Of a stretch of 64,000 bases of DNA, positions 1 to 64,000 are shown in pieces. The position numbers and the translations under genes were made by a program. Location of the stretch: positions 25,463,822 to 25,527,821 of the forward strand of contig NC_058055.1 in the NCBI RefSeq assembly GCF_020085105.1, written 5' to 3'. Below the pieces are notes generated by a model. That model was not told the DNA's origin. It ran no database searches and saw only the letters and a list, made by a program, of their open reading frames with translations. Position 1 is the first letter of the stretch; each line of letters starts with the position of its first letter. Source of the DNA: Siniperca chuatsi. Lineage: Eukaryota; Chordata; Actinopteri; Centrarchiformes; Sinipercidae.

Positions 1-491
1 ATCTGACCAAATTCCTGTACAGGTTGCATAAGTTAATATGCAAACAGTTAGCATGCTCAGGGGAATTCTGTCTTTAAAATACAGTATATAAGCTAACACC
101 CTACATTAGCATACATTATGTGAGCATAATAACATGCTGTACACAACTCGCACATTATAAGCTTAATTCAATCCAATTCAATTCAGTTCAATGCTAAATG
201 TTACATGCTAAATGATAGTATCATGCTAACGTTACCTGGTCAAACTTTACATTTGCTGCCCCACTAGATGTAAGGATCAAAACAATAGCAAAGTTGTCTG
301 TTCATGTTTTATGCATCCAGTAACTTTGTTACTTATAAGCTCTACAGGGCTGCCGGTGCTACAGACTAGTGTGGAGCCTCATCTGAACTGTTTGTTTCTT
401 CTTCTTATCTGTCAAGTAATCACAAGACCTCCAGAGTCTGGAGCAGAGGGAGCAGATTGGGGTCACAGTGCCCAGTGTGAACAGCAGCACT
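1..491. other. Region upstream of the kinase's first recognised exon
   Basis: This AT-rich stretch has short degenerate repeats of the 'atgctaa/gttagc' kind common in fish DNA. A pyrimidine-rich tract followed by CAAG lies near 395-419 and looks like a splice acceptor, so part of 420-491 is probably 5'UTR or coding sequence of the kinase. A TAA in frame with the ATG at 492 occurs just after that acceptor (about 420). I see no promoter and no other gene. Confidence 0.4.
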
Positions 492-3400
492 ATGGGCAGG
501 AAGGACAACAATTGTGGTTCTTGGAGAGGTAACCTCATTTCCACTGATGTCTTGGTCATTTAACTTGTATTCATGTCTTGTGTAGCTCACACTAAGGCAG
601 TAGGCTATGTAGGAGCTTCTTAATCAAAGACACTTGAGAAGAAAACAGTATGGTTTTCCTTCCAGAAGTAAATGACACTTTTTTTCCCATTGTAAATAGT
701 CCACTGTGTCTGCGATGTTACCCACACATGCTCATTATTATTCATCTTAGAGTGACCGTTAAAAGGAGTAACTGTGTGAAATGTACTCATGCAGCAGGGA
801 ATCACCTCCCTCTCTTTTCTGCTGGTAGACGGTGATGACCCCAAAACAGACGTCCACGCTGACAGAAAGACGGGAAACTTCAGCCAGTGCACACTCTGCA
901 CCTCGACAGAAATTGGTAACTCGGTACGATTCTCTTCTCTTGTTCATCCTCCTCCTTCGATCAGATTCTGTCTGACTGTGAGCCTAGAGGTTTCAGAGGG
1001 AGGGTCTTTCCGTTTCAGAGTTTTGTTTTTGGTTGACTGAGTTAGACATTTTGATATCTAATATATTTATTTATTGATATATGTATTTATTTAGTATTTC
1101 TTGCTATTTAGGAATAACTAAAATAACTGCCTTTAGTATTTCATTGTTGGTGTTGTTTTTTTCAGTCAGTCCTCTTAAAGTGCAAGTTGCCCATCCATTC
1201 CATTTCCCAAAAGTTGGCATAGTCTTTCAAATAAAATGGGATCTCATATTATTATAATTTCCAGACTCTCCTGTTTCTTTTATGATTTGATCTAGGAAAT
1301 TATTTTTGGGGGGTTCTTGACAGTTTTATAGTTTTATTTTAATATATGAATATAAGATGACAGAACTGGACTTTTCTTGCTCTTCTTGGTGGTTTCCAAT
1401 CCTCTGTGTGATGTAAGTTAAGGTCCTTTTTATGTGATACAAACCAACGTGTTTCAAATTGTCACCCTTTGTCTTGCACTGTCTTGTCCATATGTCTTGT
1501 GTCCAACACTCAACTCAGCCTGACGACAACTTGCTACAGCTCGAATCTGCTTTTCTTGGTGACAAAGCTGTCAACGCTGATGATGATGGAGTAAAGAAGA
1601 GTCACAAGGGGAAGAGCTGTGAGGACGATGAAGAGGGCCACCTGGTCTATCACATCGGCCTCGTGATGAAAGAAAGATGTACTAGACACCGACCTTTGTC
1701 TTTAGTGTCTTTTCTGTCCTTGTCATAGCTTTGATGTTTTGAGTTTGTAACAAGGCAACATGAAGGTGACCATGCACTCACAATACCTGGAACTCCAGGA
1801 ATAATTTCTGGTCACCTGGCTGGAGGTGACACTGCATTCACATCTATCAGTACTTACGTCACACTTCTGTAAGATCTTCACAGTAAATTAGTTTTCCTGC
1901 ACACTGTTTCAGGCTCCAGTTCATTGTGTGCTAAACCATTCACTTCTGCTCTTAGTCCCCTGAATTGCAATATGAAACATAACTGGCAATTAAGCTAACT
2001 AGTCTTGATTAAACACATTGACTGACAAATAGAAAAAGCTGAGAAAAGCTGGTCTGCTGTTACTAACGAAGGATGCAACCCTCAAATTAGGATGCAGCAC
2101 ACAGTAAATAATACAATACTTCTTCACAAAATCCTTTTGACCACTGACCATTGCGTTTGCCTTTTAAAACATTGCTACTTACACTGCTGACCCAAATAAA
2201 TGTCTGTCTGTCCTTTGCAGATGAGGTGGTATTTACACTGGGAACAGGAGCTTTTGGAAAAGTGGTGGAGTGTATTGATAGAGACAAGTAAGCATGCACG
2301 CTGACTGAACCTTGACCTTCTAACTGTTGAGTGGTTGTACTGCTTAGATTTGTAATCTTAGAACATTTTTGGTTTCCACCCATCATGACAACATCTTGAG
2401 TTAGTAGCCAACAGCCAAAAACCAGAAGTGGTGTAATCATCATGTAAACTGAATGCATGGCCGTGTGTGTGTCCAATAGAGAGGAGCATGTAGCCGTGAA
2501 GATTGTGAGGAACATTGAGTGTTTCCGTAAAGTGGCGAGGTCTGAGATCGCAGTGCTGGAGGAGATCAACAGCCTGGATGATGAGAACAGATTGTGAGTG
2601 TAGCTGCAGCGGACCCTCAGAGTAAATCCTGGGCGACATTATCCTCTAAAAGCATTCAGTTTAATCTTTCTTGCTCTTGTTTTGCGGGCTAAAGGTAAGG
2701 ATAGCTGGGCTTTTGGTTTTCAATTGATACATGTGCAATAAGCTGTCAACATCGATTTTGCATTTTAATTCTTCAGCTTTTCAGTTATTCAAATGCCTCA
2801 TGTTTATGGATCACTGACTCTCTCCTGCCAGTGCCTGTGTGAGGATGCTGGACTGGTTCGAGCATGAAGGTCACATCTGCATCGTGTTCGAGCTGCTCGG
2901 CCTCAGCACCTTCGAGTTCCTCCGACAGAACGAGTTCCTGCCGTTCAGCGTGGAGCAGATCAGACACATGGCCTTCCAGATCTTCAGAGCCATCTGCTGT
3001 GAGTCAAGTGGTCAAGTGTGTGTGTGTGTGTGTTAGCCACTTTCTACTGTGACCTCATCATTATTGCAAGTTTTCATGGTAGTGATCTTGAAATTGGAAC
3101 TTCTTGTACTTAGTGGAGGTCATTTGGCTGATGTTGCGTTAAACTGCGTAATCTTATGGACCCAAAAGCAGGACTCGGACAAAGGCCCTTTAACAGTTCA
3201 TATGGATTTATTCACAAGACTAGAAAGTACGAGTTTTAGAAGACAGGCTCAGAGTCTTGCAGTGGAGCAGGGTAGGCAGACAGACCAGCTAGAAATGGTG
3301 CTGGATGAGGCAGGCAGGCAGAGAACACAGGTGAGTGTGGACCTAGGCCACAGGGAAAACACAGGTTAGTCTGGATACGAATAGTCACAAGAGAATAACA

Positions 3401-3714
3401 AACATTAGCCTTGGCCGTGGTGTCTGTACCACATTGGCAAACTGAACCATCTGGCAAAGACCGGAGATTAGAGCTTTTAATGAACACACAATTACAATGT
3501 GTGTTTTTGTGTGTGTTTTACAGTCCTGCATCGCAACAAGCTGACCCACACTGACCTGAAGCCAGAGAACATCCTGTTTGTCTGCTCTGACTGCGACCTG
3601 GAGTTAAATGATAAGACAGTAAAAGTCTTGTAAAAACTTTCTGTTTGCTAGCAATCAAAACCAAATACAACATGTCATGCTGTCATTTCAATGTTTGCCA
3701 AGGATGTTTAGCAG

Positions 3715-3745
<31 letters not shown>

Positions 3746-3890
3746 CAGAAGTGTGAGGAGAGGAAACTGAGGAGTCTGGATGTGAAGGTGGTGGATTTTG
3801 GCACCGCCAAATTTGACCACGAACACCATGAATCCCTGGTGTCCACACGTCACTATCGAGCTCCAGAGATCATACTGGGTATACACACAA

Positions 3891-3947
<57 letters not shown>

Positions 3948-5083
3948 AATTACTAAATTGGACCAGTTTAGCTGCATGTCAAATAATCCATGTTTTTAGT
4001 TTTAACAATCTATGTTTGTGCACAGATCTGGGCTGGAATCAGTCGTGTGACGTTTGGAGTCTGGGCTGCGTTCTCATGGAGTTTTACCTGGGACGTACAC
4101 TCTTCATGGTACACACACACACACACACACACACTTGCACACATACACACGCAGAGAGAGAAACAGTAGTACGTTTTTCTGCCCTGCCTGTCTGTTTTTA
4201 CAGACCCACGACAGTAAAGAACATCTGGCAATGATGGAGAAAGTCCTGGGACCGATCCCCCCCCATCTGCTGAAACAGACCAGGTAACCACACACGCATA
4301 TACATGCCATTAAACCATTGCAGAGGAAGAGGGCACAACGAGATGATGTAATTAAAAGAACACCACTGAAAATCACTGAAAACACTCCTACTGTATAGAC
4401 TGCACCAGTTTTCACAAGTATCGTCTCATTTCTGTACAAACAAAAACTAAGGCCATCAGAAAATTTCAAACGATAACATAAAAATTCTTTACATAGTGAT
4501 TTTCAGATGACAAAATTAGAGGATTGTGCTCCTGCAGGGAAACAACAAAACATAACAGCAGGGGCGAGCATTGTTTCCATCAGTTTCTGTGGTGACGACT
4601 TATGATTGAAAGCGACAGTTTATGCCCTTTACTCAGGTGAAAATGTGACTTGAAGTGGAGTGCTGGTGGGGAGGAAGTGAGCTGAAAAACGGTGTTACCT
4701 GCAACTAACTACTGTATGAGCCATGTGTGTATACTGTATTGTGTGTAGAAAGCAGCATTACGTGCGCAACAAGCGTCTGAACTGGGACGAGCAGAGCTCC
4801 GCTGATGATTACATCAGGAAACACTGTAAACCACTCAAGGTACACAGCACTCAGATCAGCCAATCAGCTGCAGCCGTGAGGTACAGGCAGTAGCAGCAGG
4901 AAGTCACAGTAACTGTCTGTCTCTCAGCAGTACATTCAGAGGAAGAGCGAGGAAGAGATGCAGCTGTTCGACCTGCTCAGCTGCATGTTGGAGTACGACG
5001 TGTGCAGACGGATCACCCTGGAGGAGGCGCTGTGGCACCCATTCTTTAGCCCACTGAGGATGCAGAAGCAGCAGCGCAGCTAG
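492..5083 (+). CDS. clk4: CLK/LAMMER dual-specificity protein kinase, CLK4/CLK1-like
   Basis: CLK kinases are nuclear and phosphorylate SR proteins to control splicing. Exons read: 492-528, 829-915, 1568-1678 (these three tentative), 2221-2287, 2480-2593, 2832-2998, 3524-3618, 3749-3878, 4026-4108, 4204-4283, 4749-4839 and 4931-5083; phases agree throughout and give about 404 residues. The kinase domain is complete: glycine loop GTGAFGKV (about 86-93), VAVK lysine (about 108), HTDLKPEN with catalytic Asp (about 205), DFG (about 242), and RHYRAPEII. The LAMMER signature reads EHLAMMEK (about 303-310), with Lys replacing the usual Arg. The acidic block EDDEEGHL just before the kinase domain is typical of CLK1/CLK4, as is [11 protein letters not shown]. 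Family members are about 480 residues; the N-terminus here is some 80 shorter with no RS repeats, so an upstream exon may be missing or the N-terminus has decayed. CLK4 rather than CLK1 is favoured by hnrnpab lying in the same window. Confidence 0.88.
3719..3745 (+). repeat. (TG)n tract abutting the acceptor of the kinase DFG exon
   Basis: An almost pure TG dinucleotide run ends at the CAG acceptor at 3746-3748, replacing the usual polypyrimidine tract. UG repeats in RNA are known binding sites for TDP-43 and CELF-type proteins. Confidence 0.9.
3880..3945 (+). repeat. (CA)n tract at the donor of the kinase DFG exon
   Basis: A CA run begins within about ten bases of the GT donor at 3879. It is the reverse complement of the TG run on the other side of the 130-nt exon. 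Another CA run starts at the next donor (4109-4150). Confidence 0.9.
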
Positions 5084-8000
5084 CACACACACACACACAC
5101 ACACACACACATTCAACATCTACCTTGGGCTGTAATTTAAGCGTTGCAATTACTAAACTGTATGGGTTTGTAGTTCTGAGTTGATGAGTTAGATGATTTT
5201 CAGTCATAACAAGAGAGCATTCCTGTATATTTGAAATCCCGTCATGATCCAACAGTCCGCCTGTCATTGTAAAAAGTCAAGTGTAATGCGTCGCAATTCC
5301 ATGTTTTCCTTCACTGATTCTTTGTCGTTTTTGTAGTGTATTGTAACAGTGTGTTAACACATATTTTGCATTTTGGTGTGCCTTAATTCTGTTTTATACA
5401 ATGAATTTCTACTGCTATTAACGTCTGCTTACACACCATCAGAGGTGGGTTAGTGAGTTAGTGAGTAGCCGAACTTGTAAACTAAATGCCTTGAAAATTG
5501 TACATTAAATTTGTCCATCATCTCTATTGCTTATTGTACTCACATTGTACTCACCAAAGTCATTACTTTGATCTGGGAACATGGTGACATTGCTACAACA
5601 GTCTGGCAGGGTAAGAAACAAGAGTGGTGAGTTGATCAGCCATTTTAGCCATATTAGGACTAAACCGTTTAATTTGGAGCTAAAACCGAAAGTGAGCATC
5701 CAAAATCCATCAAGTGACTAAAATAAAGGGGCAGGGATGTATATTGTAGAGCTAATGGGAGGACTGATGTTATACTATACTTATCATGAACTGACGCCCT
5801 CAAATTTTCAGGCACTACAGCTTTCTTACCATTCAAACTGCATTTGAAATGTCCATCTCCCTTCATTCTTCTGCAATTTGAACTATGAAGATTTGTTACT
5901 TATAGCCATTTGACATGGGAACATAGGGATGTGCCCAAGTAATGTAACTAATTACTTTTGCTGTTATGTAATTAGTAAAATAGTGTCATTATTTTTTTAA
6001 TGAAATTTTTCAAGTAAGTTGCCCAACACTGATTTTTACCGATAGAAATGATGACCAAAACTATTAAAACAACCAAGCTGTATGAAACCGGGATTTCCAT
6101 GTCGTCCCAGACACAGTGATATGTTCAAAAACCGCAGGCCCTTTTTAGTTTTATATACAAAGAACCCAGCATGATCCTGCTGGGTAATGCTGAGAGCCTG
6201 TATGTGTCACATGACGAAAGAACCAAAGGTAAATTAGCTCTATTTCCAGCTCAGCAGCACAGACTTTATGTAGACACTGCAGTTGGTCAGTCTAAAGTAA
6301 ATGTTAGCTATCTAACCCCAACTAGAAATCTCAGACATCACTGGCGTAACTGCTTTGTTGATACAGACCGCTGACATGTACAGTGGACGATATTTATCAA
6401 GATTCAAGCAACCGAGGAAGTTTACATGACTGAATAGGTATTCAGCTATAAAATATTACATGTGCAACAGCAGCTGCTCAGATAAACAGCAGGCTCGACT
6501 GCTATCTGAGAACCATCACTTTAAAGCTACTAAATCACATGGATGTAATAAAGCAGTATAAAACAAAGCGGGTCCAAGAGCCAAGGCACACAATTTATGT
6601 ATAATGTCATGGGTTCCAGTCTGTCTCATGACCTTTGCTGCTTGTTATCTGTGACTGGCCTGCCTCAGTTTACTTGGCACAAAAGAGACAGTAAAAATCA
6701 AATTCTCAAATACAGTATTTTTTAGAAAAGTTGGCACTCAAATGCTGGATAAGAATATCAGTTTCTTTTTTTTTTTCTAGTGGTAAACCTGGACATTTCT
6801 GACTTCATGAATTGATGTGGCCTATGGTCAGAATGATGCTGTATGGTGAAGCTTCTGCAGAATGTCTCATTTGGGGAGGAGGTGCAGAAGCTTCAGCTAC
6901 TCAAAAGATGGCTTTCACTTTCAACTTCTGAAGCTAGTTAGCCTAGCTTGCTAAGGTTATTACTGATTCCAACAAATGTTCCCTATTCGTTTATGTTATT
7001 TCAACACCTGCTGAGCAGCTCCTGCATACATTATTGAAAGGAGGGGTCATTAGCTGTCTCTTTCATAGGTCTTGGTGGTGGCAAATGATCAATATATCCA
7101 AACTCACAGCTATGAGTAGTTGTAACCTCACCTGTTACATGCAGAGTCACTAAGTAATAGAGGGAGAGCTCAAATCACAGATGGGACTTAGTAAGGGCTA
7201 ACAACATTGGCTCCCAGCTGCTTACCTGCCTGTGTCCAATCAATTCACCAATACTGACAGTGTCAGTCAGAACCAAAAATTCAAAGTGTCACAGCAAAAA
7301 AATGTATTAAACTTAAATTTATGCTTTTTGGTAGCTACCAAATAAGTACACAAATCAAAAGAAACACCAAGGAGGTCTACCTCTGTTTTATAACATTACA
7401 GCCCACTTGTGGGTTTTTCCCTAGGCTGCACACAGGGAGTGTCCTCTGCAAGTCTCTGCGGGATATCAGACTTCTAGTAAGTGTGCATAAAGGGCTCAAA
7501 AAGTCAGTGAGTTTCCCTCATGCATTCACTGATTCCACAGTGGGACAGACCTGAACCCTTGTGGATCAGGAACGCATGTCAAAGTATGTGAAACCGGACC
7601 ATTGAACTCTTTCCTGCACCCTGCTGCTACTGATCTCTGACCCCTCTGGTTTCACTGTAAACTATGGAACAATTCTCTAAATTATACTGTAGTGCTGTCA
7701 CTTTTATGAGTCATCTGCCCACTGTCACTCAACAGAGTGAACACCAGTCTGTGTTCTCATCACTTAGTAAACTGAGTAACAAAACCAAACTGGGTGCTTC
7801 GCTTTGTATAAGATCATTTGTATAAAAGACATCTACTGTTACACGAATGTCTTCTGAAAGAACAAATCTAGTTTTATATAACTTGGATGTTATTTTCATA
7901 GTTTTCATAGCGTCTTCAATTTCTCTTGCAAATAAGTTTGGCTGTGTTTTTTGCCCAGGCTGACTTCTCTTTAGCGATGTTTCCATGTTCCCTGATCTCA

Positions 8001-9532
8001 GCAATTACTTTGGTGTGTACAAAGTTATCATAACTAGAGAAATAGGAATGATGGTCAACATTTCAACACTGCTTAAAATCTATAACCATGCTAGTGGCTC
8101 TGTGAGGCTGAATTAAGTCACAGTGGCACTTTGAGCTAAATGCTAATGACAACATGCTGACATGCTGATGTTTAGCAGTTATAATGTACAAAGTACAGCT
8201 GAGGCTGATGGGAATGTCAAAAGTTTTGCAGTTATTTTGTTTTAAGTAAGTATTAGACAAATTAAAATTTGAATCTGATGCTGGCACTATGTGATTCATC
8301 ATGACATTTTACTCAAAACCACAAATGTCACCCTCATAGTGGCACTAGAGGAAAAGTCAGGGGATCACCAAAGTCAGTAGAATTCATCCTCTGGGGATCA
8401 TAAATGTCTGCATAAAATGTCAAGGCAATCTATGTGATAGATATTTCAGTCTGGACCAAAGTGGTGGAGCGACGAACCGACCGACAGACCAATATTGCCA
8501 TCCACAGTGTCATGCCACTAGCATGGCTAAAAGTAATTTTAGAAGAATTTTCCTTGAATGCCACATGATACTTGTTATGTGTTCAGTGCCAACATATTTT
8601 ACAGATACATTAGTACTGAACACATGATGATGGATAGTCCGAAAAACTAGAGTACATTACATTACATTACATAGAGTAAAAGAAAGGAAGAGAAAGTTTT
8701 GACTTTAAAACTTTATTAGTTGTCAGGCCCCAATCGGGCTCAGGCCTAGAGGAATTGGGACAAATTGGGCTGAGGCCTATGTAGTACTGTAGAGTACAGA
8801 ATAATTCTGCTGCAGACTGGTGCATGTGTGATGGAGTGAGACAAGGACCTTTCTGTAGGGATTATAATCAGTGTACTATTAGAAATTTAATATGGAAAGT
8901 ACTACTTAATGTTTTTATTTTTGGCTTACAGACCTCTGGAGTATTGAGGCCCTGTTTCCCAAAAAAGTCTTAATAATGGGGCCCGGGTCAGTGCCGAAGA
9001 TGTAAATGTAAAACACACTCAACTCTCAACTCCAGTATTAAAAAAAGAGTTACAAAAAAAATGTGGTTGTGAATAAATAAGGGTCAAATTCATGAATCAA
9101 TTTAAAGTTAAAGTAAAGTTAAAACTAGTACCTCCGTAATTCACATTCCTGTTCAGGTCTTAGAATTAGCTCTTACATGAAAAGTTTGAAATTCAAAACA
9201 GAGATATTAATTTTTTGAGGGGAAAAAAAGACACGTGGCACAATGTCAAGGCCTCAATAATTGTAGTTTTATCTTGGTTAAAATGAAGGGGTCCTCATAT
9301 TTTGCTGTCTGGTAGATATCAATTTAGCTTAAAATTTGGAAGGAACATGTTTCAGCTTTTCAGAAAGAAAGGGTGTGAGTGGAGCAAGTTAGTCTTACAC
9401 AGCTCTTAAAACAAGTTGTTTATGTTTGTCCGTTTCTTTGTAAGAACTCTACAGCCACAGTATCTAGAATATGACATTGATAATACACTCTGCCTAGCCA
9501 TGTTTTTGTTGCCACTGTTTCTCTGGTTTCTT
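5084..9532. other. Kinase 3'UTR and intergenic region
   Basis: The stop codon is followed directly by a (CA)n tract (5084-5111), then AT-rich sequence. A canonical AATAAA at 5722-5727 is a plausible poly(A) signal for the kinase. From there to gpr119 I see no convincing exon. The region holds one copy of an interspersed repeat (8078-8535, separate entry) and simple ATTAC repeats near 8654-8672. The short ORFs here lack splice context or family resemblance. Confidence 0.6.
8078..8535 (+). repeat. Interspersed repeat, copy 1
   Basis: The segment runs from 'ccatgctagtggctctgtgagg' type sequence to 'ccaatattgcc...tagcatgg'. Blocks of it recur in reverse orientation at 13890-14670: the 'gagctaaatgctaa' block and the 'tctggaccaaagtggtgga' block both match as reverse complements. 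It looks like an old, non-coding teleost repeat. The superfamily cannot be assigned by eye. Confidence 0.65.
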
Positions 9533-11596
9533 TCACAAGCTGGTCGTGGCCGATAGTGGCACAGTGTGAGTCTTGTCGTTACCGATAATTGGCAACAGCG
9601 AAGGGTTGAGCGTATCTCCACCGGAAACACTAGCTTGAGTCAGCACAGGTGGCTGGGGGTCACATCTTTCTGTGACACCTGGTGGTCCAGCAGCCAACAA
9701 CCTGCCTGCAAAGCAGGAAAACATGGCTGCTAACTGCAGCCGCACCTCCCTTTGCCAGAAGGCATACACCAGAGGGTTTATCAGTGAGTTGGACAGTCCC
9801 AACAGCCATAGATAATTCTCCAACAGGTGTGTGAGTTCGCAGCTTTTACACAGAAGGTGCACTATGCACGCCACAAAGAAGGGGCACCAGAGGACCAAGA
9901 AGCAGCCCACAAGCACCGCCACCGTCCTCAGGGCCTTGACATGGCTCCAGTTATAGCTCCTCAGCTGCTGATACTGGTGATGATGCTCGTAATGTTGATG
10001 GCCATGGTGGTCAGCTGTCCTGGAACCAGCTTGCCTAACTTGGCAGATCTGCTTCTGGTGGCTGTAGGCGATCTTTAGGATGTCCAGGTAGATGTAAACA
10101 AATACAGAGAGCACAGGGAAGAAGCACACGCTGAACAACACAATGATGCCCACTGGGTCAATGACGGAGAAAAAGGCACAGAAGCCGTCGTAGATGTCCG
10201 CCTGCAGCTGCCGCACCATGACTGAGAAACAGAGGACATGGGTTATTTGCCATAAGAAATATTAGGAAAATTTAGTTATATAACTTTTTATTCCTTTAAA
10301 GGTGCACTGTGGAGCTTTCTTGTAAACAAACAAAGTTATGTTTACATTCAGTCTTTCTCACCAAAACTCGTTGTGTGTACCCTTGAGGTCCTTGAGATTT
10401 CCTTCCTCTTAAAACATTTGCAAAGGTGTTTGAAATTATTTTGATTCCTGCATTGTTTACATCCATGTTTATTTGCTAGCAGTCTTCTTCACTGCCTTTG
10501 ATGGCGCATTGCTGTATTTCTTGACGCATTACCTCCAACTGTAGGTCAGTGGAATAGTGTGAAACCATTGGCAAACAAATGAGACAATGAGACAATGAGA
10601 CAAACAAAACAGGGACCCACTCATAAAAACACTCCACAGAGAACCTTTAATTTTCACCTGCTGTCTGTCAATTCGAATCAGACTGGCCATTGCAATGTCA
10701 TGCGGCAATACACTGCAATGGCCAATCAAATACATGCGAGCGCACATTCCTGGTAGATTACATTGCAACATGAATGGCATAATTTTGCTGTTTACCTGGC
10801 AACAATTGAGGTGGAGTTTACGGTATATCCTGTCTGATAAACTTTCAAACTCATGGATGTATTACTCAGACCTTCATGTATCATCAATACCTTTTGCAAC
10901 ATGACATGCCACAGCAGCACAGGCCCTTGCATGTTTTAAATGCAGTGCTATTTTCTGTCAGAACGCCAGCTTCTTTTACCCTAACATACTATAAATTAAT
11001 TAATCAGTTGTACATCTCTAAGTCTCACCTGGCAAGAATCCCATAGTGAGGGAGCTGATCCACAGAGCCAGCAGGGACCCGACTGCTGTCCCCTTCCCAG
11101 ACAGCTGGGAGTACCGCAGGGGCATCTTGATGGCTGCGTAGCGGTCAAGTGAGATCAAGAACATGGACATGATGGATGCTGTGCAGGGCGATGTCACAAA
11201 GGCCATCCGCATCAAACACCGGGACCTGCCCTGAGCAGCAGGCGTGCCGTTTGCGGGAGGTTCAGCAGTGACATGGCTTCGCTGGTTCTGAGTGATATTG
11301 TTGCTGTTGCTGTTGAAGTCCTCTGTGGCCAGGCCAGTGATAGCCACACCCACCATAGCATCGGCCAGTGCCAAGTTGAGGACAAAGCACCAGCTCTGGC
11401 TACTTTTCTTGAGGAGTAGCTTAAGTAAAGCGGCTGCCACTAGAAGGTTGGTGGAGATGATGAGGCAAGAGCTGATGCTCAGGATCAGACCCATCACCGG
11501 AGGCCTCAGGTCGCTTTGGGTTGTCAGCTCGTTGGAGTCCATGCTATCAGGAGTCATGCTAACAGAGGTGCTCGCATGTCCACTCAAATATGACAT
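9533..11596 (-). CDS. gpr119: Glucose-dependent insulinotropic receptor GPR119 (class A GPCR)
   Basis: GPR119 is a Gs-coupled receptor for oleoylethanolamide and 2-monoacylglycerols on enteroendocrine and beta cells in mammals. The coding exons are 11596-11029 and 10221-9533 on the minus strand, joined in phase 1, giving 418 residues against 335 in human. Matches to the family include MAFVTS before TM3, DRY at 151-153, FLP at the end of TM4, KALRTVAVLVG entering TM6, LWCPF in TM6, ENYLWLLG in TM7 and NPLVYAFWQREVRLQL at the TM7/helix 8 junction. Cys127 is the expected TM3 disulfide partner. Extra length comes from a Ser/Thr-rich N-terminus, a longer first extracellular loop with two N-glycosylation sequons (Asn100, Asn116) and a His-rich third intracellular loop (about 260-272). 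The coding intron is notable because the mammalian coding sequence is reported as intronless. slc25a14 downstream supports the assignment, since the two genes are neighbours in human. Confidence 0.93.
10296..10650. mobile_element. MITE-like inverted-repeat element in the gpr119 intron
   Basis: The ends 10296-10314 and 10632-10650 are inverted repeats beginning TTAAAGG and ending in CTGTGGAG, with about 16 of 19 positions matching. The roughly 355-bp interior has no ORF of note. This fits a non-autonomous DNA transposon. A target-site duplication is not clear. Confidence 0.65.
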
Positions 11597-12125
11597 GTTG
11601 ATGACAAAAACCCCAAAGATTTTAAGGTGAAATTCAAGCCTGTATGTGGTTGGCGTTGGCTGACATTGTTTTGATCACAATCCGTCTTTTTTCACTTACA
11701 GCCGTTGTTTAATATAAAACAAAAATTGCAGTTAATCACAGTTAGAAAAAACTGATTTACACAGACGCTCAAAAACAAAATACTTTAAGAAAGGTTAAGA
11801 TAATACTAAAATATCAAATATCACATCAAAGAACTCTAACATGTGACTGCACTTAATTGGCAAAGACTTCAAGCGTCATGCTGGTTTGATCACCACAAAA
11901 TGAAGAATCTTATCAGCCAATATTGTCCTGTTACGTTAATCCGATGTTGTGTGATGTTTCCCCGATGACTCATCAAAGTATAAGAAAGTTAATCTGTTAA
12001 AACATCCATTTTGATCTCACCGTTCTCATCAGTGTCCTTAAAATCCCTTCAACAAATGCAGAAGGACAGAAACACTCACAGCATTATCAGCAGGCCTTGT
12101 CCACTCCCTCACCCCCACCCACCCA

Positions 12126-12127
<2 letters not shown>

Positions 12128-12183
<56 letters not shown>
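12128..12183. repeat. (CA)n microsatellite
   Basis: About 27 near-perfect CA units, preceded by CCCACC-rich sequence. It sits upstream of gpr119 and could behave as Z-DNA, but no function is shown by the sequence. Confidence 0.95.
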
Positions 12184-12186
<3 letters not shown>

Positions 12187-12574
12187 CAGAGCGTATAGAC
12201 GCACACACACAACAGCACAAACACATACATATCCTTCCACTGCTCATCCGTTGCTGTTGTTGCCTCTCTGGGATTGACCTTTGTCCCAGCCGCCAGCCTG
12301 CTAGCTTTCTGCCGGGCAGGAAGATCTCTAATTTTATACTGAATTTACTGTATTTATAATTTTGAATCAAGAAGATTTTTTTAAAACTACAGTTTGTTTA
12401 GGGTGTTTATGGATTACCAAACCTTACATAATTAGGGAATAAATAAATGAACCTTAAAAAAAATGAAATCTGTGTAGAACGAATGGCTAAACAGGCGTTT
12501 TTCAATACTACAAGACATTTTGACATGTCACAAGAGGAAAAGCTTGGATGTGAATACAAAATTTAATGATGGCT

Positions 12575-12735
12575 GAATTCCATTTAACTTCTTCAGTTTC
12601 AGGGTCCTGGTATTGTGCACGCTGGCTCACTGTCACACTGTTGTCACACAGCTTACTGGCACACCTGGATTGAACGGAGCCAACATTAATGTTATTAGTA
12701 ACACATGCTTTTCAAGCTGTGAAAAAGGTCTTTGT
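12575..12735 (+). mobile_element. Short inverted-repeat element, copy A (partial)
   Basis: It shares 'gggtcctggtattgtgc', 'gctggctcactg' and the right end GCTGTGAAAAAGGTC with copies at 14155-14352 and 17601-17735. The left terminus is missing. Confidence 0.6.
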
Positions 12736-13889
12736 GCGGTTAATCCATATTGGGCTGGTTCAGAGTCATTTGGGCAGGTTTTTAACGTTATGACTCATAT
12801 ATAATGCATTATATAATCATAGAACCATAGGGAATAACAATAGTTTACAACTGTAGTTTAGAGGCAAAGTGGAAGGAGTTATTTCGAGTGTCCAGTGTTC
12901 CAGGAGTAAACCTGGTGGACCCCTGGTGGTCCTTGGACTCCTGCATGTACTGTGTTGAGTATTAGTAGCTCAAGCAAGAAGTTTACTAAAATCCATTCAG
13001 TAATATAAAACAGAAGCAGCTACAACCGTGTTTGTGTGCTGTAGAGAGCTGAATGGGCTTAGTTAAACTCTAACCCGGCTGGCTGCCGTCCTTCTCTGAC
13101 CCCAGAGTTCCCAGGAGAGACATCTGGCATGATGGGACCATTTTCCACTAAGATTCACACACAAATAGATCTGGCTAATGATGCTTTCTCACTGCACACA
13201 CTCAAAACATCACCTGGCATCACACCAGCTTCTCAAACTCATGAGTAGCAGCTATGGTCTGTGAGAAAAATACTAAAAGAAGACAATACAAGTGACTGAA
13301 GACATCCCTACCTAAACATAATCTGGTTACTGATGATGACCAAACTGTCCTCAAAATGAATCATATTTTAATAAAAGGAAACAGGTTTTCACCCAAAACG
13401 CACATCCAACACTTATGTCTGTTTGAAATTAAATTGCAGGTATTATATAATGAAGGGGATTGTTAAAATTATGTGATGTATTATTGATTTGAAGTTTTAT
13501 TTCACATACTGGTACACAGTGACATCTTTTTTCAAGAAGTAAAATAATAAACGTCTGTGTGTTTGTTTATTTTTCATTTCACTGTGATATCAATGTTGCC
13601 TCTTTTAGAAACGATCTCTACTCATAATTTAATTTGATCATTCTGTCAAACATATTAAATTATGCTTATTACATTTATCTGCCAACAACCGAAATTAATA
13701 AAAGAACATTAAGTATTGGTACAGGAATTGCTCACATACTGCACATGCTGTAGACATTATTTAGGAATATAAAAGAGAAAGATGTGTCACTGTGCTTTTT
13801 CAAAACCACCAAACCAGGGACTGAAGCAAACTCTAGTCTTAGGGGAAAAAAATGAATGATGAACATGAAAATTAGATTTTAGTCATGCT

Positions 13890-14670
13890 ACTGATGGCGA
13901 TGACAGTGAGTCGGTCGGTCCACCACTTTGGTCCAGACTGAAACTTTAGAAAACTAGACATTCATGGTTTCCAGACAATGTATCCTAATGACTTTGGTAA
14001 TCACCTGACTTTCCCCTTAGCGCCACCATGATTGTTAACATTTTTGGATCAAAGTGAAATATCTTGACAACTACTGGATGGACTGCCGGTTACCAAGGCA
14101 TTTGGTACAGACAGTCATCCTCCACATGACTTGGCTTGTCCTAGCAGCGAAAGCACAGGTGTAATTGATAACATTAAAAACGACTGCATTCCATTTAGGT
14201 GAGCTAGTTCCAGGGTCCTGGTATTGTGCGTGCTGGTTCACTGGCATGACTTACTGGGACACTTGATGGAACTGAGCCATCTTTAATGAAATTTGTTTCA
14301 CTTGTGCTTTTCCCGCTATAACAAGTCAACAAGTCTGCTGTGAAAAAGGTCCACCAATTGTAACTTTGGTGATCGTCTGACTGTTGATTTAGCGCCATCA
14401 TCGGGTAAAAAATGTATTTTGTCCAGTAATTTGGTTTATGATGAAATATCTACAATACTATTGACATCCCCATCAGCCTCAACTGTAGCTTTTGTTTAGC
14501 GCTAATTAGCAAATGTTAGCATGCAAACACACTAAATATGGTGACCCTAATAAACTTTACTTGTTACAAAATCAGCTTGTTAACATTATCATTGTGTCCA
14601 TGTTTACACGCTGATGTTAGCATTTAGCTCAAAGCACAGCCTCACAGAGCTGCTGGCATGTTAGACTTTG
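13890..14670 (-). repeat. Interspersed repeat, copy 2, with a nested element
   Basis: This is the reverse-oriented relative of 8078-8535. It starts with 'tcggtccaccactttggtcc' and ends with 'agctcaaagcacagcctcac'. It is interrupted at about 14155-14352 by a copy of the short inverted-repeat element, showing order of insertion. Confidence 0.65.
14155..14352 (+). mobile_element. Short inverted-repeat element, copy B (nested)
   Basis: The right end (AAGTCTGCTGTGAAAAAGGTCC type) is the reverse complement of the left end of copy C at 17601 (GGACCTTTTTCACAGCAGAC), so the family has terminal inverted repeats of about 20 bp. It lies inside an older repeat. Confidence 0.65.
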
Positions 14671-16500
14671 AAAATGTACACTGAAAACACAATTTGTCAT
14701 TAAATCAGCAGCTGGTTCTTCAAGCCACAGTGTGAAAAACACATCGAGAGTTAAACACAACTGGACTTTGGTAAAAAAAAAAAAAAAATCCCAGAGAAAA
14801 ACAGAACTGATTGGTATAAATCTGAATGTGTTAGCGCAGCCTGACTGTTCAGTGTTTTCACACTTTCCATTGAGTCACACAAACACATCCTCAAACCTCA
14901 ACACTACAATCCCAGCCAGCCCAGTGCAACAGAGCAGTTTCACCGGGTTCAATATGAGTCCACAACAACCTGAGAGGAAAGATCCTCTTTTTAATACCTC
15001 TCAACCCCCCTCCCTCCCAACAAGCCAAAATAGCTCCAACAGACACACAATGTAGGAATGTTATTCAACCCTGCTAGACCTTTCAGGACCTTTCAAAACA
15101 AAGTGTGGGTCAGCAGTAATTGTGCCCAGTGCCCAGCAGCACCCAGGAAGCCGGGGTCCTGTTTACATCTCTGCCAACGGCATCCTCCAACTGCTGCGAC
15201 GGATTCTTGTAACTCCACCTGGGCCTGGGATCTGCTTCGAAGGAGCTGCTGAAGGTTTTTTTTAACCAAAACAACCAGTTTTCCACTTTTGGAAGATCGA
15301 TCTGTCAGGAAAGAGTTCTTCTGGTCAGGATTGTTAAGGTGATGATGATGATGATATGTGAGTGATGTTTTCAGGGTGATGTGTGGCGTTCAACGGGAGC
15401 AGGGATTTAGCTGCTGCTTTCCATTGTTGTTACACATCAATGTGGCCTGCAGCAGAGTTGGAGTTGTATCAGAGGTCTTGGAGTTTTGCCTGATTAGTGA
15501 CAAGAACTGAACTGACAAGAACAAAATCCTACATTTATGACACTTTCACCTCATGATGTTACAGATCTCATATTTCATTCTTCAACCTCTGCTTTAATTT
15601 TGTTCTGGCCACACAGAGGACAGCCGTAAAAAATAAACTGTAGAAAGGTGTTTTTAGAAAAGGACTCCGTGTTACCCATGATCTGTCATTTTAATGAAGT
15701 AAACTGTTGATGTGCTCACAATCTGATTTAACATGAGTGGGGGATGTAACAACATTTCAGATTATTTTCTCCCCTCTGAGTAGACACAACAGTTTTATAG
15801 ACCAGATCATGAAGATGGATAAGCATCAGATGCACCAAACTGCAGTTTCGTACTACGCACCCTGGGCTTGGAATGATTTAGAAGACAAACGTCATTTGGA
15901 AACGCTGCCTTAATACCAGACATTGACTCAGGTCCTTATCTTATTGTGCTCTATGCTGTATGTGAATGTTGTAATTTTCCACACTGACATTTTGGCCATG
16001 TGTCTCTTATAAAAGAGATAATGGATCTCAAAAGACTTCCTGGTTAATTAAAGGTTAAATAAAATAGCTTACTAGCCAGCTAAAAACATAAATCAACATC
16101 AGCCTTATTGTTACCAATAGACCGCTGGACAAAACTGCACTTTGTTGTTGTGTTTGGAACTTTTCTGAGGAAAAAGAAACTCTTCCAGGATTCCTCCAGG
16201 ATTCTTCCAGGATTCTTCCAGGACACCCTCAGTCCACCTTTAATTTAAATCTGGTCTGAAGACTTTGCTTTGCTCTACACAAATCTTTTAAAAGGCAGCA
16301 GAGTGAACAAATATAGTCACCTTCATAATATGTTTCATAATAAGTATATGCTAAATGTATTGGTACTTCAAAAATGTTTAATACTTTCCAGATCAAATAA
16401 AATGCCGAACCTAAATACAGAGTTCCAGAAAGGGTGTTATTTCATGATCTGTTGCAGACAATGAGAAAGTGATTGCATTTGTGTTTCTATCAGACTGAAG

Positions 16501-18329
16501 ATGTCTTTAAAGAAACGGCTACTCTCCATGTTGTTGTGCTGTGTTTACTGCGTGGCCTCGCTCTTCTGCCTCCACCCGAACCGCAACAACTGCTTCTCCG
16601 TCGGAGCTCGGTGAGTCTGAGTGTATCAGTGTGTTAAACATGGACAACAAACATACAGCGTTTGTTACAGTGACTGACGTTCTAGATACCCATCATATTT
16701 TCCTTTAGGAAAATGAGAGTTTTTGCATATTTAGTTTGTAGACATCAATACATTAAGCAATGTTGTAGCATGCATGTTAATACACTGTCAATCCAACTCA
16801 ACACGTTTTGCCCTCTTGTGCCCCCTCATGCTGCCCCACATGCTCTATTAAAAGTTGCACTTGTACAGATCTCAAAGACTACAGCCAATGGCTAATTGAC
16901 TGTTTATTTAGAGGTTATTATTTTCACATTTTTAGACTAGTTTTGTCCAGTTAACTGTGCAAGTGCTTAGTTTAAAGTCATGTTCCTAGAAGAGCAAAAC
17001 ATGTGATCAATTAGTTAAAGATGGTGGTCAGTTATGTTAAAAGCTACATTCAAAAAAGTCTTTGATGTACAGTATATAAGAAAGAAACAACAGACAAGAA
17101 CATTTCCAAATGTTCTTTGGGATTTACTTTTTTGGCTGGAAATTTAAGTCTTGAACGGAAATGGAGAATGTTAATAATCGTCATACCCTTGGAGTCTTGA
17201 GGTATTAACAAGAGAATTACTAGATATTTGAATATGAGTCCAAATGTTCTACCTGACAGATAACCATGCATTTTTATGTCATTATTACTGACAGACAGAC
17301 AGACAGACTGTGAGAAATGACATGGAACATGGACATGAAATGGAGATGCAAAAAACCCTCTAAGCTACAGGGGTGCCCCCTACCCAAGGGGCTTTGATTT
17401 AATCTTGATGTCACCCCTTTAGCCTGCACTAGAAGCAACTGACATTAAGGAAACACAAGCAAAACTTAACTCTACTGTGAATCTGATTAAAGGGTTGTCA
17501 TATGCTCGGAATCCAATCTAATTATTTGAACTGTGACCTTTTGCTTGAGGAAAAAAGAAAAGGCAGAGGTAATAAGATAAAACACTGCATCTGTGCTCAT
17601 GGACCTTTTTCACAGCAGACATTTAGACTCGTCAACAGGTGTAACTAATGATTTTCCATTTAGGAGTTCCAGTGCCAGGATGCCTGTATTGTGCATGTTG
17701 GCTCACTCAATTGGCTTTTCGGCAGAGCAGCTGCTCTTTTGGCCCCTTCTTCAGTATTCTTCCTTTCCCTCTCTGCTGCTCTTTCCCTCAAAGGACCAGT
17801 GTGTAACATTTAGGAGGAGCTATTGGCAGCAATGGAATATAATATTATACTATATAAAGTATGTTTTCATTAGTGTATAATCACCTGAAAATAAGAATAG
17901 TTGTGTTTTCATTACCTTAGAATGAGCCGTTTTTATCTACAGAGGGAGCGGGTCCCCTTCCACGGAAGCCGTCATGTTGCACCGCCATGTTTCTACAGTA
18001 GCCCAGAACGGACAAACCAAACACTGGCTCTAGATAGGGCGATTCGCTTTTTTCGCGAGTTTTGCGTACACCGTACATGCATGGAATGGGAGGGTGAGGT
18101 GAGCGGTATTCAAAGGGTTGAATTTCGCCACTAGATGCCACAAAATCCTACACACTGCTCCTTTGAGTCACTCTGTCTTTATTCCCACATTGGTTTCTCA
18201 ATTTCTCTCTCTATCCACTTCTCTGTTCCTCACTCTCCTTAATTGTTTCCCCTTCCCTTAGGAATCTGGTGTCAGTTGTCCAGCAGCTTTACCAGCGTGT
18301 CATTCGACTGCTGCGCACCACTCTCTGAT
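16501..18329 (+). CDS. Candidate 58-residue single-pass micropeptide, unrecognised
   Basis: Two exons, 16501-16611 and 18267-18329, join in phase 2 to give 58 residues. The ATG has A at -3 and an in-frame TGA 48 bases upstream; the donor (GGTGAGT) and the pyrimidine-rich acceptor (CCCTTCCCTTAG) are both strong. The protein starts with a basic MSLKKR, then a hydrophobic Leu/Cys/Val-rich segment (about 7-24), then a polar Asn/Cys section and a basic amphipathic C-terminus (VVQQLYQRVIRLLRTTL). That pattern suits a signal-anchored membrane or secreted micropeptide. It sits between gpr119 and slc25a14 on the slc25a14 strand. I do not recognise the family. A chance pairing of an ORF with splice-like sites cannot be excluded. 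Confidence 0.45.
17601..17735 (+). mobile_element. Short inverted-repeat element, copy C (partial)
   Basis: It begins with GGACCTTTTTCACAGCAGAC and continues through 'ccatttaggagttccag' and 'tattgtgcatgttggctcac', as in copies A and B. The right end is absent. Confidence 0.6.
17787..18167. mobile_element. MITE-like element with about 24-bp terminal inverted repeats
   Basis: The left end CTCAAAGGACCAGTGTGTAA and the right end, read in reverse as CTCAAAGGAGCAGTGTGTAG, match at most positions. The 381-bp element has no coding capacity for a transposase. The end sequence resembles a common teleost non-autonomous transposon. It occupies the intron of the candidate micropeptide gene. Confidence 0.75.
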
Positions 18330-20175
18330 CCACAGCGCTCCCTGTGTTTAAACCAGTAACTCTGGAGCTGTCCTACCACTATGGCCACTGTGGCTGTTGT
18401 CAAGCATGCCCTCCAGTAGTGCATCGCCAATTAAAAAGAAGAAGAAGAAGAAACAGAGGGAGAGGAATGGTGTCACTCCAGTTTTGGACTGTGAAGTTTC
18501 CACAAAAATCAGTTTTCTCTGAATTGGGCTCCAACTGCCCTGTTGTGTTTCCTACTGCAATTCTCTGACTATATTTTAGAAGAGGAGGCGCGCAGTAGCT
18601 GAAGAAGTTTTTTTACTGACTTACTGTTTAACATTGTAGGTATCTGCTGTGTGAGGTGGAAAGGAAAGTCGTCTTTTAAATGCATTTTGAGGGTTCACTG
18701 CGAGTTTGGCTGTTCTGCTGTTTACTGCATCAGCAGAACAATGTAGCTTAAAGAAACAGGCTTGTAACCAGGAGGTTGCTGGTTGAAATTCCTGGACATG
18801 CTGGCAGTACTGTTGTAATGTGTGATGGTGCAAGTCTTATTTTCTTCATTAACAACCACCACAGAGCTGTCCCTGCAGGCAGAAGGTTTTCAGTGGGCCT
18901 GCATTGTAGCGGGGGGATAACACCTGTGGTGTGAGTGTGATCGATTTTTTTAGAGGTCTTAACAGGTCCAACATTTGGGGAAACCTACCCATACTCAACA
19001 TGCATAAATAAATTTTCAAGGAAAGATCAGAAAGGAGACTGGATCCAAAAGGGACCCACAGATAATCAGATCAGATCCAAAATGTGGTCGACCCAAGCAG
19101 ACCCAAATAGAGAGAGAGTACTAGCACTGGCAACACTTTTTCTCACTTTCTTACGGTGGTAGCATGCAGATGCTGTTGTTTTGGTTTTATTTATGCAGGT
19201 TTTGAGATGTCTCTGAGATATGTGCCTTTATGCCAATAGAAAGGAAGTGATAATAGTTTGTGGTGCTCACAGCAATGAAAAATTTAAAGTATCCAACAGT
19301 CTTTCCAAACACATATCCCTGTTACTCTGGATAATTCACAGAACACAGAACAGTTTTCATAGGACTAATTCTTTGGTTGAAAACAATTTCAATGAAAGCT
19401 GTTCACACTGAGCTCACAGTGAGGTCGCTTGTCAGGAAAACCTAATCATGGGTTGCAGCAAAGAATGCTGACATTTTGTTTTGTTTTGGTGAGGACAGTC
19501 TCACATCCGTTGGTGTCAGAAAAGATGGGCGGAGCAGGAAAAATCAGGTAGAGGTCACCTGAAGGTTAAAAAGCTGCTGGTCTGAATTATAATTTGTGTT
19601 TGTAAAACTGAGAAAAGGGAAGTGAATGAGTAAAGGCTGATTCACATATGGAGATAAATCTGACACTTAAAGTTAGAAAAAGAGATCACACATTTACAAC
19701 AAATCAAAGTTGTAAGAAAGAAGGGATGTGATAACTGATTATTTGTTTGTGAGAGAATTGATCGCAGATGACATTTCAGATAGAATACTTGAGCAACAAG
19801 TTATGTGAATGGGCTACAATATTATCTGCTGCCTGAGAAGATGATGTACTTTTGAGCATGGCTCTGAGTGTCAGTGTGGCTGCCAGATGCCTTTACTTTA
19901 ATGCTCCCTCCAGCATTAGCCACTTCACCCAGGAGGTTATGGTGAAAAAAACAACAAGGTGTTCTGAGTCAAGATGTTTGCTTGAATAAATGAAATTTAG
20001 AAAGATCCTGTGGCTGTTGAACAGTGGTGAATAAACACTCAGTTATGACTATCTATTGAGGTGATATGATTAACTTTAACTTTACTTAATATCATTATTT
20101 AAATATAATGTGGACAGATCCACTCCAATAAAACAAAATCAATTTTCTTAAAAAGCCTATGCGTCATTTTTCATG

Positions 20176-20255
<80 letters not shown>

Positions 20256-21427
20256 ACTATCTAAACTTCACATTTCTTAAGTGTGCATTCTGGGTAATGA
20301 GAGAGTGGACAAACTAGCCAGACAAGCTGTAATAAAACGCAGACATCCATATTAAACTTTCAAAATCTGAGGGAAAGGGCATTGTACTGTAGCACTAGGA
20401 TCCGGAGATACGGAGAAGACATTTGCATTCAGTTCAAAATAGAGTGGGTATTGTGAGAAATAGGGGAGGACATAGAAAAGAGGAGGTAGCCTAATAATAA
20501 CTAGATTAAGAATAGGACACAGTAATCTGAACATCACAAAACATTCAACTGGTCTTTGTCAACACTGTTGGATCATGTTTGGTCAGGATTGATGGCTAAA
20601 ATCTGACAAACATGGTCCAACAATGTTGGACATTGTAGGAGTTAACTACTATCTCCAGAAGGTGGCAGTAATGCAACACTAAGGATCCCAGCTGCCGTTA
20701 AATCTCAAAGACGCAGAAGAAGAAGCTCATTTCTGGTGTAGCAGTTTGACATTAGCTGAAATGGGAAGCTAACAGCAGTCGATAAGTTTTCTGCTTGCAC
20801 TTTATTAAAGTCAAGCCACGTATATGTGTTAAGTCATGGAAAATCAAGTCAAATAGCAGGTCGCGGATTTTGATCGACAACACAGGTACGTGACATTTCG
20901 GCTGAATGTAACGGTAACTAACAGTTAGTTGCTAACTGTTCAACGTCGCTAACTAGCTGGCTAGTAATTTCCACAAGTGTTAGCTGAATTAGCCTAGCAG
21001 GAGCCGTCTGTTTCGCGCTAACCGTCCGAGACCGTTGGGACGGTCATCTCTGTAATAAAGACGAAAAACAAAAAGCCCGAATTTCAAATTGTACATCTTA
21101 ACTAGAAGAATGATTTATATATCGGTAGTTAAGTAGCGTTTCTGTTGATCACATGACCAGCATTAACGATAATTATAACTTAATTTTATTCTCACGACAC
21201 TGTTGCTTTTACCGAACTGTCACTCATGGTTTGCCTCCTCTCTCCGGCACCGGCCAATTGAATCGCTTAAAATTTTGATTGACTGAACTCGCAGCCAATA
21301 GCAACCCCACAACAGATATGACGGCTCACTCCGTGGGGTTCGACACAGCGGGCGTCTCTTTCCGGCGCAGTACGCTGGGATGCTGATGCTGAGGAGCCTC
21401 CTTGAACTGTAGCATCATTAACGCTCA
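18330..21427. other. Intergenic region and slc25a14 promoter side
   Basis: No gene is evident. A (TCTA)n microsatellite lies at 20176-20255. A stretch at 19225-19420 shares 'tttgtggtgctcacag' with 45875-45900, so it is a repeat copy. From about 20960 the sequence becomes GC-richer with CpGs. A CCAAT-like box (GGCCAATTG) near 21252-21260 lies about 170 bases before the first ATG of slc25a14. Confidence 0.5.
20176..20255. repeat. (TCTA)n microsatellite
   Basis: About 20 tetranucleotide units, perfect apart from one change near the right end. Probably length-polymorphic. Confidence 0.97.
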
Positions 21428-24400
21428 ATGTTTGTCGACATGTTGTATTGTCTGAGGTTGCAGCACTGCGTTGACCTCTGTCTGGGCCTGCTGTTGTTTT
21501 TAGCGGGGCTGCAGCAGGTGGAAGCAGCAGCAGCCGCCGCCGCAGAGATGATCAACTTGAACTGGAAGCCGTTCATCTACGGAGGGATGGCCTCGATTGT
21601 CGCAGAATTCGGTAGGCTACGCGATGCACCACACGCAGACCCTTAACCGTCATGAATATTGTTGGGTTTATACGCTGTTGTGCCATGGTAGTACCTGTTC
21701 TACGCAAATAGTCTTTAAATACCATGAATTTGCATTCATGGGAAAATTCTGCAGCGGCATTTGCTGAGCGATGGTAGCGCTGGCTTCAAAAAGGGGACGA
21801 TGCATCCAGCTGAATAAATATCAAAGCTCTGTGGTGCACATTATATGCATTGTCCTGCAACAGCGGATGTTCATGATTCACAAAGTTAGAATTAAGTCAG
21901 GTTGTTGGTACACATTCACACTGTTTATAATTTGCACCGCACACAGTAGTCTGCTGAACAGTAAATAAACCAAGCAGTTAACCTAGCAGTTTGTACCTCT
22001 CAGGTATTATTTTATAGTTACATTTCAGTCACAGAAAAAAAAGATATTTATTTAGATCATCTGCTGCTTGATAAAAAAGATATTTAACCTATTGTTTCTC
22101 TTTTTCCTAATCAAGGACCTCAGCCAAAATTTTAAAGTTTTACTAGTTATTTTTGTATATATTAATGTTGCTTTCTAATATGTTATATTGTTCTTGTGTT
22201 GTACAAAAAGAGAAAGGAAATATGCCATTTCTGGTATCTGGATAGGAGTTGCAAATGTGACTCGAATGTATTGATAATATATGAGAGAACTGGCCGTATG
22301 AATTTGAAATGTTATCAATATTCTGTGAGGGATTTTGTTATGACTGAAACTTACAAGCCCCAGTATACCTGCAAAATATCCTCTATGCCTTTATAACTCC
22401 ACTACCTTCATTTTCTTTTTTTCAGTTAATGTTTCTTCTCCTCCTTCTTCTTCTTCTTCTTCTTCTAATTGTTGTTATATGTTTAACCCTCAGGGACATT
22501 TCCCATTGACCTGACTAAAACCCGGCTACAAGTCCAGGGTCAGTCCCAGTACACGGAAGTCCGCTACAGAGGCATGTTCCACGCCCTCCTCCGGATCGGC
22601 AAGGAGGAGGGCGTCCGGGCTCTCTACTCTGGGTATGGAACATGCTTTTTTGGGCTCTGCACAAACAACATCACATTCATACACACAATTTGGCCATCAC
22701 GGCTGATTGGTGTGCATGCTAGTTTGGAGCACAGTAGACAGATGTAGCGTGTAATGGTCGAGGGTCGTATTCACAAACATTGGATGTATATAATATAATA
22801 TATATAATACAATAACTTTCATCTCAATGGGGAGGTGGTGTTGACCCTCTTGCCATGTATGATGCTCTAGTTAAATGCTGTTGGTTACAGGAAACCACCC
22901 CATAATCACAAAAATATTAAAGTATAATTCACTGATATTTGTGTGGATGTGAGCATCATTTGGAGTTTTCTAACACTACATGGAGATTTATTACTGCTAT
23001 ATTTTCTGAACTACTGCTTTTTTGGTAGATCCATATAAATTAGACACTAACATGGACGTGACCAGATAACTCCTGCCTTTGGTTAATACACATCTGCTTA
23101 AGAACACCTTAGCTAAAGAGAAGCCTTCCTACATACTCTCCACAGTTTACCTTTGGAGCTTTAGTAATGGCTAATACGCTTTAAACTAGGATTCATTCAT
23201 AAGGGGCAATACTTGGAAAACGTCATAAGAATTTTTCTCAGAGTTTCAGCACCAGGAACTCTTAGTTCCAAGAAGTGTGAATACACTACCAGATGCCAAG
23301 CCGTTCCCCGGGGCGAGAGAGCTTTCAGTTAAACTCGTGTTGTTAAGTAAATGTAGTTAATTCTTCTTGCTACACACTTGCGATATGCTCCATGCTGATG
23401 GAAACAGCACGTGCTTAATACAATATGCAGTAATAAGCTTAGCTGTTACACTCTGTGGGTGGTTGAACTGTGATATTGCTGAATCCAACTACAGATTTGA
23501 AAGAAACCCAGTGGGACAGGAAATGTGTGACATTTTGAAAGAAGGAGCTTCTCTTTGACTTTAAAGCCGTTTGTGTGATTCAAGTGTTTTGTGTCTACAG
23601 TTGTTAAGATTCATCTCGGCTTTTGAGCAATAGAAAAATAAGCCTGGATTTCACTCTTCAATAAAACTGACATTTTGTTGATTTGCATCCTAAGCCACAT
23701 GAACACAATTAGTTGAGGAAAGTATCAGATAAGCACTCCCTCTTCTTCTGCACCTGCCTACCAGTTTACCCACAGGATAAAGGTTAATAAACATATTTTA
23801 CCTCTCCTCTTAGGATTTCTCCTGCTCTGTTAAGACAAGCTTCTTATGGGACAATCAAGATAGGAACCTACAACTCACTGAAGAGGCTGTTTGTCACTCA
23901 TCCAGAAGGTGAGAGTTAACTATTTCTGCCTCTAACTCCCTGTCTTCTACCTTTCTGCTAACGTCTCTTATAAACTCTTTCGTCATAAGGCTCTAACCGT
24001 ACAGCCTTCCTACAGGGAAGGAAACTAGCCTTTTCACAGGCTTCAGTTAGTTAGTGTCACAGAAGTCACCTAAAACTTTGGGAGCATTTTCGACTACATG
24101 ATATTAATCTGGAAAAAAAGCTGGCCAAACAAGGAACAATGGAGGTGGTTTCAATGATACTGTATATTAAATTTTGATTCATATTTGCGATGCGGCTCTG
24201 ACTTGTTTCAGGCTGATGCAACCTCCTGCAAACTCAGTTTGGTCTATAAGCATTGATGACGGTTAAACAGAAAAAACAACCTTGAACTACTGACTGCTAA
24301 GAGCAGTTTACCTAATAGCAGCAGCAAGGAATTTGGCAGTAGTGGCACCTAAGTTATTTTCTTACATTTAAATTTTGGCCAGTTAACTGATGACATTATC

Positions 24401-27400
24401 CAGAGTGCAGCAAAGTTAATAATTTGGTAGAATATTTTTCACTTCCTTAACAAGTAGCCAATAGCACAGTGATGACAGTTAAAGTAAAGTCCCAAATGCA
24501 TTGAAGCATCTTCTGTTGCACCTTTTGATGCCTAGGCCTGTCACGATAACTACTTTTGTTGGACAACATATTGTCCCAGCAATAATTGCGACAAACAATA
24601 TTATTGTCGTTTTTAAGGGCATTAGCATCGCATTCATTTGCATAAAGCACAGGGGTTGTGTCAGTTGCAGTAAGGGAGAGAAATCTGTAGCCAAATAATC
24701 ACAAACGCACTACAGGGACACTTTGTATTTGAAGTAAAAAAAAATGTTTTTATTTTTTTATTTTTTTTTAAATCTACAGAGGGAGGGAGAAGATCAAACT
24801 ATTTAAATATTGACAAGATCAAACGAACTACTTACATATTTACAAGCTATAGGAACACTCTAATCCAGAGATCCGGAGAGCTAGAGAGAGAGGCTCAAAC
24901 CTGCTGCTCCACATGTTGCACCTACAGGCTGTCTGCACAAGGCGCAACAGGAGAGGGAGAGACGAGACCCTGTTCCCTATGGGCAGAAGAGCCGAGGACT
25001 GCGATTACTCTGAGCAGCATGCATGGGAATGAATTACAATATAATATTTGAATATACGTCTCGCCTTTTCCCTGATGGTCAAAATAGTTTGCTGAATTTG
25101 TCGCTAGTCGCTTTTTAGAAATAAAGTCGCTAAGAGGGTCTGAAAAGTCGATAAATCTAGCGAGAAAGTTGCCAAGTTGGCAACACTGTGTGTGTGTGTG
25201 TGTGTGTGCGCACGCACTGAGGAGCTGCCTGAGCCCCGCCCACGGTGAAACTCCACACAGAGAGCAGACGACGAGAGGACAGAAGCAGCACGGCCAGAAA
25301 TGACAGCAAAATGTGTCTCAGCATAGTTTTTTCTGTTTGTCTGGCTTAGGCACTGTGAAAAAATGCTTAAGCATTGCACCCCATGTCTTATAATGGTAGG
25401 GAAAACCCTGCTGTTTATTCTGGCATCATGTTGTCTAAAATCTTGGTGACATTCCTATGTAAACAAACACGCATGTAAACACAAAGAGATCAGCAAAAAT
25501 GATCATGTCCATATAACGTACAATAAGCCGATGACGTAATTATCGCGACAGACCTATTGATGCCTCTATGGTGCCCTGAAGGTGGCAGATACTGTCCACG
25601 CTGTCCTCACATTAGAATCAGAATCGGTATGTTAAATAATGTGTGATCAATGCACAAACCCATGAAGTGCACAGCAATTTACCCTGGTGATATTGGTGCA
25701 GTGACATTAACCCTTACCAACACATTTTTACTGGATAGATTTATTTGAATTGTGCCTGTGAGTGTGTGGCTGTACGCCCCCCACGCCCAGCAAAAAAAGG
25801 CGAGAGAGAGAAAAATCCTAGAGACATGAAAGTGGATCAGTTTTTGTTGTCGGGAGCTCTGACACTCACTTCAGCCTCCGTGTAGAAAAACACAGAGAGC
25901 CACTTCAGTTATCAGACAAATGGGTTTGCGCTACATTTATCAGTGATTTGCCGGCGCCAGCATGTTTCTGAGACTCTCAGGACGTTTGTGACCACAGGCT
26001 CTGTCTCTTCCTCTGTTCCCTCTCCGTCTGCTTTTTTTATTTGTCACTTGTCTTTTCCCATTGACTGGTTCTTGCTTTATCTGGCACTACCTGCCTCTCT
26101 TCTTTGTTCTCTTTCTTCTACTTTGCTTTTTTCCTCCTCTTTCCCTCTGCGCCTGTAAATATTTAATGGTCAATTAGTGTGTATAAGATAGATAATATGA
26201 ATAATAGAGTGGATCTAGGTAGGAGAACAGAACGGAGTGATTGAAGGGAATGAAAGAGTGAAGTTGTGTTTTGTACTTCTGTCATTTGTGAGGACTTTTC
26301 TTAAAGGAATAGGTCAACATTTTGGAAAATACTCTTATTTGCTTGGGATGAGAAGATTGATACGATGGGTCTGAGTCACGACATGTTTAGCCTAGCTTTG
26401 CATAAAGACTGGAGGCAGGGGGAAACTGAAACTATTTGTGATTTTTGCATGTTGGAACTGTTTTTTTTTTTTTTTATAAAGAAACAACAGTTTATCCATC
26501 CGCCCAGCACTTCTGTGCAGCATTTCCAGCTACAGTGCTAGTTACAGCCGTGAGAACAGTTTTTGGCTTTGGTTGCTTTAAAGCCACAATGGCATGATAG
26601 AAAGCTGCGCATAGTCACTGTACCAGGACGTTATTCACCAAGAAATAGATCCAGCACGTAACCTGCCCCTAAAACCATAAATTGACGTTATTACATTTAA
26701 ACAAATGTGTCAGCACCAATGAACCAGGGCAAATGTCTACTGCATTTATGTACTTATTGAATAATAATGAATCTGAGTCTAATGTGAAAAGTAGTTATGG
26801 GAGGGTTGAAGGGAAGGGAGCAAAGAGGGAAACTAATCAGGAAGACGATGAAGAGTTTTTGTTACTGAGGCTTAACTTTCCCTTTTTAATGTGTGCGTGT
26901 TTAGCCAAAATGCAAAACGCTCTTTGTTTTGTTTTTGTTTTGTTCCTGTTGATTGTTTTGCCTTTCCACTCTGCATGCCCTCTGCTACGATGGTGCTACT
27001 GTGTTTTGAATGCTTGTTTTGATACAGGCTTGGGTTTGCCCTGTGGTTGTGGTTGGATCGAACGCCCCATTCCCCTGTCCAAAAAATGAGCGGCGCGAGG
27101 ACCGCCACACTAACTGTTGGTCAGATTGATCAAGGATCACTGTAACTATTGTTCTAAACTCAATCCATTATTATTTTGTCTCCTCCTCCTCCTTCTTCTT
27201 ACTCCAGTGTAGACACCATACTGGGTTACTAATAAGATCCACCACTTGCTAACACTGACAAACTCTTCCGAGGCTAATTGCTAACAGTGGTTACTGTTTA
27301 TTTAAAGCCAACGTACAGAGTGTGCAGTCTCTCCAACAGAAACTTCAAATTATTCTCAGTGTTGGTTTGATCTGCTTGGAGTGCCAGGCGGGTGGAGTTT

Positions 27401-29524
27401 GACACATCATGCATACCTGCCAACATTTGGGGGGGAGGGGGTTTCGGATTGAACGTGCCCCAGCTAACGTTAACTTAGCTGCCCCGCAGCGAGCAGCTGC
27501 ACACACGCCCCTTGGATCGTGGTGTGGGTTGCCAGGTTGCAGTAACAGATGGGTTGAAATTGCATGTGGTGTGTTTGGATGTGTTTCATAGACGATCTGG
27601 CAATTTGGGTGCCGTCAGACAAACATCCAAAACTTGGATCCGTGTAATGTATTCATAATAAAGTTTGAGGGCGCCGGGAGATGGCCTTGAAATACGGGAG
27701 TGTTGGCAGGTATGAATGATCATGAGAGAGAGACCTGTGTGAGAAAGTTTGGACTGCTTCAGGGTCCATCAAGTGTAGCTTTGTGGTTAACTCCACCCAT
27801 GTGGTGTTCCAAGTAGGTTAGAGCAAATATGAACACTTGTGCAGATAAAATTAATTAGATAAACAATAATTTCTTATATTCTCACAAAACTCTGTCTGTG
27901 ACTTAAATACTGCATACTTGTAGGGAGCTCTAAGTAGTACAATAATCCCTGAAAGTAACTGCTTGTCTGTGAGATACTTTTTTGTCCTTTCTGACTTTCT
28001 CGTAGCAGCTTATGTTCAGAGTTCATAGCGATCCTGAATTTGTAGATTTGCTAGAATCAAACAGGATGTAAAAAAAACAAAAACAATCTGTTCTAGTTCT
28101 GTCTTTGTTAAGTGCACTCTTAGTGTCATTTTCAACACACTCTAATTTGTGTCTTGTTTGGGTCAGAGCATACTGTGTTTTTTTTTTATATTTGTTCTAT
28201 AATAAGATCCAAAAAGTACATATCTGTCATGACACAACATCAAGTGAACCAAAAAGGCAGTTGTGTAAAAACTTAAATGACGTCAGCCAATAGCTAATTT
28301 AATTCTTTGTTTAGTTAATCCTGGATGAAGACTCTGCCACGCTGCATCGTCTCAGCGTGACCTTTTTAGTGAACATAATCATGCAGGACTCCAGCGTGCC
28401 TTTAAGTGTTTTGAGCGCACGTACCTGGTCGCTTGCATTTCTGTACCATGAAGCATGTGTCAGCTTTAATCTGTATATATATTTTATAAAGGCAGCTGTT
28501 GTAAAAATAATGACTAATCAAAATCAGGTGCATTTTATTAACTGTAATTGTAATAATATTTCAAAGCTGGTTGTCACAAAATAAACACTTTTCTTGCTGA
28601 TATTTCCAGACATTATTCATAAGAAGACATATTTTGTAAAAAGATTTCACCACATAATAAAGTAACCAAAAACATAGTTTAACAGGAAGGGTTGTGTTAA
28701 ATAATCACACAAATGTTTTGTCCCAAACAAGATCAACTAGTGTATAAAAAATGACTTGAATTCTTAAAGTGGAGAGCATGCATGATAATTTTATCATCTA
28801 TGGAAATATCATCCCTCTAGACATCTATACATAGTAAATTATAGGCTAATCATTGTGTTTGTGTGCTTTCGGTTGCTTTTGGCTGTGTATGTTAATCGAT
28901 ATAATTTCTTGTCTCTTTCCCGACAGACGAGACCATGGTCATCAACGTCTTCTGTGGTGTTGTGTCTGGAGTTCTGTCCTCCTCTCTGGCCAACCCCACT
29001 GACGTCCTCAAGGTGATTCTTAATGCTGGGGCTTAGACTGAGATTAATTGTTCTAAGCTAAGCTGCAAATCAACCAAAACAAATTTTATTTTTCCGTAGA
29101 GCTGAATGAAAATAATCGTTAGTTGCATCCCTATTTTCCTGTGTATCAGGTTCAGTGTCACATGGCCTAAACGTTGTTTTTTTGTCTAGTCTTTTGTGCC
29201 AAGAATAATAATTCAACTTGTAAAATTGTTCAGTGAAAATGGTAAGATTTACAGCAAAGTTCTGTGGAAATGATTAATAAATCAGCAGAAAATTAATTGA
29301 TGATAATCAATTCATTGTTTTAAACCATTGATCAGGAACATGTGCTGATTACATCTACTCAAATGTGAATAATGTTGGCAATTTAAAACATTTGAATATA
29401 TGTAGATATTGAAATAGTCCGGTGGCTTTATGTCTACAGCTGCTTAAAATGAATCCTAATACTTAAGTTCAGACACTGCGTGAAGTGCTGTGTTGTCAAT
29501 TAGGGGCTAAAATGTTTGACCTTT

Positions 29525-29581
<57 letters not shown>

Positions 29582-32500
29582 CTTGTACCAGATCAGAATG
29601 CAGGCGCAGGGCAGTCTGCTCCAAGGCAGCATGATGTCCAACTTCATCAACATCTACCAGACAGAGGGCACCCGAGGGCTGTGGAGAGTGAGTGCTGGAT
29701 CACTATGCATAAGGATGTGTATGTGCATTATGTATGTATTCCAAGTAGTGGATACTGTGTTCCAAGATGGCGCCCCATTCATTCTTTGAGTTTTCAATTT
29801 TTACTGGACCTCATGGCTCAAATTGTCATAATACAAAACATCATTAGTTTAACAGCTGCTTACTAAAGCCAACTTTTACAGATCAAATCAGTAAAACCAA
29901 ACCAAGGTTATAATGTATATTTTTATGCTAAATTAAATGACGATGTGACAGTGTGAAATGGTCTCTCTCAGCGATGAACCTACAGAGAATTATCGCCCAA
30001 ATCTGAAGCTCTTTTATAGTGAGTTTCAGCTCATTGTTTAGCTGTCTAGCTGCAACTTTACTGTTTTGGTTCACTCTCACTGCTCATAAGCAGCAGCAGG
30101 CAGCTGTTGTAAATGAAAAAGCTCTAAAAAGCCACTGTACACTACCTGCTCAGCACCAAACAGCAGACAGACACAGTTAGAGACTAGCTGGTGAACATGG
30201 TGGAGCATTTAGCAGCTAAAGAGCCAGATGTTTCCCTCAGGAGTTGGGTAGAGACCAAAACCAGAGCTAAAAGAGAGAGAATATTGGACTTACATTCATC
30301 AGGTGACACAAACACGATTCAGAATTAATGATTATGTTGCTCCATAACTGCTGGATGTGTAAATATAAGCAACTATGCTAACAAGTTCGCCATATCAACT
30401 AAAAAGGTGATGATATGTCAAAGTTGTGTTCACAACTTGTTTCTGCTGCCCCCAAGTGGCCCAAAAAATCTGTTTATTATTTCAAGTTAAAAGAAATAAT
30501 CTGGCATTGTGGGTACATCTTAGGTACAAACACTTGTTTGCTGCCTTTCCGGCAGTTATGGAAGTACAGAGATTGGTACAGTTAAATTAGTACAGTTACC
30601 AATTAATTAATTAATTAATTAAAAACTACACCTTTTAACAGGTCCAAAATGATTATTATTATTATTATTATTATTATTTACTTATTTACATGTTGTATCT
30701 TACTAGCTAGTAATATTAGCTTGCTGTATGTCGAGTCAGCTCTGTCCAACGAGTTGTACTGTGATAGTGTTACGATCAGACTTATTTTCTTCATCGTCCT
30801 CCTCTTCAGGGTGTCATCCCCACAGCGCAGCGAGCAGCCATTGTCGTCGGGGTGGAACTTCCTGTCTATGACATAACGAAGAAGCACCTCCTTCGCTCTG
30901 GCATCATGGGAGACACCATTTTGACACATTTCATGTAAGTTTATTTATTCTTAAACTCTTTTCGGGTCATACTGTATGATCATCCCAATGATCATACAGT
31001 ATGTCTTTTAAGTAGTATGATGAAAACTGCACTGGAAGCTAGTGTCTGCAGTGGTTTTATTTATTTATTTTTTTTTGAAAGGGTGGAAATTTGATTTTTG
31101 AATGAAACTGAATGAAACTCAGCTTCGGAGTGGTCCGTTAACCTCGTTCCATGTCTGGATGTGTCTACAGCTCAAGTTTCACGTGTGGCTTGGCGGGAGC
31201 GCTGGCCTCCAACCCTGTAGACGTGGTCCGGACCCGTATGATGAACCAGCGAGTTTCGTCGGGAAGCCCCATGTACAAAGGAACACTGGACGGAGTGATG
31301 CAGACGTGGAAGAATGAGGGCTTCTTCGCTCTCTATAAGGGATTCTGGCCTAATTGGCTGCGACTTGGGCCTTGGAACATCATTGTATCTTTTTAAAACC
31401 TACAGAGTTCCTTCCCAGGGGGGAAAAACAGGGAAATCAGACTCATTTCTAGTTCTTGGAAGAAATTGGGGAATTCCATAAGAAGCCTGGAATAGCATCT
31501 GAAATGTTTGATCTATCCAGATATACTATACACCAGACTGTTTATACTTTGAAATGGAGATTTGTCTCCATAGAGTTGGGGGACATGAAGATATATCCCA
31601 TGAGACAATAGAAATTTGTCAACTGTCAGAGTATTTGCAATATCCTTATACCGAAATAGCTATGTCTTCTAATAACTCTAGTGGTATGAGCACATCAGTG
31701 AGCAAGACAATATTGTATTTTTTATGATTTTTGCATCAATGTAACAAAGTATGTTGATTTGACAGGTATTTAATCAACATTCCTATCTGGTTAAACAGTT
31801 TCCCAATTGATTTTTCTATATCACAGTACATATTGATATCACAATATAAAATATGTAGTACACTAACCTATTGTATCTGATGTCATCACTCTTTGTTTTT
31901 TTTATTGGTGCAGAGGGACAGTACATAAACACCGACAGAGGTAGAGACCTAAAGTACATGGAAATAGATGGAAAAGGTTAACAAGCAACATATACCATGA
32001 TGTGTACATTCAATCAGAGGAAACATGAAAAAGCTAGACAAAACAATCATAATAATAATAATATGCAAGACAGTTATTGTATGTGTTTGAGTGTGTGTGT
32101 ATTTCTAACTGACAGAGGAGAGGGGGACGACTAAAAAAAAATGATAGTAGGTTAACAGCAATTAAAAAAACTGTAGCTGAGTTGAAGCGATTGGAAATAA
32201 TTAGTGGATGAAACTTGACTCGTGCTAATGGTATTAGTGGTGTGGAAATGGACATTATGCTGAATTTACCCTGTGAACCATTACAGTACAGGTAATTTAC
32301 CCGCCATCAATGTTTTTGTTGCCACTGTTTGACTATCAGCTTTTATTGGAGAATATGGTAAACTACTTATTTGAAAGTAAAATTAAGGTGAATGCTGTGA
32401 AATATGCGTTTTAATTGTCCATTATGTTGCAAAACTGTGTGCACACAACTACGCCAAGTCCTGCAGGTCAAAGTTGACCCAGGAAAGGTCTGGCATTAGG

Positions 32501-32645
32501 CGAGGTTGCTCATGTTTCAGAGCTTGTTTCAGTTGTCTGAGCGGCCTCAGCCTGTATTCTGTTGTGATATGAATCATGAAGTTTTCCTTAACACACTTCT
32601 CAGTTCTTCATCACCTTCGAGCAGCTGAAGAAGCTCCCGTTTTAA
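21428..32645 (+). CDS. slc25a14: Mitochondrial carrier SLC25A14 (UCP5/BMCP1)
   Basis: This inner-membrane carrier belongs to the uncoupling-protein-like branch of SLC25. Exons are 21428-21611, 22494-22632, 23814-23908, 28927-29012, 29592-29687, 30810-30934, 31171-31384 and 32604-32645; phases agree, giving 326 residues (human about 325). The three carrier repeats are visible, with signatures [22 protein letters not shown] and [11 protein letters not shown], and the C-terminus [23 protein letters not shown] after the second signature fits SLC25A14 better than SLC25A30. Two starts are possible. The ATG at 21428 adds a hydrophobic leader and an Ala run (seven residues), comparable to the long human form. 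The ATG at 21548 gives a 286-residue protein starting MINLNWKPF, the usual carrier start. gpr119 nearby supports the identity. Confidence 0.93.
24533..25556. mobile_element. Non-autonomous hAT-like element with 8-bp target duplication
   Basis: The left end is TAGGCCTGTCACGATAA and the right end, reversed, is TAGGTCTGTCGCGATAA. The element is flanked on both sides by the same 8 bases, TTGATGCC (24525-24532 and 25557-25564). Eight-base duplications and short inverted ends are characteristic of hAT transposons. The 1024-bp body carries no transposase ORF. It lies in intron 3 of slc25a14. Confidence 0.85.
26302..26450 (+). repeat. Interspersed repeat of the 'ttaaaggaatag' family
   Basis: It begins 'cttaaaggaataggtcaac' and continues 'tatttgc...gatgagaagattgatac'. 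The same string order is found at 50150-50330 and partly at 47070-47130. No coding capacity is visible. Confidence 0.55.
27412..27714. mobile_element. MITE-like element with CATACCTGCCAACA ends
   Basis: The ends are inverted repeats of about 14 bp: CATACCTGCCAACA on the left and TGTTGGCAGGTATG on the right. The 303-bp body is GC-richer than its surroundings and non-coding. It lies in slc25a14 intron 3. Confidence 0.75.
29532..29581 (+). repeat. (GT)n tract next to the slc25a14 exon 5 acceptor
   Basis: About 24 GT units end only 10 bases before the acceptor AG at 29590-29591, taking the place of a normal polypyrimidine tract. Confidence 0.93.
30968..31003. other. Perfect 16-bp inverted repeat with 4-base loop
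   Basis: The arms 30968-30983 (CATACTGTATGATCAT) and 30988-31003 are exact reverse complements, with the loop CCCA. It starts 33 bases after the donor of slc25a14 exon 6, so the pre-mRNA could form a stable hairpin beside the 5' splice site. Confidence 0.85.
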
Positions 32646-35600
32646 CGCGAGGAGGAAGTGGGACTTCACTGGTCTGTCAGACTGTGTCAGGCATAAGTGG
32701 GGGTGTGAGCACGGCAGCACCTGGAGTTTTTCACCAGTACATTCACACTCCCTTCAAATTCATACCAATGATCCAAAATGGTATCAGTCATCTGCTCATG
32801 CTCATCCAAATCTTGATTTCTCTTTTGTTTTTGCAAAGTGTTTTATTTATTGTCACAGGTTCTGTTTTCGTACTGTTTTAAGGGCTGTTGCTTTGATGAT
32901 TACTCTCACCCTCAACCACCTTTGACACTCCCCAGGCAGCTAAATGTAAGAAAGACGGAGAAGGAGTTAACCACTGTGGACTCTCGTGAACTTTGGCTTT
33001 TCTTAAAAGCCAAACAGAGATGACACTTGTGATTGTTTGCTCAGGGTTCCTACACAGATGTGGAAAAACATGGGAAATGAATTTATAAATCAGCTAGGAA
33101 TCGCACAATGCCAGTTCAGACATGCATGGCTACACAGTTTGTGTAGAGTTTTGAAAAAGGAGAAAACTATATGAAATTTTAAAATGAATGATGCGTCTGA
33201 ACCCTGTAATTTAAATGCGTTGGCTTTGCATGAAATGCGCTCAGAAAATAAGTCAGATTTAACTGGTGACTGTTGAGGAATTGCATGGAAGATAAACTGA
33301 CTGTTACAGGTAGTTACTGTACCGAGAGAGAAGAGAATTAAGACAGAATTCACACTGACAGAAAGGAGGAAATATTTCTCAACGGCACTCCAGATGTGTT
33401 CATCTTTGTACAGGAAAATGACATTCAGCGATATGTTATGATCTTTGGTATTTAGGTGTCAAAAAAAGGTTTTGCAAAGCCTCTGAAATGTCAGTGTAGT
33501 TTTAAAATTTTAGTTGCCAGAAAAACATTAAACACATGAACTTCTTTCTGAATTTAAAAAAAGTTATTTTTATTTTAGTTATATTTATTGTTTGTTAGGA
33601 CAAAAAATTTGACCCCAAACTCTGAACATATGTGATCTTAAGAGAGCCACTGACGTTTTACTAGAAACAATCAGAAATCTGAACCAAAGCCTCTAATGAC
33701 ACTCACAACCATTATTATTATTATTAATTATTTTTATTTTTAAAGACATTTTCAATCCAGATCTGTTATTCCTAATGAAGGTGTTTTTTTTTATTTGCTG
33801 TAGAGACATTTCAGACTCCAGTCTGCTGCGGTATTAGGAGCTAATGGGCTGTGAGCTGTGCTTGCTCCCATAATTATATTGTTAACCCGCAAGACAGCGA
33901 TCCAGTACATAATCGTTGTACGGACTCAGTCGCACATGGGGGAGACTGTATTTTATGTTACGCACGCCCGGGTGTGCATATGATGCCTTGTTGCGCTATT
34001 TTTACTGTTGTGTCCCTCATTTCAGGTCAAGTCAGAGCATGAATAGAAAAGTGGCAGCTGGTGTGGATAGAAAGTGGAAAAGAGGACCTTTGTGCCAAAG
34101 TTAGTTTCTACCAAACTAGGTAAAGTTTATTTGCAGATAATTCTGAAAGAGGTTTCGTTTGCAGCTACTCTCTGTAAAATTTGGTTTACAGGAGAAACTG
34201 CTGGAAAATATCTGACAGTCAGTGTAGTATGTTGTTTGGAACTGATAAAATATTTGAGTTTTGTGGATCATGTTGTCTAAACTCTGCCCATGTAAAACAG
34301 ACCAAATGCATTTTTTGTTAAAAATAACTTGTATTTTTAATTCTTTATGGGGATCCATAAACGATATCTTAACAGTAACTAAAACACATGCTACGAATTG
34401 TTTGACTTGCACAGTGCAGGAGTGCGGCTTCCACGCCAGGTGACCTCACTCTTTCATCCACCTGCATCACCAAACCTTTTTTTTTTTTTTTTATGTCATA
34501 TGTTATATTTTCAAAATATTTTTAGTAGTTTCTGTTTGTTTCAAAATTTTAAGGTATTTATTTTCTCAACTTTTGGTCATTCTGATCAGTGTCTTTTTAT
34601 TTTTTTGGACGTGGTGGTCAGTCAGACGTTTCCCATCCTGGCAGCAATTTTCTGTGGCTTTAGTCATCGGATGGATGTCTTCTGTCTTCTGTTGTAACGG
34701 CACAAACTTCCTGGATTCTGTAACTGATGCACATTGAAAATATTTTGTAATTTATAGCTTCAACAGCACTGCACTTCTACATGTAGACTGCTGAAGGCAT
34801 CGTTGCTGTTCAGTTGTTTCTGTTCCCTGGTCTGTACTGTAGTTGGCTTGTTATATTTGAGAATATATTTTGGTCATATTTCATCCATACTAATGTTCAG
34901 TCCTTAAGATACTTGCTGAATCACCCCTTAGTCTGCTTTCATCTGTGTACAGTAGGGTTACTTTTGGATTTTGTGAGTACAAACACACACGTTGTCCGTT
35001 TGCCCTGAAATGCATCAGCGGTCATCGCAGCTGCTAAATCTCACAAAGTACCTTTTTTTTAAAAATTTTTTTTAATATATAAATGGATCCTGACTGCAGA
35101 ATCCAGTGTGTCCCAATCTAAACCCAATCTCCAGTATCAAATTTGAAAAAGTCAACAATAGTGAGTAAAACATGTATTTGTAAGTAGTTTATTCACTTCT
35201 CACACTTGAATTAGAGTTTGTTGGGACACAACTCAAACTTTTGTGCTGAAGAGTGGAGCTAGTTTGAGAGGCCACAAGGTTTTGAGTGTGTGTTGAGTCC
35301 TGGGAACATTATGTTGGAAAATGTGTGTCAGGCGTTGCTGTAAAGATATTTAAATTTTAGTCCTGGAGTCGTGGGAGAGTTGCACTGTTACAGCCTCGCG
35401 CTTTACGTTGATCACCTGTAAATAATGTTATTCTGTCATAATGTTGCTCCTCTGCTTATACTGATACCTCATTACCATATTGAGTGTGTGGATTTTGCAT
35501 TTTCTTTTAGTTACTGTCTACAGATTGTGCTTACAGTCCTCAATATTGAAGTTAAAATTTTAAAACTAGTTTCAATACATTTCAGCGCATTTGTGAGGAG

Positions 35601-38600
35601 ATGTTTCCTCAGCAGTCATGCTTTCCTGAGCCATTTAAACCGTCTGTTAACAGTTATGCAAAGTATCGCTATATCAACACTGCGACCTTCGATTCATCCA
35701 TTAAACATTTACCTTCTTGTAAACTGTGCAGAGGGATTCTGATCAGGTTTATTTGAAGTTTCATCAGCTTGATAAGTAACCATAAAGTGTCAGTAAAGAG
35801 TGACAAGGGAGTGAACATCAGCTCATAGATATTCAGTGTGTGAGTGCAGAGTTCATCTGAGTACAGGGGTTAGTCGTAGGAATAGTGTCAGATGGAGATG
35901 CGGCTAATGGTCGAGTTAGTGTGTGTTTCCAGAGTCATACTCATATGTTTTTGGGTTTCATCCACACCGAGGTGATAAAACGGTGCTTTAACCTGCTGAG
36001 ATCAGTCCGGCCACGTTGGAGAAAACAGTCGGGCTTGTTACCAGATGATGGAAACAATCCACCAAACAACCAAAAAGAGAAGGAAGAAAGAGGCTTTACT
36101 GTTTTTGTAATTCTGAAATGATTAGTCGATTAGTTGATCCACCCAAGATTAACCACCAACAATTAAATGTGTCTAGCAAAAATGCTAAATTTGAGTTTTT
36201 GACTGTCAGACAAAACAAGCAATTTGAGGATGTCGTCTTTGGGTTCTGGGAAATTCTGGTGGGCATTTTTCTGTTTTCTTTGCCTTTTTATAGATTAAAC
36301 AATTAATTGATGGAAACAAAAGCCTGTTTGACATGTTGTTAACTGCATTTTCAGATTTATTCATATTAGTGTGGACATTATTGACTGATTTTTGTTTTTG
36401 TTCTCCATGTTCATAAATCCCGTTCTTTTAAAGAGTGTGTCGTTCTCAGCTGATCACTCCAGTGTCGCGTCAGTTTAGGGTGTGTTCACTTTCTGTTTAG
36501 TGTTACATGAACTGTCCAGCCTTTAAAACATCCTGTACTTCTGTGATTGTCTTATAAAAGTTTTTGTTTTGACAAAATGATTTTAGAACCATATTTGGGC
36601 ATTTTATGTTTTAAGCTTTTTCAGAGTTGTGTCTATTTTCTAATTATTTTAAAGACTTTTTATGTTCATCTGTTTTGACCTTTAGAATGAGCCATCTATT
36701 TATTTGACTCTGCGTTCAGTGAGCCTGGATACAGTTCAGAGGATGCTGCTGTCCCAACATTTTTGTGTTTTAATTTGAACTGTTACTATGGTAACGGATG
36801 ATCTGCTGTCAAGAAATAGTCCCATCACATAACTCCCTCGAAAACCACAAATTGACGGTACCAGAAAGTGGCTCGGCGGAATTATTCTGCTGTATTAAAA
36901 ATATTTGGTCAGTGGTGCAAATTTATGGGTCAAAGTTCACTGAAGTTGAACTTGACCAGAAGGATGGATTTCGCAGCTGCAAACAAATCCACTAATAGAT
37001 TTGTAAGAACATAACTCACTATTAATATTTCATTTAAGAAGGAACCTCTCATGTGGCTGAATTTTAGCAGAAAGTTTAACTGATTTATGTCTCCACGCCT
37101 CTCATTATCACGTTCAACAAGTTCGGCAGCTAATAAACAACACTAGCTTTGAGCTAGTTCATTCTTGACCTTGGGAACAGTAGTTTGCCAGTATAATCTT
37201 AACTCAAGGCCCACTTGTTTTTTCTAGACCAACCGCATCTCACAGTCTTCATCAGCGGAGGGAGTTTGCTCAGTTATACAAAACTTGGGCCACGTGTTCA
37301 AAGATCGTCTTTGCCGTCGTATGTAGAAGTCCTCCTTGGTCTTTCTCTAGCTGTCCTCTGGTCCATGACCTCTGACCTCTTCCCAGTCGATGCTGTGACC
37401 GGTTTTTCCACAGACAGCTGGTGTTGTCTGTCTGTTGTGTTCTTTCGGTCTCTTGTCCAGGGTCCTTGGTCTTTCTCTGATGTGGTGTTGTAGTGTTCCT
37501 CTGAGGGAGGGTGCTGTCTTCAGGGTGTACCAGGAGAGATCCCAGGGTTTTGAATGGTTTATGGTAAGTGCTTACTCTGTGTCACTTGAGGCCTGCGGGC
37601 GGCTAGATGTTCTGCCACGTGAGGGAGTCCCACTGTCTTCCCTGTCCCGTCCTGGTCTTAGGTCGGGGCAGGATTATCCATTCGTTGTATTGTACTCTGC
37701 TGTCTCACAGACTTCATCAGCAGATGGGGGGTTTGCTCATTTGAAAGCTCCAGAAAAGGCTATAAAGTGGACCTTGAGTCAAGATTATTTTGGCAAAGTA
37801 GCAGCTTTGCTTTAGCTTTGACACAGTTGATTCTTGAACTCTGGCAGGCCTTGTGTTATCCTCACGCTCCGCAGAAACGCTCTGGGGCCCAAATCATAGG
37901 ACGCACTTGATATGAAAGCTTGTTTTAATAAAAACATGTTTTTGTGTTAAGAGGAGCACACGTGGAATTTTTTGTGCTTTTGTTTTGCTCATGATTGCGT
38001 AGTGCTTGTAACTGATGGAAAGAAAGAAGTCCCTCCACAAGAACACCTCTTTTTCTCTCCCCAGGGTGTGCCATGTGATGACTTTTTTTATTTTTTTAAA
38101 GGTTTCATCTTGAAACTTTTTAAATCAGTAAACTTCTCATTATATTGTGGATTCTCTTGATTTTATTTCGCTTTTCTATTTTGTTTTACCTCAAAATTGA
38201 AACACCCAGTCTCCCTTCAGACATGTGATCTCTTTCCTTGCAATCTGTCTCTCTGCCTGTGACTGAATCAAGTTTGTTTTTACTTAGTTTTTTCCCTAGC
38301 TACAGCACTGAATTGTAGCGGGAGCGATAAGCACTGTCACACTTATCAAATTAAGAAGGTTCATTTAGTATTAGACATAGGCCAGTCAGCATCATTCCTC
38401 CTGATCTTAGCCCTTATCTCTGGACATTTAGTTTATTGGTTTGATTGTTCAGTGATAAGTGGTGTCCTCTAACAAACAGAGAGTTATTCCCACTTCTATC
38501 AAGAGGCTTCAGTTCAGAGGCATCAGTCAAAATGTTACATCATTCTGATTTTAAAATACTTTTGAGTGTGGAAACCTGTGTGGCCGTCTGACAGGAGAAG

Positions 38601-41042
38601 AAAATCTATACATATTTTTGTAAATTTTCTCTCTCATCATTTGCACTTTGGTGTATCGTTGCTATCTATAACCTTTATGCTTGATCACTTGATGAGTTTC
38701 TATGGTGGAAGTTGAAGAATTGTCTTTTCACTTTGACAGAATGGGTTTGGCTTTATATAAATTCAATGTTCACTCAAATAAAATATATACTGTGATTGTT
38801 TCTGTATCAGTTTATTTCTTGTTTGTTCAGTTGGGCTGGTAAAATCAATTTTCTGGATTTTAATATTTAATGTGCACAACAAATGTGGCAGTTTTTGGAC
38901 CAGTCAGTGTCTCTCTGGACAGAAACTCAAAGCTTTTACCAGCTTTCGTCTGATAGACTGTTGTGTAGTGTCTGCATGTCACCACTGGATGGAGCTGTTG
39001 AATGGAAGAATCGCAGTAAGAGAAAAATCAACCTATTATAGTTCCTCAGAGCCCAAGATGATAACTTTTTGTCTGACCAACAGTCAGAAACCTTAAGATA
39101 TTTAGTTTAGTATCATATGACGGAGAAAAGCAGCAAAGCCTCACATTTTAGAAGCAAATTATTGGCATTTTTGTCAAGACTGACTGAAACGATTAGTCCA
39201 ATATCAAAATAGTTGCAGTTCATTTTCTGTCAGTTGACTAATCAATCAGTCAATCATTTCAGCTCTAAAATATTTAAAAATAGATAACAAAGAATTGGAA
39301 AACATCAAATGTGCCTCAGGAGAGTGCCACTGTTTAGAGATGCATTAAATATTTCCACAGCAACTGAGATAAGTCAGACGTTGTTTGTTGTTCCTGATTT
39401 ATGAAGACTTTATATACAGAATCAATAATATTGATTCTTTTTCATATTTACAAAATGAGCACAAAGGACAAATATTTTATATATTTATACTCAGGAAGTT
39501 GTTACAAGGATAAACTAATATTTTTAGGTGAACCTGTTAGGGTGATAGCTACTGTACATTGTGATGGTCTTCTATGTGGATTGTTTCGTCATTGGTCACA
39601 AAGATGTACTGCGTGTCCTATGAATTTGTGGAACTTTTCTGATATGGATGAGAGTTTCTGAAATACAAATAGAATAAATGATCCATAAGATCTATGACCA
39701 AGTTGATGCTACTGTTTCGCCAAGTTCCATTTTCAAATAATAGTTTTGTTTTTATATAAAATGTGTTTATTGTTCCAGATAATACAAGAACGGGAAGAAA
39801 AGTTGTGCTTTAAAGCAAAGAAAAAATGTGCATTTTTGTTTATTATGAAAATGAGGAGCCTAATTTTTAGGGTCGTAATTACAAACTGTAAAAGACACAT
39901 GCTTCTGTGGGCCGACTTCCATTTTTGTAATGTGAGGTGAGACTGGTCGAAATAGGTATAATACATTAAATAGCACAGTTTCAAATGCAAAGATATCTTA
40001 GGGTGACTCATAAGTACAACAGACGAGGGTTTTGATTAATACAATTTGCGTTGCCTAGGTGATCTCGACAACAGCATTTTTATGCAAAATGCAGAAGGTC
40101 CAAGGCACCTTTTCTCATGGAAAGCAAAGTGGCCGAGGTCTTGATGATATTGTGGATTACTCTTCAAAGGCCAGGAAAAAGACCCTTACAAACGATTAGT
40201 ACAAACATCTTCAGTTGACCCATCCATTAAAAATGGATTTCACTACACAGTACACACTGTGTTTCACAAAATGTGCTGAAGCAATTTAGAAATAGGTTTA
40301 AACAGATTTTATTAGTAGAGCTGACATGATTAGTTACATAAGTAAGTAAATAAACAAGTTAACTGAGAAAATGGCAGATTTATTGACAATGAAAATAGTT
40401 GCGGACCTACTTATTAGCAACACTCAACTATGTGTCTTTATCATTAGTGGCTGTTTGTCTCCACCTAGTGGCTGACTCATATTCAGCAGCTTCGTAACCT
40501 TCACTTGATCCACTGAATTTTTTTACACAGATTTTCTGCCTTGGGGAAATATTTTAACTAGCTCTGACTGAAATATTCACATATGACTGCACATCATATA
40601 GCTTAAATGAAGAGCTGGAACAAGATGATACAGAATAATATATATGATACCATCAGATAGTGTGGAATAAGGTGACATTAACAACCTTAAAGCTATTTAA
40701 TTGAGCCACTATGTTTTAATGGTTTAATGGTCTAAGACATTTCATATTATGGGGGCAATTCAAAGTGTCTAATCCATCTGTGTGGGAGGAAACCGGAGCC
40801 CCCGGAGTAAACCCACATCAAAACGGGGAGAACACACACACCCCTCACAGACAGAGGTCAAGGCAGCAAACCCTCACACCTTGCTGCCACGACGCCGCAG
40901 TGTAAACTGCCGAGCCACCGTGCAGCCTGTACATGTCATCATGATGAGATGTTTGCTCATTTGACTGTCCACGTGTGGATCTGTGCCACAACACAATGAG
41001 CCAAAATGGCTTGAAAAAGGTGGGGCTGGAAGGGGGGCGGTG
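32646..41042. other. slc25a14 downstream region, gene-poor
   Basis: I see no convincing exons. The sequence is T-rich and contains several AATAAA-type signals, including 38777-38782, so an unknown part is probably slc25a14 3'UTR. A local duplication pairs 37229-37270 with 37705-37745 ('cttcatcagc' plus 'gtttgctca'). A degenerate SINE-like block lies at 40776-40930. ORFs of 60-126 codons here have no family resemblance. Confidence 0.5.
40776..40930 (-). repeat. Degenerate tRNA-derived SINE, reverse orientation
   Basis: It contains GTGTGGGAGGAAACCGGAG, GGGGAGAACACACACA and GAGCCACCGTGCAGC, which in reverse give the 'gcacggtggctc' head and 'gttctcccc...ggtttcctcccac' tail of a common fish SINE. 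It lies just downstream of the 517-codon ORF. Confidence 0.65.
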
Positions 41043-42596
41043 TCATCTGTTACCACTGAAGCAGGCAGTGAAGGGCTTCGCAAACGCTTTGCCCACAGAT
41101 GAGAAGAACCTGACAACGGCGTTCTTCTTTGGAGTTGGACCGGGCACAGTCAGATGAGTCTTCAAAGCCTGGATAACAAGATCGCCAACAGCCGGATCCT
41201 GTGATACCATGGCTTTCAGAAGCGCCTTTGCAGAGCCAAACTGCCGACGCAGGTCTCCGAACAGAGCCTTGTAGGTCTTCTTTACAGTTTGACGGTTCGA
41301 GCTGATTACGATATCAGCGAACTTGATCTCTCCCACTGCCTTATCTCTCAGATTCTCGATCACCCTATTGAAATTTTCCTGGGGCAGTGATGTCCGGCTC
41401 TTTTTTGTGGTATGCAATAGGAACCCCGCAAGCAGCAGGAGGACCTGTATGTGCTTTGTGTCATCATCTGGCCGTGTTGTTGACTCAGAACTACATGTGT
41501 CAGAAGAAACAGCTGGCACAGCTGTGGAGTCATCAGGCTGATCTTCACATGGTGAGGCCGGACTGACTGGCTGAGAAGCTATCTGGTTTGGGCAACTTGT
41601 TTCAATGTGAATAGTTTCAACTGATGCCTGGCTGATCAAGTCCTCTGGTTTGTCCTGTGTATCTGTGTGGTCAGAACTCAGCCACTCCTCAACAGTTGTT
41701 TGTACACTGCCATATTCAGATTCTTCAATATCAATATATTCCGCACTCCAATCTGAGCGACCGATATCAAAGCTTTCAGTGGATATCCAGCTGTCCGAGT
41801 CCTCACTCCAGAACCCTGAATTTTTATCCTCAACACGCCAAAATTCGGTGATCTCTGTTAGTATTTCCATGGCCTTTTTGTTCAAAGTAGAATAGATTAT
41901 GTCACAAGGCCCCTGCTCTATGACCATACGCAGTGGCTTTTCCTTTGCTTGGCTGTGGTGTAAGACTGAAGTGGTGCTGGCCTTTTTTGAGGTTCTGCTC
42001 AGTGGCGTGCACTGGCAGTTCTTCTGGTGCATGCATCTTAGTATGTGAGTAACTAGACCAATCATGGTATGAAGAGTTGTGAAATAGATGCAGTTACACT
42101 CAAAAGTCATGGGTAGGGTAGGTAAAATGTAGGTGTCCATTATCACAGCTATGCGAGAGTTGATTCTTCCCGTCACCTCTTTTGCAACTAGCCGGATGAA
42201 TTCGTCTAAGCTCTCACAGTGAATACTTGTCATGGTGTTAAAAGCATTAGCGAAACTCCGTGGGAGGATGTTTTTCAGGTTAGCCAGGACATCACTCTCA
42301 TCTATACCGAAGAAACACTGGCCAGAGTTTACATGAGCGTATATTCGTGGGGCTTTCCTGTGCCAGTCTGAAGTGGTAGGCCTAATGACTTCCAGGATAG
42401 TCATGGAAGACAAATTAGCAATGTTCTGACATAAGTCAACCAGCAAAGTCATACTACACTTGTTATGCGTGCCAGATACCACCTCGCTCCAATAATTGCT
42501 AACCAAACACCTTACATATGGGCCGATCTGTATGTCGCATTCTCTGATCGGAGGGAATTTCACATAAGCGGTCAATAAGAGTCTCGATGGATCCAT
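41043..42596 (-). CDS. Intronless 517-residue protein of unknown family
   Basis: One uninterrupted ORF with a good start context (AACATGG) encodes 517 residues; I do not recognise a named domain. Residues 1-200 are mixed helical sequence with many Cys, including DEFIRLVAKEVTGRINSRIAV (131-151) and a His/Cys cluster near 184-196. Residues 255-385 are acidic and Ser/Trp-rich and probably disordered. Residues 384-394 are strongly hydrophobic (VLLLLAGFLL). Residues 403-482 look helical, with FADIVISSNRQTVKKTYKAL, and the C-terminus (490-517) is basic and amphipathic. It is not a recognisable transposase, reverse transcriptase, capsid or receptor. Repeats flank it on both sides, and the lack of introns suggests a retrocopy or a lineage-specific expanded gene. 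I infer a real coding gene from the ORF length; the function is unknown. Confidence 0.7.
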   Translation of the reverse strand: MDPSRLLLTAYVKFPPIRECDIQIGPYVRCLVSNYWSEVVSGTHNKCSMTLLVDLCQNIANLSSMTILEVIRPTTSDWHRKAPRIYAHVNSGQCFFGIDESDVLANLKNILPRSFANAFNTMTSIHCESLDEFIRLVAKEVTGRINSRIAVIMDTYILPTLPMTFECNCIYFTTLHTMIGLVTHILRCMHQKNCQCTPLSRTSKKASTTSVLHHSQAKEKPLRMVIEQGPCDIIYSTLNKKAMEILTEITEFWRVEDKNSGFWSEDSDSWISTESFDIGRSDWSAEYIDIEESEYGSVQTTVEEWLSSDHTDTQDKPEDLISQASVETIHIETSCPNQIASQPVSPASPCEDQPDDSTAVPAVSSDTCSSESTTRPDDDTKHIQVLLLLAGFLLHTTKKSRTSLPQENFNRVIENLRDKAVGEIKFADIVISSNRQTVKKTYKALFGDLRRQFGSAKALLKAMVSQDPAVGDLVIQALKTHLTVPGPTPKKNAVVRFFSSVGKAFAKPFTACFSGNR

Positions 42597-42789
42597 GTTG
42601 CCTGTTTTCTTGCTGATCTTTCAAGACGCTTCTTAGTTTGTGTTGTCTGTCATTCATCACTACAGAAACATTACTAAGTATGGAAGCGCCCCTTTGCTGC
42701 AGTTGTCCAGGCAAGTTGAGCATTCTATGTTTGCATTCTGGAATGAAATCAAAGGCCTTCTATTGTGACATCATCAGGGGGCAGGGCCT

Positions 42790-43400
42790 TCCATCTGTCT
42801 CTATGCAAATTAGTTTCTGTCAAGCCAATTTGACATAGTGGCCAAACCGTGTAATTACAACCGTCACGTGACGCACACTGGCCCAAAAATGCTTTTTCCT
42901 ATAGACTTAAATTGTGAAAGAGATGTCTGTAAATCAGCGGATGATTTTCATCACATTCCTTCCCAGTACAAACACGTGAATAGCCCTTATTTAAATCATT
43001 ATGTCCTAAAAGTTGTAAAATTCACTAATAGTTGAATCTAGAGTTATTTTCCCTAGGCATAATGAACGCTCATCAGAGCCACGGGACTGCGCCGCCCTGT
43101 TGGGAGGCGGGGTTAAAGGAAATGCTAGTGTGCTTGCTCTATGGGGCGCACAGATGCCGAAGCTATGCGGATGATCCAGGTAATTTTATACCAGGAAGCC
43201 CAACTTTTTTGGCTTAATGCCAAGCCATCGTGCTTTGAAGCCAATTTGACATAGTGGCCAAACCGTGTAATTACAACTTCCGGGTCCGTCACGTGATGCA
43301 CACTGGCCCCAGAAGACTTTTCCCCATAGACTTACATTGTGAAAGAAGCAGTTGTAAAACGGTGGATAATTTTTTTTTTGAGAGTCACAACCCCCGTGAA
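42790..43400. repeat. Two direct repeat copies upstream of the 517-codon ORF
   Basis: A block beginning CCAATTTGACATAGTGGCC occurs at about 42823 and again at about 43240. Each copy continues through 'aaccgtgtaattacaac', 'cgtcacgtga', 'gcacactggccc' and 'catagactta/tagactta...ttgtgaaaga'. The copies are about 416 bases apart and diverged by small indels. This looks like a common teleost interspersed repeat present twice. Confidence 0.8.
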
Positions 43401-43442
43401 ATGATTCATTCAGAATTTGATCCATTTGGTCAGGAAGTCTGG

Positions 43443-43543
43443 GGTGCCCCGGTGGCTCACCTGGTAGAGCGCACACCGACAGGGCTGGGTCCTTGCCGCA
43501 ATGGCCTGGGTTTGGATCCGGCCCGCGGCCCTTTGCTGCATGT

Positions 43544-43592
<49 letters not shown>

Positions 43593-43655
43593 CACATTTC
43601 CTGTCTCTCTTCAGCTGTTCCTATCAAATTAAGGGAAAAAGCCTCTGAAAAAAAC
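43443..43655 (+). mobile_element. tRNA-derived SINE with expanded CT tract
   Basis: The head has a pol III A-box-like GGTGGCTCACCTGGTAGAG and a B-box-like GGTTTGGATCC, followed by 'ggcccgcggccctttgctgc', a (TC)n run (43548-43590), and a tail 'cacatttcctgtctctcttc'. This order matches a very common teleost SINE. It lies about 1.1 kb upstream of the BTG gene. Confidence 0.8.
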
Positions 43656-44746
43656 TTCAACATCATTTCACTATTTATGCATACAAGTACAGCAGAAAAT
43701 GTCAGAAAAAAGTGATTTTATCCTTACTTGTTTTGGGGCCTTTTTCAGTGGAAGTCTGTAAATCACTGAAAATATTAATAATTCACAGTTTATTTTGTAG
43801 TGTACAGACATAAATGAGATGTTATAGTTGCTATAAATGAAACATGTTCAGCGTATTCACCGATGAATAGACAGACTTCAGAGGGTCAAGCAAGATAAAG
43901 ATGAATATCTGCATCAAACTGTAATGTTAATACTCAGAAGACATTTTGTTTACTCAAAGAAGCAACGAGGTCCAAAGAGAACTGCATCATTCTGTGGTTT
44001 TGTTCAGGATGAGGGGCAGAGTGAACCAGCTGACTGCTGAATTAACTCTACATAACTCTTAACTCTCCTTTTGTTTTGATGGAATTTGGGTGAACTGACC
44101 CTTTAATATTTCCTCTGCTGGGAGTGTAGAGACAAAGTTAGTGTCTAACTGTACTTTCACATTCTGTGTCATGAAATGATTCACAAATTTCTTCACATTT
44201 GGGACATTTCAACAATGAATTGCTGCAGAGAGGGCTTATTATTTGACTTCCTAAGCCAAAAGTTATCTTTAATTTTGATGTAAGCAATCAATCAATTACA
44301 CACACACACACACACACACAGTCATTAAGTCAAGTGGCTTCAGGTGTGTCAGCGTGTCACACACCTGACCTTTAAACCACATGGGAAACCAAGGAGGGAG
44401 TAACTCTTTTAGTATCTGATGATATTAGTATGTGAGGTTTTCACTACTGAACAAGCTGCTGCTTCATACACAGATATAAGTATATGTAGATATATACGTT
44501 TTGTTATTTATTGGTGTAGTAGCATTAGAAATCAAAGCTGAGTTCTCTCTAGAGCTTCAGCAGCAAATATGTTTGCTTAAGTTGTCTGGCTTCCAGTTTG
44601 TCTTGTTAGTTTTATGTTATTTTCTATAACAGTAGGATCACCCTACATATGTTTTATTCTCTGTAGAGTTTTTTTAACAGTACAGGTTTGAGTTTGCTGG
44701 TCAGGCTTATTAAGCCAGAGGTTAGAGAGTGAGAGTGTGTGTAGCC
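43656..44746. other. Upstream flank of the BTG gene
   Basis: AT-rich sequence with a short (CA)n run at 44299-44320. I see no exon and no clear TATA box. The first ATG of the BTG gene at 44747 is preceded by purine-rich sequence. Confidence 0.4.
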
Positions 44747-47700
44747 ATGAAGGAGGAGATTGCTGCTGCTGTGTTCTTTGTGGCTCGGCTGGTGAAGAGA
44801 TATGGCTGTCTGGACAATGACAGCAGGGAGCGCTTTGCCGCTGCCCTCACTTCAGTTCTGTTTGAGAACTACAAGAACCACTGGCACCCGAACGCACCCA
44901 CCAAGGGACAGGCCTACAGGTCAGTAACCTTTTTTTTTTATTTTTTTTTTTTCAATAGATAAAAAACATAATGCAACACAAGAATGAGCAAAAAAACAAA
45001 TCTAGGCACATGTGGTAGCTAATCCAAGCAAAAAAAGCCAAAACTAATAAAATATGGGGGGGGGCACAAAATATGATTAAAATGTCACACAAATACAACA
45101 AATGGCGTAGTACATCCACATTATAAAAATAGTTGTATAAAAAGGGAATTGTCAGTTTTTGTCCCATTTGTCATTGACCTAATACAGAGAATTTAAAGCC
45201 AGACTATGTAATGTTTGAAAGAAGAAATAAATCATTCTCTCTCAAATGAAATGTTAGATTCAAAAGTCATAAAACAAACCCCTGCTCAGTTCAATACACT
45301 CACTTGGTCTGGTATGACCAGTAGCATCGGATAGCTAATGCTAGCTAATGTTTCTCATCTATTGTGGTGTTGTGTACATGCCATTCATTGTCTTTGTTCC
45401 ATATTGGGTTTTGTTTGAGGGCACTGTAGAGCATAAGAATTTGGTCACCCAAATAACAGTAAATATAGTGCACTAAATAAATATGGAGTCATTTCGGACA
45501 TGGCTATAGTCTTGTTGAAGTGACCCTAAAACAGCTTTTTAACGGTGGCGAATTCCGCATTTTGTGATCATTTGCGTAGTGTGATTGTTTCTTCCTCCTC
45601 AGGATAATATCACGTGATATTTCCAGCAGCAATGACTTTTAGGAAATGTTGAACAATCATAGAGGGTGAAATCAATTGTGGAAGAGTCAGACACAGAATT
45701 GCACACAACGAACGAAACAATGTGGTGTGGGGCGCTTCACTGTCTTTAGTCACTTTGTTTTTTTGTTTCACTAATTTGTAGTAATACCTAGCCATGGAGA
45801 TAGCTTAGCTTAAATTTCCCCAAGTTTGATGTCTTGATTTTCTGCATCACAATGAAAGTGAACGAAATTTAATTTGTGGTGCTCACAGAAATGAGAAATG
45901 TCATTTACAGTGAGACGTTTAACTTTTTTTAAAGAAGAAATGACTCATTCTTCCTCTGACAACAAAGTTGAACTCAACGCAATAAAACACACTATTGTTC
46001 AACTTCATGTACTCTGGGGTTTCGGTCACAACAGCCTTTACTTATGGAATGATGCTAATGGTGGCCAGTACTCAAAGTTTAGGTACATTTAGCTGTATAA
46101 CAGACATTACTCGGTGAACTGACTGACTATCCACTCTACTTGTGCTACAGTTACAGAGGGTTGTAGCATTTAGCATTATCCCATAATTGTCACCATTATT
46201 TAGCAGAAGTTACATAGTCTCACTTTCAAGTTCAGCAGCAACACTACACTGTAGAAATAGTGTCCAGTTACACTTGAATCCTAACCTCACCGTGCACACT
46301 ATCACTGAAACTACTTTGTACCAAAGATGAATAGAGATTTTGCTTCAAAATTTTAATTGTATTTTCTCAACGGTATCACTGTCACTCAGAGTAATGAAGC
46401 AAAGTTCTCTTCAATACAAAGTAGTTCCAGTGAAAACTGTTGAATAACAGGGATGTTGTGTCTGGAAATACATATTGCTGAAGCGGAGTTGGTGTTTTGA
46501 GCTGAACGTCACTGCTGTGTGCTTCAGGTGTCTGCGTATGAACCGTGTGCGGCTGCAGGACCCGGTGCTGCAGCAGGCCTGCGAGCAGAGCGCGGTGCGG
46601 TACGAGGATCTGGGCCTTCCCCAGGAGCTGACGGTGTGGGTCGACCCTGGAGAGGTGTCCTGCAGGTCAGGCCGCTTAAGAGCCAGACTTGATACAAGTT
46701 CACTGCCACAGAGGTGCACCTGAAAAATGCAGCTCTTCATTGATTCTATGGGGGGGGGGATTCAGTTAATATCCTCAAAATTTAGACTAAACTTTGTCCT
46801 GGACAGAGCTGCTGATTTGTTTCAAATTTCAGTTTTGGGCACAACTTCAAAAATCCCCAGTCAATTTCACCCCCATGTTTTTTTCATTAAGCTTGAACCA
46901 TGATTTTAGCTTTGGCTTCCCACCAACACTGACTGCTCACTATTACCCTACAGTTGTACTGCTTCAACCCAGTAATGACTAAATTTAAAGAGATTTGTCA
47001 TATTTCAGTTTCATGACAAGATTTTTTTTTTTTTAATTTGCATTAAACACATTTAAATTGATGTAACTTGCCCGGAGTTGTATGAGAAGACTGATACCAA
47101 TCATGTCTGTATGCTAAATATAACGACAAAGCATCAGGTGATTAGCTTAGCTTAGCAGTGACTTCCTTGAGTCTCCACTAGTTGCCTAGCAACCTCACTG
47201 ACTGTTGTTCCAGCACATAACTCACAACAGCACAACTTGGTCGTGTTGTTTTTTTGATTGTGTATAGATTATACAAATGAGATGGTACATGTTAAATTAG
47301 TGAGTTTTAAAGGTGTTAAGTGGATTTATTAAAATTTTGGAGAAAGCCCAACTAGCTGTTTCCCCCCCTGCTCTGTCTTGATGCTAAGCTAATCACCTGC
47401 TAGCTCTAGCTTCATGTTGAGGATATAGACGTCTAACGCAAGAAAATGAATAAGCGTACGTCCCAGAAATGTTGAACAATTCCTTCTTTTTTTTTTTTTT
47501 TTTAATGGGCTTGCATGTTAAATCAAAATCTGCTTTTTATTACTGGTACAAAATGTTTTGCAGTTTTTTCTGTATCTGTTTTGTTCTTCCTTGCAGGTAC
47601 GGCGAACACAGCACTCCATTCTGTGTCTCGGTGGTGAACGGCTGTCGGCGAGGAGATGGCGAATTTTCCCGCCGCATCCATGACGCCGTGGAGCGGGCGA

Positions 47701-48804
47701 GCCTCGACGTCCAATCAGGAAGCTCTTCAGACGAGGAGGAGGGGGGAGGTGACAACAGCATGAGCAGCAGCAGCCTATCCGCTCTCTGCCCTGCTCCAGT
47801 CCCACCCACCAACCCTGAGCCCAAAACCATCCCAACTGTCAGCAACCCCAACAGTGTTTACCGGGTAAGTTGAATACATTAACGATAATGGTAGAAAAGG
47901 TTTCAGTCGTAGTCATCTGGGCACTGTTTTCAGAATCAAGACGTTTCGGCTCCCATCCGGAAGTCATTCTCAATTGTGAAAATGGTCTGAGAACTCAGCA
48001 ATTTAAGCTACTCTGTTACTTAGGCCCCGCCCTCAGGGAGGAGTCTTCCTGAGTGTCTGCTGTTTACCCTGCCTGGTTTCACCTGAAACTCACCTTCTTT
48101 TGTTTCCATGATGGCCCAGTAATCAGGCCTATTGTTAACAATAGGCTGAAAACAGTGTCCAGATGACTACGACTGAAACCTTTTCTAAATGTTGGCACTG
48201 GCCATTTCGCAAAATTGTCCAAAACATGGATGTTGTCTGGCGATAGGGTTGCATATCTGGGACTTTAGGTCTCCATAGGCTCATTAACATAAGTGAGAAT
48301 TGGAACACAGATTGCCTGTAAAAGCAACTGCTTCCTCTTCAGGCCTCCTAATGAATGCTGAATAATAGGACACAGTCCAATCTTTTGACTACAAAACCAT
48401 TTTAGATTCTGCTGAAGGAACCTTTTGTGGGAATTTGGACATTTTCTGCTTTTCTTAGGAGCAGTCAAGAGCTGAAGCCCATTTAACATAAGGTGGTTTA
48501 CAGCTGCAAAGAGGGGTTGGATGTTAAACAGTCTTAATTTTTATCTATCTCTCACTGTCCTTTTTTAACCCTTTGCTCCTCTCGTCCTCAGTTCAGTGAG
48601 TTTTCTCCAGGCGCCCCTCAGACCTGGCTAAGGGAGAAGCGGAAGGCCTTTGCTGGGGATGCATTCCCACCTCATGCTCCTCCAGCTGCAGGTCCGACCT
48701 CCCAGTTCTCCAGCCAGAAAGGCTTCAAGTCCTATCGAGCCACATTCACCTTCGCCGGGCCGCGCGTTGACAAGTACCACTGGGTCAGCAAATCCCGATC
48801 CTAG
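44747..48804 (+). CDS. btg4: BTG/TOB family protein, most like BTG4 (B9.15)
   Basis: BTG proteins bind the CNOT7/CNOT8 deadenylases; BTG4 promotes clearance of maternal mRNA in oocytes and early embryos. Exons are 44747-44919, 46528-46665, 47597-47864 and 48592-48804, giving 263 residues. The protein starts MKEEIAAAVFFVARLVKR, the usual BTG start. Box A (YKNHWHPNAPTKGQAYRCLR) and box B (LGLPQELTVWVDPGEVSCRY) are complete, including the box A Trp. BTG4 is favoured over BTG3 by DPVLQQAC, AVERASLDVQSGSSSDEE, VSNPNSVYR and the C-terminal VDKYHWV. The middle region carries an acidic/Ser stretch and a Pro-rich linker. Two poly(A) signals (49070-49075 and 49102-49107) follow about 270 bases after the stop. 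BTG3-like is the main alternative. Confidence 0.86.
45195..46227. mobile_element. Possible inverted-repeat element in btg4 intron 1
   Basis: AAAGCCAGACTATGTAATG at the left and, reversed, AAAGTGAGACTATGTAACT at the right form inverted ends around about 1 kb. No target-site duplication is seen. The interior is non-coding and includes 'tttgtggtgctcacag', also found at 19258. Confidence 0.5.
47060..47480. repeat. Interspersed repeat with foldback arrangement
   Basis: The left part ('tgagaagactgatacca...gctaaatata') runs forward. The right part ('ttaaaggtgttaagtgg...gttgaacaattcc') resembles the same family in reverse. It lies in btg4 intron 2. Relatives are at 26302, 50150 and 60595. Confidence 0.5.
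47892..48187. mobile_element. MITE-like element with 42-bp terminal inverted repeats
   Basis: The arms 47892-47933 and 48146-48187 are reverse complements with a single mismatch. The left arm starts TAGAAAAGGTTTCAGTCGTA. The interior is GC-richer and non-coding. A 20-bp perfect palindrome (48127-48146) abuts the right arm. The element is in btg4 intron 3 and begins 28 bases after the donor. Confidence 0.88.
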
Positions 48805-51800
48805 AGCGAGCCGAGCATTCAACGTGGTTACTGCTCGGGACGGGAGCAGGGACGGCAGCCATGATGCTGGATCAAAGCACCATAGACCCTGTTTGCAGGG
48901 GGGGAAGTTTCAGGACAGTTTGTGTATTTAAAGGATAAGTTTATTATTCGTACATGATTTAAAGTGTTAATGATTTAAAGTTATGCTGTTTAAGCATGTT
49001 TTTAAACTATATTCAAGTATTTTAATTCTCCCTTCTAAATGTTTTTAAACTAAAATTAAAGTAAGTGTGAATAAAGTAACATTGAACTGTCATTGAAAAG
49101 AAATAAATGCGTCCGTGTCAGCTCTGCTGGTTGTTCTAAAGCGTTTCCTGTTTCTATTCATATTGTGGTTGATCTTTTTAACACATCGGGATACTGAACT
49201 AGCTAATCATAAATTTCCTCATCCCAGAAACAAAAGTCTTTCCAATTAATAGATTTTTTTTTTCTCTTTTATTATGGGAAAAAAAGAGTGAGATAGGACT
49301 AAATACAAATTATTGCAGCCATAAGGGGAAATCAATATACTAACAGAAATGATGGTAGCATAGCACAGCCTTGTTTGGGCTCCACAAACTGACAAAGATG
49401 GCAGTGACTGATAAACCCAGAGTTGCATTATACGAGCTGGTTATAACCGTGATGCTGCAACATAAAATCCCCTGCAGCCATTAAAAACATTTTTCCTAAT
49501 AAACTGATAAATAAGAGGAAATGGGTGTCAAGACACAAGTCCGTATTAAATATTTGGTAGCTTCTATGTTCTGCTGCTGTCTTGGCCAGGACACTTAATG
49601 TAAAGAAGATTTTTTTCTCAGTGGGCACTTTCATGATTAAAATAATAGGAATTTTTAAATCATAAAGAGCAGATGGTGCTCTGCTTATGTTTTGCCTTCT
49701 GTTCAGTGTAATCTACTGCAGACATACATCTGAATGTACTCTTAAATACAGTTCAGTGGGGAAGCTGATATGCCTGAGCTGTTGGGGGGGGTGTGTGTGT
49801 GGTGGTGGTTGTATTGGTAGTGTAGTTAGTGATTGGTGTGTAAGAACAATCAGTTAACAACACTGCCTACACAGCAACCCCATTCACCATCGGGAATCCG
49901 CAATACTGCAGTAAATGCTGAGAGATGAGTGAAATAACCGACATAGTTAATACATACTGATACACATGAACAGATTTAACATTTGTTTTTGTAGCTGACC
50001 ATCTTCATGCTGGACTGAAGAGAAGCTTTATGTGAAATATAAAAATGTAATTAATGATACTGATAAGATGATCACATCTAGGAATCTATTAAAGCATGAA
50101 CTCTGGTGTTCACAGGAGTCTGATCTAATCAGAATATAGTTGTAATCCTTTTAAAGGAATAGCTAAACATTTTTGGGAAATACGTTTATTTGCTTTCTGG
50201 GAAGGCTTAGATGAGAAGACTGATACCACTTATGTATGTATGGTAAATATAAGGCTGCAGCCAGTTAGCTTAGCACAAACCCTGGAAACGGGGGGAAACA
50301 GCTAGCCTGGCTCTATCCAAAAGAAACAAAATCCACCTACCAGCACCTCTAAAGCTCACTAATTAACACGTTATACCTTATTTGATTACAAAAACCGAAG
50401 TGCAAAAACAATTAACCATTTTACAGGGGGGTTATGTGGCAGACTATTTCCCGGCTCTAAGCAGATGCCAGGCAACCAGCGGAGACGTTGGAGATCCAGG
50501 AAGTTACTGTTCCCAGCCAACAAATAGTCCAGCGAACTATTATTCCTTAAGACTTGGTAACAGTTTTGTTTACAGTCACCTTGTTGCAATATCATTTTTA
50601 CATTTTATATTTTATGTATTTTTTTGCTATAAGGACAAACACAAAAGTTCAATAGAAAGCTTACAAAAACAGAACTATGAATAAAAAACAATAAATAAAT
50701 AAAATGAAATATAAATAAAAAATATCCCTTTTAAGTAACCCTCAAGAGCTCTGGGAGTCTGGCGTCAGCAGGATCATTTCCCTCCTAGTTTAACTATTGA
50801 AGTCAGTGTTCATTTATTACAGAAGAATGTGTTGAATGAGGAAACAATGTCTTTCTCTGTTGTTCAATTTTTCTCTTTTTTTGAAAGGCCTGCCTTCACT
50901 TTCTCACTCTGTCACACTGGGAATATGCCAAGGTTTATCGTTTTTCTTTATGGCACTGGCATTTTAACAAGTGGCCAGTTAAAACTGATTAGGAAATATT
51001 AATTAGATAATGTCAGTCAAAAATAATAGGAAACAATAAAATGACCCCAGAGTTCACAAATGATTGAGGCAGCCATGCTCCAATCGATGATTTTCAAATG
51101 GTTATTCTTGTTTTGTTTTGAACTTCATATCAGTTGGATCTTTGTGAAGCTGAATCACACTGGACGAAAGCAGGACTCTGATTGGCCGTTCATGACTGGT
51201 TAAACATCCAAACATCTGTTGAGTTTTGTGGCTGCTGGGCTGTACAGTCTGCCGAGTTGTCGATCGCGTTGCACACAGTGTGACCTGTCCATGCACGGCC
51301 GCATGAGTGGATAAACAAAACTTGAAAAATGTCTGCACTGATATAAATGACAACAGCAGTCTCCAAAGTGAACTATTGGTGCTGTCCTGTATGAAATGTG
51401 TGTGTCTGTGGATGGATGAGTGCTGTGATCCTACCTGCGGCCGCTGCAGTTCCCACTGCTCAGTTTACAAGTGACCACTGCTGGAGAAACACAACCGTCT
51501 CCACAGCTACACTTTACTTGTGTGTGTGTGTGTGTGTGCCCGTGCCTCAGGTCATGCCTCGACTTGCCCCTGGCTGGCAGGTATAGTTGATGTTGCCTCA
51601 GAGGCAGCAGTAAACACTCGCTCTGAGCACCAGGATTGGCCAGTTTTGTGTTTGTGACCACAGCACTCTCACATGTTTTTACTACATTTATTAATTTCAG
51701 CCCCATATTATTTGGCACAGCCTCATCTCCGTTTCACACTAAAGATGCTTTGCAGAACCCAGATCTTTTACTGCACTCAAGGTCAAAGAGGTACTGCAGT

Positions 51801-54160
51801 GATTTAGTATTGCACTTCCAAAAAGTTAGACGACTTGCAAGAGACACAAAAAAAAATCTAAATTGATTGCGTCTGATTTTAAGTGTGTTTACCCTTCATA
51901 TTATTTTCTCAAACCTTAATAAAATCCCTCCTGAGCCACAGAAAACACAACTGTTTTCACTGACTGAGTACTCATCATGTTGAGTAATCTTCATGTGTAA
52001 AATCAGTGGAGTGCCCCTTTAAGATGTTTTCTTTTGTGTTTTGTCTCTTTTTATGCCCTGGTCCTGAGAGAAATTATATTTAACAAAGCTGCTTTTCTTA
52101 TGGTTGAAATCATAAATAAACTTGTTTGCGGGAGGCAAGCATTTTAAAATGCACAGCCCATCATCACATGGCTTTTCAGGATTACCAAATTTCTTGTCCC
52201 AATTGCTTTTTTTCCCACAACTCCACGATCAGATTAGATCAGGACTACATGACCAGAATAGTACCAAATTCAAATGTTTTAATGACTTACCGATTCTTCT
52301 TATATGACAAAAATAAATAACATATAAAATAATGGAAAGTACAGAGAAATATAACTAACAATAAAACTTTTTTTTTTCATTTTTGGGGCATTTTTAAGCT
52401 TTTATTATAGACAGCAGAGATGACAGAAAATGGGAGAGGCTACCATCTTTGCTTGGAATAGGAAATAGAGTCGCATTTTTTTGACGTGCAGCCAACTGAA
52501 AATGTTACCTCTGTGACTTGAATGCAATAAAAACACATGAAGGGGACACATGAGGTTGGGATGGAAGTAGGTGTGTGTCCATAATGCAGGAGGAACAACT
52601 TTTGGGGAAACTGTTCCTTTACTCTGTGCACCAAAACCATTTTTAGAAATTGGAATTGAAATTTGACTACTTTTAGCCCTAGAAATTAAATAAAGTTTAC
52701 ATAAAGTATTTAGTATTTCTCAGCCAGAATTGTATTCCTGATACCGTTTAAAATGTATTTGGATAAAGTGGACGCATTCAGGATTTTTCAGTTTTTCCCA
52801 ATAGTTTTGATGCATTGTTAGAAACATGCATTTGCAAAACAGCAAATCCGTGCTCCAAAAGGTGGTGTGTTCTCAAAACTCTTGTTAGAATCATCAAAAT
52901 CACATAATACTGCAACAACAAAAAATAAATCCTCATTAAAGACTTTCTTTTATTAACATCTAACATCAAACCTGCATCCACATCACACCTACCGTAACAT
53001 TATCCCTGCTCAGGCACCGTGGATGCAGTAAAGCAGTTTATTGTGACAAATCCAGCCTTGGCATGATGTAATCACAGGCCAAGGTCATGACCTCTGAATG
53101 TAACCTGAGTTTGTAAATTTTTCAATGCACACAAAAATCACTTTATTTGAGGAAGAAAGACCACTAATATTCTTGGATGGTTTTGGAAACACTCTTAAAC
53201 TGCTGCACCATTGTCCAATATGACACTGTAACAAAGCTGGACAACTGTTGTCCCTCTGTGGATCTTACCATCTTACATTTGCACACCATACACCGCAGCT
53301 ACTTTTCATACCCTCTTTGCATCTATTTTTTTTAGCAATTACCAGGTAAACAACCTGCTGTGTCGCTTTACATGTGACTTCATAGTGAATATAGAGTCAA
53401 AAGTTTTGTACCTCTGCATAATCTCACAAAGTGAATGAGCCGACACAGCAAGAACACATTTCTCTTCATTAGGAACAAGACTGAGAGTACTGTGAGCAGA
53501 AGACTCTCAGGTGAAATCTGAGTGTTAGATATTCTGCAAACCGTGCTTTTTGTGCGGTAGTTGAATAAAAAGTAAAGTGTGAAAAGAACCAGAAATCATT
53601 CAAAGTTAACCGAATGCATCTTAAGCTGTGATACTGGCATCACAGCATTTGCAATGTTAGAACATCATTGGCAAAAGTGCATCAAATCAATTGAGAAAAC
53701 CTGTAATATAGCCTAACAGAGGATTATTAACCCCTATTGTTAAAAGTAATTAATTTGTATGGAAACGATTTGTTTATTACAAATGCAAACAATAAAAACA
53801 TCTCTCAGCTAAAATTTGACATGATGTTTTTTTGTCTTTTTTTGTCTGCCGGGGTACGCGTTGGCTCTGTTATCTTAAATAGAAACTGCGCAGACAGATG
53901 AAACCCCGCAGTGAACAACTGTTACACTTTTGAAGCTGCTTTAGAGATTTCTTCTTAGCTTTCTCACCAAAAATTGCATGCACATTTAGATTAGCCGTTG
54001 TCATAGCATTAAAACAACACACACATTAGCGCATCGATTAAAATGTAATTAAATATCAAACAGCAGTTCGAGGAACAGTGAGAGGACAGGAAGCAGGAAG
54101 GGCATTTGGCTGTTGTATTTGTTTGTCATCAGCTAATCAGCCAATAACGTAATGTCTTAT
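48805..54160. other. btg4 3'UTR and gene-free interval
   Basis: After the btg4 poly(A) signals I find no gene. The interval has a repeat at 50150-50560, a GTGTGTGTGG-type run near 49791-49810, poly-T patches and a short CA/TG run at 51521-51538. Small ORFs here are consistent with chance. Confidence 0.55.
50150..50560 (+). repeat. Interspersed repeat of the 'ttaaaggaatag' family
   Basis: It begins 'ttttaaaggaatagctaaac' and includes 'gagaagactgataccact', 'agttagcttagcac' and 'ggaaacagctagcctggc'. The same order is shared with 26302 and 47060. Confidence 0.65.
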
Positions 54161-54164
54161 TCGC

Positions 54165-54326
54165 GCAAGTGACCTTATTGTCCAATTACAAGCTTTCTCA
54201 TTATGACGTCCCCCAGCGCTTGGTCACATCCGGTCGTATATATGTTGCCACGAGTTAGCGGCGAATTTGGAGAGTGTCCATTTTGAGCAGCGAGTCGGCG
54301 TCTACGGTATTTTTTTCCCCCTTAAA
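54165..54326 (+). promoter_or_regulatory. Probable hnrnpab promoter and non-coding first exon
   Basis: The segment has CCAAT (about 54181), a CRE-like TGACGTC (about 54204), an ETS-like CATCCGG and a TATA-like TATATAT (about 54237). A donor at 54327 (AAAGTAAGC) follows a T/C-rich stretch. The likely first exon runs from roughly 54265 to 54326 and is non-coding. It would splice to an acceptor at about 55431 or 55454. Position, elements and the GC rise agree, but no start site can be fixed. Confidence 0.55.
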
Positions 54327-55455
54327 GTAAGCACACTTTGTTGTTTTCAATTCGGAATTTAAATTTAGGCGAGGAAGTTTAGCTTTAAACCGCGGTTAAT
54401 TTAATTGTGGTCTTTGCCATCGCCCTGCTCCTATCTGTAATGTGTCTTAATTGTTAGCAGTAAATCTAGCTAGTTGTCTGTTAGCCGCAGTGCTGCTAAC
54501 GTTAAATACGTTAACGCGGTTATTGCGCCGAGTGAATGGTCCGTTCATCGATTGTAGTAGAAGTTAAGCCATTGTGCTCTGGGGTGTTTATTTGGGTTGT
54601 ATTCGTTGTGCCTGCTGGGAGTTTAATGGTTATTTGATTGAGGTTCAACTGGCTAGCTGCTAGCCGGGCCTGTACTCTGTCCTGAGCGGCAACGAAGCAA
54701 AGCGCGGTCCGCTTGAACACTGAACACGGAGATCCACGCCGGATTATAGCTTCGTTTTGTTATCTAAAAAAGGGTTAATGTACACGTAAACATTCATATG
54801 TGTATATTACTCATTACTGTTACAATACCATCGTTAAGATAGCTTTATGACTACAAAAACATGAAGGATCTGGTACATAATTTTTACAAATTAAAGTAAC
54901 CTTAAAGTACCTAGCAGAGGAACAATGTTAGCATTGAAACAACCTCAGCTATTGTAGCTTTCTATTAGCTTTCGCGGTGTCCACTGCATGTTTCCATTTA
55001 AAATAGGAAAATAACTAAAGACATGATAGATAAAGTCATTTGAACGTATTGGCTCGTTTTGCATTTACCAAAAGATGTTATGCAAGGTTGAATTAACAAC
55101 TGGGCAACTGCTCTCTGGCCCCAGACCTGAAGTCCCCCCCCCAGAGCCCCATGTTCACCCCTGTGTAGGTTGTTTTTTGGTAATTTTTGGCAATAGTACT
55201 TAAAGTAATACAATGGTTTAGGGGAAAGTAGTATTAAAGATGTAATAAAGAATTATGGTCTTATATTCATTTTATTTGTTGGCAGCAGTTTTCCCACAAG
55301 GCAATTGTTAATCAGACCTTGCACTGTATTTGTTTATGCGCTGTTTGTTTGGACTCTCAGTATTTGCTGCTGCATTGGTTAGTTTTCATTCATCTCCGGC
55401 ACCATCCAAAGTTTGTTTTGCCCTATCTCAGTCTCTTGAAGAGCCCACCGTCAGA

Positions 55456-58400
55456 ATGGCAGACGCTGAGAATCTCCTCATGGAGACATCAGACCAGAAC
55501 GGCAACGAGGGAGAGGAGGACCAGAACGGAGCCGAACAGGAGCTGATGGGTGGTGAGGATGTCCAGGACGACCAGGATGTCCAGGACGACCAGGACGGCC
55601 AGGACAATGGAACAGATGGAGGCAAAATTGACGCCAGCAAAGGAGAGGAGGATGCTGGGTGAGTGTTTTAGTTTCCCTGAGGCCTGACACAATCAGTATG
55701 TATGAGCACCTTTTGGTATTCAGTAAAAATGTATTGTCATGAACCAAAAAATAGAAGAAAGCATAAGTATAACTAGTCCATCTTTCCAGTTGAACTTGTT
55801 CATGACCCTCCTTAGCACCTTGTGCGTGAACTTCCTACGCAACTGACAGCACGGATGTCAAGTGCAGAGGACAAAGATTCGGGTCAGACTGAGTAAAATG
55901 ACTTATAAATAAGTTACTTATAACAAGTCACAGAATGATACATATGTTCTCTAGATATAGAAGTATAGGAATTAAAGTAAATGAATAATGAGCTTATGTA
56001 TTCTGTATCAAGGTGTTATTACATTGTATTATTATACCGTATTATAATCAACCGGTAAACCCACTTTGTACTTCATACTTATTTTGATTTTATACTTATA
56101 CCCACTTTGGTACTTAATTTATCTTACCTGTATTATAGTGTATTATATTTTGATTTGCTTAGTACTTCTATTCCTGTGTGCACTGATGTGATAGTGAGCT
56201 GCTGTAAGAAGAGTTTCCCCTCGGATCAATAAAGTCTTTCTAATTCTGATCAGCTAAGGCTACCTGTGCAATAATAACTAGTGTAAAAAAAATATATTTT
56301 TTTTTAAAGTACGAAATTAACAGCAAGGTGTCCCACTGTGTTTGCAGTAAAATGTTCGTGGGCGGCCTCAGCTGGGACACGAGTAAAAAGGACCTGAAGG
56401 ATTACTTCAGTAAGTTCGGCGAGGTGTCGGACTGCACCATCAAGATGGACTCCAACACTGGCCGATCCCGAGGTTTTGGCTTTGTCCTCTTCAAAGAGTC
56501 CTCCAGCGTGGACAAGGTCTGTCTCTCTGATTATCGGACAGCCGTTTCACATGTATCATCACTCAACTCCGTCATCGCATGTCGGATGTTATATTAGTTA
56601 TATTATGATCAGATTAGTGCAGTACTGACATGATGCTGCCTGAGTGGAAGCGTAACACGTTTAACACCTGGATCTTTGATTTTATTTGGGTAATTTGATT
56701 CTTGGCATGCACCAGAAACGCTGTTTGAATTGGGAGCAGAGCATTGTTTTATACACGCAGCAGGCTTTTATGGCAACAAAATCTGTTGCTAGCAGATACA
56801 TCTGTTTTAACATTTTGTGACTGACATCTAATTCAATTTTAATGAGTATGCAGTTCTTAAAGTGGACCACAGAAAAAGTCGTGTTAATCTTGTTGTTTTT
56901 GGAGGGGGGGGGGGTCACTTTTCCAAAATGTCACCAAATGTTTCTGCGCCATTCTAAACAGTCAGTGCGAGGGGTATATTTCCAGGCTTTGGGTCCATCG
57001 TTGCTTTGTGTTAGCACTCCATGCTAAATATGATAACACGTGTGCGTCTGCAGGTGCTGGAGCAGAAGGAACACAGACTGGACGGGCGTCCCATTGACCC
57101 CAAGAAAGCGATGGCCATGAAGAAGGAGCCCGTCAAGAAGATCTTTGTTGGGGGTTTGAACCCTGAGGCGACTGAGGACACCATCAGGGAATATTTCGGG
57201 GCTTTCGGAGAGGTCAGTTTTACTAGACAAGTCACGAAAAACGTGCTAGAACTGCAGATAAAACACAGTAGACCCCCACTTCTCCCTGTGTAGTCCTGTA
57301 TGCTCAGCCATGTGTAGTTTTAACAGAGCAGCCTGCAAGGGTAGTGTCCGTTGGTGGGGAATGGCACTGATCATCTACAGAATTAAATTGCAGACCAAAG
57401 GAACTGGAGGTTAGTTTGAGAACCACTGGTTGAAGAACTCACATTTAGGTACTCTACTACAGAATTCTTAAGGAGGATGCTTTTATTAAATTTTAATCCT
57501 ATCACTGTCACACAACCATGTTTAATTGGACTAATCCTTGAGCCTAATTCCTAATTAAGCTACTGGCTGATTGAAACAAAGTTGCAGGTTCATCTGAGGA
57601 CAGGCTTCCTATGGAAAATAACTCGTTTATCAGAAATTCTGTCCTTCACAGACTTGTAGAATAATAAACAATTTCCCCATTCACTACAGAAGAGGTTTGT
57701 TTTAATTCTCTTTTAAGTTGTCTTTTAAAATTTACGCGGCACATTGATCAATTGTTTGGAAAAGTGTCAGGTGTGCTGTGTGATAAAAGAATATCAGCAA
57801 GAATGAAAGGAAAGGTGTTCAAGACGCTGGTGAGACCAGCGATGTTGTACAGCTTAGAGACAGTGGCACTGAAGGAAAGACAAGAGGCAGAGCTGGAGGC
57901 AGCAGAGCTTAAGATGCTGAGGTTCTCTTTGGGAGTGACGAGGACGGACAGGATCAGGAATGAGGACATCAGAGGGACAGCTCATGTTAGACGTTTCGGA
58001 GATAAAGTCAGAGAGGCCGGATTGAGGTGGTTTGGACATGTTCAGAGGAGAGACTGTGAATATATTGGTAGGATGCTGTGGTTGGAGCTGCCAGGCAGGA
58101 GGGCTAGAGGAAGACCAAAGAGATTTATGGATGTAGTGAGAGAGGACATGAAGTTAATTGGTGTGAGTGAAGAGGATGCAGAGGACAGGGTTAGATGGAG
58201 GCACATGATTCGCTGTGGCGCTCCCTGAAAGGGAACAGCCGAAAGGAAAAGAAGATGGATCAATTGTTTGGAAAATGTTGTTTATAATAATGTAAGCTGG
58301 AATTTTGTTCAACCTAAATATTGGGTGTGTGATATAGTCAGTGGAGGAGACTAAAAGTAACAGTTACTGGTTACTGGTTTTGGCCTGCCAGTAAGACAAC

Positions 58401-60878
58401 CAGTAGAAAACATCTGCTAAATGCACATATGTACTGTTTTAACATTTTTTTTTTAACTATCATCTCCACCCTCTTCTCCTTCTAGATCGAAACCATTGAG
58501 CTTCCCATCGACCCCAAATCAAAGAAAAGGAGGGGTTTCATCTTCATCACATACAAAGATGAAGCCAGCGTCAAGAAGTGTTTGGAGAAGAAATACCACA
58601 ACATCCAGGGTGGCAGGGTACCTACACACTTTTATCTCAGAAGAGTTGGGTGATAGGTGATACAGCTGTCTCAGCTACCTTATGTAGTACCCTGCAGTGT
58701 GACCTGTGACCCCTTGGCTTCTTTGTCAAGTTGGTGAACCATCACACATCCCTCACTAAGGATCATGAATGTAGTTTTCAGGACAGCACCTGTTACATTC
58801 TGATTAATAGTGGGTGGGTGGGTGAAATAGGGTGAAGCGTCTCCCCATTACAAGACGCTGTGCGCATTACGCACAAGGCACAGCAGTGTAACTTCACTGA
58901 CTCTTTAAATCTCCCGACACGCCGACAGGATTGGTCAGGATCTAATTTGCCTATAGTTACTTTGCAGGTGAACACTTTGCATGCAAATATTTGATAAAAT
59001 CAGTGTGTCCTCTGTGACCACCTACAATGTTGAAATGATTACAGATGAACACATTGTTAAATTTAGATTGTGAGCTATTTCATTCTGGGGAAAAAAATAC
59101 TTTCAGTGTACATTTGACTCATGTGAGTATCCTAAATGTTTGCTGAATTAGATTTTGGCAACAACATTTTTACATTTTATTTCTTTGCTTTTTCCTCCTC
59201 TGCTGGGCCTGTAGCGTCAGGATTTTAAGTGTATGTTTGCATCTCCTCCACAGTGTGAGCTGAAGATCGCCCAGCCAAAGGAGGTGTACCAGCAGCAGCA
59301 GTATGGAGCGGGACGTGGCGGCGGCGGTGGTTATGGAGGTCGGGGAGGCAGGGGCCGTGGAGGTAAGGAAGAGCAATCTGCACCATGTCTCCTGCGTCTT
59401 GTGTAGTAAAGGATGAGTGGATGGGTGCCCCAGATTCTGTTATCGCATTTTACTGGCTGGAGAGCAGAAAGCAATGTCAAAATTTTATATAAAAACATGC
59501 AAAATTTGGCGTGATACATAGAAAAATATTAGAGTAAGGGGAAAAGAGAAGTTCTCATTTCATGGGTCTGTAAAAAGATGTCAGTAGTTAAATGCTGCTA
59601 TGAAAATGGTAAAAAAAAAAATTGTATACATTCCCTTTCATTGATCAAAACAACTCTTTAAAGTTTGTTTTTGTACCTGCTTACATTCAGTTGTTGGCTG
59701 ATCACCTGCTGTGGGAGAATTTGATACGTGATTTTGTAACACAAAAGGTCCAGCGTCAGTGGGATAACACCTCAAAGCTGCAGCCGTAGTTTGGCTTACT
59801 TGATGTACCGTTAATGTCTATGTTGCGTCTGTTGCACTTCTAATCAGACCTCTAATCCCCAGGTGTGTCTCATACATTTAGTGACTACATTTTTTGGGGC
59901 AGAAACTGCAGTAACCTGAACACTACGCTCAAAAATGTCAAATGGTTTTCAGGCTGAGACTTGAAGCATCCATGTGAACTCTGCACTTTGTGTCTCAGGT
60001 CAGAACCAGGGCTGGAACCAGGGATATGGAAACTACTGGAACCAGGGATACGGTAACCAAAACTATGGCGGCTATGGTGGCGGCTATGGCAACTATGACT
60101 ACTCTTCTGGTTACTATGGATATGGTCCCGGATATGACTACAGTAAGTATACACACATAAACGGTCAGGTACAGTTTGTGTGTAGAAAATGGTTACATGG
60201 ACTTCATTATTGTGATTTGGGATGCACCCGTCAAGTTTTCTCAACCGATACAGAAACTTAAGGTACAGGCTGATTCTGAGTACAAAGGTGCTATTTTTAA
60301 ATAAAAAAAATAAAAATTAATCTGTATCTCATAGATACAAGCAAATTTAAAAATAAGAGTGAATCATTTTAAGTGTGTGTAACTATTTCTTGGTGAACAG
60401 CTGGACGCAGTGACTACGCAAAGCTTCCTGAGGTCTTGTCATAGTATCTGTACAGAAACCACCATATCTGGCAGCATAGAAATACTGGACAAACTGTTTA
60501 TTAGATGGTTACAGCATGTATACAAACATGTTAATATGTCTGCTTTAGAGGGGGTGATAGATGTATTTTTATTTTATTTTTTTCATGTTGGACGGAGCAA
60601 GGCTAGCAGCTTCCCCCTGCTTCCAGGCTTCTAGCTAAGCTAGCAATGTCCAGACTCTAACCCTGTACTTAACACACAGACATGAGAGTGATATGAAACA
60701 GTGAGTAGATTGAATAGCGCTGTCTTTGCTGCATGCTGAGGGACTGAGTCGGTCTGAATGGAAACCTGTCTGTGTTTGACCCGTCTGTCCTCTCTGCCCG
60801 ACAGACCAGGGCAATGCAAGCTATGGGAAAACCCCAAGGCGAGGGGGGGCACACCAGACCAGCTACAAGCCATACTGA
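55456..60878 (+). CDS. hnrnpab: Heterogeneous nuclear ribonucleoprotein A/B (CBF-A)
   Basis: hnRNP A/B is a nuclear and shuttling RNA-binding protein acting in mRNA processing, localisation and transcription. Coding exons are 55456-55658, 56348-56516, 57054-57212, 58486-58617, 59254-59362, 59999-60142 and 60805-60878, giving 329 residues. An acidic Asp/Gln/Glu-rich N-terminus (1-68) ends in [14 protein letters not shown]1 starts at about 69 with [10 protein letters not shown] and has RNP1 [11 protein letters not shown]2 starts at about 153 with [11 protein letters not shown] and has RNP1 RRGFIFITY. After [12 protein letters not shown] comes a Gly/Arg then Gly/Tyr/Asn/Gln low-complexity tail, ending YGKTPRRGG...SYKPY. 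The order and C-terminus distinguish it from HNRNPD. The ATG at 55456 is preceded by a TCAG acceptor-like site, so the upstream open frame is probably intronic or UTR. A LINE fragment sits in intron 3. Teleosts may have two paralogues. Confidence 0.95.
57746..58275 (+). mobile_element. 5'-truncated LINE (RTE-like) with 18-bp target duplication
   Basis: The identical 18 bases GATCAATTGTTTGGAAAA occur at 57746-57763 and 58258-58275. Between them an open frame (57764-58228) encodes the C-terminal end of a LINE reverse-transcriptase polyprotein, with [25 protein letters not shown] and [18 protein letters not shown]. The insert ends in a short AAGATG-type tail. Only about 150 residues remain, far short of a functional element. 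It lies in sense orientation in hnrnpab intron 3. Confidence 0.88.
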
Positions 60879-61738
60879 TGATCACATGGTGGTGCAAGGT
60901 ATGCCATGGCTATAACTATCCTCCTTTTACGTACTGTCACGGTGCCCATAAGCACAGGCGCTTAAAGCCCAACTACATGACACCATACTTAAAGTTTTAG
61001 AACTGACACAGCTGGTAAACACTGCAGAGCTGTCCATCTGAACCTGCAAAGGACCAGAGGATATACAGAACCCCTGTCATTTTTGACCACAAAACACATT
61101 TTGAAGGTGTCAATGTTATGGCGTATGTTGTGACTGCTTTTCCAGCCTTAGCTGTAATATAAAGTACTTTTGGAAAAGATTTAATGTAAGTTTTGTTTTA
61201 TCTGCAAGAGAAGTTTTTTTTTTTTTTGAGATAGAGATATAGATATATCTAGATATAGATAGAGTGAGTACGTTTTAGGGCATTTAAACCTTTTTATTAC
61301 AGACAGAGATGCAACAAGGGTCCACATTTTAACTGAAAGGTAGGGTTTGTAAGTTAAAATAAGTTGTGTCATCCCTCAGGACTCCAGTGAGACCGACGGC
61401 TGGACGGACACACTGGGCCGGACTCGACCTTTTATGACAGAAGACCATTTGTACAGAAAACATCTGAAATGTAACTTTTCTTTCTTCTTTTTTTTCCCCT
61501 GTTTTGTTTTTTTTTTGTTTTTGTTTTTTTTTAATCTTATCATTTTAAGGTTTTTCCCCTTTGGTGTGTTTTTTTTTCTTTCTTTTCCTCCACATTTCCA
61601 TTGATGGAAGTGTAATTTTTACTGTACTTTTTGGTACCTGTTTTGATTCTAATGTATTGTAAGGGTTGTATTTTACATGTTTGCTGGCTTTACAGGTTGA
61701 AAATCTTGGCGCTGTAAAGGAGCTTTTTGACAAATAAA
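60879..61738 (+). other. hnrnpab 3'UTR with probable intron and poly(A) signal
   Basis: A donor-like AAGGTATGC at 60896-60904 lies 20 bases after the stop, and a ccctcag acceptor ends at 61379. The joined 3'UTR would run to the AATAAA at 61733-61738. The 480-base intron interior includes an AGATATAGATATAT tract (61231-61262). Because the junction is within 50 bases of the stop, splicing would not be expected to trigger nonsense-mediated decay. Confidence 0.55.
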
Positions 61739-63600
61739 AACCGTTTTCAGTACTTTTTTTTTTTTTTTTTTTCCCCACTTATGCTTCCAGGTCTGGGGCG
61801 GAAGATTTAAAAAGTTGTTGAATGGGTTTAGGATTAAAATTCAGTTGTCAAATTTAACTTCGATATTGATTTCTCGTTTTTTGTAGACGCACAATCCAAT
61901 GATCTGTAATAATGAAGGAAGGTTGTTTTCAATAACTTTTAAAGGTTATCTGCGTAACAAGAATTCTGCCTCACTTCCTAATTTTTTTTAAATTTTTTTT
62001 TTTTGCACACATTTGGTTCCTCCCCCTTTTTTAATTTTATTTTTTAAATGTGAAAATCCAGTGGATCAAGAGAATTTTAACTCCTTAAAACTGAAACTGC
62101 TGCCTGCAAGCTTCTTTATAACAGGATGTTCTTAATTTACCAAGAAGTAACATCAGAAAGTATACAGATGTGTGGGATGTAATGGGGAAAAGTGATTCGA
62201 CCACATGTAACTGTGGACTTCCTGTTAACTCTACACACATTTTTTTAAAATAACAAGCAAATTGTTTCTATGCTGGTTTAGTTTGTGTTCGTCAAGTGCC
62301 ACTGGTTTTTAGAAACAACCGCTCTGAAGTTAAATGTCTGCTTAGTTTTTTCTGGACAGATTTCAGGCCACTGGAGTCGTCTCAGTTAGTGTTTATTAGT
62401 AATAAACATGCTCGTTTGTAATCTGTGTATTTCTAATGCTTAATGTAACTGTTAATTATGATGTAAGTCCTGAGGAATATTTTCAGGACTTTCAAGCGCA
62501 CAAGCAAATGTCTGGTCTAAAACTCCTAGGGTGAAGAGTTAATTCACTGAACAAAACAGAATTGGATGAATTTTGCTATTTAAGCCTTGCCAGTAGACTG
62601 GCCTAAAATGTCAAGTTTGACCTCAGGATGCTAGTTTGGAACATAAACTCAAATGGCTTTTTGCCCTGGGTGTCATTAATATGCTCAGCAATTGTGCCAG
62701 TTAAATGACTCATCTTGTAAAAGTGGAAATGTTGGTGTAAGGGTGGTTGGATCACAATCATTAGCGTTCATACTCCCTGCAGATATCAGCGCAACCTGTT
62801 TAGTGGTACTGTTGTGTCTAAACTTTAGGAAAGAAGTGTGAATTGAAATGCATTAAGATCCCCTTTTTGAAGGAAAAGAGTTGTGGAAATATTGGCCTGA
62901 GGGTGGGGCAGTGTAAAGTCAGGGGTCACTACACCAAGTGCATCTTATTGGGATGAGTCCATCTGCAGACGACTATCTACAGTAATTCCCTGTCAATCCA
63001 GACACTTTGTATAATGCTGACAGTTTCACTGAGAAAATTGAGTTTTTCTGGTCTGGGATACAAACAGATTTACTCAAATCGTGGCTGTTGAGGGGAAAAA
63101 ATCAGGGGGTTTAATTAGGATCCTGCTCCCCAGCTTCTGGGGATGATCAATATCCACAGCTGATTTCATGAAAATCCAGCTGCTGGTTTTGTTGTTATGG
63201 ATTTAAGTGTTTGTCAAGAGAAAATTCACACGTCAGAGGCTCAATTTCTCATTCTGTGGAACATGAACTGCGCTAAATAAGGCAGTCTGGATAGTGGCTG
63301 TCCTCCATTGTAACATGAGAAAACAGACTACAGTTTAATTTCTGCACAAATTGGGCTTTTACATTTGGTCAGAGAACCAGTTGGCACATTTTTGTGGGTT
63401 CTTATATTTGCACCTTGGAGTGAATATCTTCATAAATAGAAATATTCACTTTATGTCAGGCATCAAAAACACCCGTTGATTTCAGGAAATTGCTGAGACC
63501 AATTTGTGGACAATCTCATAACATGAAATAGTCAACTCTAGTCTTGTCCATCTTTACGTGGCTCCGAAAATGACTGGGCGGACATATAGTTGTGATAACA
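61739..63600. other. Downstream of hnrnpab
   Basis: A long poly-T run follows the poly(A) signal, then AT-rich sequence. I see no ORF, splice pattern or clear repeat family here. Confidence 0.5.
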
Positions 63601-63718
63601 GTTTCCGTAGTGTAGTGGTTATCACGTTTGCCTCACACGAAGGCCAGTCATGGACAGATGTAGAAAACTCCTGATCAGAAGCCCTTTTAAAAAGGAAGCG
63701 TTTCGAAACCAGTCTTAC
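63601..63718 (+). pseudogene. Broken tRNA-Val(CAC)-like sequence
   Basis: Bases 63601-63639 match the 5' half of a vertebrate tRNA-Val: acceptor strand GTTTCCG, A-box TAGTGTAGTGG, D-arm ending TATCAC and anticodon loop CTCACAC. The 3' strand of the anticodon stem is damaged (GCGAA expected, GAAGG seen). About 60 unrelated bases follow, then a T-arm/B-box remnant GTTTCGAAACC (63700-63710). The acceptor 3' strand is not recognisable. It cannot fold as a tRNA, but its A and B boxes might still be read by pol III. Confidence 0.75.
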
Positions 63719-63924
63719 CCAAACAGAACATCCCGTATTTGGTTTAGAATATGTTGCTACAGCACGTCTGCATAATACAAAACAATTACATTTAACCCTT
63801 TAAAACAGAGTGAAATTTAATCAGATTTTTATACGAATCATCTGGAAACAAAAACCATTATGATTTCATGGTCAGACAATAATGCTGTTTATATATGCTT
63901 CTACAGGTAAAAGTTGAATTGAAC

Positions 63925-64000
63925 TTAATCATTATTATTATTAACTTTATTTCTATAGCACAATTCATGCATAAAATACAAAGTGCTTCACATCAAACCA
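63925..64000 (+). repeat. Start of an interspersed repeat at the window edge
   Basis: ATTATTATTATTATTAACTT followed by 'tatttctatagcacaattca' and 'acaaagtgcttcac' resembles a widespread fish repeat tail. It runs out of the window. Confidence 0.55.

Follow-up and report, generated by a model that had tools for sequence, protein, structure and literature searches.

An apparent single-exon fish gene of an unnamed, fast-changing protein family with a SINE-like core behind its stop codon

The V highly conserved domain found in SINEs is about 120 bp long. Elements of the V-SINE superfamily, as described in excerpts of PMC6887750, combine a tRNA-like head with a conserved core. They are reported there to be frequent in fish mRNAs, and a regulatory role has been suggested (PMC6887750, citing Scarpato 2015). 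The same excerpts describe a debate, by now two decades old, about the reason for highly conserved domains in some SINEs. Teleost retrogenes and single-exon genes (e.g. in excerpts of PMC8207432) provide a second comparison, in which intronless copies stand beside intron-bearing relatives. Flatfish-specific Hipk genes (excerpts of PMC8618825) are a third. They share with the family described here a lineage-specific expansion, and a kinase-like ORF precedes one site (L072) of the core analysed below. In the count given in these excerpts, most duplication is DNA-mediated, and their Hipk passages describe neither the present family nor a common 3'UTR.

The locus studied here lies in a 64,000-nucleotide stretch of the Siniperca chuatsi genome (the window), on contig C14 of this 719-Mb genome (Table 1). 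It looks like a real single-exon fish gene that belongs to an unnamed, fast-changing protein family. In contrast to the teleost retrogenes in PMC8207432, as far as these were described in the excerpts, the family appears to have spread at least partly via DNA, and in the L014 group promoter and 3'UTR travelled together. It also differs from the V-SINEs reported in fish mRNAs. The remnant, tentatively identified as V, recurs in the 3'UTR of every examined member of one diverged family, and is also found behind several unrelated ORFs.

We consider it reasonably likely that all of the following hold together: the gene is functional and fast-evolving, belongs to a retro-derived intronless family, encodes a membrane adaptor, carries a selected SINE-derived element in its 3'UTR, and is used in the germline. 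This reading starts from the ORF, its family, the introns on C16 and C24, the core together with its position, the calculated amphipathicity of the tail and the UTR conservation of one subfamily. To these it adds presumed membrane binding, a putative role at the mRNA level, possible germline expression and a probable retro-origin.

Table 1. Features in and around the 517-aa ORF (positions within the window)
Feature	Position	Strand	Remarks
Single-exon ORF, 517 aa	41043-42596	minus	stop codon 41043-41045
N-terminal conserved region, 196 aa	42009-42596	minus	21-25% identity to 7 aligned relatives
Variable acidic, Ser/Trp-rich middle, residues 255-380	41457-41834	minus	net charge -27
C-terminal domain and basic amphipathic tail VVRFFSSVGKAFAKPFTACF	41055-41462	minus	25-34% identity, 10 relatives
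SINE-like remnant, presumed 3'UTR	40781-40927	minus	name V-SINE tentative
tRNA-like head, A-box-like	40912-40919	minus	
tRNA-like head, degenerate B-box-like stretch	40866-40882	minus	
36-nt V-like core	40781-40816	minus	+226 after stop
Three ATTAAA poly(A)-signal-like hexamers	40696-40728	minus	just past core
Presumed promoter marks	42729-42810	minus	site names tentative; function putative
CTTTGAT	42748-42754	minus	-158
CRE-like TGATGTCA	42766-42773	minus	-177
Octamer-like sites	42803-42810 and 42729-42736	minus	
Repeat copies	42817-42948 and 43233-43373		80-96% identical, ~420 bp apart, just upstream of presumed promoter
BTG-domain ORFs	44.7-46.7 kb	plus	
BTG-domain ORF	44726-44959		Pfam E 8.4e-20
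mir-34 precursor	49808-49875	minus	Rfam RF00456
ORF fragment, 158 aa, presumably LINE-like	57752-58228	plus	among RRM-containing ORFs of hnRNP-like gene; no Pfam match

The ORF and its family

The 517-aa ORF is real and coding. It measures 517 aa from the ATG and 525 codons from stop to stop. Across 60 windows of 64 kb simulated with a first-order Markov model, stop-free stretches reached at most 204 codons in any frame, and the simulated maxima averaged 158 codons. The original prediction that the uninterrupted ORF exceeds chance is therefore confirmed. Its coordinates were exact, and the strand, which it left unstated, was found to be minus. GC content is 46.5% in the ORF versus 39% in the flanks. 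The runner-up ORF in the window has 228 aa and overlaps a GPCR exon. A chance open frame is rejected by the simulated maximum; with homologues keeping the frame at other places of the same genome, this explanation is vanishingly improbable.

No known-family signature had been seen in the protein, and the library searches agree. It has no Pfam or PHROG row, its best NCBIfam match (E 0.058) is far under the cut-off, and its two PDB matches have E values of about 2 (best 1.8). Searching Pfam with the sequences of nine relatives gave only sub-threshold scores (best E 0.0012). Ferrochelatase, syntaxin, ACE and I/LWEQ came up as candidates and were taken as chance matches, with PDB E values of 0.1 or higher, Pfam scores below the cut-off and inconsistency between members. 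Searches of open-licence papers with peptide words and with wording for a single-exon teleost family returned nothing. The protein family is unnamed in every library searched. It is ordinary in kind, a fast-evolving one-exon family with intron-bearing relatives.

A long intronless ORF that lies between repeats and has several copies could also be a domesticated viral or transposon protein. We regard this origin as highly unlikely. Neither PHROGs, Pfam nor the PDB gave a significant match, and two scans of IMG/VR viral contigs, one with the 517-aa protein and one with the C-terminal alignment, found no relative. Relatives with intron-like interruptions also argue against it.

Family members were searched for with the window protein, L014 and L010 as queries, and matches were merged by hand. 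The counts are lower bounds. Related proteins were found at 22 or more places on nine contigs (C14, C15, C16, C17, C18, C20, C7, C5 and C24), plus one place on C22. C15 holds one full copy and a fragment, C7 two places and C18 six. Five tandem copies are located at 7.21-7.23 Mb of C17 and two copies at 5.40 Mb. Open frames in the family reach 874 codons. The window contains no second copy of the 517-aa protein, other tblastn matches having E values of 2 or worse. The C-terminal exon of the C16 relative matched only itself when used as a query. In the tree, the window protein grouped weakly (73/78) with L010, L020 and the C22 type. One of the copies at 5.40 Mb of C17 (L013) contains a tandem in-frame array of a 14-residue repeat, FEAAPDSITDEPSE, in which other frames are also open. 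The expectation of an undescribed, lineage-specific expanded or retrocopied family fits the relatives on nine contigs, which mostly have one exon, two having introns, and none of which has a library name. Homologues with a conserved frame do exist in the same genome, and some copies are broken.

Selection was analysed with the NG86 method in 19 pairs. Six of them, all five with the window protein plus L010/L020, have dS above 1 and say little. dN/dS in the remaining 13 pairs is 0.26-1.38; three are near-identical (7-11 differences), and the other ten range from 0.57 to 1.38. Values are near or above 1 in several pairs (L012/L013, 0.93; L014/L016, 1.03; L016/L017, 1.38), and relaxed constraint is therefore possible in some branches. 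L014/L015 has a dN/dS of 0.57 over 611 codons, and neither L014 (630 codons) nor L015 (658 codons) contains an internal stop. When neutral drift was simulated along one lineage (d=0.2, 611 codons), 11.2 stops arose on average and 0 of 1000 runs stayed stop-free. Indels between L014 and L015 are multiples of three in 10 of 11 cases; the corresponding counts in other pairs are 6/8, 4/6 and 14/23. The original prediction had named dN/dS near 1 with frequent stops as the pattern that would speak against a gene. The rates (0.26-1.38) follow that pattern in part, and the stops, judged from L014/L015, do not. The family is coding but fast-evolving, with some copies relaxed or broken.

Introns, spread and promoter

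Our analysis revealed introns in two relatives. On C24 (L020), the N-terminal profile matches (E 6.5e-8) an exon located upstream, the ends of which resemble splice sites. On C16 (L085), an intron lies exactly between domain and tail, with profile positions 50-108 in one exon and 109-134 in the next. These exons score 28.6 and 15.0 against the profile, compared to a best score of 4.5 among 100 shuffles of each, and the upstream part of the C16 relative is matched by L010 (E 7.9e-9 and 1.7e-8). In the window copy, L010, L012, L014, L015, L016, L017 and L018, the N- and C-terminal regions are located in one open frame. L013 shifts frame within its repeat, and L021 is broken. Intronless copies thus occur next to relatives with introns, as expected for retrogenes.

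Given the introns on C16 and C24, we regard the one-exon form as probably retro-derived. Either relative may represent the parent, with introns lost rather than gained. The simplest reading is a multi-exon ancestor with an intronless, reverse-transcribed branch. An intronless copy would have been reverse-transcribed from the multi-exon gene, and tandem and dispersed duplication of DNA would have followed. By eye, neither a terminal poly(A) nor a target-site duplication was seen in the 3' flanks inspected; the copies are old.

The flanks bear on how the copies spread. Dispersed copies on C11, C18 and C21 remain homologous to one of the C22 copies well beyond the core and its AATAAA, for some 440-520 nt, and in two of the three the homology runs to the end of the sequence compared. 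When a second C22 copy is compared, its homology to the others ends about 130 nt past the core. Homology past the poly(A) signal suggests that duplication at the DNA level moved the C11, C18 and C21 copies, and that the later spread, tandem and dispersed, was at least partly DNA-based. Promoter sequence is also common to L014 and L015.

Alternatively, the gene copies could be the cargo of a mobile unit, in which the SINE-like 3' end and hairpins serve as cis signals for a LINE reverse transcriptase. The 3' signals would then be conserved since only copies keeping them spread. The copies are indeed intronless and dispersed, the core lies near the poly(A) signal, hairpins precede it in 8 of 10 members, and the homology with one of the two C22 copies ends shortly past the core. 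For stringent LINEs, the 3' end of the template RNA is described as the presumed site of recognition (excerpts of PMC3747384 and PMC4176376). We nevertheless find this quite improbable. The long shared flanks with the other C22 copy and the promoter common to L014/L015 speak against it, many copies are tandem, C24 has both core and intron, and the 3' flanks showed by eye none of the terminal features of retroposition. Retroposition by the SINE tail as the engine of spread is unsupported, the homology of the C11, C18 and C21 copies extending past the core.

Several members of the family have upstream marks in common. Among 9 members compared, 8 have CTTTGAT between roughly -140 and -210, versus 5 of 9 for the best 7-mer in 300 shuffles; as the members are related, this count overstates the agreement. 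The start of L013 is approximate. Within 350 nt, a CRE-like site occurs in 6 of 9 members and a TATA-like box in 7 of 9; the window copy has no TATA-like match within this distance. A BTG-family gene is located head to head with the 517-aa gene. Together with the mir-34 precursor, we take this neighbour to mark the BTG4/mir-34 region. BTG4 is a germ-cell gene. Germline expression would be our guess for the 517-aa gene, because of its rapid evolution, the common CTTTGAT/CRE-like promoter and the head-to-head position with the BTG-family gene.

Protein architecture and the C-terminal tail

Members have in common an N-terminal region (8 aligned) and a variable middle. Behind the middle come a C-terminal domain, about 110 residues long, and then a tail of the type RFFSSVGKAxxKPFxxC, for which 11 members were aligned. 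The two conserved regions are helical-looking. Across them, the window protein is 21-34% identical to other members, and the acidic middle aligns poorly between subfamilies. The acidic middle had been recognized from the window sequence, as had the basic tail, which carries a charge of +6 over residues 480-517; both descriptions stand. The N-terminal half, described as Cys-rich, does contain about 12 cysteines by eye, but no Cys column is invariant among 8 members. The proposed short hydrophobic segment did not hold up as such. It stays below transmembrane hydropathy and is the start of the C-terminal domain common to relatives. The highest 19-residue Kyte-Doolittle mean anywhere in the window protein is 1.19, and no transmembrane helix was found in it. 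AlphaFold models built from single sequences for residues 373-517 and 1-240 were too poor (pLDDT 43.0 and 34.9) for comparison with fold libraries, and the C-terminal domain is all-helical only in a low-confidence model.

The tail of the window protein has a hydrophobic moment above that of shuffles (P=0.0002). On paper, a basic amphipathic helix spans the last 18-20 residues in 8 of 8 tails tested (P<=0.0042 versus shuffles), with a charge of +3 to +5; the tested set comprises 8 of the 11 aligned tails, L015, L017 and L019 being left out. In the diverged C22/C21 branch, transmembrane hydropathy is found at the place of this tail in 5 of 5 tested (KD19 2.58-3.21). The branch is linked to the family by the C-terminal profile, which matches five C22 loci with E values of 1.7e-9 to 7.2e-12, and by alignment. 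Among the five C22 loci read, a transmembrane-like tail was present in 3 of 3 tested. Basic tails with hydrophobic residues are also seen in L072 and L074, whose ORFs seem unrelated to the window protein.

An amphipathic helix in some members and a transmembrane helix in others, at one and the same place, suggests that membrane attachment is a common need of both tail types. The C22 branch resembles tail-anchored membrane proteins in its C-terminal transmembrane helix, and the other members resemble proteins anchored by an amphipathic helix. No sequence relation to a named family was found. The protein would most likely be a peripheral membrane adaptor, in which a disordered acidic linker connects the two conserved helical regions. 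Its C-terminal basic amphipathic helix would hold it on the cytoplasmic face of the membrane, and a transmembrane helix at the C-terminus would take the place of this helix in the diverged C22 branch.

The SINE-like core in the 3'UTR

Pairwise blastn indicated that members with barely alignable coding DNA share 36-143 nt downstream of the stop codon. A 36-nt core, which we take to be the V-SINE conserved domain, is found in sense orientation in 10 of 10 members examined, +165 to +437 nt past the stop. Nine have 0-4 mismatches, and L012 has one base deleted. The other strand and the upstream flank differ from the core by at least 14 mismatches, except upstream of L012, where the core of the neighbouring tandem copy lies. 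The core is also present at L021, L034, L048, L049 and the five C17 tandem copies, with gapped scores of 26-34 out of 36, compared to at most 13 in shuffles. Gapped alignment found no core in L036 and L037, both of which seem to end before its place, and none was seen in the 134 nt read after the stop of the C16 relative. C24 holds both intron and core; the core is therefore not confined to intronless members.

The tRNA-like head is clear by eye in L014-L017 and L020 and degenerate in the window copy; ARAGORN found no tRNA in the window. In several other members, AATAAA is located by eye within about 120 nt past the core; this does not hold for L016, and in L020 the hexamer comes later. In the 3' flank of L020, an insertion with inverted ends, located at roughly +385 to +815, by eye seems to split the SINE remnant and is flanked by an apparent short target-site duplication.

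Conservation of the 3'UTR was compared with that of the coding sequence. Up to the core, the 3'UTR differs less than synonymous sites, and also less than nonsynonymous sites, in 5 of 6 pairs tested, with site numbers approximated and gapped columns excluded. All five pairs in support are drawn from L014-L017, a set of four close copies. In L012/L013, from another subfamily, the 3'UTR is no more conserved than coding sites. L014/L018, a pair outside the significance test, has a UTR distance of 0.39, a dN of 0.38 and a dS of 0.57. Because the supporting pairs come from L014-L017 only, a broad claim of 3'UTR constraint rests on the core. Between members whose synonymous sites are saturated, the core keeps 32-36 of 36 bases, L012 having lost one base.

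The 3'UTR folds far better than shuffles in 8 of 10 members (z -3.6 to -14.5), compared to z values of -2.9 to +2.1 for 5' flanks of equal length. No significant 3'UTR hairpin was found in the window copy (z -0.67) or L018 (z -0.04). The stem arm TTCATCTTGAAGGAAA occurs eight times in the genome, seven of them in family 3'UTRs, and its reversed control occurs once. Covariation in the hairpin is weak, with 2 compensatory pairs over 6 comparisons. The 3'UTRs of L012 and L013 (C17) contain a near-perfect hairpin of about 45 bp, which, given its length, could presumably serve as a substrate of Dicer or ADAR.

The genome holds many further cores. A slightly different exact pattern gave at least 31 matches. 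Within 3 mismatches, at least 89 sites are found in 719 Mb, and the reversed pattern gave 0. Twelve of the 89 sites lie beside dispersed members from the protein search, and 12 are in a C22 cluster of exact core sites (G000:C22, 16.0-18.05 Mb; L057-L061), which the protein search touched once (E = 9.3e-4). All five C22 sites read (L057-L061) have the family C-terminal domain, with the core 182 nt past the stop in each. We read 20 further core sites, a first 10 (five of them on C22) and a second 10 chosen among those with no more than 2 mismatches. ORFs of 150 aa or longer end 60-500 nt upstream at 12 of the 20 (6 of 10 in each set), compared to 2.1% of window positions in the control.

Six of these 12 ORF-linked sites are of the C22 type (L057, L059, L060, L061, L071 and L073) and are not independent. 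The other six ORFs seem unrelated, and the core follows their stops by 108-498 nt. By eye, four are coiled-coil-like (L062, L066, L068 and L074), L075 encodes a repeat protein, and L072 has a kinase-like tail. The Pkinase score of L072 (20.2 bits) is under the cut-off of 31.7; we take it to be Hipk-like. Sites outside the 12 include L058 (142 aa, C22 type), L067 (broken C22 type) and L070 (by eye, a relic of the dispersed family), in addition to L063, L064, L065, L069 and L076. The letters of the core had no match in open-licence papers, and searches there for V-SINEs with 3'UTR or mRNA returned general statements only. What is uncommon about this gene is its 3'UTR, where a SINE-like core has lasted longer than much of the protein sequence; the core also turns up behind unrelated ORFs.

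The core could also be a passive passenger. A V-SINE would have landed by accident in an ancestral 3'UTR and been carried along by duplication, behind weakly constrained proteins. The dN/dS values near 1 in some pairs and the unexceptional UTR of L012/L013 are consistent with this, as is the reported frequency of V-SINEs in fish mRNAs (excerpts of PMC6887750). However, 35, 32 and 33 of the 36 core bases are retained in the window copy, L010 and L020, respectively, despite a mutual dS above 1. In addition, those read among the 89 or more sites are enriched behind ORFs of several families. On balance we judge the passenger explanation unlikely.

We favor instead a selected, SINE-derived element. 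The gene is probably under post-transcriptional control via its 3'UTR, where an exapted core is often preceded by a hairpin and followed by a poly(A) signal. Selection may keep the core as an mRNA element that acts in 3'-end formation, stability, localisation or timed translation. That a 3'UTR piece resembling a fossil mobile element outlasts much of the protein sequence suggests that the mRNA tail controls how the gene is used.

A wider possibility, which we put forward tentatively and with some doubt, is that the exapted core is one mRNA address, a post-transcriptional regulon for several unrelated, fast-evolving single-exon families, probably in the germ line. If so, its members would include the helical membrane family, the coiled-coil families and the kinase-like family. 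Conservation would then reside in the untranslated tail of the gene, and variability in the protein. A 3'UTR core kept despite saturated synonymous sites would offer a direct handle on the question of why SINEs carry conserved domains. The untranslated tail can also reveal hidden fast-evolving families once protein similarity has faded, as when the core led to the C22 cluster.
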